Source: Halobacteriales archaeon YIM A00010
GTDB taxonomy: Archaea; Halobacteriota; Halobacteria; Halobacteriales; Haloarculaceae
Reading direction: 5' to 3'
Assembly: GCA_025041175.1 (NCBI GenBank)
Contig: JAKCFJ010000001.1
Location: 1,674,001-1,738,000 of the forward strand
DNA length: 64,000 bases
Shown: piece by piece, positions 1-64,000 of the stretch
Layout of the letters: each line of letters opens with the position of its first letter
Numbering within the stretch: position 1 is the first letter of the stretch
Translations under genes and position numbers: made by a program
The notes under the pieces: generated by a model
Databases searched by the model: none
What the model was told of the DNA's origin: nothing
The model's input: only the letters and a program-made list of their open reading frames with translations

Positions 1-1
1 T

Positions 2-79
2 GGCACGTGTGCCGTGGTTGCGGACACCGAGTGGGAACACCCACGCGGCGACAAGGGCGTCGAGTTCAAACAAGGCTAA
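2..79 (+). CDS. C-terminal end of an unidentified protein (partial)
   Basis: The window opens inside a reading frame that ends with TAA 13 nt before the next gene's ATG. The last 25 residues are acidic and end in KGVEFKQG, which looks like real haloarchaeal coding sequence. Too little is present to name a family. The short gap suggests co-transcription with the next gene. Confidence 0.4.
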   Translation, partial: GTCAVVADTEWEHPRGDKGVEFKQG

Positions 80-92
80 CGATTGGCACACG

Positions 93-482
93 ATGGCCAC
101 AGAACTCCACGAACGGATCGCTACCCTGGCGGACCGGGCACACCGGGACCGCGAAGCGTTCGAACCCCCCACAGAGCCACCCGATGAGGAGCGAGCGGTG
201 GCGTTTCTACGGGACGGCGCCGGTCCCGCCGTCGGTCTGTACATCGAGGCACACACCGGTGACGAACCGGCCAGGCTCTCACCCACCGAGTTGTCGCTGC
301 TCGAACGGGCGATGAACGACTGGCTCACGCTGTACGCCCGGTGCTACGGCGCGTCGATTGACGCCGATTTCACCGTCCGCGAAGCCGCTGAGCTGCTGCT
401 CGACACACACGACATCACGGATACTGCACAGTTGTTGACCCGGACGCCGCCGCGTGCCACCGACCACACCGGCACAAGGTGA
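93..482 (+). CDS. hypothetical acidic haloarchaeal protein
   Basis: Encodes 129 residues from ATG (MATELHERIATLADRA). I chose this start because the longer upstream extension in the same frame is basic and Thr/Ala-rich, unlike the rest. The protein is soluble, largely helical and acidic, with no signal peptide, membrane segment or cysteine cluster. I do not recognise a family. It follows the preceding stop by 13 nt, so the two probably share a transcript. Function unknown. Confidence 0.6.
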   Translation: MATELHERIATLADRAHRDREAFEPPTEPPDEERAVAFLRDGAGPAVGLYIEAHTGDEPARLSPTELSLLERAMNDWLTLYARCYGASIDADFTVREAAELLLDTHDITDTAQLLTRTPPRATDHTGTR

Positions 483-629
483 CAGTCCCTGCTCACCGCC
501 TGTGGCACTCGGTGTCCGCCGTCGAACCGCAGTATCCTATGCTCCGCTCAGTCACGGGAATATTTGAGTCCCGAACAACGCCTGGAGGAAGGGAAATCAA
601 CGCCTACAATAAGGTTAAGTAGGGTGGTG

Positions 630-640
630 TGATATTATCA
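630..640. promoter_or_regulatory. palindromic operator candidate before the HTH-GNAT gene
   Basis: TGATATTATCA is a perfect 11-bp palindrome that ends 3 nt before the ATG at 644. An AT-rich box (AATAAGGTTAAG, about 608-619) sits where a TATA element of a leaderless transcript would be. A protein bound here would cover the transcription start. Because the downstream protein has an N-terminal helix-turn-helix, autoregulation is an inference. Confidence 0.4.
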
Positions 641-643
641 CCC

Positions 644-1375
644 ATGCAGTTCTCGGACGAGCTCGAGTTTACCCACCGTGACCGGAAGGACGTGTACGAA
701 TACGTCGAGCGATACGGGACTGTCGAGTACGAAACAGCGCGGACGGCGCTGAACATGGAGCCGACGGCGTTCGGTCACCACGTGGCGATCCTAAAGCGCG
801 ACGGAATCATCGACCAGACCGACGAACAGCTCTCCGTGGCGTTCGAGAGCGGGACCGAAGAGCGGTTTTCCGAAGACGACATCGAGGTCGTGATCCGCCA
901 GGCCCGCGAGAGCGATCTCACCGGACTCGTCGGGGCCATCCGGAAGGCCATCGACAACAAGACGTACATCGTCGCCGAAAACATCGCGGACATCGTGGAT
1001 CACGAGGACGTTTTGCTCCGGCACAACGATCTCGAATCCCGCGTGTTCTTCGTTGCGACGGTCAACGACGACGTGGTCGGGTGGGTGCATCTCAACGCGC
1101 CCGAAATCGCAAAGCTGGGCCACACCGCCGAACTCACCGTCGGCGTCCTCGAAGCCTACCGCGGCTACGGCATCGGGAGCCGGCTGCTCGAACGCGGACT
1201 GGAGTGGGCCACTGAACACGACTACGAGAAGGTGTACAACAGCGTTCCCTCCACGAACGAGGGAGCCATCGTGTTCCTCGAAAACCACGGCTGGGAAACC
1301 GAGGCGGTCCGCGAAGACCACTACCTGATCGACGGCGAGTACATCGACGAGGTGATGCTGGCCGTCTCCCTCTAA
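644..1375 (+). CDS. winged-HTH / GNAT acetyltransferase fusion protein
   Basis: Encodes 243 residues. Residues about 1-65 look like a winged helix-turn-helix (YEYVERYGTVEYETARTALN, then HHVAILKRDGII). Residues about 80-240 are a GNAT domain with the acetyl-CoA loop YRGYGIGSRLLERGLEWA and a C-terminal FLENHGWE motif. Haloarchaea encode many such HTH-GNAT fusions; the acetylated substrate is unknown. Start is the ATG directly after the palindrome at 630-640; a start five codons upstream would place the palindrome inside the gene. It converges with a small zinc-finger gene and the two stop regions overlap by 4 nt. Confidence 0.85.
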   Translation: MQFSDELEFTHRDRKDVYEYVERYGTVEYETARTALNMEPTAFGHHVAILKRDGIIDQTDEQLSVAFESGTEERFSEDDIEVVIRQARESDLTGLVGAIRKAIDNKTYIVAENIADIVDHEDVLLRHNDLESRVFFVATVNDDVVGWVHLNAPEIAKLGHTAELTVGVLEAYRGYGIGSRLLERGLEWATEHDYEKVYNSVPSTNEGAIVFLENHGWETEAVREDHYLIDGEYIDEVMLAVSL

Positions 1376-1533
1376 GGCCAGTGCTCTCCTGCCCCCTCGA
1401 GCGGCTCGGCCACGACGCCGTCCTGTTGGGCCAACACCCGCGCGTGTGCCGGACAGACAGACCTGGACTCTGCCCACGGCACGTGAAGCCGAACCCCAGC
1501 ACCGTTCTCACACTCCGCCACGTCACACTGCAT
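1372..1533 (-). CDS. small cysteine-containing (zinc-finger-like) protein
   Basis: Encodes 53 residues, MQCDVAECENGAGVRLHVPW then a CPAH motif. The pattern C-x4-C ... C-x2-H resembles the mini zinc fingers common in haloarchaea. The frame is supported by acidic composition and strong third-position GC. It is convergent with, and overlaps by 4 nt, the acetyltransferase gene. Partner and function are unknown. Confidence 0.65.
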   Translation of the reverse strand: MQCDVAECENGAGVRLHVPWAESRSVCPAHARVLAQQDGVVAEPLEGAGEHWP

Positions 1534-1607
1534 ACCTGCCGTACCTTCCCCTCCCTAACAGGCGTTTGGGATGGCTAGATCACCGTGTAAACGTGTGAAC
1601 CGACCAA

Positions 1608-1650
1608 CGAATTATTAATATTACCTAATTAGTTAAATTTTTAATCTATG
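1608..1650. promoter_or_regulatory. AT-rich promoter/operator region of the cysteine-rich gene
   Basis: A block of almost pure A/T lies 60-100 bp before the small cysteine-rich gene and holds the palindromes TAATATTA and CTAATTAG. It stands out sharply from the surrounding GC-rich sequence. ArsR/SmtB-type metal sensors bind AT-rich palindromes, so metal-responsive control is possible, but no sensor gene is adjacent. Confidence 0.35.
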
Positions 1651-1708
1651 AATTTGTGTATTTATCTGTGTCATCCCGGAACGCTCTGGGAGAGACACGG
1701 ACGCAACC

Positions 1709-1822
1709 ATGCAAACGAAACGTTCGATCGAGAGCGAGCGGTACGAGCGCCGGTGTGGCGAGTGCACCTGTGGACCGGACTGTGAGTGTGGCGGGGACTG
1801 TGGCGGCAACTGCACGTGTTGA
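1709..1822 (+). CDS. metallothionein-like cysteine-rich miniprotein
   Basis: Encodes 37 residues; eight of the last 22 are cysteine, arranged CGEC-T-C, then CECGGDCGG, then CTC. The N-terminal 15 residues (MQTKRSIESERYERR) have none. CxC and CxxC spacing without hydrophobic core residues is typical of metallothioneins that chelate Zn, Cu or Cd. The frame has its own ATG, TGA and AT-rich upstream promoter region. It is too short for routine gene calling. It could instead be a small Fe-S or zinc knuckle, but the cysteine density favours metal buffering. Confidence 0.65.
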   Translation: MQTKRSIESERYERRCGECTCGPDCECGGDCGGNCTC

Positions 1823-1867
1823 GCTGACGTGTCGGTAGCGCATCAGAGACACAAATTTTTATCGATC

Positions 1868-2350
1868 CTACAAGAACACGGCGAGCACGAAGAGCAGGAA
1901 CATGCTGGCGGTGAGCAGCAGCTGCATGGCGGCCGAGCCGACGACGCCGGCCGTTGCGAACAGCGCGGTTTTCGCGCCGGCCCTAGCGTCTCGGTGGCGG
2001 TAGTACTCGGTGAGAAAGACCGTTCCGGCGATCCCCACCAACAGCCCGATCGGGCCCGTGAGAAACAGCAACACGACGCCGACGACGGCGGCAATCCCGG
2101 TCGTCACGAGCGAGGCACCGCCCGCGCGGGCAGTGATCGCGCCACCGAAGAGGTCAGCGAGAAACGCGCTGAGACCGATCACAGTGAGGACGAGCACCGC
2201 GATCGCGCCCGGATCGGAAAAACCCGTCGACCCCCAGTAGAGATACACGCCCAGCAGCGAGAGAGGAGCACCCGGCACCATGGGAAGGACACTTCCAACG
2301 ACACCGACGAGCAACAGCACCACGGCGACGAGCAACACCAGCTCACTCAT
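1868..2350 (-). CDS. DUF456 family membrane protein
   Basis: Encodes 160 residues made mostly of hydrophobic helices, starting MSELVLLVAVVLLLVGVVGS. The Gly/Pro-rich loop VLPMVPGAPLSLLGVYLYWG after the first helix and the glycine-rich GGAITARAGGASLVTTGIAA stretch match the DUF456 family, which has about five membrane segments and no known function. The start overlaps the end of tmcA by 8 nt, so the two are translated from one message. Confidence 0.8.
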   Translation of the reverse strand: MSELVLLVAVVLLLVGVVGSVLPMVPGAPLSLLGVYLYWGSTGFSDPGAIAVLVLTVIGLSAFLADLFGGAITARAGGASLVTTGIAAVVGVVLLFLTGPIGLLVGIAGTVFLTEYYRHRDARAGAKTALFATAGVVGSAAMQLLLTASMFLLFVLAVFL

Positions 2351-4559
2351 CGTACCAGCTCCGCTCGTCTTCGGCCGCGTTCGTTCCGTACCGGTCGACC
2401 AACGGGCTGAGTGCGCGGCCGAGCGCCCGCCGACAGCCACTCGGCGAGTGAAAGCCCAGCTCGGCGGCCACCGCAGGCCACGAGCGGGTCTGTAACACCC
2501 GGGTAACGAGGAGTCGTTCCTGACGGGGAGACAGCGAGTCACACGCCCGGTCGCTCAAGGCGGTCAGCGCGAGGTGTCGGAACGGCGCGGGGTGCATGTC
2601 GAACTGTCCGGGACCGTACGCCGCGCTAGCGATGCGCCGCCACTCCCGGTCGGTGAGATCGAGCGCGATGGGCGCGTCGGTCGCCCCGAGCGTGGACCGA
2701 ACGACATCGGGATCGATGTCCGAAAGCGTGTCGGCGAGCATCCCACCGATTCGATCCCGAAACCACCGCGTGTGTCGGTCGTACAGCTCGGCGGTGCCCG
2801 GGTGGAGCATCACCGCGCTGTGTTCGCCGCTGGCTTCGTTTCTGGTCGTCGAGAGGTGTACCATCCGGTATCCGTTGTGGTTCCAAAACCGAATCAGTTC
2901 GGGAGTTGCCCCGTAGGCGACGCCAAACCAGTCGGCATCGAATTCGGCGTGGATCTCTTCTAACAGCTGGGACCCGAGTCCTCGAGAGCGCGCTGCCGGG
3001 TGGGTGGCGATGCGCATCACCCGCCACCCCGTCGGTGCCGAGGCCTCGGGATCGCGGAGCTGGCCCGTGAGCAGGTCCGGAAGCATATTTCCGTGCAGCC
3101 GCTCGCCACGGTAGGCTGCCTGCCTCGTCTCTCGGGGGAGTCCCCCCTCGCGGGCGAGCAACGCGACCGCCACGACGTGGTCCCCGTGTGTCAGCGTCCG
3201 CACGGAAAGATTCGGGGCGTCGAGCAGCCGGGCGAGGTCGTCGGGTTCGGTCTGGTAGTGAGCGAGCACGAGCAACCCAAACAGCTCCCGAAGCCGGTGC
3301 TCGGCGTCGAGGAGCTCGGCGGGCGTCGGCCGCTCGTAAGAAACGGTGTCGGGCCGTGCGTCGGCCACCAGCTGATCGACGGCCGGGCGAGCATCGAGCA
3401 AGAGCGCGTGAAACGCCCACCGCTCGATCGGGTCCGTGGCCGCATACCGAATCGGCGTCTCCATCGTGCACTCGGTGACGTCGAGTGCGCTGTCGGCGAG
3501 TCGGTCACGGAATCGCACCGAAAATCCCCGTCCAGCGCCCTCATAGCCGTGAATGGTGGTGGTGAACACCACGGGCGTCGGCGTGAGAAAGCGTTCGAGC
3601 AGCGCTACCGGGAGCGCGGCGGCCTCGTCCACCACGACCGCGTCGGGATCGCTCGGAAACGCTGCCGCACGGTCAGGGGATTCGAAGTAGACCCGCCCTC
3701 CCGTCGTCGTGCAGAGGTCGGTCTCCGTCGTCTCGGCGTCAGCGAGCACATCGAGCTGTTGGCACAGTTCTCGGGCGCGGGCGAACACCTCCGTCGCCCC
3801 GGCGACGGTGGGCGCGGTCACGAGCACACCACGACCCGCCGCGGCGAGCGAACCGGCTGCGAGACCGGCAGCACTCGATTTCCCCCGACCACGATCGGTC
3901 TCCACCACGGTGACACAGCCCGGCTCCCGGAGCCGTTCGAGCACCCGGAGGGTTTGGGTCTGATCGGAGGTGAGACAGGACCGGTAGGCGGCCTCCGGAA
4001 ACGCGTGGTCCGGCGGCGGCGTGGGCTGAACCTCCGTGTGTGCCGGGCTCGGATCGGTCAGGCCGTCTCGTACGACCGTTTCGGACGCCACGTCCACGAC
4101 GGCGATCCCCTCGTGGGTACGGAGCAGCGAGACCAGGCGGCGGCGGAATCGTCCCGTCACGTCGGCCCGATCGGCGGGCGGGACGGCGAGGGTCGCGTCG
4201 AACCGGTCGCGGCGGTCGGGCCACGCGTCGAGCGGCGGCGTCGACAACACCAACAGCCCGCCGCCGTCGACCGCTCCGACGACACGACCGATGGTGTTGG
4301 GGCGACACTCCTCGTGAGCGTCGACGACGACACACTCGCGCGTCGTGCCGAGTAGCGCGTCCACCTGGTTGGGCGGGAGTCGTTCGATCCTATCGACAGC
4401 CCGGTGGCCGACGAGCACCGCATCGTCGGGATCGAACGCGTCGAGCACCGTTGTGACAGCATCGAGACAGTCCTCGTGGGGACCGGCGAGCACGAGCAGC
4501 CGGCGCTCGTTCCCATGCAGGGCCTCCGCACGAAGCGATCCCACGAGTTCCTCAAGCAT
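2343..4559 (-). CDS. tmcA: tRNA(Met) cytidine acetyltransferase TmcA
   Basis: Encodes 738 residues, the usual size. TmcA uses acetyl-CoA and ATP to form N4-acetylcytidine in tRNA (C34 of elongator tRNA-Met in bacteria; broader targets in archaea). Visible: an N-terminal DUF1726-like region, a helicase-like ATPase with Walker A TDRGRGKSSAAGLAAG (near residues 225-240) and Walker B VVVDEAAALP, then a GNAT domain with VMRIATHPAARSRGLGSQLL. I start at MLEELVGSLRAEALHG; the frame continues upstream but with non-conserved, low-quality sequence. It forms a two-gene operon with the DUF456 gene. Confidence 0.93.
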   Translation of the reverse strand: MLEELVGSLRAEALHGNERRLLVLAGPHEDCLDAVTTVLDAFDPDDAVLVGHRAVDRIERLPPNQVDALLGTTRECVVVDAHEECRPNTIGRVVGAVDGGGLLVLSTPPLDAWPDRRDRFDATLAVPPADRADVTGRFRRRLVSLLRTHEGIAVVDVASETVVRDGLTDPSPAHTEVQPTPPPDHAFPEAAYRSCLTSDQTQTLRVLERLREPGCVTVVETDRGRGKSSAAGLAAGSLAAAGRGVLVTAPTVAGATEVFARARELCQQLDVLADAETTETDLCTTTGGRVYFESPDRAAAFPSDPDAVVVDEAAALPVALLERFLTPTPVVFTTTIHGYEGAGRGFSVRFRDRLADSALDVTECTMETPIRYAATDPIERWAFHALLLDARPAVDQLVADARPDTVSYERPTPAELLDAEHRLRELFGLLVLAHYQTEPDDLARLLDAPNLSVRTLTHGDHVVAVALLAREGGLPRETRQAAYRGERLHGNMLPDLLTGQLRDPEASAPTGWRVMRIATHPAARSRGLGSQLLEEIHAEFDADWFGVAYGATPELIRFWNHNGYRMVHLSTTRNEASGEHSAVMLHPGTAELYDRHTRWFRDRIGGMLADTLSDIDPDVVRSTLGATDAPIALDLTDREWRRIASAAYGPGQFDMHPAPFRHLALTALSDRACDSLSPRQERLLVTRVLQTRSWPAVAAELGFHSPSGCRRALGRALSPLVDRYGTNAAEDERSWYDE

Positions 4560-4865
4560 ATTCACACCAGTAGCCGTTTCCCCAAACCAGCTCCGATCAC
4601 CGAGCCTGTTCCGTGTGGTGATCACCCACGGTCGCGTGTGTTCGGAAGCGCTTTTATGGTCGGCTGCAGTAAATCGGTGTACAACCTGTGTGGGGTTGAT
4701 GATACTCCCAGCCAGGGACAACTCGCCGATAGGGAGGAACAACGTTCCTCGGGCACGACAAATGTCGGCAGTGGGTCCGTGTGAATACACACCGGCTGGA
4801 AGGGCACTTTCACGTGATCCACGAGGCGGGGGAGTGTGAGCCTGCACACGGGGGGCAATACAACA
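4560..4865. promoter_or_regulatory. divergent intergenic region between tmcA and rpl7ae
   Basis: About 300 bp with no convincing gene. On the minus strand, ACCATAAAAG (complement of 4651-4660) is a TATA-like element about 95 bp before tmcA. The other half should hold the strong promoter of the ribosomal operon; I see no unambiguous TATA box there. Confidence 0.4.
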
Positions 4866-5228
4866 ATGTCAGTTTACGTAGATTTCGACGTTCCGGCCGA
4901 TCTTGCAGAAGACGCCATCGAGGCGCTGCAGGTCGCCCGGGACACGGGTTCAGTAAAGAAAGGCACGAACGAGACGACGAAGGCGATCGAGCGCACGAGC
5001 GCGGAGCTGGTGTACATCGCCGAAGACGTCCAGCCCGAGGAGGTCGTCATGCACCTGCCGGAGCTGTGCGACGAAAAGGAGATTCCGTACGTCTTCGTCG
5101 AGACGCAGGACGACATCGGCCACGCCGCCGGTCTCGAGGTCGGGAGCGCGGCTGCGGCGCTCGTCGACGCCGGTGAGGCCGAGGGCACCGTCGATGATAT
5201 CACGAACAAACTCGGGGAGCTCAGGTAA
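4866..5228 (+). CDS. rpl7ae: 50S ribosomal protein L7Ae
   Basis: Encodes 120 residues, the normal size. L7Ae binds kink-turns in 23S rRNA and is a core protein of archaeal box C/D and H/ACA guide RNPs (and of RNase P in some archaea). The RNA-binding signature [20 protein letters not shown] and the AEDVQPEE segment are present. I start at [10 protein letters not shown]; a start ten codons upstream would add a non-conserved extension. First gene of the L7Ae-S28e-L24e-ndk operon, followed with no gap by rps28e. Confidence 0.97.
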
Positions 5229-5450
5229 ATGAGCGCGGAAGATCAGGAGGGTGCGACGGCCGCGGAAGTCGTCGAAGTCGTCGGGAAGACCGGCATGCAC
5301 GGCGAGGCGATGCAGGTCAAATGTCGCATACTCTCCGGCGGCAATCAGGGTCGAATCATCACGCGAAACGTTCTCGGGCCGGTTCGGGAGGGAGACGTCT
5401 TACAGCTCCGCGAGACCGCCCGGGAAGCGGACGCCATCGGAGGCCAGTAA
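5229..5450 (+). CDS. rps28e: 30S ribosomal protein S28e
   Basis: Encodes 73 residues. The family signature [20 protein letters not shown] is at the C terminus, preceded by the OB-fold strand [16 protein letters not shown]. The N terminus is acidic, as usual for halophiles. The ATG starts directly after the rpl7ae stop and the gene is 3 nt from rpl24e. Confidence 0.97.
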
Positions 5451-5453
5451 ACG

Positions 5454-5813
5454 ATGCCAACCACACGAACCTGCGATTTCAGCGGCGAGGAAATCGAACC
5501 CGGAACGGGCATCATGTACGTGCAAAACGACGGTACCGTCCTGCATTTCAAAGATTCGAAATGCGAGAAAAACTACTTCATGGGTCGTGAAGCCCGCGAA
5601 CTCGAATGGACCGAATCCGGACGCGGCGAGGGCGCCGAGGCCGAAGCCGCGGAGCCGGCCGAAGCCGAATCAGAGGAAGCCGAATCGGAGTCGGACGTGA
5701 TCTCCGATGTCGATCGTGACGAAGCCGCGGATGCGGGCGTCGAAGGCGAGCCAGGGGCCGCCAACGCCGACCAGCCCGACGAGGACGAAGAGACCGAAAC
5801 GGAGGAAGCCTAA
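5454..5813 (+). CDS. rpl24e: 50S ribosomal protein L24e with long acidic tail
   Basis: Encodes 119 residues. Residues 1-60 are a complete L24e zinc-ribbon protein: [15 protein letters not shown] then [19 protein letters not shown]. Residues about 62-119 are an added low-complexity tail of Glu, Ala, Asp and Ser. Haloarchaeal L24e is commonly about 60-70 residues, so the tail is extra. Only one cysteine survives in each half (Cys7 and Cys37), so classical four-Cys zinc binding is not preserved, as in several haloarchaeal L24e. Part of the ribosomal operon, 3 nt before ndk. Confidence 0.92.
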
Positions 5814-5816
5814 CGG

Positions 5817-6278
5817 ATGGCCCGCGAACGAACGTTCGTGATGGCAAAGCCCGACGCGGTCCAGCGGGGGTTGGTCGGTGAGATCGTCTCCCGGCTCGAA
5901 CAGCGTGGGCTGAAGCTCGTCGGCGGGAAGTTCATGCAAATCGACGACGAACTCGCTCGCGAACATTACGCCGAGCACGTCGACAAGCCGTTTTTCGACG
6001 ATCTGACGACGTTTATCTCGTCGGGTCCCGTCTTTGCGATGGTCTGGGAGGGCGAGGACGCGATTCGGCAGGTCCGCCGGATGATGGGCGCGACCGATCC
6101 CGCCGAGGCTGCCCCCGGTACGATCCGGGGCGATTACGCGCTGGATCTCGGACGGAACGTCATTCACGGTTCGGACCACGAGGATCCCGGCTCGAACGAA
6201 CGCGAAATCGACCTCTTTTTCGATTCGGAGGAACTCATCGATTACGAGCGGATCGACGGCAGTTGGCTCTACGAGTAG
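5817..6278 (+). CDS. ndk: nucleoside diphosphate kinase
   Basis: Encodes 153 residues. Transfers the gamma phosphate of ATP to NDPs through a phospho-histidine. The N-terminal motif [19 protein letters not shown] and the active-site segment [20 protein letters not shown] (catalytic His in IHGSD) are intact. It is the last gene of the ribosomal operon. In many archaea infB (aIF2-type IF-2) follows; here the operon ends and a ferritin-like gene lies in the opposite orientation. Confidence 0.97.
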
Positions 6279-6315
6279 CCCGTTCGACGCGTGCGATCGC
6301 TCTCGTTTCGTGTTT

Positions 6316-6948
6316 TTAGGCGCTGTCGTTGATCCGTCTGTTCGTCGACAGCGGCGCTTCGCCGGGTTCACCGCGGACGAAGTGGCCAGCAGGGTTGACC
6401 TCGCCGTCGCGTTCCATGCTCAGCAGTTCGACGAACCACGCCTCGTGTTCGATTTCCTCCTGCAGGACGCGCTGGGCCATATCGAAGGTGCGCCGATCCT
6501 TTCCTTCAGTCATGTCACAGACTTCACTCCAGGTACGAATGGCGCATCGTTCGGCTTCGAGCAGTTCCTCGAGGATGTTCTCGGCGGTGGGATCATCGGG
6601 AAGTTTGGCAGCCGGACACGAGGATCGATCGGCAAAGTCCCGAATATCATCGGGAAGCTTTCCGCCGAGCTCGTAGATGCGTGGGACGAGGAGTTCGAAA
6701 TGTGCCCGATCTTCGAGCCGGGCGTCCTCGGCGATTTCTTTGTAATCCTCGTGCCCCGCGAGATGCATCCGCAGGTCGGTGTAGTAGTAGTACGTGGAAG
6801 CAAACTCGGCGCTGATGGCGTCGATGAGTTTCTCACGGAGTTCCTTGGGATCGACGCCGCGCTCGCGGAGCGTTTCCATCCCGACTCGTTTGCTCGTGTC
6901 TCCTGGCTCGACAGTTCCGGATGCGTGTGGTTGATTTCCGTTGGTCAT
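6316..6948 (-). CDS. ferritin-like di-iron protein (rubrerythrin/Dps-like)
   Basis: Encodes 210 residues, four-helix-bundle type. Putative metal ligands occur in helices: [60 protein letters not shown] and [15 protein letters not shown] (E-x2-H motif). This pattern fits the archaeal Dps-like/COG2406 group that stores iron or removes peroxide. The start is set by GGAGG 8 nt upstream of the ATG, a rare clear ribosome binding site in this window. Catalase and Msr genes lie a few kb away; a stress role is inference. Confidence 0.8.
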
Positions 6949-7011
6949 GGTGTAGCCTCCGGACCATATCCACGGGACGAACGGACTTGGGCGTACGGCC
7001 GGCAAATTCTA

Positions 7012-7050
7012 CGCACCCACCTTTTTTGTGTTCGGGTGAGCGAAGCTCAC
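7012..7050. repeat. truncated copy of the T6/A6 palindromic repeat
   Basis: The segment CACCCACC-T6-GTGTTCGGGTGAGC-GAA-GCTCAC is the left part of the repeat described at 35772-35930. It stops 5 bp before the left end of the IS481-like element, so the element may have inserted into this repeat. Confidence 0.6.
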
Positions 7051-7055
7051 TGTAG

Positions 7056-7876
7056 TGTCCGCTAAAGATTTCGTCGGCATCATCTCCCCGATGAGCAACC
7101 AAATGAGGTGAAGCTTGACCAGGACGAAAGCCCATACAACCTATCCAGACGATCAGCGCATCCTGGACCTACGCGATCGCTCATGTGCTTCGTGTCAGAG
7201 ACGACATTTCGATCGCAAACAACCGCATCCACGCGATTCTGGAGGAGTACGAGCACGTGAGCAAACATCCGAATAACAGGGCCGCTGGCATCCGTGGGTT
7301 CGCTTTGAGCGGGCGTTTGCCGGCGTGACGGTCCACCATGGATTGGTATGCCACCGAGCGGGGCCAGCAGTGTCTGGCCGTCGAAGACGACGCCTCGCGG
7401 CGTGTCTTCGACATGCTCGAAGCTGACACCAGCTCAGCCACAGTGTTACGTTACTCGACAGCGTCCAACAGTCTCTCGACGCACCTCTGCCGATCTTGGA
7501 GGTCATCACCGATCATGGTCCTCCGTTCGTCAACACTCAGCCCGGCGAAGGGGACGCTGTTCCTACAAATTTGAACGCTATCTAAAGGATAATGACATCA
7601 AGCACACGCTCTGTAAGATCGGATGACCCCAGTCCAACGGCAAGATCGAACGGTTCTTCCACACCTACGACAAACACCGCTGGCGGTTCGGAACGCTCGA
7701 AGCGTTCCTCACCTTCTACAACGAGGAGCGGCCTTCCATGAGTCTCGACTGGGACAATCTGGAGACGCCTGTCGAGGTGTTTGACAGACTGCTGCCATCC
7801 CCAGCAGAGGACAGTGATGCTCTCCTCGAAACCGAGGGAACTACCGATGAGTGATCAACGAAATCTTTACCGAACA
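7056..7876 (+). mobile_element. decayed IS481-family-like insertion sequence
   Basis: An 821-bp element bounded by 21-bp imperfect inverted repeats: TGTCCGCTAAAGATTTCGTCG at 7056-7076 and the complement of 7856-7876 (TGTTCGGTAAAGATTTCGTTG), 18 of 21 positions matching. Everything between reads as a broken transposase gene. No clear target duplication is visible. It lies against a truncated palindromic repeat on the left and an IS1595-type scrap on the right. Confidence 0.75.
7094..7854 (+). pseudogene. broken integrase-core (IS481-like) transposase
   Basis: Pieces in different frames reassemble a DDE transposase. They are a helix-turn-helix-like N terminus (IANNRIHAILEEYEHVSKHP), the first catalytic Asp region (MDWYATERGQQCLAVEDDAS), the second Asp region (ITDHGPPFVNT), and the Glu region with SNGKIERFFHTYDKHRWRFG followed by YNEERPSMSLDWDNLETP. 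At least three frameshifts and a premature stop before QSNGK break it. The final stop lies 1 nt before the right inverted repeat, as in compact insertion sequences. Confidence 0.75.
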
Positions 7877-7911
7877 GTACACGGACACGATCAAGAAAGG
7901 GTGCACAACGG

Positions 7912-8088
7912 TATCGCTGTCATAACTGCGATAGTATCTTCAATGGTTGTACTGGAACGATTTTTACTGAACATCAGCTTTCACTCCCAGAGATATTTTA
8001 CATTCTTCGTGGAATGGAAGCCGAGATGATCAGCAAGATCTATCGGGAACTTGTCCGAACGTACGAGACGCCTTCGTGTTTTTCGTGA
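7912..8088 (+). pseudogene. N-terminal fragment of an IS1595-like transposase
   Basis: The frame reads YRCHNCDSIFNGCTGTIFTE, then LSLPEIFYILRGMEAE, then a stop. This matches the zinc-ribbon plus LTGTIF segment near the N terminus of IS1595-type transposases. The first CxxC pair, the DDE core and both ends are missing. The stretch 8089-8161 up to the catalase stop shows nothing else. Confidence 0.6.
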
Positions 8089-8161
8089 CTCGAACGCCAG
8101 GCGCTGTCATCGATATCGTGATGAATTAATGATAGAAACGAGTAGATAAGAATCTGGGCGC

Positions 8162-10432
8162 CTATGCAGGCACTTCTTTCTCCTCGCGTTCCCAGTGGCG
8201 GTGCTCTGCAATGGCATCGCTGAACGCGTCTACGAACGTATCTAGATCATCTCCGTCGTGGCACGTCACGATGCCTTCCTCCGAGACGATGGTTCCATCG
8301 TCCGAGACTTCCATATCCGACAGATCCACCTCGGGGAACATCTCGATGCCATCGCCGAGGGCGGCGATTGGCTTCTTGTGCTTGAACGCTTCCATCACGA
8401 AGTGTTTGGCGTCACCCTGCTCTTTCAGGGAATCGACGCTTTTGCTACCACCCGGAACGAAGACCGCATCGTATTCGATGGAGTCGGTCGTAATGTGGTT
8501 CTCATCAGCCGATACTTCCTCGCCGTTTTCGCCCGTTTTCTCGCCGAGTACTTTCGAGACGACCGTGATCTGTGCGTTCTGCGCTTCGAGTCCCGACGTT
8601 ACTTCCTCCATGTGTTCGTCGTCGAAGCCGTCCTCCGCAAGGACGGCAATCTGGCGCGACTCGATGGTATCTTTTACAGTATTTTCTTGGCTCAGCGCGG
8701 GTGAGGTCTTGTCGTGGTCTTGGTGGTGTGGTCCGGGCTCTTCGGGCGGCTCGACCCCGATCCCTTCTGCCGCCCGCACGGCGAGCTCGTGATCGACGTT
8801 GTTGAAGATCTCATACACTATGCGCTCGCGGACTTCCTTGTTATTGACGCTTCCCAGCTCGAAGTGGGTTGCGTCGATGATGTGCTGTTTCTCCGTGTCT
8901 GACATGCTGTTCCAGAACAGTTTCGCCTGGCTGAAGTGATTCCGAAAACTCTCGCTTCGCTCGCGGATCTTCGTGCCTTCGACCTTTTCGGCGTGATGCG
9001 TGTAGCCGCCCTCCTCCTCGGTGGCTTCCCTCGGATAGTCGCCCTCCAGCGAGTTTGGGGAGTACGAGGTCTTCCCTTTGTTGACAGTCTGGCGCATGAA
9101 CCCGGCACGTTGGTTGTTGTGGCGTTTCGCGAGGGGTCGATTGATCGGGATCTCGTCCCAGTTCGCGCCACCGAAGCGATTGAGTTGGGTATCCTGATAG
9201 GAGAACAGCCGACCTTGTAGCAGGGGATCGTTCGTGAAGTCGATACCCGGGACGACGTTGCCGGGATGGAACGCCACCTGTTCGGTTTCGGCGAAGAAGT
9301 TATCGACCGTTTCGTTGAGAACGAGCTTGCCGATGCGTCGGACAGGAACGTCCTCTTCGGGAATGATTTTCGTCGGGTCGAGCAGATCGAAGTCGAACTG
9401 ATCGGCCTCATCCTCCTCGACGATCTGTACACCGAGTTCCCACTCGGGGTAGTTGCCGCTCTCGATCGTGTTGTAGAGGGCGCTGCGATTGTAATCTGAC
9501 GCTTTCCCCCACAGCTTCGTCGTCTCGTCCCACAACAGCGAGTGGGTGCCGTATTTGGGCAGCCAGTGGAATTTCACGAACCGCGACTCGCCCTCGTCGT
9601 TGACAAAGCGGAACGTATGCACGCCAAAGCCCTGCATCATGCGGTAGGCGCGGGGCAGGGCGCGATCCGAGAGCACCCACAGCAGCATATGGGTGATTTC
9701 GGGCGTGAGCGAGGCAAAGTCCCAGAACGTGTCGTGGGCCGCAGATGCCTGCGGGCTCGCGTCGTCCGGTTCAGGCTTGATCGCGTGGACCAGATCAGGG
9801 AACTTGATCGCGTCGTGGATGAAGAAGATCGGCATGTTGTTCCCCACGAGGTCGTAGTTGCCCTCCTCGGTGTAGAACTTGGTGGCAAAGCCCCGAACGT
9901 CCCGGACAGTGTCGCTCGATCCTCTCGATCCCACAACCGTCGAAAAGCGGGTGAAGACGGGCGTCTTCTGGCTGGAATCGGTTAAGAACTTCGCCTTTGT
10001 CAGATCCGAGATGTCGTCGTAGGGTCCAAGATCGGGATCCTCGTAGGGCTGGTAATACCCATGTGCGCCCGTCCCGCGGGCATGAACCACGCGTTCGGGG
10101 ATAGACTCGTGGTCGAACTGGGTCATTTTTTCCCTGAAGTGGAAATCCTCCATCAGGGTCGGCCCGCGTTCGCCGGCTTTGAGCGAGTCGTCCGTGTGGC
10201 TGACGCGCACCCCCTGGTCCGTCGTCAGGTGTTCGCCGGCGTGATCCTCCCGTGCCTCGTCGATCTGTTCCTGTTTACTCTCCTCGTCGAGCTGTTTACG
10301 GGCCTCATCGCCGGTTCCGTGCAGATCCTCGCTCTCCTCGATCTCCTCAGCGGCCTCGGTGGTTGCTTTGTGCTTGGTGGTTTCCTCGCCGATTCCCTTG
10401 CCGTCCTCGTTATCGTTTTCGTGTTCGGCCAT
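8162..10432 (-). CDS. katE: large-subunit heme catalase (HPII/KatE type)
   Basis: Encodes 756 residues. Converts H2O2 to water and oxygen. Residues about 1-80 are an acidic Glu/Asp/Lys-rich extension. The catalase core has the distal His in [12 protein letters not shown], the distal Asn region [20 protein letters not shown] and the heme-ligand Tyr in [15 protein letters not shown]. The last 170 residues form the class I glutaminase-like domain found only in large-subunit catalases ([17 protein letters not shown]). I chose the ATG at 10432; a GTG at 10492 is also in frame. The gene is monocistronic with a long AT-rich upstream region. Confidence 0.95.
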
Positions 10433-10492
10433 GTCTAGTTCGTTTCTGTATCGGACTGCTGGTGTGTCGAGCCCCAGATATCGGAGTGACAC

Positions 10493-10921
10493 ATACGACC
10501 ATCGATAGTATCTTCTCTTTACCTGTCAACGATTTTATTTTCGTCACAAGCAGCTGTTGTGTGATCGATTCGCTCACGAGACAGAGCTATATGTCGCGAT
10601 CATCTCGCCATATAGCACCCGTCTTGCTAGTGGGCTGGCCTGAAAGCATTAATTGCACTGCGCTCAATTGCAAGTTATTACCTAATATAACCATTAATAC
10701 CACTTATTAAAATATAATAATATTCAAATATAGAATAATACAATTATTTATAATAATTATTATGTATTTAGGCATATCGAGGATTACTCGAGAGAAATTG
10801 GATGCTGTCTTGCGATATGAGGTCAGAATGATCGGTAGCAAGACATTCGCGTGCCGTTCACCTATCGAGACGGTCGCTCACTTCGACGCAGACGTACGCT
10901 GATTCGGGGTATTGATACTGC
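10493..10921. other. AT-rich intergenic region upstream of katE
   Basis: About 430 bp without a supportable gene. 10660-10780 is nearly all A/T with runs such as TATTAAAATATAATAATATT, far from the local GC-rich average. It should contain the katE promoter; no insertion-sequence ends are seen. Confidence 0.5.
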
Positions 10922-11557
10922 TCACACCGAGGCGGACGAATTCCTCTTCAGAAGCGCCCCCAAATCGTTCTCTTCGGAGAGGCCGTGTCCCCCAGCGTAC
11001 CCGTTCAGCTTCGCCGCCGCGGGCGATTCTCGCAGACGCTCGTCGTCGTAGCCCGCCTCCTCGAACGGATCTAACAGCGACTGTTCTGCCTTGAGATTGT
11101 ATTTCTGATGATAGCTCTCGGCGAGGTGGAACTGGGTATGCCGCTCGATTCGCGTCTCTATCGTCTTTGCATCCAATTCCCTAGTTTCGAGTACTGATTC
11201 GACTGTTTCTCTCTGGTTAGGGGAACCGTAGAAGACGATGTTCTGGTACTGTGTCTTTCGTGTCTGATGGCTCGGGTCGTGATTCTCGAAGACGACGGCG
11301 AGGAGATCAGCGTAGGAGAGGTCGGCAGGATCGTAGTCGACTTGAAACACTTCCGTGTGGTCGCCGAGATCGTGATAGGTGGGATCTGGTTTTGTGCCGC
11401 CAGCGTAGCCGACCCGCGTTCGAACGACGCCGTCCATCGCGCCGAACTGCGCCTCCGGTCCCCAGAAACAGCCGAGGGCGAACGCTGCGGTCTCGGTCTC
11501 TTTTTGATCCGGTGCGTCTCGATCGTATTCTCGTATCATGGTTGGAGTGGGATTCAT
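10922..11557 (-). CDS. msrA: peptide methionine sulfoxide reductase MsrA
   Basis: Encodes 211 residues. Reduces methionine-S-sulfoxide in proteins. The catalytic motif FALGCFWGPEAQF carries the active Cys; GVVRTRVGYAGG and HTEVFQVDYDP follow as in the family. The start codon overlaps the msrB stop as ATGA, so both come from one transcript with msrB first. No second recycling Cys is seen near the C terminus (ending KLNGYAGGHG), so the reductant partner is unclear. Confidence 0.95.
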   Translation of the reverse strand: MNPTPTMIREYDRDAPDQKETETAAFALGCFWGPEAQFGAMDGVVRTRVGYAGGTKPDPTYHDLGDHTEVFQVDYDPADLSYADLLAVVFENHDPSHQTRKTQYQNIVFYGSPNQRETVESVLETRELDAKTIETRIERHTQFHLAESYHQKYNLKAEQSLLDPFEEAGYDDERLRESPAAAKLNGYAGGHGLSEENDLGALLKRNSSASV

Positions 11558-11967
11558 TCAGCGTCTTCGTCGAAATCGAGCGCGACGCCGTTGATGCAGT
11601 ATCGGTTTCCGGTCGGTTCAGGACCGTCGTCGAATACGTGTCCGAGGTGGCTCTCACACCGGCTACACACGACCTCGGTCCGCGTCATACCGTGGCTGTG
11701 GTCCTCGCGGAACTCGATACTTCCCTCCTCTGCGTCGAAGAAGCTTGGCCAGGCGTGGTCGGCGTCGTACTTCGTCTCGTCGTCGAACAGCACCTGGCCA
11801 CAGCCAGCGCATCGAAACACCCCGTCCTCGTCGATATCCAACAGATCCGACGAGAAGCGCGGCTCGGTGCCGCTCTCGCGGAGCACGCGATACTCCTCGT
11901 CCGTTAGCGTCTCTTTCCATTCTTCGTCCGTCTGTGGTCGCTCTTCGTCGGAGAGTTGCTCGGTCAT
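11554..11967 (-). CDS. msrB: peptide methionine sulfoxide reductase MsrB
   Basis: Encodes 137 residues. Reduces methionine-R-sulfoxide. Two zinc-binding CxxC pairs are present (FRCAGCGQVL and EVVCSRCESHLGH), as is the catalytic Cys in TGNRYCINGVALDF. I start at MTEQLSDEERPQT; an ATG three codons earlier is possible. First gene of the msrBA operon. Together with the catalase and the ferritin-like gene it gives this 5-kb stretch an oxidative-damage theme. Confidence 0.95.
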   Translation of the reverse strand: MTEQLSDEERPQTDEEWKETLTDEEYRVLRESGTEPRFSSDLLDIDEDGVFRCAGCGQVLFDDETKYDADHAWPSFFDAEEGSIEFREDHSHGMTRTEVVCSRCESHLGHVFDDGPEPTGNRYCINGVALDFDEDAE

Positions 11968-12092
11968 AGGGGGCATAACAGTACGAGCTAGAGCCGTTTC
12001 AGTCTTTTACGGCCGGTGAGGAAGTGGGGGGTTAGCAGACCTGTATTTCAATTTTCAAACGATTCTCTGCATCTTATGGGCACGACAAGTAA

Positions 12093-12338
12093 CCGGCTCG
12101 CTACGGTTGCCTGTTAGTCGTCGGTGGGGGGTGCGGCAGCCTCACCGTCGATGCGCGCCAGTTCGGGGTGGCGCTGGCGCAACCCGTTGAGGTCGCCGAT
12201 CTGTCGGTACTGGCAGTACTCCGCGAGCGGAATGATGCGGGACCAAGGAGGTCGAAGAACACCCCCTTCTCGACGGGCGAGATCCGCCGGTGGGATCCCG
12301 GTGTCGGCGTAATCGTGAAACAGGCGGGAGGGCTGCAC
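12093..12338 (-). pseudogene. C-terminal remnant of the SWIM-like cassette protein
   Basis: Residues AEYCQYRQIGDLNGLRQRHPELARI match the C terminus of the SWIM-like protein at 21223-21780 (VEYCQYRQRGDLAGLRQRYP). Similarity continues past the stop codon: the DNA down to about 12093 (complement reads ACAGGCAACCGTAGCGAGCC) corresponds to the bases after the intact gene. The preceding 40 residues are not shared. A GTG-started frame of 74 codons is open, so a short protein could be made, but a duplication remnant is more likely. Confidence 0.6.
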
Positions 12339-12445
12339 GGCTATATCTCGTTGCTGAGTGAGAGCACACGTGATGTCGTCACAGACGTACTTTCGTCCCC
12401 AGAGCCAAAATCAAAGCCGGCCGACACGGACGCGTTGGGACCATC

Positions 12446-14443
12446 TCACGCCAGCCAGTCCTCGGGTTTGGTGTCGTAATCCACGTCAGTGGCGGCGAGG
12501 TGTTCGACCTCTTCCCACGGGAGATCCGTGATCGAAAGGGTATCCCCATCGTACCGGAGGAGTTTTCCGGTCTCTTCGGGCGTGGGTTCGCTGTCGCGCC
12601 GTCGTGCCACCTCGACATCGTTTTCCGACAGTTCCTTGATGATGGTTTTCAGGTTCACGGGGTGGCCCCACAGCTTGAACACGCGTTTGAGCACCTGTTG
12701 GGCCTGCTCGATGTCGAGCATGACGCCGTTGTACTGGTGGGCGAGCAACAGCTCGTTGCGGTTGTTGTAGTTGCCGTCTTCGACGACGACGGTGGGTTTA
12801 CCGAAGTTCGAGAACTGGAGCATGAGCTTTTTCTTCACGTCCTCGACATCGGTGCTGGTCACCCGGTAATCCTCCGTGGTCTCCATATACTCGTAGGTGA
12901 AGTAGTCGTGTTCCTCGACGAACTCCTGTGTGAGGAACTCGTCGAGAAAGGTCACGTCGTTGTGGCTCTCGCGGATCTCGTACATCCGGTCCCAGCCGGC
13001 GCGGTAATCCACGTTTTCGAGCGCTTGCTCTAGTGAGGAGTACCGCGCGTCATCGAACATGTAGCGCGCGATCCGTTCGACGTCGTTCTGCGTGATCTGA
13101 GCCAAAAAGCCCCGGTTTTGGGGCTTTGCGAGCGAGTAGTGGCGTTCTGCGATTCCATCGTACGTGAGCACCTTCCACGGGAACTGATCGACGTCGATCT
13201 CCCCCGCTTTGGCCTGTTGGAGTCCGTCGCTGTCGACGCGTGGATCCTCGGGATCGAGCCGATCGAGCGTCTCGCTGGCCACCCGATCGACCAGCGGATC
13301 GGGTTCGAGCGATTCCAACACCCCATCGAGATCGATGGTGTCGTGGAAGTTCCGCCACGTCACGTCCTCGATCCGGAGCACGTGCTCGATCACCTCACGC
13401 CGGTTGGTCACGTTCTCGACGTACTCCCACAGCTCCTTGCCCAGCTTGTACGGATTGAACCCCGGCGATCCGAGCACCTTCGCCTGGTGGTCGGCGTAGT
13501 GGATGAACTCGTTTTCGTCCGCAAATCCCTCCTCGCCCATCATGATCGACTCCCAGTAGGCGGCCCACCCCTCGTTGAGCACCTTGGTCATCTTTTGGGG
13601 CGCGAAGTAGTACGCCTCCCGGCGGAGCAGCTCCATGATCTCGCGCTGCCAGTCCTCGAACTCGACGGCCTTCTCGGTTTCCTCGTCGTATCGCATCCCG
13701 TGGGTGCGCAAAAACGAGATGAGGTCGCGCTCCGGCTCGACGGGGAAGGAGGCGACGCCGTCGGTCTCGCGCTGTTGGTCCAACCACTCCTCGTTGAACA
13801 CCTGTCCCAGCACCTCCTCGCTCAGCTCCAGTTCCTCCAGCTTCTCGTTGATGTCGGCCTCCGATTCCGTCTCATCCAGCCAGTCGCCGACCGTCGAGAA
13901 CGGCTGGTGTTGGTCGATACAGTCCTCGAGACAGAGCACGTTGTCGATCCATTTTTCGACCGCCTCGCGGTCGATGTCCGGATCGTCCATGTAGGACTCG
14001 ATGGTGTCGGCGTGGCTGGCGAGCATCCGGGCCGCGTTCGGATCCTCCGCGAACAGCCCGTACCACTGGTTGTTTGCGAAGAAGTCGGCGTGGGCCTCCA
14101 CGTGCGTGATGACCGCCTTCTGGTCGGCGATGTCGTTCGACTCCTGGAGGAAGGCGTGTGCCGGGTCGTCGTTGTTGACCAGCTCGTAGGCCTTCCCGCC
14201 CAGAAACTGGCGCTGTTTGCGCTGCTGGTCGTAGGTCATCCCCCAGCGCCAGTGGGGGTACCGCTCCTGAAACCCGTTGTACGCCACGAGCGCGTTCATC
14301 TCGTCGTAATCGACTACCCAGTAGTTCACCGGGTACGGATCGAGACCGAGCTTCGTCGCAAGCGCGTGTGCCTCGCGCACGACTGACTCGAGTTCCTCCG
14401 CAATGCGCTGTTTGTCCGCTCTGTCTGTCGATGGCTTACTCAT
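12446..14443 (-). CDS. spoVR: SpoVR family protein
   Basis: Encodes 665 residues. The long SpoVR domain starts with [20 protein letters not shown] and continues with [20 protein letters not shown] and [20 protein letters not shown]. SpoVR/YcgB proteins affect spore cortex in Bacillus and are of unknown biochemical role elsewhere. In bacteria and archaea they travel with PrkA/YeaG kinase and YeaH. Last gene of the four-gene operon; its start overlaps the YeaH-like gene by 8 nt. Confidence 0.93.
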
Positions 14444-15746
14444 TGCTCTCGGTGCTCAAGATGGTGTAGATGGCGTCCACAATGTCCCCGGGACTGGTCA
14501 CGTACGCGACCGCTACAGAGTCACGCTCACCGAAATGTCGCTCGACCTCCTCGGCGTGGGTCGCGTTGATCGCGTTGCCGCTCGGCTGTGTCTCGACGTA
14601 CGCATGCAAGTTCGCGTCGATCTCCTCCATCATCGGAATGACCCGATCGGAGGTATCGTTCGAGGAGTTCTCCGAATCGCCCGCCGCGAACACGTACCGG
14701 TTCCAATCGCTCCAGGGATACTCCTCGAGGAGTTGGGCCGCCAGCTCGTACGCGCTCGAAATGCGCGTTCCACCACCGGAACGGATCCCGAAGAACTCGT
14801 CGCGGGACACCTTCCACGCGTCGGCGTCGTGGGCGATGTAGACGAATTCGGCGTTGTCGTACTTGCCCGTCAAATACCAATCGAGCGGCGTGAACGTGCG
14901 CTCGACCAGCTCGCGCTTTTTCTCGCGCATCGAGCCGGACACGTCCCGAATGTTCACCACGACGACGTTGCGCTCTTTTTCCTCGATGGTTTCGGGATAT
15001 CTGTACCGCTCGTCCTCGTGCCGGAACGGGATGTCTTCGATTCCTTCCTCCCGGATCCGGGCAGCGGTCGGGATCCGGTCGACCGACGCCTCCATCTCCT
15101 CGATACTCTCGTACTCGGTGCGCTCCTCGGGGGAAAGCCCCTCGTACGCGTCCTCGATCCACGCCCGCGAGACGGGGATGTTCTCTCCGCGTGCCCACTG
15201 GAACGCCGCTTGTGGGTCCATCCCGTCGATTTTGAGCACCTCCTGGACGTACTCCTCGTCGAAATCCATCGCCAGCTTGCGCTTGAGCCCGGATTTGAAC
15301 AGCCGATCGAAATCGAGCGTGCTCGCCGGTCCCGTCCGGGTGATGTCCGTGTACTCCCCTTCCTTCTCCTCGACGACCCGCTTGCCCTTCGGTTCCAGAT
15401 CCAACCCGAGTTCGTCGTCCAGCTCCTGGGCGAACTCCTCGGGATCCATCTCATAGTACTCGTGTTCACCACCCTCCTCGCCCGGCTCGCCCTCTTCGTC
15501 GCCCTCGCCGGGTTGGGGCTGGCCGACGGGATCGCCCACATCGGGCGCGCCGTCTTGGCCCTGGCCCACGCCGCCCTGATCGCGCTGGTCGTACTCGAAC
15601 GCGGGAAGATCGACGATCTTGATCGGGATATGGATCTCCTCGGGCAGGCTCTGGCCGAGATCGCCGTACTGGATGAACTCCGCGAGGTCTTGACGGCGCT
15701 CTTCACCGACCTCACGATACCGTTCCAGGTCGTCTCTCAGTCCCAT
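14436..15746 (-). CDS. YeaH/YhbH-like (DUF444) VWA-domain protein
   Basis: Encodes 436 residues. After a Gly/Glu-rich low-complexity linker ([20 protein letters not shown]) comes a von Willebrand A-type domain with the metal-site motif [20 protein letters not shown] (DxSxS). This is the DUF444 family (E. coli YeaH, Bacillus YhbH), proposed partner of the YeaG/PrkA kinase. Start at [14 protein letters not shown]; it overlaps the end of the second kinase gene by 10 nt. Confidence 0.92.
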
Positions 15747-18013
15747 TTGTAGCTCACCTGTCCCATGACGTGCCGGCTCGTCAGCTCGGCGGACGCCTCG
15801 CTGTAATCGAACATATCGATCATGTTCTCGATGGTGGTCTCTTTCACCGACGCCGTCTCCGTCCCTTCGGGCGGATCGTCCCACTGACGGGGGTCGAAAT
15901 CCTCGAACGTTCGCCGGACTTCATCCCAGTCGTGGGTGCCAAGCACCGTTCTGATCACCGGGATCTCCTTGGGGTTCACGTCCTGTGCCTGGAACTCCTC
16001 GTCGCGGTTGGCCCACGCGTGGCGGTTCAGCGCGGTGATGATCTTCTCGGTGCGGAACGACCTGACGGCCTCTGAGGGTTCGGTTCCCGTGTAATGTTTC
16101 TCATCGAAGCGGCCGAGGTGTTCGATCTCGAAAATCTTCATCTTCAGCGGGTCCGGCTCCTCGTGCTCGCCGCGGTCGTTCACGATCGGTTCGTCCTCGG
16201 CCCACGCGTACACGTGTTCGACGTACTCCTCGACGGTTGCTACGTCGACGCGCTTGTCCCGCATGATGGCCGAAAGCACGTCCTCCTCCTGAGTGCTGAA
16301 GATCCGGTTTTTCACCTGCACCACGCGGTTCTCGAACTCCGTGCGCTCGGTGTCGGAAAACACCGGCGCGTCGATCAGCCCGTCGGCCATCGAATCGAGC
16401 ACGTCGCGGGGCATGATCACGTTTTCGACGGGGAGTTCGGGGTGGTGTCGATTCTGGATTTCGTACAGGAGATCCGCGATGATGTCCCGCGTGTACGTCA
16501 CGGGAATGCCGTGCTCCCCGTCGGAGGTGTCGTCCGCGAAGTCGAACTCGTCTTTTTCCACTCGGTCGTCGCCGTCGTGGATGTACCCCGCATCGAACAG
16601 CCGCGCCTTGTCCCCGAGATCTAGTCCGGGGGGGAGATCGTCAGTGTCCAGCCGCGTGACCACCGTGTACAGCGCGGCGGCCTCGATGGCGTGTGGGGCG
16701 AGCTCCCGGTCGATCACCGCGCGCTCGCTGTTCCGAACCGTCAACGCGAGCGGTTCGCGGATCATCTCCTCCAGCTGATCGTAGGAGTCGGCCACCCACA
16801 CCTCCGTCTCGTTGGTCAGCTCCCGACGGAGCAGTTCGGCCTCGAGCGAGAGGTTCGTCAGATACCGGAACTCGTGCTTGTCGAGCCGCCGCTTGAGCGC
16901 CTTCAGCGGGTCCTGGTCCTGTCGATCCGCGTGCTGGTTTAGTTTGGCTTCCAGATCCGGGTTCGAGATGATGATCAGCTGCGTGTCGATGTCCATCCCG
17001 ATCCCCTTGTCCAGTTTTACGTGCCGCTCGTCTGGCACGTTGAGCAGCTTCTGGAGCAGATCGGCGTGCTGTGCGGCGTCCTCGACCAGCGTCAACAGCC
17101 CGTTGCCTTGAGAGAGCACGCCGTCGTAGCTAAACGCCTGTGGGTTCTTCCGCCCGCGGGAATCGAGCTTCTGTAACATGCCCCGCATCCACGAGCCGAC
17201 GAGGCGCTCTTTGGGCGTGCCTTCGTCCTCGGAGTGGAGCACACCGATCCCATCACCCACATCGACGACGAAGTTTTTCACCCGGAGATGCTCGGCGCTC
17301 GTCACCGCCGAAAACAGCTCCTCGCGGCCGTCTCTTCTGTACTGCTCTTCGAGGTAGTCGTAGGCCTCCCGACAGAACGGATCCAACCGGCTGTCGACCT
17401 GCACCGGGATGTGGTCGTCGAGACGCCCGTTCAGCTTCTCTAGCAGCCGCTGGCGAACGGCCGGCGGAAAGACCGACAGCGGGTGGGATTGGACCGGACT
17501 CGCGTACCACTCGTCCTCGTCGCTGACCTGGTGGTCGCTGTACGTGAGTCCACCGGCCTCGCGCGCACCGGAGATGTTCCACTCGATGGTGTACCGACGA
17601 CCGTCGTCGGTTTTGGAGTACTCCCGAAGCCCGTTGATGAGACAGCGCTTCAGCTCCGATTTCCCGGTGGCTGTGGGGCCTTCGAGCCAGACGATCTTCT
17701 CCTCTTTCCCCCGCTTTGCGGCGATCGATCGGAGATCGTCCACGAACTCGTTGAGCACCTCCGTGTTGCCGAGAATGGCGTGTTCGCCGTCGTTGTGCGG
17801 ATCGTCGAAAAACCGGTAGCGCTCCTTTTCCTCGCCCTCCTCGACGACCGACCGCGTGCCGGTGGACTCGATCGCTTCGAGGAGGTATTTGCTCGCGTGG
17901 GCGGCCAGCTGTGGCTGTTCGAGAATACGGTCGACGTACTGTTCGAGCGACATCGGCTCCTCGTACGTCTCCGTCAGCTCCCGATCCGCCTGGTGGATGA
18001 ACTCCCGCGTCAT
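15737..18013 (-). CDS. PrkA-type serine protein kinase / AAA+ protein, copy 2
   Basis: Encodes 758 residues. The Walker A loop is [20 protein letters not shown] (near residue 112), followed by [11 protein letters not shown] and the conserved PrkA segment [20 protein letters not shown]. PrkA/YeaG proteins combine an AAA+ domain with a C-terminal kinase-like region; recent work suggests protease activity for Bacillus PrkA. It shares layout but only modest identity with the kinase encoded just upstream, so this is an old duplication. Overlaps its neighbours by 4 and 10 nt. Confidence 0.9.
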
Positions 18014-20082
18014 TCTTCGAGCTCGGTCTTAGCCACCTCCGCGCCGGCGAACTCAAGCACCTCCTTGGCCCCTTCGTGGGAGTACCCTTGTTCGACGAGC
18101 GCATCGATCCACGCGTTGCGCTCGTCGTCCTCGGCCTCACCGCTGGAGACCAGCGCCGAGAAGTTGATGTTGTGTTTCTTGTCCTCCCACAGCTTCCGTT
18201 CGAGTGCCCGGCGCAGCCGGTCGTTGTCCTGGGGGTTGAAGCTCGTCCCCTCACGGGCGCGCCGTGACACCCAGTTCGACACCTCCTGGCGGAAGTCGTT
18301 CTTGCGGTCTTCCGGGATGTTGAGCTTCTCCTCGACCGATCGGAGGAACGTCTCGTCGGGGTCGGACTCGCGGCCAGTGATCTCGTCCTCGATGGTGTCG
18401 TCGTCGATGTACGCCATGACGTGATCCATGTACTTCTCGCCTTGGCGCCGGATCTCGTCGACGTCGTAGGCCAGCGCGTGGCGCACGTCCTCGATCGCGC
18501 GCTCTTTGTACTCCTCGCGCACCAGTTCGAGATACCGGTAGTACTGCTCGAAATGCTCCTCCGCGATCGAGCCGTGGTTTTCGAGGTTTGCCTCGAGGTG
18601 GTTGAACGTCGTCAGCGGCGAGAGGAACTCACGGCCCCGGTGCATGCTGTCCATGATCGCTTCGGCGATCTCGTCGCTCACGAAGCGGGGCGAGACGCCC
18701 ACCATCCCTTCACCGACGTCCGCCGTCTCTTCCGCCTCATCGCGCAGCTTCTTCAGGTCCACGTCGTCGATGTCGTCGCTCTCGCCGTTGTACGCCTTCG
18801 CCTTCTGCACGACGCCGATCTGGCCGCCGTCTGGCTCGACGATCCGGGAGAGCACGCCGAACAGCCCCGCCATTTCGAGGGTGTGTGGCTCGACGTGGAT
18901 GTCGGGGAGATCGGCGTTGTTGAGCATCTTCTGGTACACCTTCGCCTCCTCTTCGTACTGGAGGACGTACGGGGAATCGATCCGCTTTGTGCGATCGTTG
19001 AACGCTTCCATCTTCTCGTCGCCCTTTTTCTCCTTGTACTCGGGCATGTTGGTGCGTCCGACGATCACCTGGTCGATGTCGATGCGCGGGTTGTTCTTGG
19101 GCTTGATCGTCTGCTCCTGACTCGCGTGCAGGAAGTCGTACAGGAACTCCCGCTGGAGCTTCAGCAGCTCCTCACCGCTGAAGATGCCCCGGTTGGCGTT
19201 GCAGAACGCCCCCGAGTAATCGAACGCCCGCGGATCGGATTCGCCGTAAACGGCGATCTTCGAGTAGTTTACGTCGCCGGTTAGCTCCGTTTCGTCCTGG
19301 TTTTTCTTGTCTTTTGGCTCGAACGTCTCGATCGCCAGCCGCTTGTTCTCGTCGGCCACGACCCGGATGATCTCGATGTGGCTTTCGAGCACCTGTTTGA
19401 GATCGTCGTCGTACTGTTCGAGCAGCTTGTCCATGTAGAACTCGCTGGCCGGGTCGAGCGACTGCTCGTTGCGGATGGTGTAGGGCGCATCGAGCCGTTC
19501 GTTGAGGGTTACAATGATCTCATCGCGCTGGGCCTGCGGTACCAACACGAGTGGATCCTGGTTCATCGGCGACCGGACCACGTCGTCAGCCGGGTCCTGG
19601 TCGTGGATCACGTCACAGAGGTTCGTCCACCGGAACGTGTACATCCGCCCGTCGTCTCGGAGGGTGTAATCCTCGAAATACCGACGCACCTGTCGGTCGA
19701 AGTCGGATTTCCCCGACCCAACGGGACCGAGCAGCAGCTTGATCCGCTTTTCGGGTCCGAGACCACGAGCGCCCGATTTCACCTTGTTCACGAATTCGTG
19801 AATGGCCTCGTGGACACTTCGCCCGTAAAAGGTGTTCTCACCGTCGAACAACGGATCCTTGCTGGCGAGACGATACTCGACGACACCGGCGTCTTCGTCG
19901 TACTCGGTGCCGTAGTAGTCGAACATGTCCGCAACGCGTTGGTGGGCGTTGCGGGCGATCGTAGGTTCCTCGTGAACTGCCTCCAGATACCACTCGAACG
20001 AGTGGGTGTGACGCAAGTCAGCGGGAATCGAATCTTGGTACGCCTTGCTGAGGTCTTCGAGGGTTGCCATGTCACCTGTCAT
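18010..20082 (-). CDS. prkA: PrkA-type serine protein kinase / AAA+ protein, copy 1
   Basis: Encodes 690 residues; first gene of the operon. Walker A LLLGPVGSGKSDFDRQVRRY, the PrkA-specific DDGRMYTFRWTNLCDVIHDQ and DPRAFDYSGAFCNANRGIFS are present, with NMPEYKEKKGDEKMEAFNDR typical of the YeaG core. This copy is closer to bacterial YeaG/PrkA than copy 2. The start could be at 20082 (used here) or four codons later at MATLEDLSKAYQDS. The order kinase-kinase-VWA-SpoVR is widely kept in haloarchaea and suggests one signalling complex. Confidence 0.92.
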   Translation of the reverse strand: MTGDMATLEDLSKAYQDSIPADLRHTHSFEWYLEAVHEEPTIARNAHQRVADMFDYYGTEYDEDAGVVEYRLASKDPLFDGENTFYGRSVHEAIHEFVNKVKSGARGLGPEKRIKLLLGPVGSGKSDFDRQVRRYFEDYTLRDDGRMYTFRWTNLCDVIHDQDPADDVVRSPMNQDPLVLVPQAQRDEIIVTLNERLDAPYTIRNEQSLDPASEFYMDKLLEQYDDDLKQVLESHIEIIRVVADENKRLAIETFEPKDKKNQDETELTGDVNYSKIAVYGESDPRAFDYSGAFCNANRGIFSGEELLKLQREFLYDFLHASQEQTIKPKNNPRIDIDQVIVGRTNMPEYKEKKGDEKMEAFNDRTKRIDSPYVLQYEEEAKVYQKMLNNADLPDIHVEPHTLEMAGLFGVLSRIVEPDGGQIGVVQKAKAYNGESDDIDDVDLKKLRDEAEETADVGEGMVGVSPRFVSDEIAEAIMDSMHRGREFLSPLTTFNHLEANLENHGSIAEEHFEQYYRYLELVREEYKERAIEDVRHALAYDVDEIRRQGEKYMDHVMAYIDDDTIEDEITGRESDPDETFLRSVEEKLNIPEDRKNDFRQEVSNWVSRRAREGTSFNPQDNDRLRRALERKLWEDKKHNINFSALVSSGEAEDDERNAWIDALVEQGYSHEGAKEVLEFAGAEVAKTELEE

Positions 20083-20136
20083 GGTATCACGGAGTCGGTC
20101 TGGTTCTCCCGACTGCGTCAGTCTCGGGAAGGACAC

Positions 20137-20407
20137 CGCGCGAGTGGCCCCTCTTGTTGAATCGAAATGCGACGATCAACGTCCGACCGGACGCCACTGA
20201 TCCGAACTGTCCAGTTAGGGCCAGTCGAAACCGACGCCACGATGGGAGACCACACGAACGGAATCAATCCCCGATACTATATATCACGTTAGTTCTTCAC
20301 ATACATAAGTCTTCCCGCGACAGCGCTATCAAACGTGTGGCTTGGCAGATAAAACCGACGGCCGTCGTTGCTGGCGGGTCTGTCATCGGATCAGTTTCTG
20401 CTCAGTG
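20137..20407. other. upstream region of the prkA operon
   Basis: No gene is supportable. On the minus strand, ATATATAG (about 20278-20285) is a TATA-like element about 200 bp before prkA. The rest is ordinary GC-rich spacer. Confidence 0.35.
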
Positions 20408-20444
20408 TTTATATACAGCCGTCAGACGCGTGGCTGACGGCTGT
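20408..20444. promoter_or_regulatory. TATA box followed by a perfect 11-bp inverted repeat
   Basis: TTTATATA (20408-20414) is followed at once by ACAGCCGTCAG (20415-20425), 8 nt, and its exact complement CTGACGGCTGT (20434-20444). Transcription from this TATA box would start inside the repeat, so it could be an operator or the foot of a 5' hairpin for the gene at 20498. Confidence 0.55.
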
Positions 20445-20497
20445 CGGTTTCGGGCGGCGATCGCATCCCTCATTGGGTCGGTCCCGCTATGGGGGGT

Positions 20498-20878
20498 ATG
20501 GAGATCGATCCGCCAGCGGGATGGCGGCTCTGGAGCGAAGAGAACGCGCGCGTGATCCTCGCCTACCGGCCCGACGTGTTCGACGCCGGGGAGCTTCCCG
20601 CGCCGTGTCTGCCGACGGTGTACGTGACGCGGGGCCAGCGGGATCGTCGGCCGGGCGGGCAACGGACGGAGATAGACACGTGGTTCGTCACGCTCTTTCT
20701 GGAGCCGGACGTGGAGTACGACACCGAACGGTTCGAGAGCCGAGCCGCCGCCATCGACGGCGCGGTGGCGCTCGCAGAGCGGTTCGGGGCCGGGGAGATC
20801 GATTACCGCGATCCCTATCAGGTTCCCCGGCCGGAGTATTTCGAAGCGCTCGACGAGCTGACGGGATCGGACTCATAA
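20498..20878 (+). CDS. conserved haloarchaeal protein (likely DUF5820)
   Basis: Encodes 126 residues. The pattern GWRLWSEENARVILAYRPDV, then LPTVYVTRGQRDRRPGG, then TWFVTLFLEPDVEYDT fits a haloarchaeal domain of unknown function, from memory DUF5820. It is soluble and acidic. I start at the second ATG, preceded by GGGGGG; an ATG three codons earlier is also possible. Controlled by the palindrome-containing promoter at 20408-20444. Confidence 0.75.
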   Translation: MEIDPPAGWRLWSEENARVILAYRPDVFDAGELPAPCLPTVYVTRGQRDRRPGGQRTEIDTWFVTLFLEPDVEYDTERFESRAAAIDGAVALAERFGAGEIDYRDPYQVPRPEYFEALDELTGSDS

Positions 20879-20949
20879 TAGGTGGCCCGATAGCGCTCAA
20901 CCCATCGGAAAGTAGTCAATACAGAACAGTGATCAGTCCGTATTCAAAT

Positions 20950-20960
20950 AACTTTATAAC
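20950..20960 (+). promoter_or_regulatory. promoter of cassette copy A
   Basis: ACTTTATAAC is a good archaeal TATA box. It lies 23-24 nt before the conserved GATAGATGAG block that opens the structured leader, the same spacing as in copy B (CTTTATGTA at 60989-60997). Confidence 0.6.
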
Positions 20961-20976
20961 TCATCGGGGAGCCAAC

Positions 20977-21064
20977 GATAGATGAGAACGCCAGTGGCGC
21001 CCTGGTGGCGTGTGCGTTCGTGTTGAACGCGCCGGGTGTTAGGCCCACCCGACGCTGGGTTCTC
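20977..21064 (+). ncRNA. structured leader RNA, copy A (four-helix junction)
   Basis: Closing helix P1 pairs GAGAAC+CCAG (20984-20994, one bulged G) with CTGG+GTTCTC (21055-21064). Inside are three hairpins. P2 is CGCC/GGCG (20998-21001 with 21007-21010). P3 is GCGTTC-GTGTT-GAACGC (21014-21030). P4 is CGGGTG/CACCCG (21033-21038 with 21046-21051, 7-nt loop). Copy B at 61013-61100 keeps the same four helices with base changes that preserve pairing. It sits between a TATA box and the ATG of the zinc-ribbon gene, so it is a transcribed 5' leader. Function unknown; cis regulation or a mobile-element RNA are possible. Confidence 0.65.
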
Positions 21065-21079
21065 ACGTCAGAGATACCC

Positions 21080-21226
21080 ATGACAGGGAACGAATCAGAG
21101 ACATGTAACGGTGTCGCATCGTATCAGAATGATAACCAGAGAACGCGCTGCCCGGTGTGTGGTCGGCCGGTCCGCACGCGGCTCGACCACCGGATGGGCT
21201 GCCCGCAGGGGCGGTGGTGGCGATGA
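21080..21226 (+). CDS. 48-residue zinc-ribbon-like protein of cassette copy A
   Basis: Starts MTGNESETCNGVASYQNDNQ and contains TRCPVCGRPV and a later Cys in DHRMGCPQGRWWR, a small zinc-ribbon pattern. It follows the structured leader by 15 nt and overlaps the next gene by ATGA. Copy B at 61118 is nearly identical. Function unknown. Confidence 0.75.
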   Translation: MTGNESETCNGVASYQNDNQRTRCPVCGRPVRTRLDHRMGCPQGRWWR

Positions 21227-21780
21227 GTTTGCCGCTGTTCCAGTTCCGGAATCAGCGTGGCGAGGCACTGAACCTCTCGGCCGTCGAGGATCGGGCGGAG
21301 ATCGTGACGGCCGAACTGTACCACAGCATCGATGTGGGTAAGGGATTGTGGTGTAGACCGTGCCAGTCGACGGGCTGTGCGCATGCTATGCAGATCGAGC
21401 AGATACTCGCGACCGCCGGTCTTGGCAGGACCCGGGCGGGTGGCTACGAGGAGTTGCCCGGGATCGCGCGGTTCACACGCTACGCGGCCACCGGCGAGAT
21501 GATCGTCGAATGCTGGTTCGACAACGGGGCCTGTGTGCGCGTTCACGAACAGCGCGATGGCACGGTGGTCCAATCCGTGTTCACACCCGATGATTCGCGC
21601 GAACCGGCCGAGATCACGGAGAAACCCGAGGCGGACACGGCCCCAGCCAGTCTGGTCGACACGCTCGTGGAGTACTGCCAGTATCGACAGCGCGGCGATC
21701 TCGCTGGCTTGCGCCAGCGCTATCCCGAGCTGGCCCGCGTCGTCGGTGCGGCCGCCGCTGCATCCACCACCAACGACTGA
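21223..21780 (+). CDS. SWIM-like zinc-binding protein of cassette copy A
   Basis: Encodes 185 residues. The zinc motif LWCRPCQSTGCAHAMQIEQI (C-x2-C ... C-x-H) resembles SWIM domains, which bind zinc and mediate DNA or protein contacts. Before it is LPLFQFRNQRGEALNLSAVE; after it come FTRYAATGEMIVECWFDNG and the C-terminal tail VEYCQYRQRGDLAGLRQRYP. The start overlaps the upstream zinc-ribbon gene (ATGA), so translation is coupled. Copy B at 61261-61869 is interrupted; tail fragments lie at 12093-12338 and 62059-62160. Repeated occurrence suggests a mobile or duplicating cassette. Confidence 0.8.
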   Translation: MSLPLFQFRNQRGEALNLSAVEDRAEIVTAELYHSIDVGKGLWCRPCQSTGCAHAMQIEQILATAGLGRTRAGGYEELPGIARFTRYAATGEMIVECWFDNGACVRVHEQRDGTVVQSVFTPDDSREPAEITEKPEADTAPASLVDTLVEYCQYRQRGDLAGLRQRYPELARVVGAAAAASTTND

Positions 21781-21781
21781 C

Positions 21782-21941
21782 AGACAACCGTAGCGGAGCG
21801 GAGGCGGTGCAGTAGCGGTGGCGGAGGCGGTATGTGAGTACACCCACCGCGAGCGGGAGCAAGCGAGCGGCTTTTTTTGCCCCATCTTTTTTCCGCTCGG
21901 GTGGCCGGAGGCCCCCCTCGCGCAAAAAAGGTGGCGGGAAG
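21782..21941. repeat. T6/A6 palindromic repeat, copy with inverted core
   Basis: Directly after the cassette come degenerate GTAGCGGAGGCGG units, then GAGCGGC-T7-GCCCCATC-T6-CCGCTCGGGTGGCC-GGA-GGCCCCCCTCGCGC-A6-GGTGGCGG. Compared with the copies at 35772, 60630 and 61870 it runs on the opposite strand, but its central hairpin between T6 and A6 is flipped relative to the flanks. Confidence 0.65.
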
Positions 21942-21970
21942 CTTAACCCGGCTGGTCCGTTAGCCGGAGT

Positions 21971-22420
21971 ATGGCTTCGGTCACGCTCATCGGAACGCGG
22001 CTCGCAGAAGAGGGGACCGAGTTCGTCTACCACGGAGAGTCCCCCGACTGCGAGGGCTGCCCGTACCGAGAGCAGTGTCTCAACCTCACGGAGGACGTGA
22101 GATACCGCGTTACGAACGTTCGAGACTCCGGAACCCTAGACTGTGCCGTCCACGACACCGGAGTCACCGCCGTCGACGTCGAGCCGGCGTCCGTGCGCGC
22201 GACGGTCTCCGCGACGAGCGCGTACGCCGGCTCGACGGCACAGCTCGAAGGACCCTGTCCCCACACCGACTGTCCGAGCCACCCCTACTGTGAACCGATG
22301 GGAGCGGAGTTGGAAACGTCGTACAAGATCCAGGATGTGATCGGTGATCCACCCCACGACTTCTGTATGCTCGATCGGGATCTCACGCTCGTCGAACTCG
22401 GTTCGAACGAGTCCGAGTGA
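21971..22420 (+). CDS. UPF0179 family protein
   Basis: Encodes 149 residues. Four N-terminal cysteines (ESPDCEGCPYREQCLNLTED) and a second set (GPCPHTDCPSHPYCEPMGAE), then FCMLDRDLTLVELG, match the archaeal UPF0179 family. Its arrangement suggests a metal or Fe-S site; its role is unknown. It converges with the aspartoacylase-like gene with a 1-bp gap. Confidence 0.88.
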   Translation: MASVTLIGTRLAEEGTEFVYHGESPDCEGCPYREQCLNLTEDVRYRVTNVRDSGTLDCAVHDTGVTAVDVEPASVRATVSATSAYAGSTAQLEGPCPHTDCPSHPYCEPMGAELETSYKIQDVIGDPPHDFCMLDRDLTLVELGSNESE

Positions 22421-22421
22421 G

Positions 22422-23204
22422 CTACAGCGTGCCGCTTCGATCGGCCGCGTACCCGAGCTGCCGTTCGTACCCGTGTGAGGACATGAGAACGGGATAGAAC
22501 GGTTCCTCAGCGCGCATTTCCGTCTCGTCGTGGGTGGCGTACGGCGCACCGGCGTCGACGCGCTCGAAGTTCTCCACGTGAACGGCGTACGACGATCCGG
22601 GGTCTTTCGGGATCTGACGCTGTAACTGGTAGACCGGAATCGGATTCGTTTCGGACTCGATCGGCCCGGAAAGCGCACCAGCCGCAGCGAGGAACTCCTC
22701 CACGAGTTCGGCGGCGTTTTCGGTGGCCTCTGCCGAGCCTTGCAGGCCACACTCGACCTCGATAACGTCGACGTAGCCGACGAGCGTGTTCTCGACGAAC
22801 CCGCCCGTCTCTACGAGCACCTCGATCGACAAGTGCGGACAGATCGTTCTCGCAAGCGGTCCAGTCTCATCGACAATGGCGAACGGCTGGCTGTACGATT
22901 GGGTCGAGTGCATCGACAGCGTCGTACAGCCACGAATTTCGTGTAACAGCTCGTGTGCGAGCTGTGTCTCGTACGCAGGGGCGTCAGGATTGCCGGGAAA
23001 CACGCGGTTCAGGTCGGTTTCGGTGTAGCGCACATTGCGATCGAGCGCCCGCTCGTTCGCTATGATGAGCTTCACCGGTCGCTCCAAATCCGGATCGGCC
23101 TCGAGCAGCGCTTCGATCGCATGCGCGCCACACGGTTCGTCCCCGTGTATCGATCCAACAACCGCGAGGTTCGGTTCGCCATCGCCCAACTGTTCAACGC
23201 GCAT
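22422..23204 (-). CDS. succinylglutamate desuccinylase/aspartoacylase-family hydrolase
   Basis: Encodes 260 residues. This zinc carboxypeptidase-like family uses an H-x2-E ... H site: SIHGDEPCGAHAIEALLEAD gives His and Glu, and TLSMHSTQSYSQPFAIVD gives the third ligand. NRVFPGNPDAPAYETQLAHE follows the family pattern. The ATG at 23204 is used; an upstream TTG is unlikely. The substrate (N-acyl amino acid) cannot be told from sequence. A second, different family member is at 47188-48222. Confidence 0.85.
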   Translation of the reverse strand: MRVEQLGDGEPNLAVVGSIHGDEPCGAHAIEALLEADPDLERPVKLIIANERALDRNVRYTETDLNRVFPGNPDAPAYETQLAHELLHEIRGCTTLSMHSTQSYSQPFAIVDETGPLARTICPHLSIEVLVETGGFVENTLVGYVDVIEVECGLQGSAEATENAAELVEEFLAAAGALSGPIESETNPIPVYQLQRQIPKDPGSSYAVHVENFERVDAGAPYATHDETEMRAEEPFYPVLMSSHGYERQLGYAADRSGTL

Positions 23205-23330
23205 GTGCTGGAATACCACGGACCCCTTAATCAATCATGCGGTTTGTTGTCGTCGTACGCATACCATATCAATGTGCCACCCTCTGGCAGTTCTCGCCCG
23301 AAACTGTCAGGTAGTTTGTCGCAGTTGTTT

Positions 23331-23813
23331 TTACGTTATCGATGACGCGTATTCGAAGTCAGCCGGTCGTGCGTCGGGTTGGGCTTCGTCGAGAGTGATC
23401 CGCCAGCCCTGGAGCACGCGGGGGGTTTCGAGGGCGTTGGTGAGCGTCGTTCGCACGCCGAGCACGTCGACGCCGTAGTAGTCCCGGGGAACACCGTGAA
23501 GATACTGCAGTGCCGTCTCGAAGAGGCTACACATTCCTGCATCATTTTCGAAATCGAAGTGCTTGTACGCGCCCGCTGCGACCTGGACCATCCCGTGGGC
23601 GAAGGCGCTTTCGGTGGTGCCACGGCCGTAGTTGTACCACTCCGCTTCGAAGCAGTCGTGCGATTCGTGGAACGCGCCGGCGTTGTACAGGCGGACGCCG
23701 TGAACCACCGCCTGCCGGAGCGTTCCGTGTTCCCAGCTGCGGCGTTCGGGACGCCAGCCGGTTGGGGAGCCGGAATCGGGCGGCGGGGCGTCGGCACGGG
23801 TGTGGTCTGTCAT
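23331..23813 (-). CDS. DUF309 family protein
   Basis: Encodes 160 residues. The signature [20 protein letters not shown] (HExxHDxxE) followed by [20 protein letters not shown] is DUF309, an all-helical family that may bind metal. A GTG at 23831 overlaps the nikR stop as GTGA and would add six residues; coupling makes that start plausible too. It is co-transcribed with the NikR-like gene just upstream. Confidence 0.85.
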
Positions 23814-23827
23814 GGGGTTCCGTGTGA

Positions 23828-24256
23828 TCACTCGGTAGTCAGCGCCTGCTCGAAGCCGTCGACCGGAATGACCGAGTAATCGATCGAAAGGGTGTCCTGT
23901 GTCGCGCGGATCTTCCCGACGAACGTCGAGATCTCTGCGAGCGATCCTTCGACGACGAACAGCTCCATGCAGTACCGATCCCCGACGTGGTTGTGAACGT
24001 TCGAGGAGACGAGCAGCTCGTGTTCGTGGCGAAGCTGCATCATTCGCTGTTCGACATCGGATGTCTCATAGTTGAACAGGACTGTCACGACCCCCAACAA
24101 GTCGCGGTCTTCGAGCCGTTTGTCCTCGAACTCGCTGAGCAGATTCCGAGACGCTTCGCGGACGACCTCGCTCCGACCTGTGTAGCCGTGTTCGTCCGCG
24201 AACGTATCGAGACGTTCGAGGAGTACATCCGGCATAGACACGCTGACCACAGTCAT
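23828..24256 (-). CDS. nikR: NikR-like ribbon-helix-helix metal regulator
   Basis: Encodes 142 residues, the normal NikR size. The N terminus [20 protein letters not shown] with [14 protein letters not shown] is a ribbon-helix-helix. The C-terminal ACT-like domain has the nickel-site residues of the family: [20 protein letters not shown] (His in QLRHEH), [20 protein letters not shown] (HxHx..C). No nickel transporter is nearby. An inverted repeat in its own promoter suggests autoregulation. Confidence 0.88.
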
Positions 24257-24277
24257 GTGTTAACCTATAGCCGTTCG

Positions 24278-24296
24278 GATATTAGAAGTTAATATC
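24278..24296. promoter_or_regulatory. inverted repeat in the nikR promoter
   Basis: GATATTA-GAAGT-TAATATC is a perfect 7-bp inverted repeat with a 5-bp spacer, 22 bp before the nikR ATG. NikR proteins bind dyad operators, so this is a candidate self-operator or an overlapping TATA element. Confidence 0.4.
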
Positions 24297-24357
24297 TTGC
24301 GCTCGGGCGGGGCGGTTCGCAACGCTTTAGCCCACTCGGCAACGATATGGAATCCGT

Positions 24358-24441
24358 GCGAGGGTAGCCAAGTTAGGAAACGGCGGCGGACTCAAGATCC
24401 GCTCCTGTAGAGGTCCGCAGGTTCAAATCCTGCCCCTCGCA
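24358..24441 (+). tRNA. tRNA-Leu (anticodon CAA)
   Basis: 84 nt with a long variable arm. Acceptor GCGAGGG pairs with CCCTCGC (24434-24440), discriminator A at 24441. Anticodon stem-loop CGGACTCAAGATCCG places CAA at the wobble-to-third positions, reading UUG. The T arm is GCAGG-TTCAAAT-CCTGC. CCA is not encoded. A TTTAG-type box about 30 bp upstream may be the promoter. Confidence 0.96.
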
Positions 24442-24497
24442 CTCGCAACCACAAGCGAGTGCAAGCGCAAGATCGTCTGCACGGAGCCCGATCTTGC
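24439..24497 (+). other. two hairpins directly downstream of tRNA-Leu
   Basis: GCACTCGC (24439-24446) pairs with GCGAGTGC (24455-24462), and GCAAGATCG (24467-24475) pairs with CGATCTTGC (24489-24497). The first overlaps the last three tRNA bases. They may act in 3' processing or termination, although no T-run follows. Confidence 0.4.
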
Positions 24498-24612
24498 CCT
24501 CGCAACTTCCTCATTCACAACGTTTCCGACCAGCAGGTCCGTCTGTTCGCTCCTCGAAACGCACGCTCTCCGACCGACGGAGCTTTGTCCGATCGGGTCG
24601 ACAGGGGTTCCC

Positions 24613-25407
24613 ATGGTCGACGCCGAGCGGCGGGTCACGGTTGCACAACGGGCGGCGCGCGCTGGGGCGGAAGTAGCGATGGAGTCGTTTCGCACCGACC
24701 TCGCCGTCGAAACGAAGGGTCACGCGACGGATCCCGTCACCCAGGCCGACCGCGACGCACAGGATCGCGTCGCGTCGGTGCTCGAAAAAGCGTATCCGGA
24801 CGACGTGATCGTGGGCGAGGAAAACGGCGCCCGGAAGACCGTTCCCGATCAGGGGGTGGCGTGGGTCGTCGATCCGATCGACGGGACAAACAACTACGTC
24901 CGTGGCGTGCGGACATGGGCGACGAGCGTCGCGTGTGTGGTGGACGGCGCGTGTGTGGCGGCGGCAAACGTGTTTCCGGCGCTCGGGGACAATTACGTCG
25001 CCGGCCCGGACGGTGCCACCCGAAACGGGGAGGCGATCACAGTGAGCACGGAGACGGATCCGAACGCGGGGATCGCGTCACCGACGCTGTGGGGTGGAGC
25101 CAGCCCCCACGAGGAGTTCACCACAGCGGTCGAGCGGGCTGTCGAGACGTTCGGTGATCTCCGTCGCGCGGGGTGTGCGCAGGGGACACTCTCGCGGGTC
25201 GCCGACGGCGGGCTGGACGTGGCCATCTCGACCGTCGATCACCACCCGTGGGACACGATCGCGGGGGCATTCGTGGTTGAACAGGCCGGTGGAACTGTCA
25301 CCGATGTTGACGGCAACCAGTGGCAACACGACGTCACTGGGTTGGTCGCCACCAACGGCCGACTCCACGAGGCGGCGCTCGACGTTGTGGAATCGATCGG
25401 TCGGTAA
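24613..25407 (+). CDS. inositol monophosphatase/fructose-bisphosphatase-family protein
   Basis: Encodes 264 residues. The lithium-sensitive phosphatase motifs are present: GEENGARK (Glu of the metal site), VDPIDGTNNYVRGVRTWATS (D-P-I-D-G-T) and the C-terminal HHPWDTIAGAFVVEQAGGTV (WDxxAG). It hydrolyses a sugar or inositol phosphate with Mg2+; the exact substrate cannot be decided. Located just after tRNA-Leu and before a DUF63 gene. Confidence 0.9.
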   Translation: MVDAERRVTVAQRAARAGAEVAMESFRTDLAVETKGHATDPVTQADRDAQDRVASVLEKAYPDDVIVGEENGARKTVPDQGVAWVVDPIDGTNNYVRGVRTWATSVACVVDGACVAAANVFPALGDNYVAGPDGATRNGEAITVSTETDPNAGIASPTLWGGASPHEEFTTAVERAVETFGDLRRAGCAQGTLSRVADGGLDVAISTVDHHPWDTIAGAFVVEQAGGTVTDVDGNQWQHDVTGLVATNGRLHEAALDVVESIGR

Positions 25408-25473
25408 CACCGTATCAGCCGACAGGGGGATCGGAACTGTAAACAGGAACGGAACCGGAGCCTGCGGTAGCTT

Positions 25474-26649
25474 ATGGTATCGACCGAACGGCTCGGCTCG
25501 GTGGTGAACTCTGGACGGGCGTGGGTCGTCACGGCCGTGCTCGCCACTGTCGTGGTGGTTGGTGGCGCACTCGCCTTCCCGCGGCAGGTGTACGATCGGT
25601 TTATCTGGCAGTATTTCTGGGGTCCCGTCTACGCGGACGCGCACAACGCCCAGTGTGCAGTCCGCTCCGGTGGGAGTGTGGAACCGCTCAACGATCAAGC
25701 CTGTTCCCAAGCAAAGATAACGGGGCAGATCGTGGCCGAGCCGGGGTACACGGTCGTTTCGGAGATCGGGTACGCGGTGCTCCTCCTGTTCATGCTGGTC
25801 GGCGTCTACTTCCTCGTTCGTCGCCTCCAGCTCGGCCGGGATCGGCGGCTCTTTTTCGCGCTCATCCCGTTCATGTTCCTCGGTGGGGCGCTTCGGGTCG
25901 TTGAGGACGCCACCGACGCCGCGGTCACCAGTGCCGACGCGGGAGCGGTCATCGGCTATCCGCTCAACGCGCTCATCATCAGCCCCGTCATCTACGGCGT
26001 CGTCTTTCTCATCACGCTCGCCGCCATCCTGATCGGTCTCGGACTCGTCAGGGGAGATCGTATCGAATCGGATCGATATCCAATGGTCGTGGGGGGGATC
26101 GGAACGGCTGCTGTCGTCCTTACTGTTGGGTATATCGGCTATCTCGTCGCCACGATGGACACCTCGGGAACGAGGATCGGGTTCTACCCACAGCTTCCCG
26201 CGGTGGTGCTCGTCCTGTCGGTGCTCATCGCTGGCGGCGTGTACGCCGCCATGGATCGGTTCGCCCCATGGACGAACGCCGGAACCGGACTGATGGGGCT
26301 GGTCGTCCTCTTTGCCCACGCCCTCGATGGCGTGGCGAACGTCATTGCTGCGGACTGGATGGGGGCGCTCGGGCTGGGCTTCCTCCACTACGATCCGAAG
26401 CATCCGGCCAACCGCATCATCATCGAGGTTGCAGGGACAGTACTCCCCCAGTCCGTAATCGACGCCATCGGAACGGCGTGGCCGTTCCTCCTCGTGAAGA
26501 TCGTGGCCGCGGTGCTCGTCGTGTCCCTCTTCGACGATCGGATCTTCGAGGACAGCAAACAGTACGCGATGTTGCTTCTGGTCGCCATCGTCGCCGTCGG
26601 TCTCGGTCCCGGCACGCGAGACATGCTCAGGGCGACGTTTGGGATCTGA
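25474..26649 (+). CDS. DUF63 family integral membrane protein
   Basis: Encodes 391 residues with about nine hydrophobic helices. Family features include [18 protein letters not shown] near the N terminus, [20 protein letters not shown] in the middle and [19 protein letters not shown] later. DUF63 is archaeal and of unknown function. It starts 66 bp after the phosphatase and is probably co-transcribed. Confidence 0.9.
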
Positions 26650-26813
26650 TCTAACGGGCGTATGAACGACTGTTCGAGATCGGCTTGGTGACGTTTCGAT
26701 CCGTCCTCGATGCACCAGACTGGTTTTTTGTCTTCGTCTTCCACTTCGATATCACGTTCGTCAAACACGGTCGTTCTAGAGCCACACTTTCGACAATAGC
26801 TTATAGACACCAT
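26388..26813 (-). CDS. possible small zinc-ribbon protein, 3' end antisense to DUF63
   Basis: The first 55 residues look genuine: [20 protein letters not shown], then [20 protein letters not shown], giving a CxxC plus a later Cys. It has its own ATG and AT-rich upstream sequence. The remaining 85 residues lie antisense to the DUF63 gene and are Ser/Thr-rich, so a truncated or decayed gene is likely. Real length uncertain. Confidence 0.35.
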
Positions 26814-27022
26814 TCAGAGCAATTTTACAGTGGCTCATATTATCTGAACTCGGCTATATTGATTTGTCATTCATAGTCCCGTTCGAAATTTAGACTGAGG
26901 TTGTTCCACTGTTGGTCGTGCATGAGAAATCCATCTGCCAGACTACAGAGCCCACGGATGGGAAACAATACTGCATATTTCAGCACAGAATCCTTTTTCG
27001 TGGCCAGCAGTGAACGTCAAAC

Positions 27023-27790
27023 ATGGACGCATCGAGCACTGACCGCGAACTTCTTGAGGTAGAACTCGAACTCTATCATCCAGACTGCTGGGCATCACCG
27101 GTGGCCGAGGAGACGGAGGCACTCCTGCTCGGTCATCAGCCGGTTGAGACTGGTGACATCGTCGTCGAACGTGTCTCCGTGTATGGTGATTCCCCACGAC
27201 ACATCGACGAAGCGATCGAGGAATCACGGGCGTCACCGTTTGTCAAAACCCTCCGGACGGTGGAATCGAGCGCACGTCACACGGAAGGGACGCTCACAGA
27301 CGCGTATCACTACGCCCGCGATTTGGTCGTCGAGTATCAGACTGGCGTTTCCATGGGATCATCGCTTGCGAGCCGAGGGTTCATACAGGACGGTCCCTTC
27401 TACGTCGGCGGGAACACGGAAACGTGGCAGCTGCTGATCCATGCCGACCGATCTGATCTTGGCCAGGCTCTCGATTCGATCCGCGACGAACATGAGGCAG
27501 ACATCACGCTCACGCAGGTCTCGCCCGCGACCAGCGCGCGGGCTGATCGGCCCCAATCCATTCGTGAGTACCAGGACGTACTGACGCCCCGACAGCGCGA
27601 AGCACTCGATCTCGCTCGACAGCGCGGCTATTACGAATGGCCCCGAGAGACCACGACCCGCGAACTCGCCGCTGAACTCGATATTGGGAAAACCACGTTT
27701 CTCCATCATCTCCGCACTGCCGAGGCGAGACTGCTAGCCCCTGATTCCGGGGCCGAGTCAGACGCGAACGAGCGAACGATTCCTCGCTAA
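27023..27790 (+). CDS. HTH_10 (Bat-type) transcriptional regulator
   Basis: Encodes 255 residues. The C terminus LTPRQREALDLARQRGYYEW with TTRELAAELDIGKTTFLHHL is the haloarchaeal HTH_10 DNA-binding domain first described in Bat of the bacteriorhodopsin regulon. The N-terminal 180 residues form a ligand or signal domain without PAS or GAF motifs that I can name. It lies upstream of, and in the same direction as, azlCD, so control of that operon is plausible. Confidence 0.88.
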   Translation: MDASSTDRELLEVELELYHPDCWASPVAEETEALLLGHQPVETGDIVVERVSVYGDSPRHIDEAIEESRASPFVKTLRTVESSARHTEGTLTDAYHYARDLVVEYQTGVSMGSSLASRGFIQDGPFYVGGNTETWQLLIHADRSDLGQALDSIRDEHEADITLTQVSPATSARADRPQSIREYQDVLTPRQREALDLARQRGYYEWPRETTTRELAAELDIGKTTFLHHLRTAEARLLAPDSGAESDANERTIPR

Positions 27791-27872
27791 CGGGTACTCG
27801 TGGAGAGCGGAGGCGATTCCGATGCGTTCGACCATGGTCGAATAACGGTTATCATCGCTCTCGACTGAACAC

Positions 27873-27905
27873 ACCACCATGTGGGAGAACAGCCGATATG
27901 GTGGT
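27873..27905. promoter_or_regulatory. inverted repeat immediately before azlC
   Basis: ACCACCAT (27873-27880) and its complement ATGGTGGT (27898-27905) flank 17 bp and end 5 bp before the azlC GTG. The position over the likely transcription start suggests an operator. Confidence 0.4.
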
Positions 27906-27910
27906 AGCAC

Positions 27911-28651
27911 GTGACTGACGAAGTGACGTTTGATCGAACCGGGGCGCTCGCCGGGTTTCGCGCGTGTATTCCAATTGCGATAGGTGTCATCCCTCTCGGT
28001 TTCGTGTTCGGCGTGCTCGCGCGCCAGGCCGGCCTCAGCGTGTTCGAAACCGGGCTGATGAGTGCCCTCGTCGTTTCCGGGGCCGCCCAGTTCGTGGTAA
28101 TCGAACTGTGGAAGACGCCACTTCCAAGTCTCACGATTATCCTCACAATATTCGTCGTCAACCTGCGCCACGTCGTCATGGGGGCCACACTGCGACCGTG
28201 GTTTTCGAAACTCGGCTCAGTGAAAACCTACGGTAGTGCGTTTTTTCTAATCGATGAGAACTGGGCACTCACAATGGGTGAACTCGCTGATGGCTCAACA
28301 AACGCTGCATTTCTCCTCGGGAGTGGGGTCGCGCTGTTCTTGTCGTGGGTTAGCTCAACGATGATTGGCACAGCCGTTGGCGGCCTCATCACGAATGTCG
28401 CTCAGTATGGGTTGGATTTCGCACTCACCGCCATTCTCATCACGGTCCTCGTCGGTCTCTGGGATGGGCACTCCGACCTCATCCCGTGGCTCAGTGCTGC
28501 TCTCGTCGCGGTAGTCGCCTCGCAGGTGCTTCCTGGGTCGTGGTATATCCTTCTCGGCGGAGGAGCCGGGAGTCTCGTCGCGGTGGTGAACAATCCCGAG
28601 GGAGTGGAAATCTCATCGGATGAACGGAGTGGATCCGATGGTGGTGAGTAG
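27911..28651 (+). CDS. azlC: AzlC-type branched-chain amino acid exporter subunit
   Basis: Encodes 246 residues from a GTG start. AzlC is the large subunit of a two-part exporter for branched-chain amino acids or analogues. Family features include GFRACIPIAIGVIPLGFVFG at the N terminus, VVSGAAQFVVIELW and FVVNLRHVVMGATLRPWFSK. Six or seven membrane segments are predicted by eye. AzlD follows after 2 nt. Confidence 0.92.
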   Translation: MTDEVTFDRTGALAGFRACIPIAIGVIPLGFVFGVLARQAGLSVFETGLMSALVVSGAAQFVVIELWKTPLPSLTIILTIFVVNLRHVVMGATLRPWFSKLGSVKTYGSAFFLIDENWALTMGELADGSTNAAFLLGSGVALFLSWVSSTMIGTAVGGLITNVAQYGLDFALTAILITVLVGLWDGHSDLIPWLSAALVAVVASQVLPGSWYILLGGGAGSLVAVVNNPEGVEISSDERSGSDGGE

Positions 28652-28653
28652 CG

Positions 28654-28968
28654 ATGGCGACTGAATTGCGCGTCGTGCTGACGATCCTTGGTATGGGAGT
28701 AGTCACATATGCAACGCGAGCGGGTGGTATCTGGGCAATTGAGCGAATCGACGTCTCCGAGCGAGGCGAAACGGCCCTCGAAGCCATGCCAGGAGCCATT
28801 CTCATCTCGCTCATTGCCCCTGCACTCGTCACTGGCGGCATCCCCGAGTGGGGTGCGGCGCTCGCCGTGGTTGTCGTGGCAGTGCGAACAGGGAGTACCA
28901 TCCTGGCGATGGGTGTCGGGATCGGCGTCGTCTGGCTGCTGGGAAATGTTTCAGGGCTACTCGTTTGA
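28654..28968 (+). CDS. azlD: AzlD-type branched-chain amino acid exporter subunit
   Basis: Encodes 104 residues with three or four membrane helices and the family signature MGVVTYATRAGGIWAIERID then LEAMPGAILISLIAPALVTG. Small partner of AzlC in the same operon. The insertion sequence starting by 29027 follows directly. Confidence 0.9.
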   Translation: MATELRVVLTILGMGVVTYATRAGGIWAIERIDVSERGETALEAMPGAILISLIAPALVTGGIPEWGAALAVVVVAVRTGSTILAMGVGIGVVWLLGNVSGLLV

Positions 28969-29026
28969 TCACGCACTGTGAGCGACGAAGAGACGCGATG
29001 GATTTCGTCGAACGATTCATCCAGCA

Positions 29027-30886
29027 ATGGAATCACAATCAACAGCAGTGAGACTCGGATCCGACGGGACAGGCGACGCTCTCGACGGGTTCGTTGCGGA
29101 TATCAGTACCATCGCACAGACGTGGTGTAAGCACGCCACGGACTACGGTGACATCGGGATGTTGGTCTCTCGGCTCCCGGTTAACCATTGCACGTTCGCC
29201 GTGCACGATTCGTTAGCGCCGTACTCGGGACCGTACCCGATGGCGCTACTGGTCCGAGCGTTCCTCATCGAGGAGATCAACGGCTGGGACGAAACCGCCC
29301 TCCACGACTACCTCCGAGCAAACCCATCGCTCCTCCGCAGGCTCGGCTTCGAGACGCGGCCAAACCAATCGACGTTCTGGCGGGCATGGAACCACCGCTT
29401 CAGTGAGGCCCTCCGTGACGCCGTGCAGGAGTGTGCTGAGGCGATTGTGAAGGCCGCACATGCCTGCGATGTCTCCTTACCCAAGCGAGTCAGCACCAGC
29501 GAGGCGAGCGAACCAGACTCCGCTGACTGTCCGGAACGTCAACTGCTCGCACAGAAGACCGACGAGGTGTGGCAGCAGGCCAAACCGTTCGTGACCGATG
29601 CGTTCGCGCTCGATCGCGGACCGAACTGGCAGATCCATGCGAACGCGTTCTGGGAGCAGCACGCCTACATGGGGATGCGCGAGGACATGTACGCACGCAG
29701 CGGTCCAGCCTCGTTCTCGCTCGATACCACGCGCGAGCGTATCCCAACGGGATCGACCCATCGCTACCAGATCGGCAAACTCTCGGTCGCCGACATCCGC
29801 TCGATGCTTCGCACTACGACGCGAATGATCATCGCTCGTGCTCGCCAAAACGGCGAACTCACCGGCAAGCTCTGGACGGCCATTGACGTGACCAAGGGAT
29901 TTCCGTTTACCGACGATCCAGAGGACCACGAGGACGACATCCTCGGGTACAAGGACGGTAACGAGTATTACCAGTGGGCGGTACTCAAAATCGTCGGGCT
30001 GGACGTCCCGCTGGTTCTTGACACCATCCCGCGCGAACGAGGCCAATCGAAAGATGAGATCGTGGAGAAATTGCTCGAACACACGACCGAGATGGTGAAT
30101 CTCGATCTCGTGATGATGGACCGCGAGTTCGACAGCAAGCCGGTCAAGAAAACCTGCGAGGAGTACGGAATCCATTATCTCAACCCGACGCGCATCTTCG
30201 AACGCAGCGACGAAGCCGAGACCATCGCGTGGATGTACCGCAACGGCAAACGCTTCCACGTCACCGAGGAGGGGTCCGACGACGGGACACCGACACGCAA
30301 GCAGATATATCTCCCGCAGCGGTCGAGCTCGGACGACGATGACGAAGACGACGGTCTCTCAGACGTGTGGACGGAGATGTGCGGTGAGTGGGAATTCGAG
30401 GATGTGGAGGGCGAACCAAGCGAGAAGATGTCGTTCTCACGGCTGCTCGTGGATATCCAGCGCGAAGAGGAAGTTGAAGAACGCAAGGAGAAAGCGCAGG
30501 AGGGAGACGTGGACACATCCGAGACAGTGGTGTTCGAGACCAACCACCCGTATGTGACGGCGCGTGATGCCGACGACCAGCAGATGGACGGAAAGGAATT
30601 TATCCACATGATCGAACGGGTGATCCGGTGGTATCGCCGTCATTGGGGTATCGAGAACGTGTTTAAGAAGCAGAAACACTTCATGGTGCGTACCACCTCG
30701 ACTGAGAGCGACTATCGATTCTTCAACTTCGCGTTCGCGTGCGTGCTCTATAACGTCTGGCGACTCGTCGATCTACTTGTGAAGATCGCTATCGACGGCG
30801 AAAACAAGTCATATGAGCCGCGTGTGGACGCGAACCAGTTTCTGACCGTAGCGAAGCAATTCTACGATCTCGACCCACCCGGCTAA
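29027..30886 (+). CDS. IS4-like DDE transposase
   Basis: Encodes 619 residues, apparently intact. Catalytic residues: first Asp in WTAIDVTKGFPFTDDP, second in LDLVMMDREFDSKPVK, Glu in WYRRHWGIENVFKKQKHFMV, close to the YREK box of IS4-type enzymes. N-terminal text LVRAFLIEEINGWDETALHD and NQSTFWRAWNHRF is typical of haloarchaeal transposases of this size. An acidic insert (SSSDDDDEDDG) precedes the Glu motif. Terminal inverted repeats could not be recognised, so element borders are open. Confidence 0.85.
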   Translation: MESQSTAVRLGSDGTGDALDGFVADISTIAQTWCKHATDYGDIGMLVSRLPVNHCTFAVHDSLAPYSGPYPMALLVRAFLIEEINGWDETALHDYLRANPSLLRRLGFETRPNQSTFWRAWNHRFSEALRDAVQECAEAIVKAAHACDVSLPKRVSTSEASEPDSADCPERQLLAQKTDEVWQQAKPFVTDAFALDRGPNWQIHANAFWEQHAYMGMREDMYARSGPASFSLDTTRERIPTGSTHRYQIGKLSVADIRSMLRTTTRMIIARARQNGELTGKLWTAIDVTKGFPFTDDPEDHEDDILGYKDGNEYYQWAVLKIVGLDVPLVLDTIPRERGQSKDEIVEKLLEHTTEMVNLDLVMMDREFDSKPVKKTCEEYGIHYLNPTRIFERSDEAETIAWMYRNGKRFHVTEEGSDDGTPTRKQIYLPQRSSSDDDDEDDGLSDVWTEMCGEWEFEDVEGEPSEKMSFSRLLVDIQREEEVEERKEKAQEGDVDTSETVVFETNHPYVTARDADDQQMDGKEFIHMIERVIRWYRRHWGIENVFKKQKHFMVRTTSTESDYRFFNFAFACVLYNVWRLVDLLVKIAIDGENKSYEPRVDANQFLTVAKQFYDLDPPG

Positions 30887-30999
30887 CGCCGACCTCTCCC
30901 GTGTTCGCCCGATTCGTGAGCGGCGGCGCTGTTTCACGCCACTTTATTTCGTATTGCTCTGGTTTGATTCTCAGATGATGGAGTGATGGTGAGTACCGG

Positions 31000-31290
31000 T
31001 AGCTACCCCCGATAGAAAGAAAAATAGAATCTCTACAGCAATTCGGTGGCGATTGTGCTCTTCGTGCTCCCGCGACCGCGTCCCCTGTTCGATGTGGGTG
31101 ATGAGCGCCCCGCCGAGACCGTTGGCCCGGCGCTCGGGTGCAACGTACAGTGAGCCAAAAGCGCGTTCGGCGCGTCGAGTTCGAGGCGGACGATCCCGAA
31201 TCCATGCCGTTTCGCCCGCCATCTCATCTCTGATGGTGTACTCGTCGGGGTCAGGTATTCGACCGGTGGTACGGCTATCACGTCTATAGC
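31000..31290 (-). pseudogene. degraded GNAT acetyltransferase
   Basis: One frame reads DPDEYTIRDEMAGETAWIRD and then GSLYVAPERRANGLGGALIT, a GNAT acetyl-CoA loop (RxxGxGG variant) with the preceding beta strand. The reading frame is disturbed upstream and no start or full fold can be assembled; the C-terminal part is lost next to the insertion sequence. Confidence 0.5.
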
Positions 31291-31324
31291 GTTTCGGACG
31301 AGGGACTCGTTCGTGTCGGCGTGG

Positions 31325-33025
31325 CTACGGATAGGGGTGGTGTTCGCGCTGGAGTCGCGGCTCGAATCCCAGCTCCTCCGGCACCGTGCGCGCCCGGTCA
31401 CCGAAGTAGGGATCGTCGACGAACAGCGGCTGTGCGCGAGGAACGAGCACGCGGACAGCCTCGAAGCCCAGCGCGTCGATGTCCGGCGTTGTGAGCCGGG
31501 CAGCGTAGGCGTCGAGTCCCGCGTCGGCGACCCGTTCGAGCAGCGCATCGAGCGCGTCCCGTCCCGTCGGAACGTCCGTGGCGATGCTTGCCGCCGGAAC
31601 CGTTCGCTCGGGAGCGGTGAACTCCGCGGTCGAGGACGGACGCGAGGCGAAATGACCGATCCGACCACCGGCGTTCTGAGAGTTCGCTTTGCCCATCCGT
31701 TGGAGCTCCGTCCAGTTTTGGAGCGCCTCGCTGCACGCCGATCGAGCGGCAGCGACCGGATCGAGATCGGCGGCAAGCCCGAGTGCGAACGCCGGCCACT
31801 CCCCGTCGCGGTGAACGGCCACACCGACAACGGGAACGTCGACATCCTGGGTCAACAGCGAGGCCGTCACCGACAGCCCCTCGGCTCTCGCCCGAGTCAC
31901 GAGGGTTTCGTACTCCTCGTCGTCGATCGCCAGCTCGAGTGGCTCGTAGGTCGAATACCACGCCAACAGCGCCCCGTCGCGCTCGATTATCTCCGTCAGC
32001 CCCGCGATCAGCGCCGCTGCGCCCGAGCTCCCGAGTCCCAGCCCCGTCGTGATCGTCGGTCCCGATCCGTCGTACGGAAACAATACGCGGTCAGCGGGAA
32101 GGGCGACAGTCTCGCCCGTGAGGAGATCTTCGCCGGGCACCCACTCCATTGGGGACGTGTCGTCGGGATCGTCGGGGCGAACGAACGCCGACGGCACGAT
32201 CGGTGCCGAGAGATCGGCCGAACGCGCGGTGTACAGGTCGTCGCTGTCGTACACGCCGGCACTGTACCGTTCGAGTCCCTCACCCAGCGCCTTCATGAAC
32301 GCCTCGTCCCACCCCGGCGCGACGCCCGCGGCCTGCTGGCTCGCGCGCACCTCACTGAAACCGGTCGTGTCCGCGATCCGGGCGAGGTAGTAGGGCACCG
32401 GAAACGATTCGATCTCACCCACCTCGTGAATCAGTCCGATCCGGTCGTCGACCGCTCGCTCGGCTCGTTCGAGTGCCTCCTGTAGCGGCCGCTCCTCGTA
32501 CTCGCGCGCGAGCGTCCACTCCCGGGATCCGGTGCACGAACAGCCGGGGACCGGGTGGATCCGGCGAGTCGCGTGTGGCACCTCGATCACGCCGCCGATC
32601 ACTGGCGAGGACCCCGACAGCGCCCGGACGCTCTCCCGTCCGGCCAGAGCGCCACCGAACCGAGCCGTCTCCGGGCCGATGTCGGACGAATCGGACGTCG
32701 AATCGTCGAGACCCGCGCCGACGCGCGTCCGAAGACAGTCGAAACACGCGGTGTGTCCAGCGTACCCCGACACGGCCACATCGACCGACGGAAGAGCGTA
32801 CCCGCCGATGCCACCGAGCTCGACGGCGATCCACGGCGTCCCGTTCGCTCGAGTGCTGGCGTTCGCCGTCGAGAACGCGTCCGATCCGACCGCTCCCACG
32901 ACGACCGCGAGATCCCCCACGAGCTCATCGGCCGTAGATCGAACCGACAGCTCGTGATCGGTGTCCGACAGGGCGGCTTCGACGGCTTGTACTGCAGGCC
33001 CGGAACCAACGACGGTGACTGACAT
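31325..33025 (-). CDS. YcaO-domain protein with N-terminal E1-like partner region
   Basis: Encodes 566 residues. YcaO enzymes phosphorylate an amide backbone with ATP to drive cyclodehydration or thioamidation. ATP/Mg residues are seen in FMKALGEGLERYSAGVYDSD and LIAGLTEIIERDGALLAWYS, and NWTELQRMGKANSQN matches the family. The chain ends PYP, the proline-rich C terminus typical of azoline-forming YcaO proteins. The N-terminal 170 residues (MSVTVVGSGPAVQAVEAALS, CFDCLRTRVGAGLDDS, then PGCSCTGSREWTLA) resemble the cyclodehydratase partner fused to YcaO. No precursor peptide, TfuA or dehydrogenase gene is adjacent, so the substrate is unknown. Confidence 0.85.
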   Translation of the reverse strand: MSVTVVGSGPAVQAVEAALSDTDHELSVRSTADELVGDLAVVVGAVGSDAFSTANASTRANGTPWIAVELGGIGGYALPSVDVAVSGYAGHTACFDCLRTRVGAGLDDSTSDSSDIGPETARFGGALAGRESVRALSGSSPVIGGVIEVPHATRRIHPVPGCSCTGSREWTLAREYEERPLQEALERAERAVDDRIGLIHEVGEIESFPVPYYLARIADTTGFSEVRASQQAAGVAPGWDEAFMKALGEGLERYSAGVYDSDDLYTARSADLSAPIVPSAFVRPDDPDDTSPMEWVPGEDLLTGETVALPADRVLFPYDGSGPTITTGLGLGSSGAAALIAGLTEIIERDGALLAWYSTYEPLELAIDDEEYETLVTRARAEGLSVTASLLTQDVDVPVVGVAVHRDGEWPAFALGLAADLDPVAAARSACSEALQNWTELQRMGKANSQNAGGRIGHFASRPSSTAEFTAPERTVPAASIATDVPTGRDALDALLERVADAGLDAYAARLTTPDIDALGFEAVRVLVPRAQPLFVDDPYFGDRARTVPEELGFEPRLQREHHPYP

Positions 33026-33178
33026 GACTCACCGGACGACCCGATACGAAAAAGGAATACGGATTCACCTGGATGACGCCACACCGAGCACTCGGCGCGG
33101 CAAGCAAACCCCCCACCATACAAAGATCCGAAGCGGGCGGGGGGAACGACGCTGTCGAGCGTCGGAACCAGTGTCGAT

Positions 33179-33991
33179 TTACGACGCCATCAAGCTCTGG
33201 GCGACGTTGGCGAGATCGTCTGAGCCAGTGCCCTGGAGCCGGTCGTCGCCGAGAATGAGACGCAGGCGCGGGCGGCCCACGTCGATCGGGACCTTCTCGG
33301 TGTCGACGAGACCCATCTCTTCGAGACGGGTTTTCGTCCGGGAGAACGTCGCCTTGCTCGCAATGCCGACGTCCTCGCCCCACTTGCTAATGTCGTACAA
33401 CAGCTCCTCGTTTTTGGCCGCGACGAGCAGGCTGATAGTGACCTCGTCCAGCCCATCGCCGTTGCCGCGCGCCGTCTCGAGCGAGGTGAGGACGCCATCG
33501 AAGTCGTCGGCCACGCCGGCACCGATCTCATCCGAAAGCGTCGAGCGCACGCGGGAAATGGGCGGGGTCCGGAGCTTGAACTGCTCGGCGGACTCCCACT
33601 CGCTCTCGTACTGCTCGCGCGCAGCCGACACGAACTCCTCGTCGTCGGTGACGAGTCCGGCAACGTTGCCACCCGCGGAGACGACGGCCGTCACCGCGTC
33701 GTCGGAGACGACGAGCGTGTTCGTCGGTCCATCGAACGTCCGAAGCGCGAGCCGATCGGCCGCGATGAGATCCGCGGCAGTGCTCCCGACGATGAAGTCG
33801 TCGAGAACGTCTTTCAGGACGCGCTCGCCGGCGAGGAGCTGAACGGAAACGTCCTCTGCCTCCTCGATCGCCGGAATCGATACTTCGAGGATCTCACGCG
33901 AGGGGTTGATCAGGTACAGTTCACCAGTGGCGTCTCCGAGAACGGATTCCAGGAGACCTTCGACACCCGTTTCTAGTATGTTCGAACGCAT
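33179..33991 (-). CDS. tbsP: TbsP-like haloarchaeal transcriptional regulator
   Basis: Encodes 270 residues. Begins MRSNILETGVEGLLESVLGD and ends with a winged-helix region (ISKWGEDVGIASKATFSRTK, RLEEMGLVDTEKVPIDVGRP). This matches, from memory, the haloarchaeal TbsP regulator that works alongside TrmB in sugar/gluconeogenesis control. A TATA box (TATAAATATT on the minus strand, about 34000-34010) precedes the ATG closely, fitting a leaderless transcript. Targets in this organism are not visible. Confidence 0.75.
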   Translation of the reverse strand: MRSNILETGVEGLLESVLGDATGELYLINPSREILEVSIPAIEEAEDVSVQLLAGERVLKDVLDDFIVGSTAADLIAADRLALRTFDGPTNTLVVSDDAVTAVVSAGGNVAGLVTDDEEFVSAAREQYESEWESAEQFKLRTPPISRVRSTLSDEIGAGVADDFDGVLTSLETARGNGDGLDEVTISLLVAAKNEELLYDISKWGEDVGIASKATFSRTKTRLEEMGLVDTEKVPIDVGRPRLRLILGDDRLQGTGSDDLANVAQSLMAS

Positions 33992-34070
33992 CGGTGTTGA
34001 ATATTTATACCCCCATACTATTTAATATCTGCGTTATTCAAAAACCGAAGACGACAAACAGGCTGAAATA

Positions 34071-35720
34071 TTATTCATGTACTGACAAAAATTGGGAAGC
34101 AAGCTCCTCCGACCAGACGAGATCGCCGTCGTAGATAACGGGGCAGGAGAGCGATTCGAGAACGCGCGGAACGTCCTTTGGCGCGAGGTCGGTCGTCGCC
34201 TGGGAGCCGGTGAGTCGCGGCCAAAGTTCGAAGGGCGCGTAATAACAGCTCCCGGGGTGCCGGTTCGAAGAGACGGTGTAGTTGAGCGTGTAGGTCGTTC
34301 CGTTTTTGTTCAGCCGGGCGACGGCGACCTTCTCGTCGGTGAGCGCGTAGGTGCCATCGCCGACGACGGCGTAATCCGTGCTCATCGTGATCTGCCTGCG
34401 GGCGAGTTGCATCGCGCGTTCGATCCCGAACCCGGTGATGAACAGCCGGGCAAACGCCGTTCCGACGCGGATTGCCGGATCGTTGAGCACCTTCCGAAGC
34501 GTGACGGCACCGGCAACGCTGCCGCGCTCGATGAGCGCCTGACCCTGGCGGTACGATCCACAGGCGTTGAGGAAGAAGGTACGGACACCGACAGACGAGA
34601 GGCTCTCGATGTCGAGGGTTCCGTCCTGACACTTGAGCCCGCCGACCTCACAGTGACCGATGAAATGGACGAAATCCTCCTCGGCTTCGAAGATTCGGGC
34701 CAGCTCGTCGACGGTCACCGAATGGTGCATGGTCGTCATCCGGTCGGTGTTCTCGTAGACCTGGGCGACCTCTTCGAGCTCGCCGTCCATCATGGTGTCG
34801 TTGAGGACCACCGTGACATCGAGCGGCGACTCCGGCGGTGACGTTGCGAGCCGGTTGCGGTAAGCCTGGATCGATGGAGTGTACGCATCGGCCGGTACGT
34901 CGTCCGCGAGCCACGCATGAAGATCCGCCGGCTGGAGTTTCGGCGCGACGATATCGACCGACTCCACGGGTCCTCGGTAGAAATCGTCGAGCGCCCGCTG
35001 GAGCAGTCCGCTCTGATCCATGTCTTCGGCGTCCGGCGGGTAGATCAGGCTGAGATCGTCGAGCAGGAAGGGGAGACACGGGATCGTCTCGGAGCTGGGC
35101 GCGACGTACGTCGAGAGATGCCACGTCGGAAGGTTCGACATGATCGTTCCGCGTTTCACGCCGAGATACGCCGACAGCCGTTCGGCCGGCGTTGCAGACC
35201 GCAAGGTGTCTGGATCCAGACCGATGCCATCGAGCGCGCTGCGCTCGTACGGCGGTTCTTCGTCCGGTACGTCCCGAACGAGACAGTCGAGGAAGAACAC
35301 CTGGCGAAGCATCTCGGCCACCTCGTATTTGAACCCTGGCAGGGAACCAAACGAACGGTGGACGCCCGGCGCACGGATGCGTGGCGTCTCAGAACCGATC
35401 CGGACGGACGCCCCCAGGTAGTATGCGAGCGGCGCGACGACGAACAGCTCGTCGTAGCTCGCGGGAACGTCAATGACGATCTCCGTTTTGGGGACCATCC
35501 GGCGCACGCGCGGCGGCACGTACGTTTCGGTCCCGACCTCCACGAGCGGCGGGTGTGTCCGGTAGTCTGGGTGTGAACGCTCCGGACCGGTCGTCGACAG
35601 ACCGGCGGAGAGGACCGAGATGGCCGTCGCAACGCCCTCTGGGGATTTGGGAATGGTAAACGTAGCAGGACCTAGTGGCTCAGTGACCGATTGGCTCCCT
35701 CCGGCAACGCCCCGACTCAT
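34071..35720 (-). CDS. CHAT-domain (caspase-like) cysteine protease
   Basis: Encodes 549 residues. The C-terminal 250 residues carry a CHAT-type dyad: His in DFVHFIGHCEVGGLKCQDGT and Cys in RTFFLNACGSYRQGQALIER, followed by VAGAVTLRKVLNDPAIRVGT. The N-terminal 300 residues (VDVPA-like strands around EIVIDVPASYDELFVVAPLA) have no domain I can name. CHAT proteases act in signalling and some prokaryotic defence systems; no TPR, NTPase or effector gene is adjacent. Start at MSRGVAGGSQSV, just inside the 27-bp repeat that flanks the neighbouring palindromic element. Confidence 0.8.
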   Translation of the reverse strand: MSRGVAGGSQSVTEPLGPATFTIPKSPEGVATAISVLSAGLSTTGPERSHPDYRTHPPLVEVGTETYVPPRVRRMVPKTEIVIDVPASYDELFVVAPLAYYLGASVRIGSETPRIRAPGVHRSFGSLPGFKYEVAEMLRQVFFLDCLVRDVPDEEPPYERSALDGIGLDPDTLRSATPAERLSAYLGVKRGTIMSNLPTWHLSTYVAPSSETIPCLPFLLDDLSLIYPPDAEDMDQSGLLQRALDDFYRGPVESVDIVAPKLQPADLHAWLADDVPADAYTPSIQAYRNRLATSPPESPLDVTVVLNDTMMDGELEEVAQVYENTDRMTTMHHSVTVDELARIFEAEEDFVHFIGHCEVGGLKCQDGTLDIESLSSVGVRTFFLNACGSYRQGQALIERGSVAGAVTLRKVLNDPAIRVGTAFARLFITGFGIERAMQLARRQITMSTDYAVVGDGTYALTDEKVAVARLNKNGTTYTLNYTVSSNRHPGSCYYAPFELWPRLTGSQATTDLAPKDVPRVLESLSCPVIYDGDLVWSEELASQFLSVHE

Positions 35721-35741
35721 ACCAGTAACTGGTATTGTTAG

Positions 35742-35999
35742 AGCAACAAATAGGTACCGGATCCGGAAGTCTGCGCACCCACCTTTTTTCCGCTCGGGTG
35801 AGCGAAGCTCACCCTCGCGCAAAAAACGTGGGCGAAAAAAAGCCGCTCACTTCGTTCGCGGTGAGTGTACTCCCCGCTACCGCCACCGCTCCGCCTACCG
35901 CACCGCGACTGCTCCGCCTCCACACTGACTCGTGCTCTACCATCTCTTTGGTGGATTGGATGATATCGATACAGCAACAAATAGGTATCGGCACCGGAA
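35742..35999. repeat. 27-bp direct repeats flanking a palindromic repeat
   Basis: AGCAACAAATAGGTACCGG at 35742-35760 (continuing ATCCGGAA to 35768) recurs at 35973-35999 with three substitutions in 27 positions. The 204 bp between them are almost entirely the T6/A6 repeat. This is the layout of an insertion flanked by a target duplication, or of a promoter segment duplicated by the insertion. Confidence 0.65.
35772..35930. repeat. T6/A6 palindromic repeat, reference copy
   Basis: Core: CACC-T6-CCGCTCGGGTGAGC-GAA-GCTCACCCTCGCGC-A6-CGTGGGCG-A7-GCCGCTC, followed by TTCGTTCGCGGTGAGTGTAC and CGCTACCGCC-type units. The centre is an 8-bp hairpin with a 3-nt loop. Related copies: 7012, 21782, 60630 and 61870. 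It separates the CHAT gene from glyA. Confidence 0.7.
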
Positions 36000-36049
36000 C
36001 ACCAGCGACGGACGGGTAGATTATAGTGTGAGCGGCCTGGAGGACGGGT

Positions 36050-37297
36050 ATGGAGTACAACCACGTCCGGGAGACGGATCCAGAGGTCGCTGACGCGCTC
36101 GTCGGTGAGGTCGAGCGCCAGCGCGAGACGCTCGCCATGATCGCCAGCGAGAACCACGTCAGTCGCGCTGTGCTCGAAGCCCAAGGCAGCACGCTCACGA
36201 ACAAATACGCCGAGGGCTACCCCGATGCCCGGTACTACGGCGGCTGTGAGTGTGCCGATGAGGCCGAGCAGCTCGCTATCGATCGCGCCAAAGAGCTGTG
36301 GGGTGCCGAATACGTCAACGTCCAGCCACACAGCGGCTCCCAGGCCAACATGGGCGTGTATCTCGCGGCGCTCGATCCCGGCGACAAGATCCTCTCGCTG
36401 GATCTCACCCACGGCGGCCACCTCAGCCACGGCCATCCGAAGAACTTCGCGGGGCAGGTGTACGAGGTCGAGCAGTACGAGGTCGACCCGGAGACAGGGT
36501 ACATCGATTACGACGCGCTCGAAGCGCACGCCAGCGAGTTCGAGCCGGACATGATCGTCTCGGGCTACTCTGCGTATCCCCGTCAGGTCGAGTGGGAGCG
36601 GATCCAGGCGATCGCATCGGATACCGACGCCTACCACCTGGCCGACATCGCCCACATCACGGGGCTGGTCGCCGCCGGCGAACACCCCTCGCCGGTCGGA
36701 GTCGCGGACTTCGTCACTGGCTCGACGCACAAAACGATCCGTGCCGGACGGGGCGGTATCATCATGTCCAGCGAGGAACACGCCGACGCGATCGACAGCG
36801 CCATCATCCCCGGGATGCAGGGCGGCCCGTTGATGCACAACATCGCCGGCAAAGCGGTCGGATTCAAAGAGGCGCTCCAACCCGAGTTCGATGACTACGC
36901 CGCCCAAGTCGTTGCCAACGCGCGTGCCCTCGGTGATCGACTGGCCGAGCACGGACTCAGCCTCGTCTCGGGAGGAACCGACACCCACCTCGTGCTCGTG
37001 GATCTCCGGGACTCACACCCCGACACGACCGGCAAGGAGGTCGAGCGCGCGCTCGAGGACGTGGGGATCGTTCTGAACGCGAACACCGTCCCCGGCGAGA
37101 CCCGCTCGCCCTTCGTGGCCAGCGGCATCCGCGCCGGGACCCCCGCGCTCACCACCCGAGGCTTCGAGGAAGCGGCGATCGAACAGGTTGCCGACTGCAT
37201 CGCTCGCGTCGTCGACAGCCCCGACGATCCGGACGTGAAAGACGCGGTCGCAGACGACGTGCAAACGCTCTGTGCGGATCACCCGCTGTACGAGTAG
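36050..37297 (+). CDS. glyA: serine hydroxymethyltransferase
   Basis: Encodes 415 residues. Interconverts serine and glycine with a folate C1 carrier using PLP. The PLP lysine is in DFVTGSTHKTIRAGRGGIIM; EGYPDARYYGGCECADEAEQ and NVQPHSGSQANMGVYLAALD are conserved. It is followed by folD 95 bp later, giving a one-carbon pair as in many haloarchaea. Confidence 0.97.
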   Translation: MEYNHVRETDPEVADALVGEVERQRETLAMIASENHVSRAVLEAQGSTLTNKYAEGYPDARYYGGCECADEAEQLAIDRAKELWGAEYVNVQPHSGSQANMGVYLAALDPGDKILSLDLTHGGHLSHGHPKNFAGQVYEVEQYEVDPETGYIDYDALEAHASEFEPDMIVSGYSAYPRQVEWERIQAIASDTDAYHLADIAHITGLVAAGEHPSPVGVADFVTGSTHKTIRAGRGGIIMSSEEHADAIDSAIIPGMQGGPLMHNIAGKAVGFKEALQPEFDDYAAQVVANARALGDRLAEHGLSLVSGGTDTHLVLVDLRDSHPDTTGKEVERALEDVGIVLNANTVPGETRSPFVASGIRAGTPALTTRGFEEAAIEQVADCIARVVDSPDDPDVKDAVADDVQTLCADHPLYE

Positions 37298-37392
37298 CCA
37301 ACCCGCACGATCGTGTATATTTTGGGCGTGATAAACCCAGATATACACACAGGCTCGTGGGTTTTATGGCGATTGGACGCACTCTTTCAGGT

Positions 37393-38286
37393 ATGACGAC
37401 CGTTCTCGATGGCGACGCCATCGCCGGCGATATTCGTGATTCGCTCACCGACAGCATCGATACGCTCACGGACGCGGGTGTAACGCCCGGACTGGCGACG
37501 GTGCTGATGAGCACCGATCCCTCGAGCGAGACGTACGTCTCGATGAAACAGCGCGACTGTGAGGAGGTCGGCATCGACGGCATCCACGTCGAGATCGATT
37601 CCGACGCGCCCGCCGAGGAGCTGTACGACACGATCGACGACCTCAACGACGATCCGGCGGCCCACGGCATCCTCGTGCAGCTTCCCGTTCCCGAGCACGT
37701 GGACAAACGCCGGGTGTTGGAGAGCATCGATCCCGCGAAGGACGTCGACGGCTTTCATCCGGAGAACGTCGGCCGTCTGGTGGGCGGGCAGCCGCGTTTC
37801 AAACCGTGTACGCCCCACGGTGTTCAGAAGCTCCTCGACGCGGCGGACGTCGATCCCGACGGGAAAGACGTGGTGATCGTCGGTCGTTCGGAAATCGTCG
37901 GCAAGCCGCTGGCGAACCTGCTGCTCCAGAAAGCACCGGGTGGCAACGCGACGGTGACCGTGTGTCACTCCCATACGGCGGATCTCGCGGCGAAAACGCG
38001 CGCGGCGGACATCGTCGTCGCGGCCGCGGGCGTGCCCGAACTCGTCGACGGGACGATGCTCCGCGAGGGCGCGACGGTGATCGACGTGGGCGTCAACGCC
38101 GTGGACGCGGACACAGAGAAAGGGTACGAACTCGTCGGGGACGTGGAGTTCGAGAGCGCGAAGGAGAAGGCGGGCGTCATCACCCCCGTCCCCGGCGGTG
38201 TCGGTCCCATGACGCGCGCCATGCTGTTGTACAACACGGTGAAAGCCGCGGGCGAACAGGCGGGGGTCGAGGTCGAACTCCCGTGA
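37393..38286 (+). CDS. folD: methylenetetrahydrofolate dehydrogenase/cyclohydrolase FolD
   Basis: Encodes 297 residues. Catalytic Lys in ETYVSMKQRDCEEVG, active loop HGILVQLPVPEHVDKRRVLE, FKPCTPHGVQKLLDA, the NADP loop IVGRSEIVGKPLANLLLQ and ITPVPGGVGPMTRAMLLYNT are intact. ATG at 37393 gives the conserved N terminus MTTVLDGDAIAGDIRDS. The stop overlaps the Nudix GTG start (GTGA). Confidence 0.97.
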   Translation: MTTVLDGDAIAGDIRDSLTDSIDTLTDAGVTPGLATVLMSTDPSSETYVSMKQRDCEEVGIDGIHVEIDSDAPAEELYDTIDDLNDDPAAHGILVQLPVPEHVDKRRVLESIDPAKDVDGFHPENVGRLVGGQPRFKPCTPHGVQKLLDAADVDPDGKDVVIVGRSEIVGKPLANLLLQKAPGGNATVTVCHSHTADLAAKTRAADIVVAAAGVPELVDGTMLREGATVIDVGVNAVDADTEKGYELVGDVEFESAKEKAGVITPVPGGVGPMTRAMLLYNTVKAAGEQAGVEVELP

Positions 38287-38789
38287 GCCGAACCGATCCG
38301 AACCCGACGGTCGAAACGCTTCGCTCGCGGTACGAGAACGTCGTTCACCACGAAGCGAGCCACGAGCTCGACGCCGACACGTTCGCGTCGATGCGAGCGT
38401 CGCCGCGCGGCTGGGGCGTCGGAGCGCTGGTCGTGGACGCCGCCGAGCGTCTGCTGCTCGTCCGAGAAGACGGGCAGTGGTTGGCCCCCGGCGGGCGGCT
38501 CGAAGTCGACGAGTCGCCCGAGACCGGAGCCGTCCGAGAGGTCCGCGAGGAGACGGGTGTAGACGTGTCACTTCGTGGACTGGCGGGCATCGCCGAACAG
38601 ACGTTCGTTAACGAGGACACGGGCGACTCGTTCGCGTTCCGCTTTGCGATGTTCGAGGCGACGCCGGAGACGACCGAGGTGGCCGACGATCCTGGACTCC
38701 CCAGTGAATCGATCAGTTCGGTCGAGTGGCATACGTCCGTTCCGACCGACACCTACGTGCGTGATTTCGTGGTCGAACTGCTCGGATAG
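38283..38789 (+). CDS. Nudix hydrolase
   Basis: Encodes 168 residues from a GTG overlapping the folD stop. The Nudix box GGRLEVDESPETGAVREVRE-ETGV (G-x5-E-x7-REVREETG) is complete. Residues before it, WGVGALVVDAAERLLLVRED, form the usual first strands. The substrate (nucleoside diphosphate-X) is unknown. Translational coupling suggests co-regulation with C1 metabolism. Confidence 0.9.
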   Translation: MSRTDPNPTVETLRSRYENVVHHEASHELDADTFASMRASPRGWGVGALVVDAAERLLLVREDGQWLAPGGRLEVDESPETGAVREVREETGVDVSLRGLAGIAEQTFVNEDTGDSFAFRFAMFEATPETTEVADDPGLPSESISSVEWHTSVPTDTYVRDFVVELLG

Positions 38790-38797
38790 GGGCAGCT

Positions 38798-38896
38798 ATG
38801 TTCGTGGTGCAACGGGTGAGAACAGTTATCGGTGATAGCATCGAGCAGGCGCGGCGTGAGCTTCGGAACGGAATGGACGAGCGCATGGAACAGTAG
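38798..38896 (+). CDS. possible 32-residue peptide
   Basis: MFVVQRVRTVIGDSIEQARR continues for 12 residues to MEQ and TAG. It could form one amphipathic helix. It starts 8 nt after the Nudix stop, preceded by GGGGCAG. Coding status is uncertain. Confidence 0.3.
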   Translation: MFVVQRVRTVIGDSIEQARRELRNGMDERMEQ

Positions 38897-38908
38897 GTCA
38901 CGAAGAAC

Positions 38909-39988
38909 TCACATCTCGTCTGCCATCGCCACCGCCTGCTCCAGCTCGACCGGTTCCTCGGCGTCCGCGAGCCGTTCGAGCAGCGCGTCGATCAGTTCCT
39001 CCGACGGCTTTCTGTCCGCCCGTTCGAACAGCCGTTCGGCCGCCTCTCGTCCCGTGTGCGCGCCGAACAGGAGATGGCGCTCGCCGCCGAACGTTTCGGG
39101 ATCGTACGGCTCGAACGTCGCCGGATCCTCGAGCATCGCTGCCGTGTGCAGCCCCGACTCGTGGGATGTAACTGCCTTCCCGATGACCGGCGCGCGGGGA
39201 TCGACCGGTTCGTCGAGCGCATCGAGCACCCCGCGACACGCCGGGATGAGCTGGTCGCGCGCGAGACCGGTTTCGTGCCTGTCCGCTTCGAGCGCAACGA
39301 CGACCTCCTCCAGGGCGGGGTTGCCCGCTCGCTCGCCCAGCGACGCGACGCTCATGTCCACCCGGTCGACGCCGAGCCGTGCGGTGACGAGCGCGTTCGC
39401 GGTGGCGACCCCCAGGTCGTCGTGAAAGTGGACGCCGACGCGATCGAGCGGAACGCCAAGCCCGGCCAGCGTCCGCAGATACCCCGCGACGAAGGAGGGC
39501 GTGCGCGCACCGACCGTGTCGGCGAGCGTGATCGGCGCGTCGAACCACTCGAATGCCGGCGCGACGTCGTCCGCGTCGGTGCGAAACGCGTCCATCAGGG
39601 TGAGATGCGCGCGTGCGCCGCCCTCGCGCACCCGATCGATTGCTCTCCGTGCGGTTTCGAACGCCTCGTCCCGGGACCCACCGAGAACCGCATCCAGCTG
39701 CCGATCGGAAACGGGAACGAACACCTCCACCACGTCGGCCTCCGCATCGAGCGCGGCGTCAACGTCGTCGGCCCTCGCCCGGGCGATCGCAACCACATCG
39801 CTGTCGAGCGTGGCCGCCAGCCGTCGCGTGACCGCCGCGTCGTGTTCGCCTGTTGCCGGAAAGCCGGCCTGAACGAGCGGTAACGACAGCCCATCGAGCG
39901 CCCGACCCGCGGCGATCGTCTGCTCGACGGTGTACTCTCGACCCGGCATCTGCGCGGCCTCCCGAAGCGTCACGTCACAGATTCTCAT
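38909..39988 (-). CDS. LeuA/HMGL-family TIM-barrel enzyme
   Basis: Encodes 359 residues. Begins MRICDVTLREAAQMPGREYT, the metal/substrate motif of isopropylmalate, homocitrate and citramalate synthases and HMG-CoA lyases. The metal-binding HFHDDLGVATANALVTARLG and GERAGNPALEEVVVALEADR, plus GKAVTSHESGLHTAAMLEDP, favour the synthase (DRE-TIM) branch. The C-terminal regulatory domain of LeuA is missing. The start overlaps the CoA-transferase stop (ATGA). The reaction is undetermined. Confidence 0.82.
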   Translation of the reverse strand: MRICDVTLREAAQMPGREYTVEQTIAAGRALDGLSLPLVQAGFPATGEHDAAVTRRLAATLDSDVVAIARARADDVDAALDAEADVVEVFVPVSDRQLDAVLGGSRDEAFETARRAIDRVREGGARAHLTLMDAFRTDADDVAPAFEWFDAPITLADTVGARTPSFVAGYLRTLAGLGVPLDRVGVHFHDDLGVATANALVTARLGVDRVDMSVASLGERAGNPALEEVVVALEADRHETGLARDQLIPACRGVLDALDEPVDPRAPVIGKAVTSHESGLHTAAMLEDPATFEPYDPETFGGERHLLFGAHTGREAAERLFERADRKPSEELIDALLERLADAEEPVELEQAVAMADEM

Positions 39989-41187
39989 ACGATTCCCTCG
40001 CGCTGGAGCGTTTCATACAGTTTCGGATCGAGTCCAAGCTCCTCGAGATACACCTCGTCGTTGTGTTCCCCGAGACGGGGACCGAGGTGCTCGACCCGCC
40101 CGGGAGTACGGGAGAACTTCGGAACCGTGTTCATCGTCTTGATCGATCCGAGATCCGGATCCTCGACAGCGATGATGTCGTCGCGCGCGGCGTACTGTTC
40201 GTCCTCGAAGATGTCGCTCATGTCGTACACCGGCGCGACGACCGCATCGTCCTCCCCGAGCGCTTCGAGCACGTCCTCCGTCGTCCGGGCTTCGATCCAC
40301 GGCGCGATGTACCCATCGAGCTCCTCGGCGTGCTCGACGCGCGCGCCGTTCGTTGCAAAGCGTTCGTCCTCGATGAGTTCGGGGTGACCGATCGCCCGAG
40401 CGAGATTCTCGAAGATGGATTGAGAGGACGCCGAGAGCGCGACGTAGCCATCCGTCGTGGCGTACACGTTTCGCGGTGCGGCGTTGGTGTGGTGGTTGCC
40501 GATGCGTTCGGAGAGCTCTCCGAGCCGATCGTACTTCTCGACGGCCCCAGGAAACATCCGAAACAGCGACTCGTACAGGCTCACGTCGATCACCTGTCCC
40601 TCGCCCGCTTGAGAGCCGGCGAGTCGCTCGTAGAGGGCGAACATCGTCGCCTGCACGGCGGTCCCCGCGGCGGCCATGTCCGCGAGGCTGATCGGCGGAA
40701 GGAGCGGCTCGCGGTCTGCAAAGCCGTTGACGTGGGCAAACCCCGATATCGCCTCGGCGACGGTCCCAAACCCCGGTAACGAGGAGCGTGGACCGGTCTG
40801 TCCGTACCCCGAAATGCGGGTCACGATCAGCTCTGAATTCTCTTCGTGGAGTGTTTCGGGAGCGAGCCCCCACCCTTCCAACGTTCCGGGGCGGAAGTTT
40901 TCCACGAGCACATCCGCGTCGCTCACGAGATCCAACAGGAGTGTACGCCCCTCGTCGGTGCTCAGATCGAGCGTGATACACCGCTTGTTCCGGGCGAGCG
41001 ATTTCCACCAGAGCGACACCTCCGCGTCGAACGGTGCCCAGTCCCGTATCGGATCGTGGTGCGTCGGGTGTTCGACCATCACCACGTCCGCGCCGAAATC
41101 CGCGAGCTGCATCGTCGCAAACCCGCCGCTGATCATTCCCGAGCAGTCGATCACCCGAAGCCCATCGAGCGGACCAAAGCCGGTCAT
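39985..41187 (-). CDS. family III (CaiB-type) CoA-transferase
   Basis: Encodes 400 residues. N terminus GPLDGLRVIDCSGMISGGFA and FGADVVMVEHP fit family III; the segment NKRCITLDLSTDEGRTLLLD and ADVLVENFRPGTLEGWGL are diagnostic. The catalytic Asp expected in the SLADMAAAGTAVQATMFALY block is present. Haloarchaea use such enzymes for mesaconate and other dicarboxylic acids. It is translationally coupled to the LeuA-like gene downstream, so both probably act on the same carbon skeleton. ATG at 41187 is chosen over one five codons upstream. Confidence 0.88.
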   Translation of the reverse strand: MTGFGPLDGLRVIDCSGMISGGFATMQLADFGADVVMVEHPTHHDPIRDWAPFDAEVSLWWKSLARNKRCITLDLSTDEGRTLLLDLVSDADVLVENFRPGTLEGWGLAPETLHEENSELIVTRISGYGQTGPRSSLPGFGTVAEAISGFAHVNGFADREPLLPPISLADMAAAGTAVQATMFALYERLAGSQAGEGQVIDVSLYESLFRMFPGAVEKYDRLGELSERIGNHHTNAAPRNVYATTDGYVALSASSQSIFENLARAIGHPELIEDERFATNGARVEHAEELDGYIAPWIEARTTEDVLEALGEDDAVVAPVYDMSDIFEDEQYAARDDIIAVEDPDLGSIKTMNTVPKFSRTPGRVEHLGPRLGEHNDEVYLEELGLDPKLYETLQREGIV

Positions 41188-41261
41188 ACCGAAGACGCAC
41201 ACGCCACCGACCTAATCGTTGGGAGGGCCACCCAGCCGTCGAATCGACGCCGGAGACCGGT

Positions 41262-41969
41262 TCATTCGATCTCGTCCAGGCGTGATCGGGCCGTTGTGAG
41301 CGTGTCGGCGTCGGTACAGACGTGCTCCCGAAGCTCCCGAACGGCCCGGACCAACCGTTCTGCCGCCGCGGGATCGACGTCGCCATCGAGCGCTTCGATT
41401 CGGCGGACGTGTTCCGCGATCGTCTCGAGCACCGACCCTGCCTGCCGATCGGGATGGTCCTCGAGATACCGCTTGAACTCCCGCCGGTAGTCGTCTACAG
41501 CCGCTGCACACGCTAGTCCGCGGGCTGGTCGCATCGATTCGGGCACGTCCTCGGGATCGGGCCGGTGTCCCGCATCGGCTTCCCTGAGCAACGAGAGGAG
41601 ATACAACTCCGCTTCGTCCCCGATCCGCATCGATCGACGCGACTCGCGGGCGCTGTACGCGAGTTCGGTCGCCGCGAGATACGTCTCCGAAAGCCCCCTG
41701 AGCTCGCCCGCGTGGATGAATCCGGTCCGGTTGGTGTACGCCCGACACCGCTCGATTGCGTCCCGGAGCGCCGCCGACAGACCGTCCTCCTCGACCAACG
41801 ACCGGGCTGGCGAGAGATCGAGCGTGACGGGCGTGTCGGTGTGCTCGGCGCGCTCGTCGACTCCCCGGCTCCACAGGCTGTCACAGTTCGGACAGGACAC
41901 CTCGCCGGTTTCGTAGTACGACCACCGCGTCCCACACTCCTGGCACTCGCGCTGGCCTCGGATTTTCAT
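41262..41969 (-). CDS. TFIIB-type zinc-ribbon haloarchaeal protein (likely DUF7117)
   Basis: Encodes 235 residues. The N terminus RECQECGTRWSYYETGEVSCPNC (shown by its Cys pairs C9-x2-C12 and C26-x2-C29) is a zinc ribbon. The remaining 190 residues are helical, Arg/Glu-rich and include ESRRSMRIGDEAELYLLSLL. It matches a haloarchaeal family of unknown function, from memory DUF7117. It stands alone between the CoA-transferase operon and a miniature element. Confidence 0.75.
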   Translation of the reverse strand: MKIRGQRECQECGTRWSYYETGEVSCPNCDSLWSRGVDERAEHTDTPVTLDLSPARSLVEEDGLSAALRDAIERCRAYTNRTGFIHAGELRGLSETYLAATELAYSARESRRSMRIGDEAELYLLSLLREADAGHRPDPEDVPESMRPARGLACAAAVDDYRREFKRYLEDHPDRQAGSVLETIAEHVRRIEALDGDVDPAAAERLVRAVRELREHVCTDADTLTTARSRLDEIE

Positions 41970-42023
41970 GCGTCCTATTTATCGATCGAACCCAAAAAGA
42001 CGGTCGACTCCGCTGCCACTGAT

Positions 42024-42116
42024 ACTGTCGGACCGACGGACGGATTGCGACGGACTATCCCGCTGCTGTCTGTCGGTTCACCGGTATCCGATAGTCACTC
42101 ATCTCTGTCCGACAGT
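42024..42116. mobile_element. miniature element, 93-bp type
   Basis: Starts ACTGTCGGACCGACGG and ends CTGTCCGACAGT, with AT bases outside so that the ends read TGATACTGTCGGA and TCCGACAGTATGA, near-perfect inverted repeats. No coding capacity. A degenerate relative is at 55231-55320. It shares the ATACTGTCGG ends with the 207-bp and 105-bp elements. Confidence 0.65.
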
Positions 42117-42218
42117 ATGACCACCAACAGTTATTACGTATAGTACACGTATTATTGCACACGATGTCGTCGAATCCGCCGGCGTCCACGACAGGCGAGG
42201 ATAGAGGAAGCCACAGCG

Positions 42219-42689
42219 ATGTGGCTGATCGAGAAATTCTGCGGTACTGAATCGACGCGGTCCACAGCACCACGGCAGGCGAGCGAGTCGGTCGAACGCG
42301 ATGGGGATGCCGTTGTCCTCGAACTCTCGGGGACGACCCACGTTCTGACCCCAGCGCAGGCGCGGGGGCTCCATGCTGCGCTGGATGAGGCGCTGTATCA
42401 CACCGAAACGTTCACTCACACGGTTTGTGAGCACCGGCCGGACGGCTCGTACGTGGTCGCCCGCCGGCGCGCGGAATCGGCGGGCCACCGAAAGGTGTTC
42501 GACTCCTTTGAGGCGCTCGGTGAACTGTACGAACGGCTCCCACCGGAGTTCACCGCCGAAGACGTCGAGTTCCCCGGACTGACGGGGGGACGGCGGCACA
42601 TGCTCGTCCGCCACTTCACCGAGCATCCGGCGTTCGATTGTGCGCTAGATCGTCGACAGCCGCTCACAGCGCGAAAAACCGACTCGTAG
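42219..42689 (+). CDS. conserved haloarchaeal protein (likely DUF7528)
   Basis: Encodes 156 residues. GDAVVLELSGTTHVLTPAQA and LHAALDEALYHTETFTHTVC are followed by SYVVARRRAESAGHRKVFDS and ERLPPEFTAEDVEFPGLTGG. It looks like a small alpha/beta DNA- or RNA-associated protein, but I know no function; the family is probably DUF7528. The N-terminal 15 residues may be over-extended. Confidence 0.7.
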   Translation: MWLIEKFCGTESTRSTAPRQASESVERDGDAVVLELSGTTHVLTPAQARGLHAALDEALYHTETFTHTVCEHRPDGSYVVARRRAESAGHRKVFDSFEALGELYERLPPEFTAEDVEFPGLTGGRRHMLVRHFTEHPAFDCALDRRQPLTARKTDS

Positions 42690-42772
42690 CGCTGGCTCGG
42701 TGAGAAAACGCTGGAGGCGAGCAGAGCCGTCGAGTCCACAGGCTTTTGCTGTGGGCGACGGTTCTCACAGCC

Positions 42773-42919
42773 ATGCGGAGTGAAGAGGAAATCCGAGACC
42801 AATACGAATTTCTCAAAGAGGAACTCGACGACGAGGAGATGCGTCACGAGGGGGTCCGACAGATGTTTACGTACTATCGCCGCGCCCTCGGGTGGGTACT
42901 CGAAGAAGAGCACATGTAA
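42773..42919 (+). CDS. small acidic helical protein, 48 residues
   Basis: MRSEEEIRDQYEFLKEELDD then MRHEGVRQMFTYYRRALGWV. Charged heptad-like spacing suggests one or two helices. Good codon use and a distinct ATG. Similar tiny proteins are widespread in haloarchaea; function unknown. Confidence 0.7.
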   Translation: MRSEEEIRDQYEFLKEELDDEEMRHEGVRQMFTYYRRALGWVLEEEHM

Positions 42920-43110
42920 ATGACCCACCACTGACGCGACAGGAACGCGCGTTCGTGCTGAGCAGCCGGGACCTCGTCGACCCCGTTTCGTTCGAAACCA
43001 GACATTTCGGAACTGTATGGCGGTACGACCACGACAGACCGTCGGAAACGGCGAGCGGCCGGAGGCACGATGGGTGATACCACGGTTGACGGTGCTCCCG
43101 GACCCGGTAA

Positions 43111-43235
43111 GTTTATGCCAATGAAGCCACTTGGTTGGATTGACGCTTCGCTTGGAGGGCCGAAGCGTCAGCGGGGACCAATTCAGGGCGGCATGCCTGG
43201 CCGGGTGTTTTCACCCCGGCTGGGCTGCTTTCCTT
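43111..43235 (+). ncRNA. candidate structured RNA with two strong hairpins
   Basis: Hairpin 1: TGACGCTTCG (43141-43150) pairs perfectly with CGAAGCGTCA (43161-43170) over a 10-nt loop. Outside it TTGGT (43131-43135) pairs with ACCAA (43177-43181), leaving a 5/6-nt internal loop. Hairpin 2: GCCGGGTG-TTTT-CACCCCGGC (43200-43220, one bulge) extended by GCCT/GGGC and GC/GC. TTTATG at 43112-43117 could be a TATA box about 20 bp upstream, and TTTCCTTTC follows. No protein frame fits. The internal loop under a 10-bp helix recalls an H/ACA guide RNA, but no ACA box is at the expected place. Confidence 0.5.
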
Positions 43236-43287
43236 TCTACTTACACTCGTCGTGTAGCGACGGTACTCGATTCGATCGACACCACGA

Positions 43288-43509
43288 TCAATCGCTCTCT
43301 CGTTCGGAAATACGCTGGAGCGAGTCAGCGATACTCTCCACAGCGAACAGAAACCGCCGAGAGACGACCACCAATCTGATGCCCACCACTGCCAATACGC
43401 CGAGCAGCAACTGACCCCGAATGAGTGCGTAGCCGAACACGAGGACGTACACCAACCAGACTCCGCTCTTTCGGCCGACGGAATGCGACGGAATAGTTCG
43501 TTGAGACAT
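43288..43509 (-). CDS. small membrane protein, 73 residues
   Basis: After a short polar N terminus (MSQRTIPSHSVGRKSG) come two hydrophobic segments, VWLVYVLVFGYALIRGQLLL and GVLAVVGIRLVVVSRRFLF, then an amphipathic charged tail ending ERESD. The N terminus should face outside and the tail inside by the positive-inside rule. Family unknown. Confidence 0.65.
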   Translation of the reverse strand: MSQRTIPSHSVGRKSGVWLVYVLVFGYALIRGQLLLGVLAVVGIRLVVVSRRFLFAVESIADSLQRISERESD

Positions 43510-43639
43510 ATTTTGGATATAAAGAACCTTCGATAAAATGGTTGCTATCGTGTACTGTCGTTTCAGGATCGTGAAGCCGATCCGTGACCCAACGGCTCGA
43601 AAGAACTGTGATACCGGACAGACGTGGAAGCGCTTCGAT

Positions 43640-43972
43640 TAGTCCGTTCTACAATCGTACTTCAGGTGTGCCTTTTCCACCGGAACCGACATCTACGCCT
43701 CGGGAGCGCTCTCGAACTCCTCGACGTGGGAGGACGCCGACCCGGTGCTGTTTTCGTGGCCTCCGACCGGCTCACTCGACTCGATACCGCTCCCCGCGGG
43801 GGACGAAACCGTCGCTGGCATGACCGCCGTCAACGGCGACCTCCTCATCGCAACGCACTGGGCAACCTATTCGTCCACCGTAGCTCGTGAAACGATGCGC
43901 GAACTCCCCGTCCGGACCGCCCACCGGCCGGTACACGCCGGTCACCCCGCACGACCAATAACGCAGGGATAA
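43640..43972 (+). pseudogene. fragment of a beta-propeller-like protein
   Basis: The frame reads GTDIYASGALSNSSTWEDAD, then VLFSWPPTGSLDSIPLPAGD and GMTAVNGDLLIATHWATYSS. Alternating short strands and the ALxNSSTWED pattern look like blades of a repeat protein. There is no start codon in frame after the upstream TAG, and the tail is basic, so this is a remnant. Confidence 0.45.
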
Positions 43973-44130
43973 ATTATGTAGTATAACAAATAGTATTTAT
44001 TGCGTTGTCGGACGATCGTACGGCGTGGGGACGGAATCCGGGGACTCGATGCGGTGGGGTGTCGGCACCACGAGATCCGGCATCATCGGTTCGATCCTTC
44101 CGGGGCCCGTATCCCACTCCACACACGATC

Positions 44131-44697
44131 ATGACTCCGACGAATCTGCCGCTTTCACGACGAAGTGTACTAAAAACGATGGGTGGGTCGGTGGTTGGTG
44201 CCACCGCTGTGGGATCGGCCAGCGCGATACCCATCAGTAGTGAGACCGAGGGAGCGATCGACCTCGCGGTCGAAGCAACAGCCGATATCGACATCGAACG
44301 GACGACCGCGATCGACGCCGACGCAGAAGTGGCCGTCGACGCTTCCAACGACATCCGTGTGACACTCGGCTCGGAGGCGGACATCGACGTCAACTCCGGC
44401 GGGATCACGGGGCTATACAAGATCACGCTCCGCAACGTCGAGCACGTCGACGTCACCATCGAAGCTGGGGCAACAGCCGAACTCCTCGTGTATGCGGGCA
44501 CGCACGTGGATCTAACGGTCGAGTTGGACGCGGTGGTCACGCTCCTTGTCGAGTCGGACGCGTCGGTCGTCATCCACGCCGAGGCGGACGCGGAGGTGGC
44601 GGTGACCGCCGCGCCCGGCGCGGATGTCACGGTGGACGCCGACGCAACTGCCGAGGTCGACGTCACGACCGAGACCGAGATCGGTCCGATCGGGTGA
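44131..44697 (+). CDS. Tat-exported acidic beta-repeat protein
   Basis: Encodes 188 residues. The N terminus PLSRRSVLKTMGGSVVGATA is a Tat signal ending near GSASA. The mature part is a run of short alternating strands rich in Asp, Val, Ala, Thr and Glu (VDVTIEAGATAELLVYAGTH, VVTLLVESDASVVIHAEADA, DVTVDADATAEVDV). Spacing is about 8-10 residues per strand. No cysteine, no lipobox and no C-terminal anchor. It may be a cell-surface or secreted beta-solenoid. No family recognised. Confidence 0.75.
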   Translation: MTPTNLPLSRRSVLKTMGGSVVGATAVGSASAIPISSETEGAIDLAVEATADIDIERTTAIDADAEVAVDASNDIRVTLGSEADIDVNSGGITGLYKITLRNVEHVDVTIEAGATAELLVYAGTHVDLTVELDAVVTLLVESDASVVIHAEADAEVAVTAAPGADVTVDADATAEVDVTTETEIGPIG

Positions 44698-44787
44698 CCG
44701 AAAGGGCGCTGTCGACCCACGAATCGTTTTATTGATCGGGGGGCCTCCTGCCGGTACGTGTTGATACGAACGGAAACACCGAATCGA

Positions 44788-45054
44788 TTACTCGATCACG
44801 AAATCGCCGTTCGACCCGTTCTCGTGCCACTCGATCTCGAATTCGACGCTCAGTTCCGGATCGCCGTCATCGGTTTCGCGCTCGGCCTTCACCTCGAACT
44901 CCGCTCGATCGGGGATCTCCAAGGTGACTGACTCCGTGCCGCTCGACAGCGTGACCGGTTCCCCTGCGTCCAGCGCATCGGCGACCGAACGCAGATGCGA
45001 CGCGATTTCTGCTCTGCTCTGGCGTCGTTCGGTAACGAACAGTGTTTCCTCCAT
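44788..45054 (-). CDS. amphi-Trp domain protein
   Basis: Encodes 88 residues. MEETLFVTERRQSRAEIASH, then LDAGEPVTLSSGTESVTLEI and VEFEIEWHENG with the conserved Trp match the amphi-Trp domain, a small archaeal/bacterial domain of unknown role. Lies divergent from the PadR-type gene with an AT-rich spacer. Confidence 0.82.
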   Translation of the reverse strand: MEETLFVTERRQSRAEIASHLRSVADALDAGEPVTLSSGTESVTLEIPDRAEFEVKAERETDDGDPELSVEFEIEWHENGSNGDFVIE

Positions 45055-45264
45055 ATCCTTCCTCCATCACGTCAATATATAAATTAGTCGGTGTTCTAGA
45101 ATAGAGAAAATAAACGATATATTTAATACTGTCTGTTTGGTAATCTCCCAAGAGGTTGTCACGGGGATATCGAGCGATTGGGAACCCCACTCACTCGACG
45201 CGAGAGAAACGATCGACCGACACGCTTATGCTGCTGAATCGGTAATATCCGGAAGTATACAGTC

Positions 45265-45552
45265 ATGCACGATTTGACCGGTTTTCAACGGGACCTGCTG
45301 TACGTCATCGCGGGCAACGATGAACCACACGGACTTGCGATCAAAGACGAACTCGAAAAGTACTACGAAAAGGAGATCCACCACGGGCGCTTGTATCCGA
45401 ATCTCGACACGCTCGTAGAGAAGGGGTTGGTCGAGAAGGGCCAGCGCGACCGGCGGACGAACTACTACACGCTCACGCGTCGTGGACAGCGCGAGATCGA
45501 CGCTCGCAACGACTGGGAGGCCCAGTACATCAGCATCGAAGCAGAGGCGTGA
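45265..45552 (+). CDS. PadR-family transcriptional regulator
   Basis: Encodes 95 residues. FQRDLLYVIAGNDEPHGLAI, then HHGRLYPNLDTLVEKGLVEK and YYTLTRRGQREIDARNDWE form the PadR winged helix; the dimer helix at the C terminus is minimal. Haloarchaeal PadR proteins of this length sense unknown signals. Confidence 0.9.
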   Translation: MHDLTGFQRDLLYVIAGNDEPHGLAIKDELEKYYEKEIHHGRLYPNLDTLVEKGLVEKGQRDRRTNYYTLTRRGQREIDARNDWEAQYISIEAEA

Positions 45553-45638
45553 GCGAGTATCGGTTGTAGACGGAGAGTATCAGGAGTGATCGGCGTTCGC
45601 GGGTCGGCCCGACGTCACTCCACACCGGAACAGGGGAA

Positions 45639-47000
45639 CTACTCTTCTGATTCGTCGTCAGGGAGGGCGCTGACCTGATCGACGTCGGCGCGACGGCGGA
45701 CGTTCACTTGGTAGTGTTGGAGAATATCCCGGCCGAGCAACAGCGGGTAGTCCATGTGGCTTCGATCCTCGACGCTCGCGGTCACGGTGTGTTGGCGGCC
45801 GCCGATGCCGATGACGAGATCCACGACCGGACGGACTTTTCCGTTCTTCACGCTGCCGGACTTGACGCGCGTCATGCTTTTTATCGGTCCGGCACCGATC
45901 TCTGCGGCTAGCGAGGTGTCGATACTCGACCGCGTGGCACCGGTGTCGGATTTCGCAAGCGAGGTGGTTGAGCCGCTGGTGCCGCTGACGACGACCTTCT
46001 CGATGTAGCCGATGATCGGAACGTCTTCGGAGGCGGTGCGGGCGGTAGAGGGCATACACGACGGCGTCGAATCGTCGAGTGTTGTTGTCAACTCCTCGAC
46101 TCGTTGTGTTTCGACGCTGCCGCCGGCGCGTTCAATAGCCATTTGCGCGATGTACGGCGCAGGACTCCGACCGGTCGCTCGGTACAACCCTTTGAATCCG
46201 GCCGTCGGGTTGACTTCGAGGACGTGCCACCCCTCCGCCCCTTCGACGAGATCGATGCCGGCGTAATCCAGATCCATCACCTCCGAGGTGTACAGCGCGG
46301 TTTCGACGGCTGGCTCGGGAAGCGTGGTCGTCACGTCCGTGACCTCACCACCGAGCGCGACGTTCGTCCGCCAGTCACCGTCTGGCGCGTACCGGCGCAT
46401 GGCACCGACGATCCGCCCACCGACGATGTACACGCGCAGATCGCTGTGTTGCTCGGTATCTTGTTCGATGAGCTCCTGAAGGAACGCTTGGCGCTTTCCC
46501 ACGCGCGGGTTGACCGGCTCCGTGAGATCGACTTTCCACGTCCCGCCGCCGTGGGTTCCGATGGCCGTCTTATACACCCCGATCTCCCCGAACCGCTCGC
46601 GGCCGTCGTTGAGCCGCTCGTTCGAGAGCGCGAGCAACGCGTCCGGGACAGCGGCCTCCCAGTCTGCGAGCACCGTCGCGGTGGCAAACTTGTGAATGGC
46701 CGTCAACACCGCACACGGCTGGTTGAGCATCGGACGGACGTGATCAAAAGTGGCTGCCAACCCCAACCCCTCCACGGGCGCTTCGCTGTTCGAGAGCAAC
46801 AGCCGATTGGCGATGATGTCCACCGCCGGATCGATGGTTATCTCGCCGTCGTCGATCGATACCGACGTGTTTTCCCGCCTGAGCCACACCGGCTGGTGCC
46901 CGAGATCTTCGACTGCGTTCAAAATCGCCTTCGTCTCCTTGCTGTTATGGAGCGCGAGCACACCAACCCGAACCCGTTGGGAACCATCCGAAAGAGACAT
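45639..47000 (-). CDS. rimK: RimK-type ATP-grasp ligase fused to a RimB-like aspartic protease
   Basis: Encodes 453 residues. Residues about 10-300 are a RimK-like ATP-grasp ligase: KFATATVLADWEAAVPDALL, VYKTAIGTHGGGTWKVDLTE, AMRRYAPDGDWRTNVALGGE, DYAGIDLVEGAEGWHVLEVN. Residues about 320-440 are a separate retropepsin-like domain (COG4067/RimB type) with the catalytic turn SLAKSDTGATRSSIDTSLAA and YPLLLGRDILQHYQV. RimK adds glutamates to ribosomal protein S6 in bacteria, and RimB removes or trims them. A divergent AstE-like gene sits 187 bp away, a partnership also seen elsewhere. Confidence 0.88.
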   Translation of the reverse strand: MSLSDGSQRVRVGVLALHNSKETKAILNAVEDLGHQPVWLRRENTSVSIDDGEITIDPAVDIIANRLLLSNSEAPVEGLGLAATFDHVRPMLNQPCAVLTAIHKFATATVLADWEAAVPDALLALSNERLNDGRERFGEIGVYKTAIGTHGGGTWKVDLTEPVNPRVGKRQAFLQELIEQDTEQHSDLRVYIVGGRIVGAMRRYAPDGDWRTNVALGGEVTDVTTTLPEPAVETALYTSEVMDLDYAGIDLVEGAEGWHVLEVNPTAGFKGLYRATGRSPAPYIAQMAIERAGGSVETQRVEELTTTLDDSTPSCMPSTARTASEDVPIIGYIEKVVVSGTSGSTTSLAKSDTGATRSSIDTSLAAEIGAGPIKSMTRVKSGSVKNGKVRPVVDLVIGIGGRQHTVTASVEDRSHMDYPLLLGRDILQHYQVNVRRRADVDQVSALPDDESEE

Positions 47001-47187
47001 GTGTGTCTCTGTAACTGTCCGTGGTAGTGAAAGAGATGCCGGTTGCGAAAATTATCACCCACCGATCAGCAGTTGTTCCTATGCATACGACACCTGGTGT
47101 GTTAGGGATCACACAGTCCCGATCGGAGGAGTAGTCGTGCGACGCGAGGCGTGATGCTTTTACTATCGACCGTCGTCGTGTGTTCGC

Positions 47188-48222
47188 ATGACAGCGGGAG
47201 GCGAGACGTTCACCTTTCAGGGCGGGGCGGTTGCCCCCGGCGAGTCGAAGAACTTTCGGTACACCGTGAGCGAGACGTATCTCGGTGATCCGGTCCGGAT
47301 TCCGGTCACGGTCATTAACGGTGAGCGATCGGGACCGGTGGTGTTTCTGAGTGCGGCCGCCCACGGAGACGAGCTGAACGGCATCGAGGTCGTTCGTGAG
47401 ATCGCCCACACGGGGTTGGGTGGCGGCGATCTCGCGGATCTCGCTGGAACGCTCGTCTGCCTTCCGGTGTTGAACGTTCCGGGGTTCATCGCCCAACAGC
47501 GATATCTTCCGATCTACGACCGAGATCTGAACCGGTCGTTCCCGGGGAGCGAAACGAGCACCAGCTCGAAGCGGATGGCCCACCGCATTTTCCACAACTT
47601 CATCGAGCCGTGCGATTACGGGCTCGACTTCCACACGTCGACGCGCGGGCGGACGAACATGCTCCACGTCCGGGCGAACATGGAAGAGGAATCGGTCGCA
47701 CGGCTCGCACACGCCTTCGGGACGAACGTCATCATCTCCAGCGAAGGACCGGCCGGGACGCTCCGGCGCGAGGCCACAACAGCGGGAACGCCGACGATCA
47801 CCGTCGAGATGGGCAAAGCGCACCGGTTTCAGCGGCCGCTGATCGACCGGGCGCTCGCCGGCGTTCGGAGCGTGTTCGCGGAGTTCGACATGCACACGAT
47901 GGAAAAGGTTCGCTGGCCCGGCTGGCGGACGGTCATCGAGACCAGCGACGACAAGACGTGGTTGCGCGCCGACGCCGGTGGACTCGTGGATATGCATTAC
48001 GACCAGGGGTCGCTCGTCCACGAGGACGACACCATCTGTACCATCACCGATCCGTTTCTCGTCGACGCGGAAGCGGTCACCGCCCCCTTCACCGGGCTGC
48101 TCGTCGGCGTGCTCGAAAACCCGCTCGTCTACCCCGGAAACCCGATCTGTCACCTCGTGAAACTGGGAGAGCGCACGCGCAGGGCGGTGGAACTCGAACA
48201 GGAGTCCACTGATCGAGCCTGA
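47188..48222 (+). CDS. AstE/aspartoacylase-family zinc hydrolase
   Basis: Encodes 344 residues. Zinc ligands in SAAAHGDELNGIEVVREIAH and CDYGLDFHTSTRGRTNMLHV; general base region TITVEMGKAHRFQRPLIDRA. The C-terminal 90 residues are a barrel-sandwich-like domain (GGLVDMHYDQGSLVHEDDTI). Divergent from the RimK-RimB fusion, which suggests work on glutamyl or acyl-amino-acid products. Its stop codon precedes a 105-bp miniature element by 1 bp. Confidence 0.88.
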   Translation: MTAGGETFTFQGGAVAPGESKNFRYTVSETYLGDPVRIPVTVINGERSGPVVFLSAAAHGDELNGIEVVREIAHTGLGGGDLADLAGTLVCLPVLNVPGFIAQQRYLPIYDRDLNRSFPGSETSTSSKRMAHRIFHNFIEPCDYGLDFHTSTRGRTNMLHVRANMEEESVARLAHAFGTNVIISSEGPAGTLRREATTAGTPTITVEMGKAHRFQRPLIDRALAGVRSVFAEFDMHTMEKVRWPGWRTVIETSDDKTWLRADAGGLVDMHYDQGSLVHEDDTICTITDPFLVDAEAVTAPFTGLLVGVLENPLVYPGNPICHLVKLGERTRRAVELEQESTDRA

Positions 48223-48644
48223 TACTGTCGGTCATGGATCGTTGCACACTCGATGGCGAGTTCAGTCAGGCGATTGCTCCAGGCTCCCGCAAACGCCACC
48301 GTACATTCATGTGAGTATGACCGACAGTATGAATGTTGCTCTGCTATTCCTCTCTGTTCCGAGATTTGGGGAATCGGATACCAGCATCGGCTCCACTCCT
48401 CGATGAGATCCGCCTCGGTGGTGGCGTTCGTTCGTGGCGCCCCCGGTGCTGGCTCCTGGTCCAACTCCGATAGAACGTCAAATAATGCATCGTTCGGGTC
48501 GACCTCGTGTCGGTTCTCCATCCACTGTTCGACAGCTTCGTGGAGCGCCGCCGTCAACGAGAGACCACGCTCCTCTGCAAGGGTTTTGAACTTTTGATAC
48601 TCCTCGTTCGTGAGTTCTGTTTGGACGTGTTTGGATTCACTCAT
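48150..48644 (-). CDS. ribbon-helix-helix antitoxin-like protein, 3' end replaced
   Basis: The first 100 residues look genuine: HVQTELTNEEYQKFKTLAEE then GLSLTAALHEAVEQWMENRH, a CopG/RHH-type DNA-binding protein. From codon 106 the frame enters the miniature element at 48224-48328 and then runs antisense to the AstE-like gene, so about 60 residues are not original. No toxin gene is adjacent. Confidence 0.55.
   Translation of the reverse strand: MSESKHVQTELTNEEYQKFKTLAEERGLSLTAALHEAVEQWMENRHEVDPNDALFDVLSELDQEPAPGAPRTNATTEADLIEEWSRCWYPIPQISEQRGIAEQHSYCRSYSHECTVAFAGAWSNRLTELAIECATIHDRQYQARSVDSCSSSTALRVRSPSFTR
48224..48328. mobile_element. miniature element, 105-bp type
   Basis: Ends ACTGTCGGTCATGGATCG and GTATGACCGACAGT form a 12-bp inverted repeat, with TGAT and ATGA outside. 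Noncoding. It lies inside the 3' part of the antitoxin-like frame and 1 bp after the AstE-like stop. Confidence 0.65.
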
Positions 48645-48820
48645 GACATTTAGTTATCCATCATACAGCTAAAACAAGGTTCGATCTTCCCATTCTCAAT
48701 TCTGTGTGATCCGTGTCGGTTTATTTAACTGTATGTGGTCTCACACGCGTGACGACACACGAATCGTCGGCACTGGCTACCGGCGACAGAACGGGTTGGC
48801 ACACGGTCTACAGTTCACAA

Positions 48821-48832
48821 ACTACTATACTG
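48821..48832 (+). promoter_or_regulatory. TATA-like element of the sdh operon
   Basis: CTACTATACTGG lies about 25-30 bp before the sdhC ATG, the position for a leaderless haloarchaeal transcript. A second candidate, TTTATTTAAC, is at 48720-48729. Confidence 0.35.
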
Positions 48833-48856
48833 GCGGGTTCAAATCGGGGGATACAC

Positions 48857-49246
48857 ATGAGTCAGTCGTACGATCGGGGACTCGTCGAGAACTTCGGGCG
48901 GTGGACGGAGTTCTCCGCCGGGATGTGGGCATGGGTGTTCCACAAGTTCACCGGCTGGGTCCTCATCGGCTATCTGTTCACGCACATCGCCGTACTCAGC
49001 ACCGCCATCGAGGGAGCGTCGATGTACAACAGTACGCTCCAGGGCCTTGAGGCACTGCTCATTGTCCGGTTTATGGAGGTAGGACTGTTGGCGGTGGCCG
49101 TGTTCCACATCCTCAACGGCATCCGGCTGTTGTTCGTCGATCTCGGTGTGGGATTGGACGCACAGGACAAGAGCTTCTACGCGTCGCTGATACTCACGGG
49201 CGCGATCGCCATCGGGAGCATCCCGACGTTCCTCGGGGGGATCTGA
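48857..49246 (+). CDS. sdhC: succinate dehydrogenase cytochrome b subunit
   Basis: Encodes 129 residues with three membrane helices. [20 protein letters not shown] and [20 protein letters not shown] carry the heme/quinone-site histidines. I start at [18 protein letters not shown]. First gene of sdhCDBA (complex II), 1 bp before sdhD. Confidence 0.93.
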
Positions 49247-49247
49247 G

Positions 49248-49619
49248 ATGGCCGAACACTACACGTCCTTCTCCCGGGACGACACACGGTGGCTGCTCCA
49301 ACGGGTGACGGCGGTGTTTCTCATCGGCGTGCTCGCGTTTCACTTCATGCTGTTGCACTTCGTGCACCACGCGTATGAGATCACCTTGGCGGGCACCACC
49401 GCCCGGATGAGCCAGCCGGGGTATTTCGTGACGATGGTGTCGTTCCTCGTTGCCGGAACCTTCCACGGCGTAAACGGGGTGTACAACGCCCTCGTCAACC
49501 AGGGCATCGAGGGAACGACCCGTTCGATCGTCAAGTACGGACTTATCATCACGAGTCTTCTACTCATCGCCCAGGGCATCCGCGTTGCGTGGGTGATGAC
49601 CGGCGGACAACTCGTTTGA
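49248..49619 (+). CDS. sdhD: succinate dehydrogenase membrane anchor subunit
   Basis: Encodes 123 residues. RDDTRWLLQRVTAVFLIGVL and HFMLLHFVHHAYEIT plus VAGTFHGVNGVYNALVNQGI carry several histidines typical of the anchor; three membrane helices. 3 nt before sdhB. Confidence 0.92.
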   Translation: MAEHYTSFSRDDTRWLLQRVTAVFLIGVLAFHFMLLHFVHHAYEITLAGTTARMSQPGYFVTMVSFLVAGTFHGVNGVYNALVNQGIEGTTRSIVKYGLIITSLLLIAQGIRVAWVMTGGQLV

Positions 49620-49622
49620 ACC

Positions 49623-50492
49623 ATGAGCACACACGTTTCAGAATCCGAATCCGAAGCAGACGCTGCGACCGACCAGCAGGACCGACCGGCTGCCCAACAG
49701 CGCCGCGTGGAGAAAAAGCGCGAGCGCCACGAGCAGCGCGAGCGCGCTAGCGACTCGTCCGAAACGGAAGGCCAGACGATCCTCCTCAAGGTGTTCCGGT
49801 ACGATCCGGAGGTCGAGGACAAACGCGAGCCGCGGTTCGACGACTTCCACGTCCCGTTCAAGAAAGGGATGACCGTGCTGGACGCGCTCATCTACTCGCG
49901 CGACCACTACGATTCGTCGCTCACATTCCGCCACTCGTGTCGGCAAGCGATCTGTGGCTCGGACGCGCTGTTCATCAACGGCTCACAGCGGCTTGGCTGT
50001 CAGACCCAGATCGATGATCTCGACCAGCCGGTACGCGTCGAACCGCTCCCCCACCAGGAGGTCGTGAAGGATCTCGTCGTCGACATGGAGGATTTCTACG
50101 AGGGGATGGACGCGGTCGAACCCTACTTCCAGGAGGAAAATCTTCCCTCTGATCTCGAGGAACAACGCCAGGACCGGGCCAACCGCGAGAAGATCAAGAT
50201 GAGCACGCGCTGTATCTGGTGTGGCGCGTGTATGTCCTCCTGTAACATCGCGGCTGGAGACAACTACCTCGGTCCCGCGGCCATCAACAAAGCCTACCGC
50301 TTCGTGATGGACGAACGCGAAGGCGAAGCGATCGAACAACAACGGCTCGAAACGATCGAGGAAGAGCAAGGTGTGTGGCGGTGTCAGACCCAGTTCTCCT
50401 GTACGAACGTCTGTCCGAAGGACATCCCGCTCACCGAACACATCCAGGAACTCAAGCGCGAAGCCGTGAAAAACAACCTCAAATTCTGGTAA
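49623..50492 (+). CDS. sdhB: succinate dehydrogenase iron-sulfur subunit
   Basis: Encodes 289 residues. Cysteines for [2Fe-2S] in RHSCRQAICGSDALFINGSQ and a later LGCQTQ, for [4Fe-4S] in TRCIWCGACMSSCNIAAGDN and for the second cluster in QFSCTNVCPKDIPLTEHIQE. An N-terminal extension of about 45 acidic/charged residues precedes the domain. Confidence 0.96.
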   Translation: MSTHVSESESEADAATDQQDRPAAQQRRVEKKRERHEQRERASDSSETEGQTILLKVFRYDPEVEDKREPRFDDFHVPFKKGMTVLDALIYSRDHYDSSLTFRHSCRQAICGSDALFINGSQRLGCQTQIDDLDQPVRVEPLPHQEVVKDLVVDMEDFYEGMDAVEPYFQEENLPSDLEEQRQDRANREKIKMSTRCIWCGACMSSCNIAAGDNYLGPAAINKAYRFVMDEREGEAIEQQRLETIEEEQGVWRCQTQFSCTNVCPKDIPLTEHIQELKREAVKNNLKFW

Positions 50493-50520
50493 CGCAGACC
50501 GACCCAAACACGACACAATC

Positions 50521-52353
50521 ATGACATTACACGAACACGACGTGATCGTCGTCGGCGCAGGTGGTGCAGGACTGAGAGCAGCGATCGCGGCCCACGAGGA
50601 GGGCGCGGACGTGGCGATGGTAACGAAGCTTCACCCGGTTCGGAGCCACACGGGCGCGGCGGAGGGCGGCATCAACGCGGCGCTCCGTGAGGGCGACTCG
50701 TGGGAGGACCACGCGTACGACACGATGAAGGGGTCGGACTACCTCGGGGACGCGCCGGCAGTGGAAACCCTCTGTCAGGACAGTCCCGAGGAGACGATCC
50801 AGCTCGAACACTGGGGAATGGCGTTCTCCCGGGAAGAGGACGGTCGGGTGTCCCAGCGACCGTTCGGGGGGTTGTCGTTCCCGCGGACGACGTACGCGGG
50901 CGCGGAGACCGGCCACCACCTGCTGCACACGATGTACGAGCAGGTGGTCAAGCGGGGGATCCAGGTGTACGACGAGCAGTACGTGATGGAGCTGGCCGTC
51001 ACCGACCACGGGGATCCCGAAGACCGGGTGTGTCACGGCTGCATCGGGTACGATATCAAAACCGGAAATCTGAACGGGTTCGTCGCCAACACGGGAGTCG
51101 TCATTGCAACCGGTGGACCGGGGCAGCTGTACGCCCACACGACCAACGCGGTCGCCCAGACCGGCGACGGGCAGGCGATGGCCTACCGGGCGGGCGCGCC
51201 GCTTCAGGACATGGAGTTCGTGCAGTTCCACCCGACGACGCTCCCATCGACGGGCGTGCTCATCAGCGAGGGCGTGCGCGGTGAGGGTGGCATCCTCTAC
51301 AACAGCGAGGGCGAGCGGTTCATGTTCGAGCACGGCTACGCCAACAACGACGGCGAACTCGCCAGTCGGGATGTCGTTGCGCGCGCGGAGGTGACGGAGG
51401 TCAACGAGGGCCGTGGGTACGAGAACGACGCGGTCCACCTCGACATGCGCCATTTGGGCGAAGAACGCATCACGGATCGGTTAGAAAACATCATCCACCT
51501 CGCAACCGACTTTGAGGGCGTCGATCCGCTCGAAGAGCCGATGCCGGTCAAGCCGGGACAACACTACGCGATGGGCGGCATCGAGACCGACGAGAACGGC
51601 GCAACCTGTATCGAGGGGTTGTACGCCGCTGGTGAGTGTGCGTGTGTGAGCGTCCACGGCTCGAACCGACTCGGCGGCAACGCGCTGCCCGAACTCATCG
51701 TGTTCGGCGCGCGTGCGGGTCGCCACGCCGCCAGCGGCGAGCCGGCTTCGTCGCAGATCGAGACCGGACCCTCCGCCCGCACCGAAACCAGCAACGTTGA
51801 CGCTCCCGTCGAGCTGGGTCGCGTCGGAGCGGATGCCGTTACAGACGGTGGCACGTTGCTCGATGCCACACCGAACGAGGTCGTCGACCACACGCTGGAA
51901 CAGGAACGGGAACGCGTCGAGACGCTGATGGAGACCGACGGGATAAACCACGCCGATGTCCGGTCCGATCTCCAGGAGACGATGACCGAGAACGTGAACG
52001 TCTTCCGCAACGAGGCGGGCCTGAAACAGGCTCTAGAGGACATTCGCGCGTGTCGGGAGCGCTACCAGGACGTGGGCGTGAGCGACCCATCGCGCACGTT
52101 CAACACCGATCTCATGCAGACCATCGAGACGCGCAACCTCATCGATCAAGCGGAGGTTCTCACGCTCGGCGCGCTCGCCCGAACCGAGTTCCGGGGGGCA
52201 CACTGGCGCGAGAGCCACCAGGAGCGCAAAGACGAGGAGTGGCTCAAACACACGATGGTCGCGTGGAACGGTGGCGATCCCGAGCTGTACTACACGGACG
52301 TCATCCTCGAAGGCGAGGAAAAGGAGTACGAACCGAAGGTTCGGAGCTACTGA
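50521..52353 (+). CDS. sdhA: succinate dehydrogenase flavoprotein subunit
   Basis: Encodes 610 residues. FAD motif VIVVGAGGAGLRAAIAAHEE, flavin-linked His in PVRSHTGAAEGGINAALREG, substrate site QFHPTTLPSTGVLISEGVRG and SNRLGGNALPELIVFGARAG. Last gene of the operon. A 207-bp miniature element starts 1 bp after its stop. Confidence 0.97.
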   Translation: MTLHEHDVIVVGAGGAGLRAAIAAHEEGADVAMVTKLHPVRSHTGAAEGGINAALREGDSWEDHAYDTMKGSDYLGDAPAVETLCQDSPEETIQLEHWGMAFSREEDGRVSQRPFGGLSFPRTTYAGAETGHHLLHTMYEQVVKRGIQVYDEQYVMELAVTDHGDPEDRVCHGCIGYDIKTGNLNGFVANTGVVIATGGPGQLYAHTTNAVAQTGDGQAMAYRAGAPLQDMEFVQFHPTTLPSTGVLISEGVRGEGGILYNSEGERFMFEHGYANNDGELASRDVVARAEVTEVNEGRGYENDAVHLDMRHLGEERITDRLENIIHLATDFEGVDPLEEPMPVKPGQHYAMGGIETDENGATCIEGLYAAGECACVSVHGSNRLGGNALPELIVFGARAGRHAASGEPASSQIETGPSARTETSNVDAPVELGRVGADAVTDGGTLLDATPNEVVDHTLEQERERVETLMETDGINHADVRSDLQETMTENVNVFRNEAGLKQALEDIRACRERYQDVGVSDPSRTFNTDLMQTIETRNLIDQAEVLTLGALARTEFRGAHWRESHQERKDEEWLKHTMVAWNGGDPELYYTDVILEGEEKEYEPKVRSY

Positions 52354-52354
52354 C

Positions 52355-52561
52355 ACTGTCGGTCAGACGTATTTCAATACCCGCCATCGCAAACCCAGAG
52401 GCTGCGACCGGATAGATCGACGCAATGTAGGGACTGTTGTGCGTATGTTCGGCACGGTCGGTGACTGACGACTGCTCTGTGATGTCACGAACCGTTCTGT
52501 GTCGCCACAGCGGGACGGAATCACAACAGTCCCTATGAATAACGACTTTCTGACCGACAGT
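52355..52561. mobile_element. miniature element, 207-bp type, copy 1
   Basis: Ends ACTGTCGGTCAGA and TCTGACCGACAGT are perfect 13-bp inverted repeats. Inside, GGGACTGTTGTG and CACAACAGTCCC form a second inverted pair. Noncoding. By eye it is identical over its whole length to copy 2 at 57068-57274, which has the opposite orientation. Confidence 0.8.
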
Positions 52562-52663
52562 ATCACAGCCCCACGACCGACTCGGTGCCGGGTTCGAAAC
52601 ATCCTATGGTCCGGTTCGGCTCGTACAACCCTGCCACGGAAGGGTACGCGCGTTCGAACGGCC

Positions 52664-54103
52664 TCAGCCGTCGTCGGAGACGGTCACAGTGACCGCCACG
52701 GGCATGTAGGCGTTGTTGCCGTAGCCCTTCCGATTCCACGGGTATTTGTCGTCTTGGATCTGTCTGAGACCCTCCTCGGGACTCGAAACGGTCGCCGGCT
52801 GCGTTCGTCCCTCGGCGTCGGTCGCCCGCGAGACGAGCGTGTGCTCGCCCGGCGTGGCGTCCCAGTCGAACCTGAACAGCCGCCACGCGGCCGGACCGTG
52901 TTCCGGTCCGGTAAACTCCGCGTCAGTGAACGTCTCGCCGCCGTCGGTCGAGAGTTCGATCCGCTGTAGCCCGGTTTCTCCTGCCCACGCGACGCCGCGC
53001 ACCTCGCCGTCCTCGGGCGTGATGGTGGTCCCCTCCACGGGCGACGTGACGAAGGACTTCACTACCATCCCGTACATGTACGGCTGTTCGATCTCCTCGT
53101 CGTTCATCTGTGCTTGGGTGTCGAACGTCCCGATCGTCGTGTGCTGGCGCGGCTCGTCGTCCTGTTCGGGCACGATCCGGTAGGACGACTGCTGCCAGTG
53201 GGTGTAGCGATCCGGCTCGTCCATTGATTCGTCCTCGTCGTGGAGCATCGTCTCCATGACGCGCAGCCGATCGACCCACTTGACGCTGTTGCAGCCGTAC
53301 CAGCCCGGAACGACGAGCCGAACCGGAAAACCGTGCTCGGCAGTGAGCTGTTCGCCGTCGCGCTCGTAGGCGAGTACGCAGTCCTTTTTGATCTTCGACA
53401 TCGGGATCGAACGCGCGAACACGTCTTCTCCGTCGGGAGCGTCGGCCCCCATCACCGCGAGATACAGCTCGTCGTCCATCTCCGCCCCGTTTCGTTCGAG
53501 CAGTTCCCCGACCGGCGCGCCCGCGTAGACCGCGGTCCCCATCGCGCCAAACGTCCACTGCGCCCCGGCGACGCTCGGCTCGAAGTAGCTCCGACCGTTG
53601 CCCGCACACTGCATGGTGTGGGCCACCTCCACGGTCGAAAGCTCCGATTTGAGCGCATCCATCGGAATCTCCGTCGGTCCTTCGACCATCCCCTCTAGCG
53701 AGATGGTGTGCTCCGCTTCGGGGATCTCCGGGGAATCGTAGTGGCTCCGGATGTACGTCGCGTCGACGCTGGTCGTAAACTCCGTGTACTGATTCCGGCT
53801 CCACGTCTCTGCGTTCGGTGGCTGGTTCGAGACGATCTTCAGCCCGGAGTATTTCTCCTCCAACTCGGCCGTACTGTACGTGTGATACCCCGGCCGCTCC
53901 TCGGGTCCTGTCTCCGTTTCCGTCGCCGTCGGTGTGGACTCCTCTCCGAGCAACCCGCTACACCCAGCGAGAACGCTCGCGGTGGCAGCTACCCCCGCCG
54001 CTCCAAGATACCGTCGACGGCTCAGATACCGTTCGCGTGGGGACTCTCCGGCGCTTTCGGCGTCTGTCGACCCCTCCGGCGTCGATCCGCTCGTGTTGGA
54101 CAT
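52664..54103 (-). CDS. Tat-exported sulfite oxidase-like molybdopterin protein
   Basis: Encodes 479 residues. The N terminus has a Tat motif and lipobox (YLSRRRYLGAAGVAATASVL then AGC). The molybdopterin core has the Mo-ligand Cys in VAHTMQCAGNGRSYFEPSVA and the typical LTAEHGFPVRLVVPGWYGCN. The C-terminal dimerisation domain contains ELSTDGGETFTDAEFTGPEH. Oxidises sulfite or a related substrate outside the cell. The halocyanin gene just upstream is the probable electron acceptor. Confidence 0.88.
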   Translation of the reverse strand: MSNTSGSTPEGSTDAESAGESPRERYLSRRRYLGAAGVAATASVLAGCSGLLGEESTPTATETETGPEERPGYHTYSTAELEEKYSGLKIVSNQPPNAETWSRNQYTEFTTSVDATYIRSHYDSPEIPEAEHTISLEGMVEGPTEIPMDALKSELSTVEVAHTMQCAGNGRSYFEPSVAGAQWTFGAMGTAVYAGAPVGELLERNGAEMDDELYLAVMGADAPDGEDVFARSIPMSKIKKDCVLAYERDGEQLTAEHGFPVRLVVPGWYGCNSVKWVDRLRVMETMLHDEDESMDEPDRYTHWQQSSYRIVPEQDDEPRQHTTIGTFDTQAQMNDEEIEQPYMYGMVVKSFVTSPVEGTTITPEDGEVRGVAWAGETGLQRIELSTDGGETFTDAEFTGPEHGPAAWRLFRFDWDATPGEHTLVSRATDAEGRTQPATVSSPEEGLRQIQDDKYPWNRKGYGNNAYMPVAVTVTVSDDG

Positions 54104-54157
54104 CGTCTGGTATCCAGTTGCCTCTCCCCATATTTCTATCTTCACACTGGATAAACA

Positions 54158-54583
54158 TCATTCAGAAACAATTACGTCTCCAACCATTCCGACGCTGATG
54201 TGTGGGACACAGACGTACGTGTACGTACCGGCGGTCTCGAACGTGTGGCTGTACGTTTCCCCTTCGGGGACGAGTTCGTACGATTTGTTCCCGTCGTAGC
54301 TCGCAAACGGCGTTGCGCCGTCGGGGATTTCCACCTCGGAGTCGACGTCCGACTTTCCACTCACATTGTGGCCTTCGCTTTCGAACGTCCACGTGACCGT
54401 TTCCCCAACCGGGATCTCGATCGATTCGGGCTCGAACACCGGGTTGCCGTCCGGACCGGCAGCCACCTCGTTCTCCTCGTTTTCCTCGGTTCCGTCTCCG
54501 CCCGAAGAACCCAGGCACCCCGACCCAACCACTGTGCTTCCCACAACACCCATCCGCATCAGAACGCTTCGCCGCGTTGCCAT
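54158..54583 (-). CDS. halocyanin-like blue copper lipoprotein
   Basis: Encodes 141 residues. Lipoprotein signal with Tat-like MATRRSVLMRMGVVGSTVVG and lipobox SGC. Copper ligands: His in FESEGHNVSG, and Cys, His, Met in YTYVCVPHISVGMVGDVIV. Carries electrons at the outer face of the membrane. First gene of a two-gene operon with the sulfite oxidase-like gene, 54 bp away. Confidence 0.93.
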   Translation of the reverse strand: MATRRSVLMRMGVVGSTVVGSGCLGSSGGDGTEENEENEVAAGPDGNPVFEPESIEIPVGETVTWTFESEGHNVSGKSDVDSEVEIPDGATPFASYDGNKSYELVPEGETYSHTFETAGTYTYVCVPHISVGMVGDVIVSE

Positions 54584-54847
54584 TGTCTCTCCGTTCAGGG
54601 AGCACCGATACTAAACCCTATATGACGGAGATAATTGCTGCTTCTTTCACGCATTGTGCGGGCAGTTCACTCGGGGCTCATGCAGCAACGTGAACAACCC
54701 GGAGCGAAGGATCATTCACCTCGTACCGGAATATTTATGTCTCAGTGAGCGTAACGAACGCGTCCCCGCAGTGTGGGAACCGTGGTCACATCGAGGCGTG
54801 TGAAGTGGATAAGCACGGCTGGTTCGGTTTAACGTAGAAAACAACGC

Positions 54848-55198
54848 ATGACGAACGACGAGATAAACAGCAAGAACGAACCACAGACAGTGCGTCTTCG
54901 GATCACTCCGCGGGATGGGGAGCCGATCGAGTGTTCGATCCCTGCTGTTCGGTGGGCGATCGTACGGCGCGGCGGTTCCCGCCTCCTCTACTGTCCGAGC
55001 TGCAACGAACTCGTCAAGGAAACCAACTGTCGACCCTCCTCGGAGATCGAGCGGTACCCGGACCGATCCTCTCTTTGTGCACACTGTCACGAGTGGATGG
55101 TGATCGTGGATTTCATCCAGCGGCTCGACGTTTCGCTTCCGCCTCGGAACAGTCGGGAGATGTGGACGCATCTCCGCCAACGCACCCCCGTCTCGTGA
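54848..55198 (+). CDS. zinc-ribbon hypothetical protein
   Basis: Encodes 116 residues. Two knuckles, RLLYCPSCNELV and SSLCAHCHEWMVIVDFI, suggest one zinc ribbon; the N terminus TVRLRITPRDGEPIECSIPA is strand-rich. No family recognised. The region before it (54584-54847) shows no gene. Confidence 0.65.
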   Translation: MTNDEINSKNEPQTVRLRITPRDGEPIECSIPAVRWAIVRRGGSRLLYCPSCNELVKETNCRPSSEIERYPDRSSLCAHCHEWMVIVDFIQRLDVSLPPRNSREMWTHLRQRTPVS

Positions 55199-55230
55199 CT
55201 GGACCCCAGCCGCGTTGCCATTGCACTCAT

Positions 55231-55320
55231 ACTGTCGGATCTGTGGACGGAGTGCGACGGACTAGCCAACTGCTGTCCGGCGGTTCACCAGAAGCCGATA
55301 CGCGATCATCCCTGTCCAGA
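55231..55320. mobile_element. degenerate miniature element related to the 93-bp type
   Basis: Starts ACTGTCGGAT and keeps GTGCGACGGACTA, CTGCTGTC and GGTTCACC in the same order as 42024-42116. The right end CTGTCCAGATGG has lost the exact inverted repeat. Sits between the zinc-ribbon gene and the HxlR gene. Confidence 0.55.
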
Positions 55321-55404
55321 TGGCTCCTGGTTCCAGTTGTGTTTCGAAATCAGGTTCGAGTCCGAACCTACATCTGCGTCTGATGCCTCGTCCACGGTAG
55401 ACCG

Positions 55405-55779
55405 ATGGAACGCGCCGATACTCACCAGGAATCGACCGAGCAACTCAGCGAAGGAATGTGTTTCGTCGCCAAATCCTTGCAACAGATCGGCTCGGAGTGG
55501 CGGCTGATCGTGTTGCACGATCTTCAAGCGGGAGAAAAACGGTTCAACGAGATAAAGCGTTCGACTGACGCGAACTCGCGCACCCTCTCTCGCGTTCTCG
55601 ACGATCTCCAGGAGATGGGATTTGTGACCCGGCGCCTCGAGGAGGACGCCCCTGTCGCGACGTACTACAGCCTCACCGACAAGGGTGTGTCGCTGTGTCC
55701 GGTGTTCGACGCGATCGAACAGTGGGGCAAACAGTGGATCGGCGAGCCGACGGGTTCCGCACTCGAGCGGGCCGATTGA
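55405..55779 (+). CDS. HxlR-family transcriptional regulator
   Basis: Encodes 124 residues. LQQIGSEWRLIVLHDLQAGE, KRFNEIKRSTDANSRTLSRV, LDDLQEMGFVTRRLEED and YYSLTDKGVSLCPVFDAIEQ form the HxlR winged helix. A Cys near the N terminus (EGMCFVAKSL) is common in HxlR proteins that sense oxidants or aldehydes. Confidence 0.92.
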   Translation: MERADTHQESTEQLSEGMCFVAKSLQQIGSEWRLIVLHDLQAGEKRFNEIKRSTDANSRTLSRVLDDLQEMGFVTRRLEEDAPVATYYSLTDKGVSLCPVFDAIEQWGKQWIGEPTGSALERAD

Positions 55780-55827
55780 TCGGGGGCGTTAGCTATCGAT
55801 CGGTGTGTTGGTATACCGTCCGTCGAG

Positions 55828-57009
55828 CTATGCGTCCCGGTGTACCTGTTCGCCGGGGAGCGTGGTGGCACCGGGAGAGAGAACGACCCCCGGCGAGAGC
55901 GAGGTGTTGACGCCGGTTTTGGCGCCGTCGCCCGCGACGATCCCGTACTTTCGGCGGCCGGTCGAAACGCGTTCGCCTTTGACCGTTTGTTCGATGTCCG
56001 CCCCGTCGTGGCGGAGGTTTGCGACCTGCGTCCCGGCGCCGAGGTTCACGTTGGGACCCAGGAGGCTGTCGCCCACGTACGAGAGGTGTGGAACGTTCGT
56101 GTCGTGCATGAGGACGCTGTTTTTGATTTCGACGCCGTTTCCGACGTGGCAATCGTCTCCCACGAGCGTCGCGCCGCGGATGTAGGCGTTGGGTCCGACG
56201 CTCGCGCCGGCCTGGATCAGCGCGGGCCCCTCGATGACGGTTCCGGCGTCGATGGTTGCGCCCTCCTCGACGACCACGGACCCCCGGAGCTCTGCTCGCT
56301 CGTGGACCTCGCCGGCGATATCACGGTCGAGTCCGTCGAGTTTCCACTCGTTCGCCTCGAGGAGTTCCCACGGCCGGCCGACGCCGAGCCACCGATCGAG
56401 CACGACCGATCGAACGCTTTGGCGATCGATGACGCTGGCGAGGACGTCCGTGAGTTCGTGCTCGCCGCGCTCGCTTTTGGGCACGTCGAGCCAGTCGCGC
56501 GCTTCGGCGGGGAAGACGTACGCGCCCGCGTTCACGAGATCGCTGGGTGGGTCTGTGGGTTTTTCGACGATGCCAGTGACGTACTCGTCGTCCATCGAGA
56601 GCACGCCGTAGTCGGTCGGGTTGTCGACGCGAAAAGAAGCGACCGCCGGGCCGGCCGAAAACAGCGCGGCCATGCTCTCCCGGTCGTACAGGTCGTCGCC
56701 GTTGAGCACCGCGAACGGACCGGTGATGTGCTCTTTTGCCGCCCGAACGGCGTGGGCAGTTCCGAGCTGTTCGTCCTGGGTTGCGTAGTTGACGGGGACG
56801 CCGCCGTACTGATCACCGAAATGCGACCTGACAGTGTCTCCCTCGTAGCCCACCACGAACACAAGCTCCTCAGCGCCAGCGGCGATGGCCGCGTCGGCGG
56901 TGTGCGCCACGAGCGGCCGGTCGCCGACCGGCAACATCGGTTTGGGGGTCGAGTGAGTCAACGGACGCATCCGCGTCCCCTCTCCTGCTGCGAGGATGAT
57001 AACCTGCAT
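55828..57009 (-). CDS. glmU: bifunctional sugar-1-phosphate nucleotidylyltransferase/acetyltransferase (GlmU-like)
   Basis: Encodes 393 residues. N-terminal nucleotidyltransferase motif VIILAAGEGTRMRPLTHSTP-KP, Mg site FAVLNGDDLYDRES; the C-terminal half is a left-handed beta-helix with hexapeptide repeats (GATIDAGTVIEGPALIQAGA, VGDDCHVGNGVEIKNSVLMH). Archaeal enzymes of this size make UDP-GlcNAc or a dTDP-sugar for glycoconjugates. Start at MQVIILAAGEG. The 207-bp element copy 2 lies 58 bp upstream. Confidence 0.88.
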   Translation of the reverse strand: MQVIILAAGEGTRMRPLTHSTPKPMLPVGDRPLVAHTADAAIAAGAEELVFVVGYEGDTVRSHFGDQYGGVPVNYATQDEQLGTAHAVRAAKEHITGPFAVLNGDDLYDRESMAALFSAGPAVASFRVDNPTDYGVLSMDDEYVTGIVEKPTDPPSDLVNAGAYVFPAEARDWLDVPKSERGEHELTDVLASVIDRQSVRSVVLDRWLGVGRPWELLEANEWKLDGLDRDIAGEVHERAELRGSVVVEEGATIDAGTVIEGPALIQAGASVGPNAYIRGATLVGDDCHVGNGVEIKNSVLMHDTNVPHLSYVGDSLLGPNVNLGAGTQVANLRHDGADIEQTVKGERVSTGRRKYGIVAGDGAKTGVNTSLSPGVVLSPGATTLPGEQVHRDA

Positions 57010-57067
57010 ACCGGAAGGAGCGTCTCCCGCCGGGATATGCCTACTGTTCTGTTCGCACCTGGGTCAT

Positions 57068-57274
57068 ACTGTCGGTCAGAAAGTCGTTATTCATAGGGAC
57101 TGTTGTGATTCCGTCCCGCTGTGGCGACACAGAACGGTTCGTGACATCACAGAGCAGTCGTCAGTCACCGACCGTGCCGAACATACGCACAACAGTCCCT
57201 ACATTGCGTCGATCTATCCGGTCGCAGCCTCTGGGTTTGCGATGGCGGGTATTGAAATACGTCTGACCGACAGT
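57068..57274. mobile_element. miniature element, 207-bp type, copy 2 (inverted)
   Basis: Same sequence as 52355-52561 read on the other strand, with identical 13-bp terminal inverted repeats. Outer bases read TCAT and ATGA. It separates the divergent GlmU-like and enoyl-CoA hydratase genes and takes up most of their promoter region. Confidence 0.8.
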
Positions 57275-57327
57275 ATGAGTCATCAGGAGCCGGCGGAACT
57301 ATGGGAGTTCGGGGAGAGATCGGACTC

Positions 57328-58149
57328 ATGTCGGAGTACGACACGATCGACGCGGAACGCGCTGCCGACGACCGGATCGCCATCGTTCGCCTCGACGCTC
57401 CCGAGCAGAACAACGTTCTCGACATGGAGATGATACGGGAGTTCGCCGCGGCCATCACGGCGGCCGACCGGGACGAGGACGTGTGGGGAATCGTCGTGAG
57501 CGCGACCGGCGATATGTTCTGTGCGGGGGCGGACCTGAACTATCTGAAGGAGCTGTCGTTCGAGGAGGGGACGCGCTTTATGACGGCGTATTTCGAGGCG
57601 CTGGATCTGCTGCGGGAGACGGGGAAACCGGTTGTCGCCGGCGTTCACGGGATCTGTGCCGCCGGCGGGAACGAGCTGGTGTCGGCGTGTGACCTGATCG
57701 TGGCCGAATCGAGCGCCCGGTTCACCCAACCGGAGGCCGGCGTCGGTGCGACGGCCGCTGGCGGCGGCGTCCAGTTGCTCCCGCTCATCGTGGGGGAAAA
57801 ACGCGCCAAGGATCTGCTGTTGACCGGACGCATGATCGAAGCCGAGGAAGCCCGCGCGATGGGGTTGATCAACCGCGTGGTTCCGGAGGACGACGCCGAA
57901 TCCCGCGCGATCGATCTCACAAAAACGGTCATCAATAACAAGAGTCCCCAGGCGTACCGGACTATCAAGGCCATCATGAAGCCGTGGACGAATTTCGGTC
58001 TTCTGGGACAGGAGATGGCCCGCGACCTTACCGCGCGCGTGTGGGATAGCGACGAGTTCCGCGAGCGAAGCGAGGCGTTTCTCGCCGACGAGGATCTCGA
58101 ACCCCGGTCGTTCGACGGCATCCGCCCACCAGCCCGATCCGAGGAGTAG
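57328..58149 (+). CDS. enoyl-CoA hydratase/isomerase-family protein
   Basis: Encodes 273 residues. Oxyanion-hole motif GDMFCAGADLNYLKELSFEE and VVAGVHGICAAGGNELVSAC, followed by ARFTQPEAGVGATAAGGGVQ and GRMIEAEEARAMGLINRVVP. The crotonase fold is certain; hydratase versus isomerase or another activity is not. An ATG at 57301 adds nine residues. The start lies 53 bp after a miniature element. Confidence 0.9.
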   Translation: MSEYDTIDAERAADDRIAIVRLDAPEQNNVLDMEMIREFAAAITAADRDEDVWGIVVSATGDMFCAGADLNYLKELSFEEGTRFMTAYFEALDLLRETGKPVVAGVHGICAAGGNELVSACDLIVAESSARFTQPEAGVGATAAGGGVQLLPLIVGEKRAKDLLLTGRMIEAEEARAMGLINRVVPEDDAESRAIDLTKTVINNKSPQAYRTIKAIMKPWTNFGLLGQEMARDLTARVWDSDEFRERSEAFLADEDLEPRSFDGIRPPARSEE

Positions 58150-58196
58150 GCGAGCGGTAGTTTCGCCATCCAACTGCCGGCTGAGGCGTCCGGCAG

Positions 58197-59351
58197 CTAC
58201 AGGTAGTCGTTGTCGGCGAGTCGTTCGATGCCTTCCTGCAGCCGTTCGGTGCTCGCCGCATACGAGAGCCGCGCGTATCCAGGGGTACCGAAGGCGCTGC
58301 CGGGGACGGTGGCGACGTGTGCGTCCGAGAGCGCGTTCTCACACCACTGTTGGTCGTCTTCGTCCACGGGAACCATCATGTAGAACGCACCGTCCCCCAC
58401 GGGCACGTCCACCCCGTGGTCGGCAAAGAGATCCACGAGCATGTCGCGCCGTTGTGCGAACGCCTCGCGCATCTCCGCGACGTACGAATCGCACTCGGTG
58501 AGCGCGGCGACGCCGGCGTGCTGGACGAAGTTGGTCGCACACGTCACGGAGTGCGATTGGAGCTTGCCGGCCTGGTCGATGAGTTCGGCCGGGGCGGCGA
58601 AGTAGCCCAACCGCCAACCGGTCATCGAATACGCCTTCGAGAAGCCGTTGACGGTGACAGTGCGATCGCCCATTCCCTCCAGCGTGCCGAGGCTCGTCTG
58701 CTCAACGCCGTAGGTGATCCGGTCGTACATCTCGTCGGCAACGACAGTAACGTCGTGCTCGACCGCGAGATCACGAACGCCCTCGAAGGCCGTATCGGAG
58801 AACACCGCCCCGGAGGGGTTGCTCGGGGAGTTGACGATCATGAGATCCGTGTCGTCGGAGACGGTGTCGGCGAGTTCGGACAGCGCCGGTTCGAGCTGGA
58901 AGCCGTGGGGCGTGAGATCGACGCGTTCGAGCGAGCCGCCGGCGATCTTCACCATCGCTTCGTAGGACACCCACGCCGGATCGAGGAGGACGACCTCGCT
59001 GCCGTCCTCGACCAGCGACTGAACGACCTCGAACAGCGCCTGTTTCCCGCCCGGCGTGACCATCACGTTCTCGGCGGCGTACGACAGCCCGCGATCGGCG
59101 AGCGAGTCGGCGATGGCCGACCGGAGTTCGGGAATCCCGTTGGAGGGAGCGTACCCCGTGTGGCCGGCGTCCATCGCGTCTTTGGCCGCGTCGACGATCG
59201 GCTCTGGCGTCGGGAAATCGGGTTCACCGACGCTCAGATCCACGACATCGACGCCGTCGGCTTCGAGCTCGGAGGCGATGTTACTGATCGCAATGGTCGC
59301 ACTCGGTTCGACGCGTTGGATGCGCTGTGCGAAATTCATGTTTGCACTCAT
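58197..59351 (-). CDS. class I pyridoxal-phosphate aminotransferase
   Basis: Encodes 384 residues. PLP lysine in VTVNGFSKAYSMTGWRLGYF, substrate loop GEPDFPTPEPIVDAAKDAMD, and MIVNSPSNPSGAVFSD. Close to aspartate/aromatic aminotransferases of archaea; specificity open. Starts 7 nt after the ribH stop, so they share an operon. MNFAQRIQRVEP four codons later is an alternative start. Confidence 0.93.
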   Translation of the reverse strand: MSANMNFAQRIQRVEPSATIAISNIASELEADGVDVVDLSVGEPDFPTPEPIVDAAKDAMDAGHTGYAPSNGIPELRSAIADSLADRGLSYAAENVMVTPGGKQALFEVVQSLVEDGSEVVLLDPAWVSYEAMVKIAGGSLERVDLTPHGFQLEPALSELADTVSDDTDLMIVNSPSNPSGAVFSDTAFEGVRDLAVEHDVTVVADEMYDRITYGVEQTSLGTLEGMGDRTVTVNGFSKAYSMTGWRLGYFAAPAELIDQAGKLQSHSVTCATNFVQHAGVAALTECDSYVAEMREAFAQRRDMLVDLFADHGVDVPVGDGAFYMMVPVDEDDQQWCENALSDAHVATVPGSAFGTPGYARLSYAASTERLQEGIERLADNDYL

Positions 59352-59358
59352 GCACACG

Positions 59359-59766
59359 TTACAACGTTTGTGCGAGATCGATAGCGCTTTCGACAGCGGT
59401 CGCACCGTGGTCGACGCGCGCTTTGGCTTCGTCCACGCTCATTTCGGGGCCGGTGATGCCGAGCGTGACCGGGGTATCCCGGTCGAGCGACACCTCGGTC
59501 AGCCCGTGGGCGGCGGCGTCCGCGATGACGCGGTCGTGGTCGGTGTCGCCGGTGACGATCGCACCCAGCACCGCGACGGCGTCGATGTCGTCACGACGCG
59601 CCAACCGATCCGCGGCCAGCGGCGTGTCGTACGAACCCGGCACCGGAACGCTCTCGACGATCTCCGCGCCGCGTTCGGTGGCCGCGGTCCGCGCGCGCTC
59701 TTCCATCTCGTGGGTGATCCGTCCCTCCTTGTTGAACTGGGAGACCACCAACCCGAGTGAAACCAT
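59359..59766 (-). CDS. ribH: 6,7-dimethyl-8-ribityllumazine synthase
   Basis: Encodes 135 residues. Makes lumazine in riboflavin synthesis. VSLGLVVSQFNKEGRITHEM, SVPVPGSYDTPLAADRLAR and LGAIVTGDTDHDRVIADAAA (catalytic His) are in place. Start at MVSLGLVVSQFN. It heads a two-gene operon with the aminotransferase; the tRNA-Arg gene is 99 bp upstream on the same strand. Confidence 0.93.
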   Translation of the reverse strand: MVSLGLVVSQFNKEGRITHEMEERARTAATERGAEIVESVPVPGSYDTPLAADRLARRDDIDAVAVLGAIVTGDTDHDRVIADAAAHGLTEVSLDRDTPVTLGITGPEMSVDEAKARVDHGATAVESAIDLAQTL

Positions 59767-59865
59767 ACCCGTCGGTCGATGGGCAAACCAAAAGGTGTAC
59801 CGTTCTACCCTCGTGTACACCCATTTTTGGCGAATATGAACACGATCGCAAAAAGGAGCGAGTGA

Positions 59866-59938
59866 CGAGCCCGACGGGATTTGAACCCGCGACGTCTTGG
59901 TCCGGAACCAAGAACTCTGTCCACTGAGCTACAGGCTC
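59866..59938 (-). tRNA. tRNA-Arg (anticodon CCG)
   Basis: 73 nt. Acceptor GAGCCTG pairs with CGGGCTC (one G-T), discriminator G. Anticodon arm CTTGG-TTCCGGA-CCAAG gives CCG, reading CGG. D arm contains TAGCTCAGTGGACAGAG; T arm GCGGG-TTCAAAT-CCCGT. CCA not encoded. A T5 run (59851-59855 on the minus strand) follows as a likely terminator. Confidence 0.96.
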
Positions 59939-59998
59939 ACATCAACTGGTTTTCGGTCGGTGGATATAACGGTTTTGAGTCGTCGATCGCGCGTTTGA

Positions 59999-60586
59999 CT
60001 ACGGTGATTCACCGGTTTCGAGGCTGAGGTCGGCCGTCGGGTAGGCAACGCAGGTGAGGGTGTATCCGTCCGAGAGTTCCTCCTCGCCGAGCATCTGGTT
60101 GGTGTGGTGCTCGACGTACTCCTCGGCGTTACCGTTCGTGATGCGACCGCCACAGGAGATACACTGGCCCTCACGGCACGCGTATGGGAGATCCCACCCC
60201 TCATCTTCGCCGGCTTCGAGGAGGGTGGTGTTCTCTTTGACATCGATCGTGTCCCCTTCCTTGACGAACTCGACTTCGTACGCGTCGGCTTCGTCGTCGG
60301 GGATCGCGGACGGATCATCGGTCGCCTCGGCGGCTTCGCCCTCCGCGAGCTCGCCTTCGGCTTCGGTCTCGCCGGCGATAGCTGCCCCGCCACTGGCTGC
60401 CCCACCGCCGATCGAGCGGTTCATCGGCTCGGGAAACGCCGTCTCGGGCACGGTAGCGGCACGGTGTTCGAGCACCTCATCCGAGACGTCTTCTCGGGGC
60501 TGCCACGCCGTCCCTTTCGAGAAGTGGAACACGACCACGACGAGCGTGAGTGTGAGCCCCACCCCGAGACCCAGTGTGTTTACCAT
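59999..60586 (-). CDS. membrane-anchored 2Fe-2S ferredoxin
   Basis: Encodes 195 residues. One N-terminal helix (MVNTLGLGVGLTLTLVVVVF), a long acidic Gly/Ala/Glu linker (about residues 50-100), then a plant-type ferredoxin domain with ligands in WDLPYACREGQCISCGGRIT and a distal Cys in YTLTCVAYPT. Haloarchaea have abundant soluble 2Fe-2S ferredoxins; this tethered form suggests electron transfer to a membrane partner. No partner gene is adjacent. Confidence 0.88.
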   Translation of the reverse strand: MVNTLGLGVGLTLTLVVVVFHFSKGTAWQPREDVSDEVLEHRAATVPETAFPEPMNRSIGGGAASGGAAIAGETEAEGELAEGEAAEATDDPSAIPDDEADAYEVEFVKEGDTIDVKENTTLLEAGEDEGWDLPYACREGQCISCGGRITNGNAEEYVEHHTNQMLGEEELSDGYTLTCVAYPTADLSLETGESP

Positions 60587-60629
60587 GCCTCTCGGTTGGA
60601 AGCAAGCGTTTAACAGCGTTGTGTTTTCC

Positions 60630-60736
60630 CCCCACCTTTTTTCCGTTCGGGTGGCTGCGCTACCCTCACGCAAAAAACGTGGGCGAAAAAAAGCCGCTCG
60701 CGGTGGGTGTACTCACTGCTACCGCGACCGCTCCGC
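60630..60736. repeat. T6/A6 palindromic repeat, copy near the ferredoxin gene
   Basis: CCACC-T6-CCGTTCGGGTGGC-TGC-GCTACCCTCACGC-A6-CGTGGGCG-A7-GCCGCTCGCGGTGGG. Same orientation as the copy at 35772. The centre is again a hairpin with a 3-nt loop. The stretch from 60737 to 60985 has no supportable gene. Confidence 0.65.
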
Positions 60737-60988
60737 ACAGCTTCGACGGACTGACTGGCCGCTGTTCCACGTGGAGATACTTGCTCACCACGGCGCTGTG
60801 GTGCAGGGCCGTTCGGATCGATTCGAGTATTGTCATTACCAACGTGATTGTTGAGAAGAAATTCGCTGCTACCAGCCTGTCTCAGTCGGCAGCAACGCCC
60901 GATACCAGTGATTCGTGGCTATGCTCCGAAGAACTGCTGGAGGTACGAGTTGTTAATAGAATATAACATTGTTCGTTCCATCAGTACC

Positions 60989-60997
60989 TTTATGTAT
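60989..60997 (+). promoter_or_regulatory. promoter of cassette copy B
   Basis: CTTTATGTA lies 23 nt before the conserved GATAGATGAG start of the leader, the same distance as in copy A. Confidence 0.55.
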
Positions 60998-61012
60998 GAT
61001 GGAGTAAGGAAC

Positions 61013-61100
61013 GATAGATGAGGACGCCAGCATGGCGGGAACGCATGCGCGTTCGTGTTGAACGCGCCGGGTGACTCCACCACCCGACGCTGGGGTTCTC
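61013..61100 (+). ncRNA. structured leader RNA, copy B (four-helix junction)
   Basis: P1: GAGGAC+CCAG (61020-61030) with CTGG+GTTCTC (61090-61100), now with a G-T pair and a G-G mismatch in place of the bulge. P2: CAT+GCG-GGAA-CGC+ATG (61031-61047), a GNRA-type loop. P3: CGCGTTC-GTGTT-GAACGCG (61048-61066). P4: CGGGTG-actccac-CACCCG (61068-61086). P3 loop GTGTT and P4 stem are identical to copy A, while P2 and the P4 loop differ in sequence yet keep pairing. Confidence 0.65.
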
Positions 61101-61117
61101 CATGATGAGAGAGTCCC

Positions 61118-61264
61118 ATGACTGGGAATGAATCAGAGATATGTAACGGTGTCGCATCGTATCAGAATGATGAACAGCGCACGCGCTGTCCGGTGTGCGG
61201 TCGCCCGGTCCGCACGCGTCTCGACCATCGTATGGGGTGTCCGTTGGGGCGGTGGTGGCGATGA
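61118..61264 (+). CDS. 48-residue zinc-ribbon-like protein of cassette copy B
   Basis: MTGNESEICNGVASYQNDEQ, then TRCPVCGRPV and DHRMGCPLGRWWR; differs from copy A in only three residues by eye. Intact, with the same ATGA overlap to the broken SWIM-like gene, so it may still be expressed. Confidence 0.75.
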   Translation: MTGNESEICNGVASYQNDEQRTRCPVCGRPVRTRLDHRMGCPLGRWWR

Positions 61265-61869
61265 CGTTGCCGCTGTTCCAGTTTCGGAATCAGCAGGGCG
61301 AGGTACTGAACCTCTCGGCCGTCGAGGATCGGGACGTGGTCTCGAAAGCGGAGCTGTACCACAGCATCGATGTGGGTGAAGGACTCTGGTGTCGCCGAGC
61401 TTCGCTCGGCTGCTAACCAGAAATCTTCGATTTCTGGTGATGTCGGCCGTGCCAGTCGACGGGTTGCGCGCATGCCACCCAGATCGAGCAGATACTGGCG
61501 ACGGCGGGGCTTGGCAGGACCCAAACGGGCGGCTACGACGAACTCCCCGGTATTGCGCGGTTCACGCGCTACGCGGCCACCGGTGAGATGATCGTCGAAT
61601 GCTGGTTCGATAACGGGGCGTGCGTCCGATTCCACGAACAGCGTGATGGTGACGTGATCCAATCCGTGTTCACGCCCGACGACGCACGCGAACCCGCAGA
61701 GATCACCGAGAAACCGGATGCCGACAGCGCGCCCGCCTGTCTGGTCGACACGCTGGTGACCTACTGCCAGTATCGCCAGCGCGGCGATCTCGCTGGGTTA
61801 CGTCAGCGCTACCCCGAGTTGGCGCGCATCGTCGGTGAGACCGCCGCTGCACCGACCACCGACGACTGA
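61261..61869 (+). pseudogene. interrupted SWIM-like gene of cassette copy B
   Basis: Reads MTLPLFQFRNQQGEVLNLSA to LYHSIDVGEGLWCR, then a two-hairpin insertion brings an in-frame TAA at 61414-61416. After the insertion the frame resumes with PCQSTGCAHATQIEQIL and continues to the usual tail TYCQYRQRGDLAGLRQRYPE and stop. The insertion splits the zinc motif between its first two cysteines. Confidence 0.8.
61394..61440. mobile_element. two-hairpin mini-insertion, copy 1
   Basis: GCCGAGC-TTC-GCTCGGC (61394-61410), spacer TGCTAA, then CCAGAAATC-TTC-GATTTCTGG (61417-61437). TGTCG stands on both sides (61390-61394 and 61441-61445), as a 5-bp target duplication would. The net insert is 51 bp compared with copy A of the gene. 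Confidence 0.65.
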
Positions 61870-62057
61870 CGGAACACCGTAGCGGTGCGGTAGCGGAGGC
61901 GGAGCGGTCGCGGTGAGTTAGTACACTCACCGCGAACGCAGAGAGGGACTACGTCCCTCAAGCAGCCGGGCGTAGCCCGGCGACAGTGAGCGGCTTTTTT
62001 GGTCCAGATTTTTTGCGTGAGGGTGAGCTCCGCTCACCCGAGCGGAAAAAAGGTGGG
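61870..62057. repeat. T6/A6 palindromic repeat behind cassette copy B
   Basis: After GTAGCGGTGCGGTAGCGGAGG units and a nested two-hairpin module comes GAGCGGC-T6-GGTCCAGA-T6-GCGTGAGGGTGAGC-TCC-GCTCACCCGAGCGG-A6-GGTGGG. Read on the minus strand it matches the 35772 copy in both flanks and core. Confidence 0.65.
61943..61981. repeat. two-hairpin module, copy 2 (inverted)
   Basis: GAGGGAC-TAC-GTCCCTC (61943-61959), AAGCA, then GCCGGGC-GTA-GCCCGGC (61965-61981). On the minus strand this reads TGTCGCCGGGC ... TGCTT ..., the same order as copy 1 (TGTCGCCGAGC ... TGCTAA ...), with an A-T pair changed to G-C in the first stem. Confidence 0.6.
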
Positions 62058-62058
62058 C

Positions 62059-62160
62059 CAGTACCGACAGCGTGGCGATCTCGCTGGGCTACGGGAGCGC
62101 CACCCCGAACTAGCAGGCGTCGTCGGTGCGGCCGCCGCTGCACACACCACCGACGACTGA
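62059..62160 (+). pseudogene. extra C-terminal tail of the SWIM-like protein
   Basis: QYRQRGDLAGLRERHPELAG and a further 13 residues to a stop repeat the tail of the cassette protein, directly after the palindromic repeat. It has no start codon. So the repeat is sandwiched between two copies of the gene's 3' end. Confidence 0.65.
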
Positions 62161-62690
62161 CGAGAAACCACACCGAGCGGAGCGGTCGCGGTACCGTGAG
62201 TACGCTCACCGCGAGCAGTGTTCCCGCGATCGGCTGCGTTTAATCGCTAGATAGCGTCGGATTGAGCGTCAGAATGATGGTATTGAAACGGGAGAGTGGT
62301 AGCTGTGCAAACAACTATATCCCGCTTCACCGAACGAGCTGTCTGGATTGATAAAAGATTGCCGACATAAGAGGCATCTCACAAAACTAGATCTCTGCTA
62401 CCCACCTGTATCCATATACTATCGAACGTACGGTATGACAGTCCCGTCAGCGTGCACTCGACAGGGATGGATCGGATCCTACGCGTCCACGAGTGCTCTC
62501 TTTCAACAGCTACGTTCGACACTATAGGATGTTAACCAGAAACTCCACGACTAAAGCTGGAGGAATGGAGATGCGGTGTCAACCATCAAACGTCATACAG
62601 GCGAGTCATAGGTACTGCTCAACAATACTCAATTGTAGATAGTACCGACAGAAAACTAATATGATTGGGCAAGGTGAGTAAGGATAAATA
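62161..62690. other. 530-bp region without a supportable gene
   Basis: Begins with GAGCGGTCGCGG-type units of the palindromic repeat (to about 62225), then turns into mixed-composition sequence with no coding frame, tRNA or clear repeat. GC drops towards 62690. Confidence 0.4.
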
Positions 62691-62924
62691 ATGGTTGAGC
62701 TAATTGATTGGTCAAAAGAGATCATAATATGTGCGGCAGTCGGAACAGCGGGGAGTCTGTTTATCAGCTACGGCCTCCGAGAATTTCTCCGAGCTACTGG
62801 TGGGAGCTACTACTGTTGCTCCCATTTTGTGTATCAGAGCCAGGGAATTATATTCTCATTTGTCGGTTGGTTGATGATCTTTGTCGCAATAGTCTCTCTA
62901 TACCACAGTCTGACCGGCCAGTGA
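62691..62924 (+). CDS. small two-helix membrane protein
   Basis: Encodes 77 residues. Hydrophobic segments EIIICAAVGTAGSLFISYGL and GIIFSFVGWLMIFVAIVSLY flank a loop with two cysteines (GSYYCCSHFVYQSQ). Low GC and low acidity set it apart from the other genes here, pointing to recent acquisition. No family recognised. Confidence 0.55.
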   Translation: MVELIDWSKEIIICAAVGTAGSLFISYGLREFLRATGGSYYCCSHFVYQSQGIIFSFVGWLMIFVAIVSLYHSLTGQ

Positions 62925-63127
62925 GCAGATCCACGTACCAGTCAGCTTCCCCCGAAATTCAGTATGAGCCGGTTTATTGACGCTTGACGTTGTCGAATCA
63001 CTGTACACCAAAGAATATTTTTCTAATAATTATTTAATGTACATGCCATCTTAATTGACTGTTATAAAATAGGAAATAGATGTATGTATCCTAAAGATTG
63101 TTTTTAGAGGTCCCGTCGTACCTATCG
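62925..63127. other. AT-rich spacer before the beta-helix gene
   Basis: About 200 bp rich in A/T (ATTTTTCTAATAATTATTTA at 63017-63036). No gene. Probably holds the promoter of the next gene. Confidence 0.4.
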
Positions 63128-64000
63128 ATGTCATTCGTCGGAGAGAGTGAGCGAAATAATACGGAGGATGAACAATTGGGCCGACGCGGGTATATGAAGC
63201 TCACTAGCGCCGTCGTCGGTTCTCCGGTGAGTGCGCCACAGATCGGGCGTATACTTGGGACGACCCACTACGGGATCCAGTTCGGGCGTGTCGTCGACGC
63301 GGTCACAGATCTCGGGTGTGACCCGAACGGCAACCAGGACGTGAGCAGCAAGGTCGGGTCGGCACTCGATGGGAACACGCTCATCGAATTCCCCGCCGGG
63401 ACGTATCACTGGGAGAGCTCTGTCTCGCTGAGCACCGATCGCATCGGCATCCGGGGGAAAGATGAGGATGTGTTGTTCACATTCCCGGCGGGGTACAACG
63501 AGTTTTTCATCGACAGCACGTGCGATCGGGCGCTGTACGAGAACTTCGACGTCGATATTCGGCCGACCAACACCGCGACGGGCATCCGGGTCGCCTCCGA
63601 GCGCGGCTTCCACATCGAGAACATCAAGCACATCGGGCGCGGGACCGCCGTTTCGAGCGACGTCACCCGGTGTTGGCAGCTCCGGGTGAACGATTCGAAT
63701 TCAACGGGCGTCGTCAAGAACTTCGTCGCCAAGAAAGGCTCGGCGTGGGCGCACTACAAGGGCGGTAACGGCCGCGTCGGCATCTCCGTGTATGGCGGCA
63801 AAGGCACGGTCAAGATCATCGACTGCCACCTCGAAGAGTTCGGCAACAACGGCATTTACGCGAGCCGCTCGCTCAGCTCGGTCCAAGTTGAAGGTGGCGT
63901 CTACCGGAACAACAATGTCGCGGGCATTCGCTTTTCTGGTAAGGGCAGCTACGTCGACGGTGCAGTCATCGAGGTCGATCCAAAGAAATACTCCGGCCCA
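63128..64000 (+). CDS. Tat-exported right-handed beta-helix protein (partial)
   Basis: The frame is open from ATG for 291 codons to the window edge. The N terminus LGRRGYMKLTSAVVGS has a twin-arginine motif. Then comes a pectate-lyase-like parallel beta-helix: NTLIEFPAGTYHWESSVSLS, IGIRGKDEDVLFTFPAGYNE, GFHIENIKHIGRGTAVSSDV, HLEEFGNNGIYASRSLSSVQ. Coils are about 20-25 residues long. Such proteins bind or cleave polysaccharides. The gene continues beyond the window, so catalytic residues may be missing from view. Confidence 0.8.
   Translation, partial: MSFVGESERNNTEDEQLGRRGYMKLTSAVVGSPVSAPQIGRILGTTHYGIQFGRVVDAVTDLGCDPNGNQDVSSKVGSALDGNTLIEFPAGTYHWESSVSLSTDRIGIRGKDEDVLFTFPAGYNEFFIDSTCDRALYENFDVDIRPTNTATGIRVASERGFHIENIKHIGRGTAVSSDVTRCWQLRVNDSNSTGVVKNFVAKKGSAWAHYKGGNGRVGISVYGGKGTVKIIDCHLEEFGNNGIYASRSLSSVQVEGGVYRNNNVAGIRFSGKGSYVDGAVIEVDPKKYSGP

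Follow-up and report, generated by a model that had tools for sequence, protein, structure and literature searches.

A multicopy leader RNA of haloarchaeal zinc-finger genes with a hypervariable loop and a putative alternative hairpin at the start codon

Introduction

The closest described counterparts of the RNA reported here are the antisense-controlled leaders of plasmids and type I toxin-antitoxin systems (hok/Sok, pIP501, pMU720/ColIb-P9, R1), in which a structured mRNA leader exposes a short U-turn loop and translation is governed by refolding (PMC6562991, PMC3753616). YUNR U-turn loops act in sense-antisense pairing, hok/Sok and pIP501 included (PMC6562991), and the loops of such plasmid and type I antisense systems can be altered to give orthogonal pairs (PMC6562991, PMC3753616). 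The haloarchaeal leaders resemble these systems in their structured mRNA leader and short U-turn loop and, by inference, in control through refolding; one of them, L094, even carries the 6-base loop TTGGCG common to loop-loop chimeras of plasmid regulators (PMC3753616). Unlike them, the leaders are archaeal, chromosomal as well as plasmid-borne and present in tens of copies per genome; the sequence of the loop-bearing stem (P4) is fixed and no antisense RNA has been shown. Nor are the downstream zinc-finger/SWIM-like proteins known to be toxic, in contrast to type I toxin-antitoxin systems.

With translational riboswitches the leaders share a closing helix (P1) that competes with a start-codon hairpin. 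They differ in having no known ligand and in showing their greatest variability in a loop that sits on their most conserved stem. According to a 2021 paper, no archaeal riboswitch other than the fluoride switch of Thermococcus had been determined by experiment (PMC8241225). The leuA-Halobacteria RNA (RF03001) is likewise a haloarchaeal cis-regulatory RNA, but its 53-nt model has another structure and does not match the leaders. As for the gene products, C(P)XCG zinc-finger micro-proteins are studied in Haloferax (PMC6562870, PMC11241148). The leaders precede similar small CPxCG and SWIM-type proteins, although neither of these, ORF1 or ORF2, has a Pfam or NCBIfam match above cut-off.

Results

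Two structured leaders in the analysed window

The window, the whole stretch of 64,000 nucleotides analysed here, comes from a genome of the genus Halocatena (G000, 5.97 Mb in seven contigs, of which C1, at 2.86 Mb, is the main chromosome). An earlier note on this DNA had described two leaders 40 kb apart that share a four-helix fold. Both are present (Table 1), with minimum free energies of -49.1 (copy 1) and -47.9 kcal/mol (copy 2), and both beat dinucleotide shuffles. An A-T to G-T change in P1, a re-paired P2 and an altered P4 loop, which the note had reported between the copies, are all found; the P3 loop GTGTT that it called invariant is common to the two copies but is not kept across the leader family. 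The layout holds as a P1-P4 fold, but P2 is optional, and the note had overlooked hairpin P5 as well as how strongly the P4 loop varies. The window leaders are not chance structures, since they score highly with our second covariance model (R2) and belong to a 92-sequence alignment that covaries far beyond both of its controls. Transcription of the leader is inferred, with a predicted start for copy 1 near 20977-20982.

Table 1. Coordinates of the features of the two leader cassettes in the window
Feature	Coordinates	Strand	Basis or remark
TATA box, copy 1 (TTTATA)	20953..20958	+	sequence; 24 nt upstream of GATAGATGAG
Start of GATAGATGAG	20977 (copy 1); 61013 (copy 2)		
Structured leader RNA, copy 1	20977..21079	+	R2 match 20981-21064, 69.4 bits, E 1.2e-16; fold z -3.62 (dinucleotide shuffles)
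P1 5' strand, copy 1	20983..20996	+	MFE; all 11 modelled P1 pairs covary
P2 (optional helix), copy 1	20997..21011	+	MFE
P3 hairpin, copy 1	21012..21032	+	MFE; double changes at 6/7 pairs
P4 hairpin, copy 1, stem CGGGTG/CACCCG	21033..21051	+	cells 99.6% paired, near-invariant, n=92
Hypervariable P4 loop, copy 1 (TTAGGCC)	21039..21045	+	unique among 32 copies
P1 3' strand, copy 1, used in both P1 and P5	21053..21065	+	
Alternative hairpin P5, copy 1, last base = A of AUG	21056..21080	+	isolated-segment fold; covariation/permutation test
ORF1, copy 1, 48-aa zinc-finger protein (CPVCG...H...GC)	21080..21226	+	translation
ORF2, copy 1, 185-aa SWIM-like protein (WCRPCQSTGCAH)	21223..21780	+	translation; ATGA overlap with ORF1
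Structured leader RNA, copy 2	61013..61117	+	R2 match 61017-61100, 73 bits, E 1.1e-17; fold z -2.80 (dinucleotide shuffles)
P1 5' strand, copy 2	61018..61031	+	centroid fold
P2, copy 2	61035..61044	+	centroid fold
P3, copy 2	61047..61067	+	fold
P4, copy 2	61068..61086	+	fold; loop ACTCCAC at 61074-61080
P1 3' strand, copy 2	61089..61103	+	fold
ORF1, copy 2 (L021), 48 aa	61118..61264	+	ATG at 61118
ORF2, copy 2	61261..61866	+	broken by palindromic insert, stop after codon 51

A family of cassettes in the genome and the genus

The two cassettes are real, but they are not a mere pair as had been thought: by a DNA search of its own assembly the genome has 32 homologous copies, all on C1. Each consists of a TATA-like promoter, the leader, the 48-aa CPxCG ORF1 and an ORF2 of about 185 aa with a Cx2Cx4CxH motif, the two frames overlapping at ATGA. 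The TATA-like box lies at the equivalent position in 32/32 copies, both frames are intact in about three quarters, and P2 is missing from the fold in about a third (e.g. L006, L007, L018, L019, L024, L028-L032). Beyond these the genome has six or more leaders that are weaker or variant, and a looser P4 pattern, with 40 sites in the genome versus 3 for its control, uncovers leaders with other P1 sequences upstream of Cys-rich ORFs. Full cassettes are absent from the remaining ~3.1 Mb of the assembly; variant leaders lie on C4, C5 and C7.

Matches to the ORF2 family were found only within the genus, whose members here include Halocatena pleomorpha, 'Actinarchaeum halophilum' YIM 93972 (for which stranded RNA-seq exists, PMC10067837) and strain YIM A00013. 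Five genomes have ~20-40 matches each and two more have one each, with no match in 52 other sampled genomes. ORF2 identity is ~80% within a genome, far above the 66% or ~50% between genomes, which amounts to concerted evolution. Efficient gene conversion is known from polyploid haloarchaea (PMC11276520).

Several smaller features accompany the cassettes. A ~65-bp palindromic repeat (TTTTTTGCGCGAGGGTGGCC..GGCCACCCGAGCGGAAAAAAGGTGG) lies downstream of most of them in either orientation, and also, inverted, upstream of copy 2 (21865-21935, 60630-60700 and 61990-62060 in the window); it looks like a separate small repeat element. A C-terminal fragment of ORF2 is duplicated after copy 2 (62058-62161), an arrangement also seen at L028. 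In copy 2, a short insert built from small palindromic units (CGAGCTTCGCTCG, CCAGAAATCTTCGATTTCTGG) breaks ORF2 and brings in a stop in frame after codon 51 (61345-61440); L013, L018 and L022 have it too, and several copies carry similar inserts at the identical site. Around the TATA box of most Halocatena promoters is an operator-like inverted repeat, CCATCA...TGATGG (e.g. 60978-61002), the promoter of copy 1 being of a different type. Within ORF1, codons 7-16 (21098-21127 in copy 1; TGTAAC..TGTCGCATCGTATCAG) have near-invariant synonymous sites within and between Halocatena species, which suggests a further, putative nucleic-acid element inside the gene.

Covariation supports the P1-P4 fold

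RNAalifold recovered P1, P3 and P4 from 22 leaders of five Halocatena genomes, with P1 intact in 22/22. A first covariance model (R1) then recovered relatives in other families, chiefly Natrialbaceae (f7; contigs matching Halostagnicola larsenii and Natrinema versiforme) and Haladaptataceae (f17; Haladaptatus). Two alignments were built, one of 85 non-genus or divergent leaders and one of 92 mixed leaders. In the latter, 95.9% of cells were paired versus 80.0% after shuffling, 354 cells were double changes versus 111.3 +/- 9.2, and the covariation score was 0.469 versus 0.176, with 0/500 shuffles as high. Sliding the partner by one column lowered pairing to ~42%, and shifts of 1-3 columns collapsed the structure. 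The 85-leader alignment likewise passed every control.

Both sides of P1 vary at 11/11 pairs and yet 97% of cells remain paired, the sequence shifting from GAGAAC..GUUCUC to GGAAGC..GCUUCC between leaders. Conservation is highest in the P4 stem, CGGGUG/CACCCG, where 5/6 pairs show no more than one exception. Both alignments were fitted to the covariance model and the counts are thus biased towards the structure, but given the size of the effect and the wholesale replacement of P1 sequence we have little doubt, on this comparative evidence, that the P1-P4 structure is genuine. The reading of the two copies as a functional leader RNA, proposed in the earlier note, is accordingly supported by double changes at 11/11 P1 pairs, by both broad alignments and by the failure of any shuffle to match them; function itself remains unproven.

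The P4 loop is hypervariable and follows a U-turn grammar

The least conserved part of the leader sits on its most conserved stem. The 178 P4 loops (111 of 7 nt, 66 of 6 nt and one of 5 nt) comprise 136 distinct sequences, and in five genomes all copies differ (32/32, 23/23, 19/19, 14/14 and 12/12). Single repeats occur in three others (G003, G238 and G134, the last with CTCTAA twice), and Haladaptatus loops also repeat (CTTGCAA twice within 49 kb). Identical loops were fewer within genomes (3/1401) than between them (29/5971), a difference that is not significant (p = 0.26), and selection for loop uniqueness itself is unproven.

The rate of change is most evident in close relatives. Across 25 pairs of leaders with at most 3 differences elsewhere, there were 39 differences in ~2325 nt of flank versus 86 at 170 loop positions, i.e. 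the loop changes ~30-fold faster and is ~50% different where the leaders are elsewhere 98% identical. At orthologous loci of two genomes (G001 and G004) the loop is 47% different, versus ~3% for the flanking leader and ~10% for the upstream 300 nt. The P3 loop and the linkers have no such variability. Neutral drift of an unconstrained loop was considered and rejected, as pairs with replaced P4 loops still conserve the flanking loops and linkers.

The loops nevertheless obey rules. Their first and last bases can form a Watson-Crick pair in 0.7% versus 28.6% expected. A U in second place is combined with a purine in fourth in 48.5% versus 13.1% of shuffled loops (z 13), and YUNR occurs in 33.8% versus 15.0% expected (z 6.4). 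This grammar is a U-turn (UNR) signature, which also marks the recognition loops of several antisense systems (PMC6562991). A tRNA-like reading (7-nt loop, U at 2, R at 6) was also considered; the 6-nt loops and the fixed stem speak against it.

Searches for a pairing partner were negative. P4 loops showed no pairing excess with their own cassette over loops swapped among copies, and they avoid pairing with its post-P1 segment; nor did they pair in excess with any part tested of the genome's other leaders, whether loops, P2/P3, linkers or start regions. A P4 pattern search for hairpins with reverse-complement loops elsewhere in the genome gave the leaders themselves, additional leaders and a handful of sites that are probably due to chance. 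Inspection by eye of the Halocatena loci gave no convincing, consistently placed antisense promoter.

An alternative hairpin reaches the start codon

Besides matching the 5' strand of that helix, the 3' strand of P1 is also complementary to the bases immediately upstream of the AUG, and we refer to the second pairing as P5. Examples, each followed directly by ATG, are GGGTTCTC..GAGATACCC in copy 1, GGCTTTCTC..GAGAGAAGCCA in L137, GCTGTTTC..GAAACAGC in L140, GGTCTTC..GAAGACC in L138 and GGCTTC..GAAGCC in L133; the pairing sequences differ widely among families. The duplex averages -7.73 kcal/mol versus -6.00 +/- 0.16 after exchanging segments between copies, and the effect is seen within Halocatena (-8.03 versus -7.37 +/- 0.13) and within the Natrialbaceae (-7.26 versus -6.93 +/- 0.10), though not in six Haladaptataceae leaders taken alone. 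When the segment is folded in isolation, at least 4 linking pairs form in 165/176 leaders (92/97, 67/73 and 6/6 by group).

The P1-closed form averages 7-13 kcal/mol more stable, so that P1 is expected to form by default, and P5 only once P1 has been opened. The ATG is mostly 12-25 nt downstream of P1. Position directly upstream of an ORF and an alternative structure at the start codon, as expected of a translational leader, are thus both found, and a conserved closing helix that competes with an AUG hairpin is most simply read as a bistable translational switch, the switching itself being inferred.

Two further pairings lie near the start codon. A short one, CCC-AUG...-GGG, is kept around it in most Halocatena copies, the frame of the GGG varying by subfamily. 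Natrialbaceae leaders (e.g. L115, L117, L123) have a covarying hairpin at +19 to +37 after the ATG (CGGGA-TATAAACG-TCCCG / CGAGA-...-TCTCG), the loop of which is often TATA-like and whose compensatory changes alter the peptide.

Distribution across the order

With at most 11 candidates scored per genome, as also in the earlier R1 scan of other families, R2 matched 137/392 genomes of the order and 51/95 genera; a phylum-wide sample of 197 genomes gave no match outside the order. E-values are rough (short calibration). Copies are numerous: in selected genomes that were counted in full, R2 found 37 in the source genome, 31, 28, 28 and 23 in one Natrialbaceae genus, and 29, 26, 19, 18 and 15 elsewhere. 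Searching for the P4 pattern alone, bordered by C and A, gave 30 and 24 sites in two genomes (G114 and G158), and 0 for the reversed control pattern. None of the leaders matches an Rfam 15 family, either at gathering scores or at E<=5, which bears out the claim that no haloarchaeal counterpart had been described. The window does hold a leuA-Halobacteria RNA (RF03001), at 42190-42242 (57.2 bits).

A plasmid of Haladaptatus halobius (L385) and related plasmids have DNA matches to leader plus SWIM gene, in up to 31 places per plasmid; some are annotated as SWIM zinc finger family protein, and many lack an R2-detectable leader. A viral origin, or viral copies, found no support: the pattern had 126 hits in IMG/VR, and the 96 stretches tested gave no credible R1 match (best E 0.07). 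A tblastn search of phage and plasmid records did not find ORF2.

The downstream proteins

A zinc-ribbon/SWIM pair, whose constant presence behind the leader the earlier note had proposed to check, does follow throughout the genus; elsewhere other small Cys-rich ORFs take its place, sometimes with a SWIM gene. Downstream ORFs are mostly Cys-rich, and zinc-finger proteins come after most leaders examined. Although the Cx2Cx4CxH motif is present, Pfam SWIM (PF04434) matched none of 23 ORF2 members; for the ORF behind L137 the score is 17.2, against a cut-off of 19.6. ORF2 has no sequence match in the PDB. A known fold was also sought by structure prediction (AlphaFold mean pLDDT 70), and Foldseek returned nothing from the PDB with E <= 0.001. 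The ORF2 proteins of L092 and L094 are near-identical behind entirely different P4 loops.

Discussion

We lean, with a little more belief than doubt, towards reading the RNA as a cis-acting translational leader of genes for small metal-binding proteins, the P4 loop being a sequence-specific RNA-RNA recognition element that addresses paralogues separately; it is with about the same inclination, and jointly with translational control, that we regard it as a new, order-wide haloarchaeal family. The P1-P4 fold, the complementarity behind P5 and its position at the AUG, the variability and grammar of the loop, and the spread in many copies across the order are observed; transcription, switching, the direction of control and the partner are inferred. 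By default, P1 would close a junction from which P3, P4 and, in many copies, P2 project, with 15-23 nucleotides unpaired and the AUG accessible. Were P1 opened, its freed 3' strand would form P5, a hairpin that reaches the AUG or stops immediately short of it and that should impede initiation; this direction of control, like the switching, is an inference from the observed complementarity. The opening signal would probably be read by P4. A fixed stem with a variable, open, U-turned loop most simply implies sequence-specific contact with another nucleic acid, and a fixed P4 stem presenting 6-7 variable nucleotides would be the usual arrangement for kissing recognition. Since loops differ among the paralogues of a genome, each leader would answer only its own partner; different loops insulate plasmid incompatibility systems from one another. 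The simplest partner would be an antisense RNA from the same locus, as this stays complementary whatever the loop becomes, and a trans-encoded RNA would be the alternative. The cis-antisense RNA is our leading guess and remains a hypothesis, since neither a trusted antisense promoter nor a trans partner was found.

A metabolite or metal riboswitch, with P3/P4 as core aptamer, P1/P5 as expression platform and the P4 loop as a dispensable apical loop, would suit the classical layout of P1/P5, the near-invariant P4 stem and the Cys-rich ORFs, zinc-binding proteins hinting at a ligand. A dispensable loop should, however, evolve near the neutral rate rather than ~30-fold faster than its flanks (47% versus ~10% upstream) and under a strict grammar, and a metabolite riboswitch would not normally be present 28-37 times in one genome; we hold it to be unlikely without dismissing it. 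That the leader is cleaved off as a trans-acting sRNA, the P4 loop being a variable seed against host or mobile-element RNAs that diversifies in an arms race, is decidedly unlikely. A hypervariable U-turn loop on an invariant stem and many different loops per genome are what it predicts, but a pure sRNA would need neither a place directly upstream of an ORF nor a P5 ending at the AUG, a 6-7-nt seed is weak by itself and the candidate viral contigs yielded no leader.

Autoregulation, in which zinc-finger proteins bind their own leader and co-diversify with the P4 loop, draws on the zinc-finger proteins behind most leaders examined; we consider it highly improbable, as the leaders in each of the pairs L092/L094 and L046/L067 are identical in their flanks yet bear wholly different loops, in the first pair ahead of near-identical ORF2 proteins. 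Finally, CGGGTG-N6/7-CACCCG could be read as an inverted-repeat recombination site in DNA, each event giving it a new spacer in the manner of the coupling sequence of a tyrosine recombinase. Near-invariant arms, a fixed-length spacer and wholesale spacer replacement on an unchanged background would all fit, yet P1, P3 and P5 covary as RNA, the flanks of orthologues stay colinear while the loop changes, and the strand-asymmetric U-turn grammar with its avoidance of a closing pair points to an RNA hairpin. The cassette has no recombinase gene either, only ORF1 and ORF2, and this reading is the one to which we give the least credence.

A structured RNA in 137/392 genomes, in up to 37 copies and without an Rfam match, marks a substantial gap in archaeal RNA biology, and the switch geometry and address-like loop raise its interest well beyond the account of the earlier note. 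Leadered haloarchaeal mRNAs are usually without Shine-Dalgarno use, and the P1/P5 arrangement makes their translational control directly testable. A sharp evolutionary question is what rewrites 6-7 nt on an otherwise nearly unchanged background. Tentatively, and with our doubts somewhat the stronger, we propose an order-wide repertoire with tens of addressable leader switches per genome, the loop being rewritten by targeted diversification or by strong diversifying selection. We know of no such chromosomal repertoire of addressable RNA switches in any domain. If the loop is indeed an address, the leaders would amount to a set of orthogonal RNA switches that evolved in nature.
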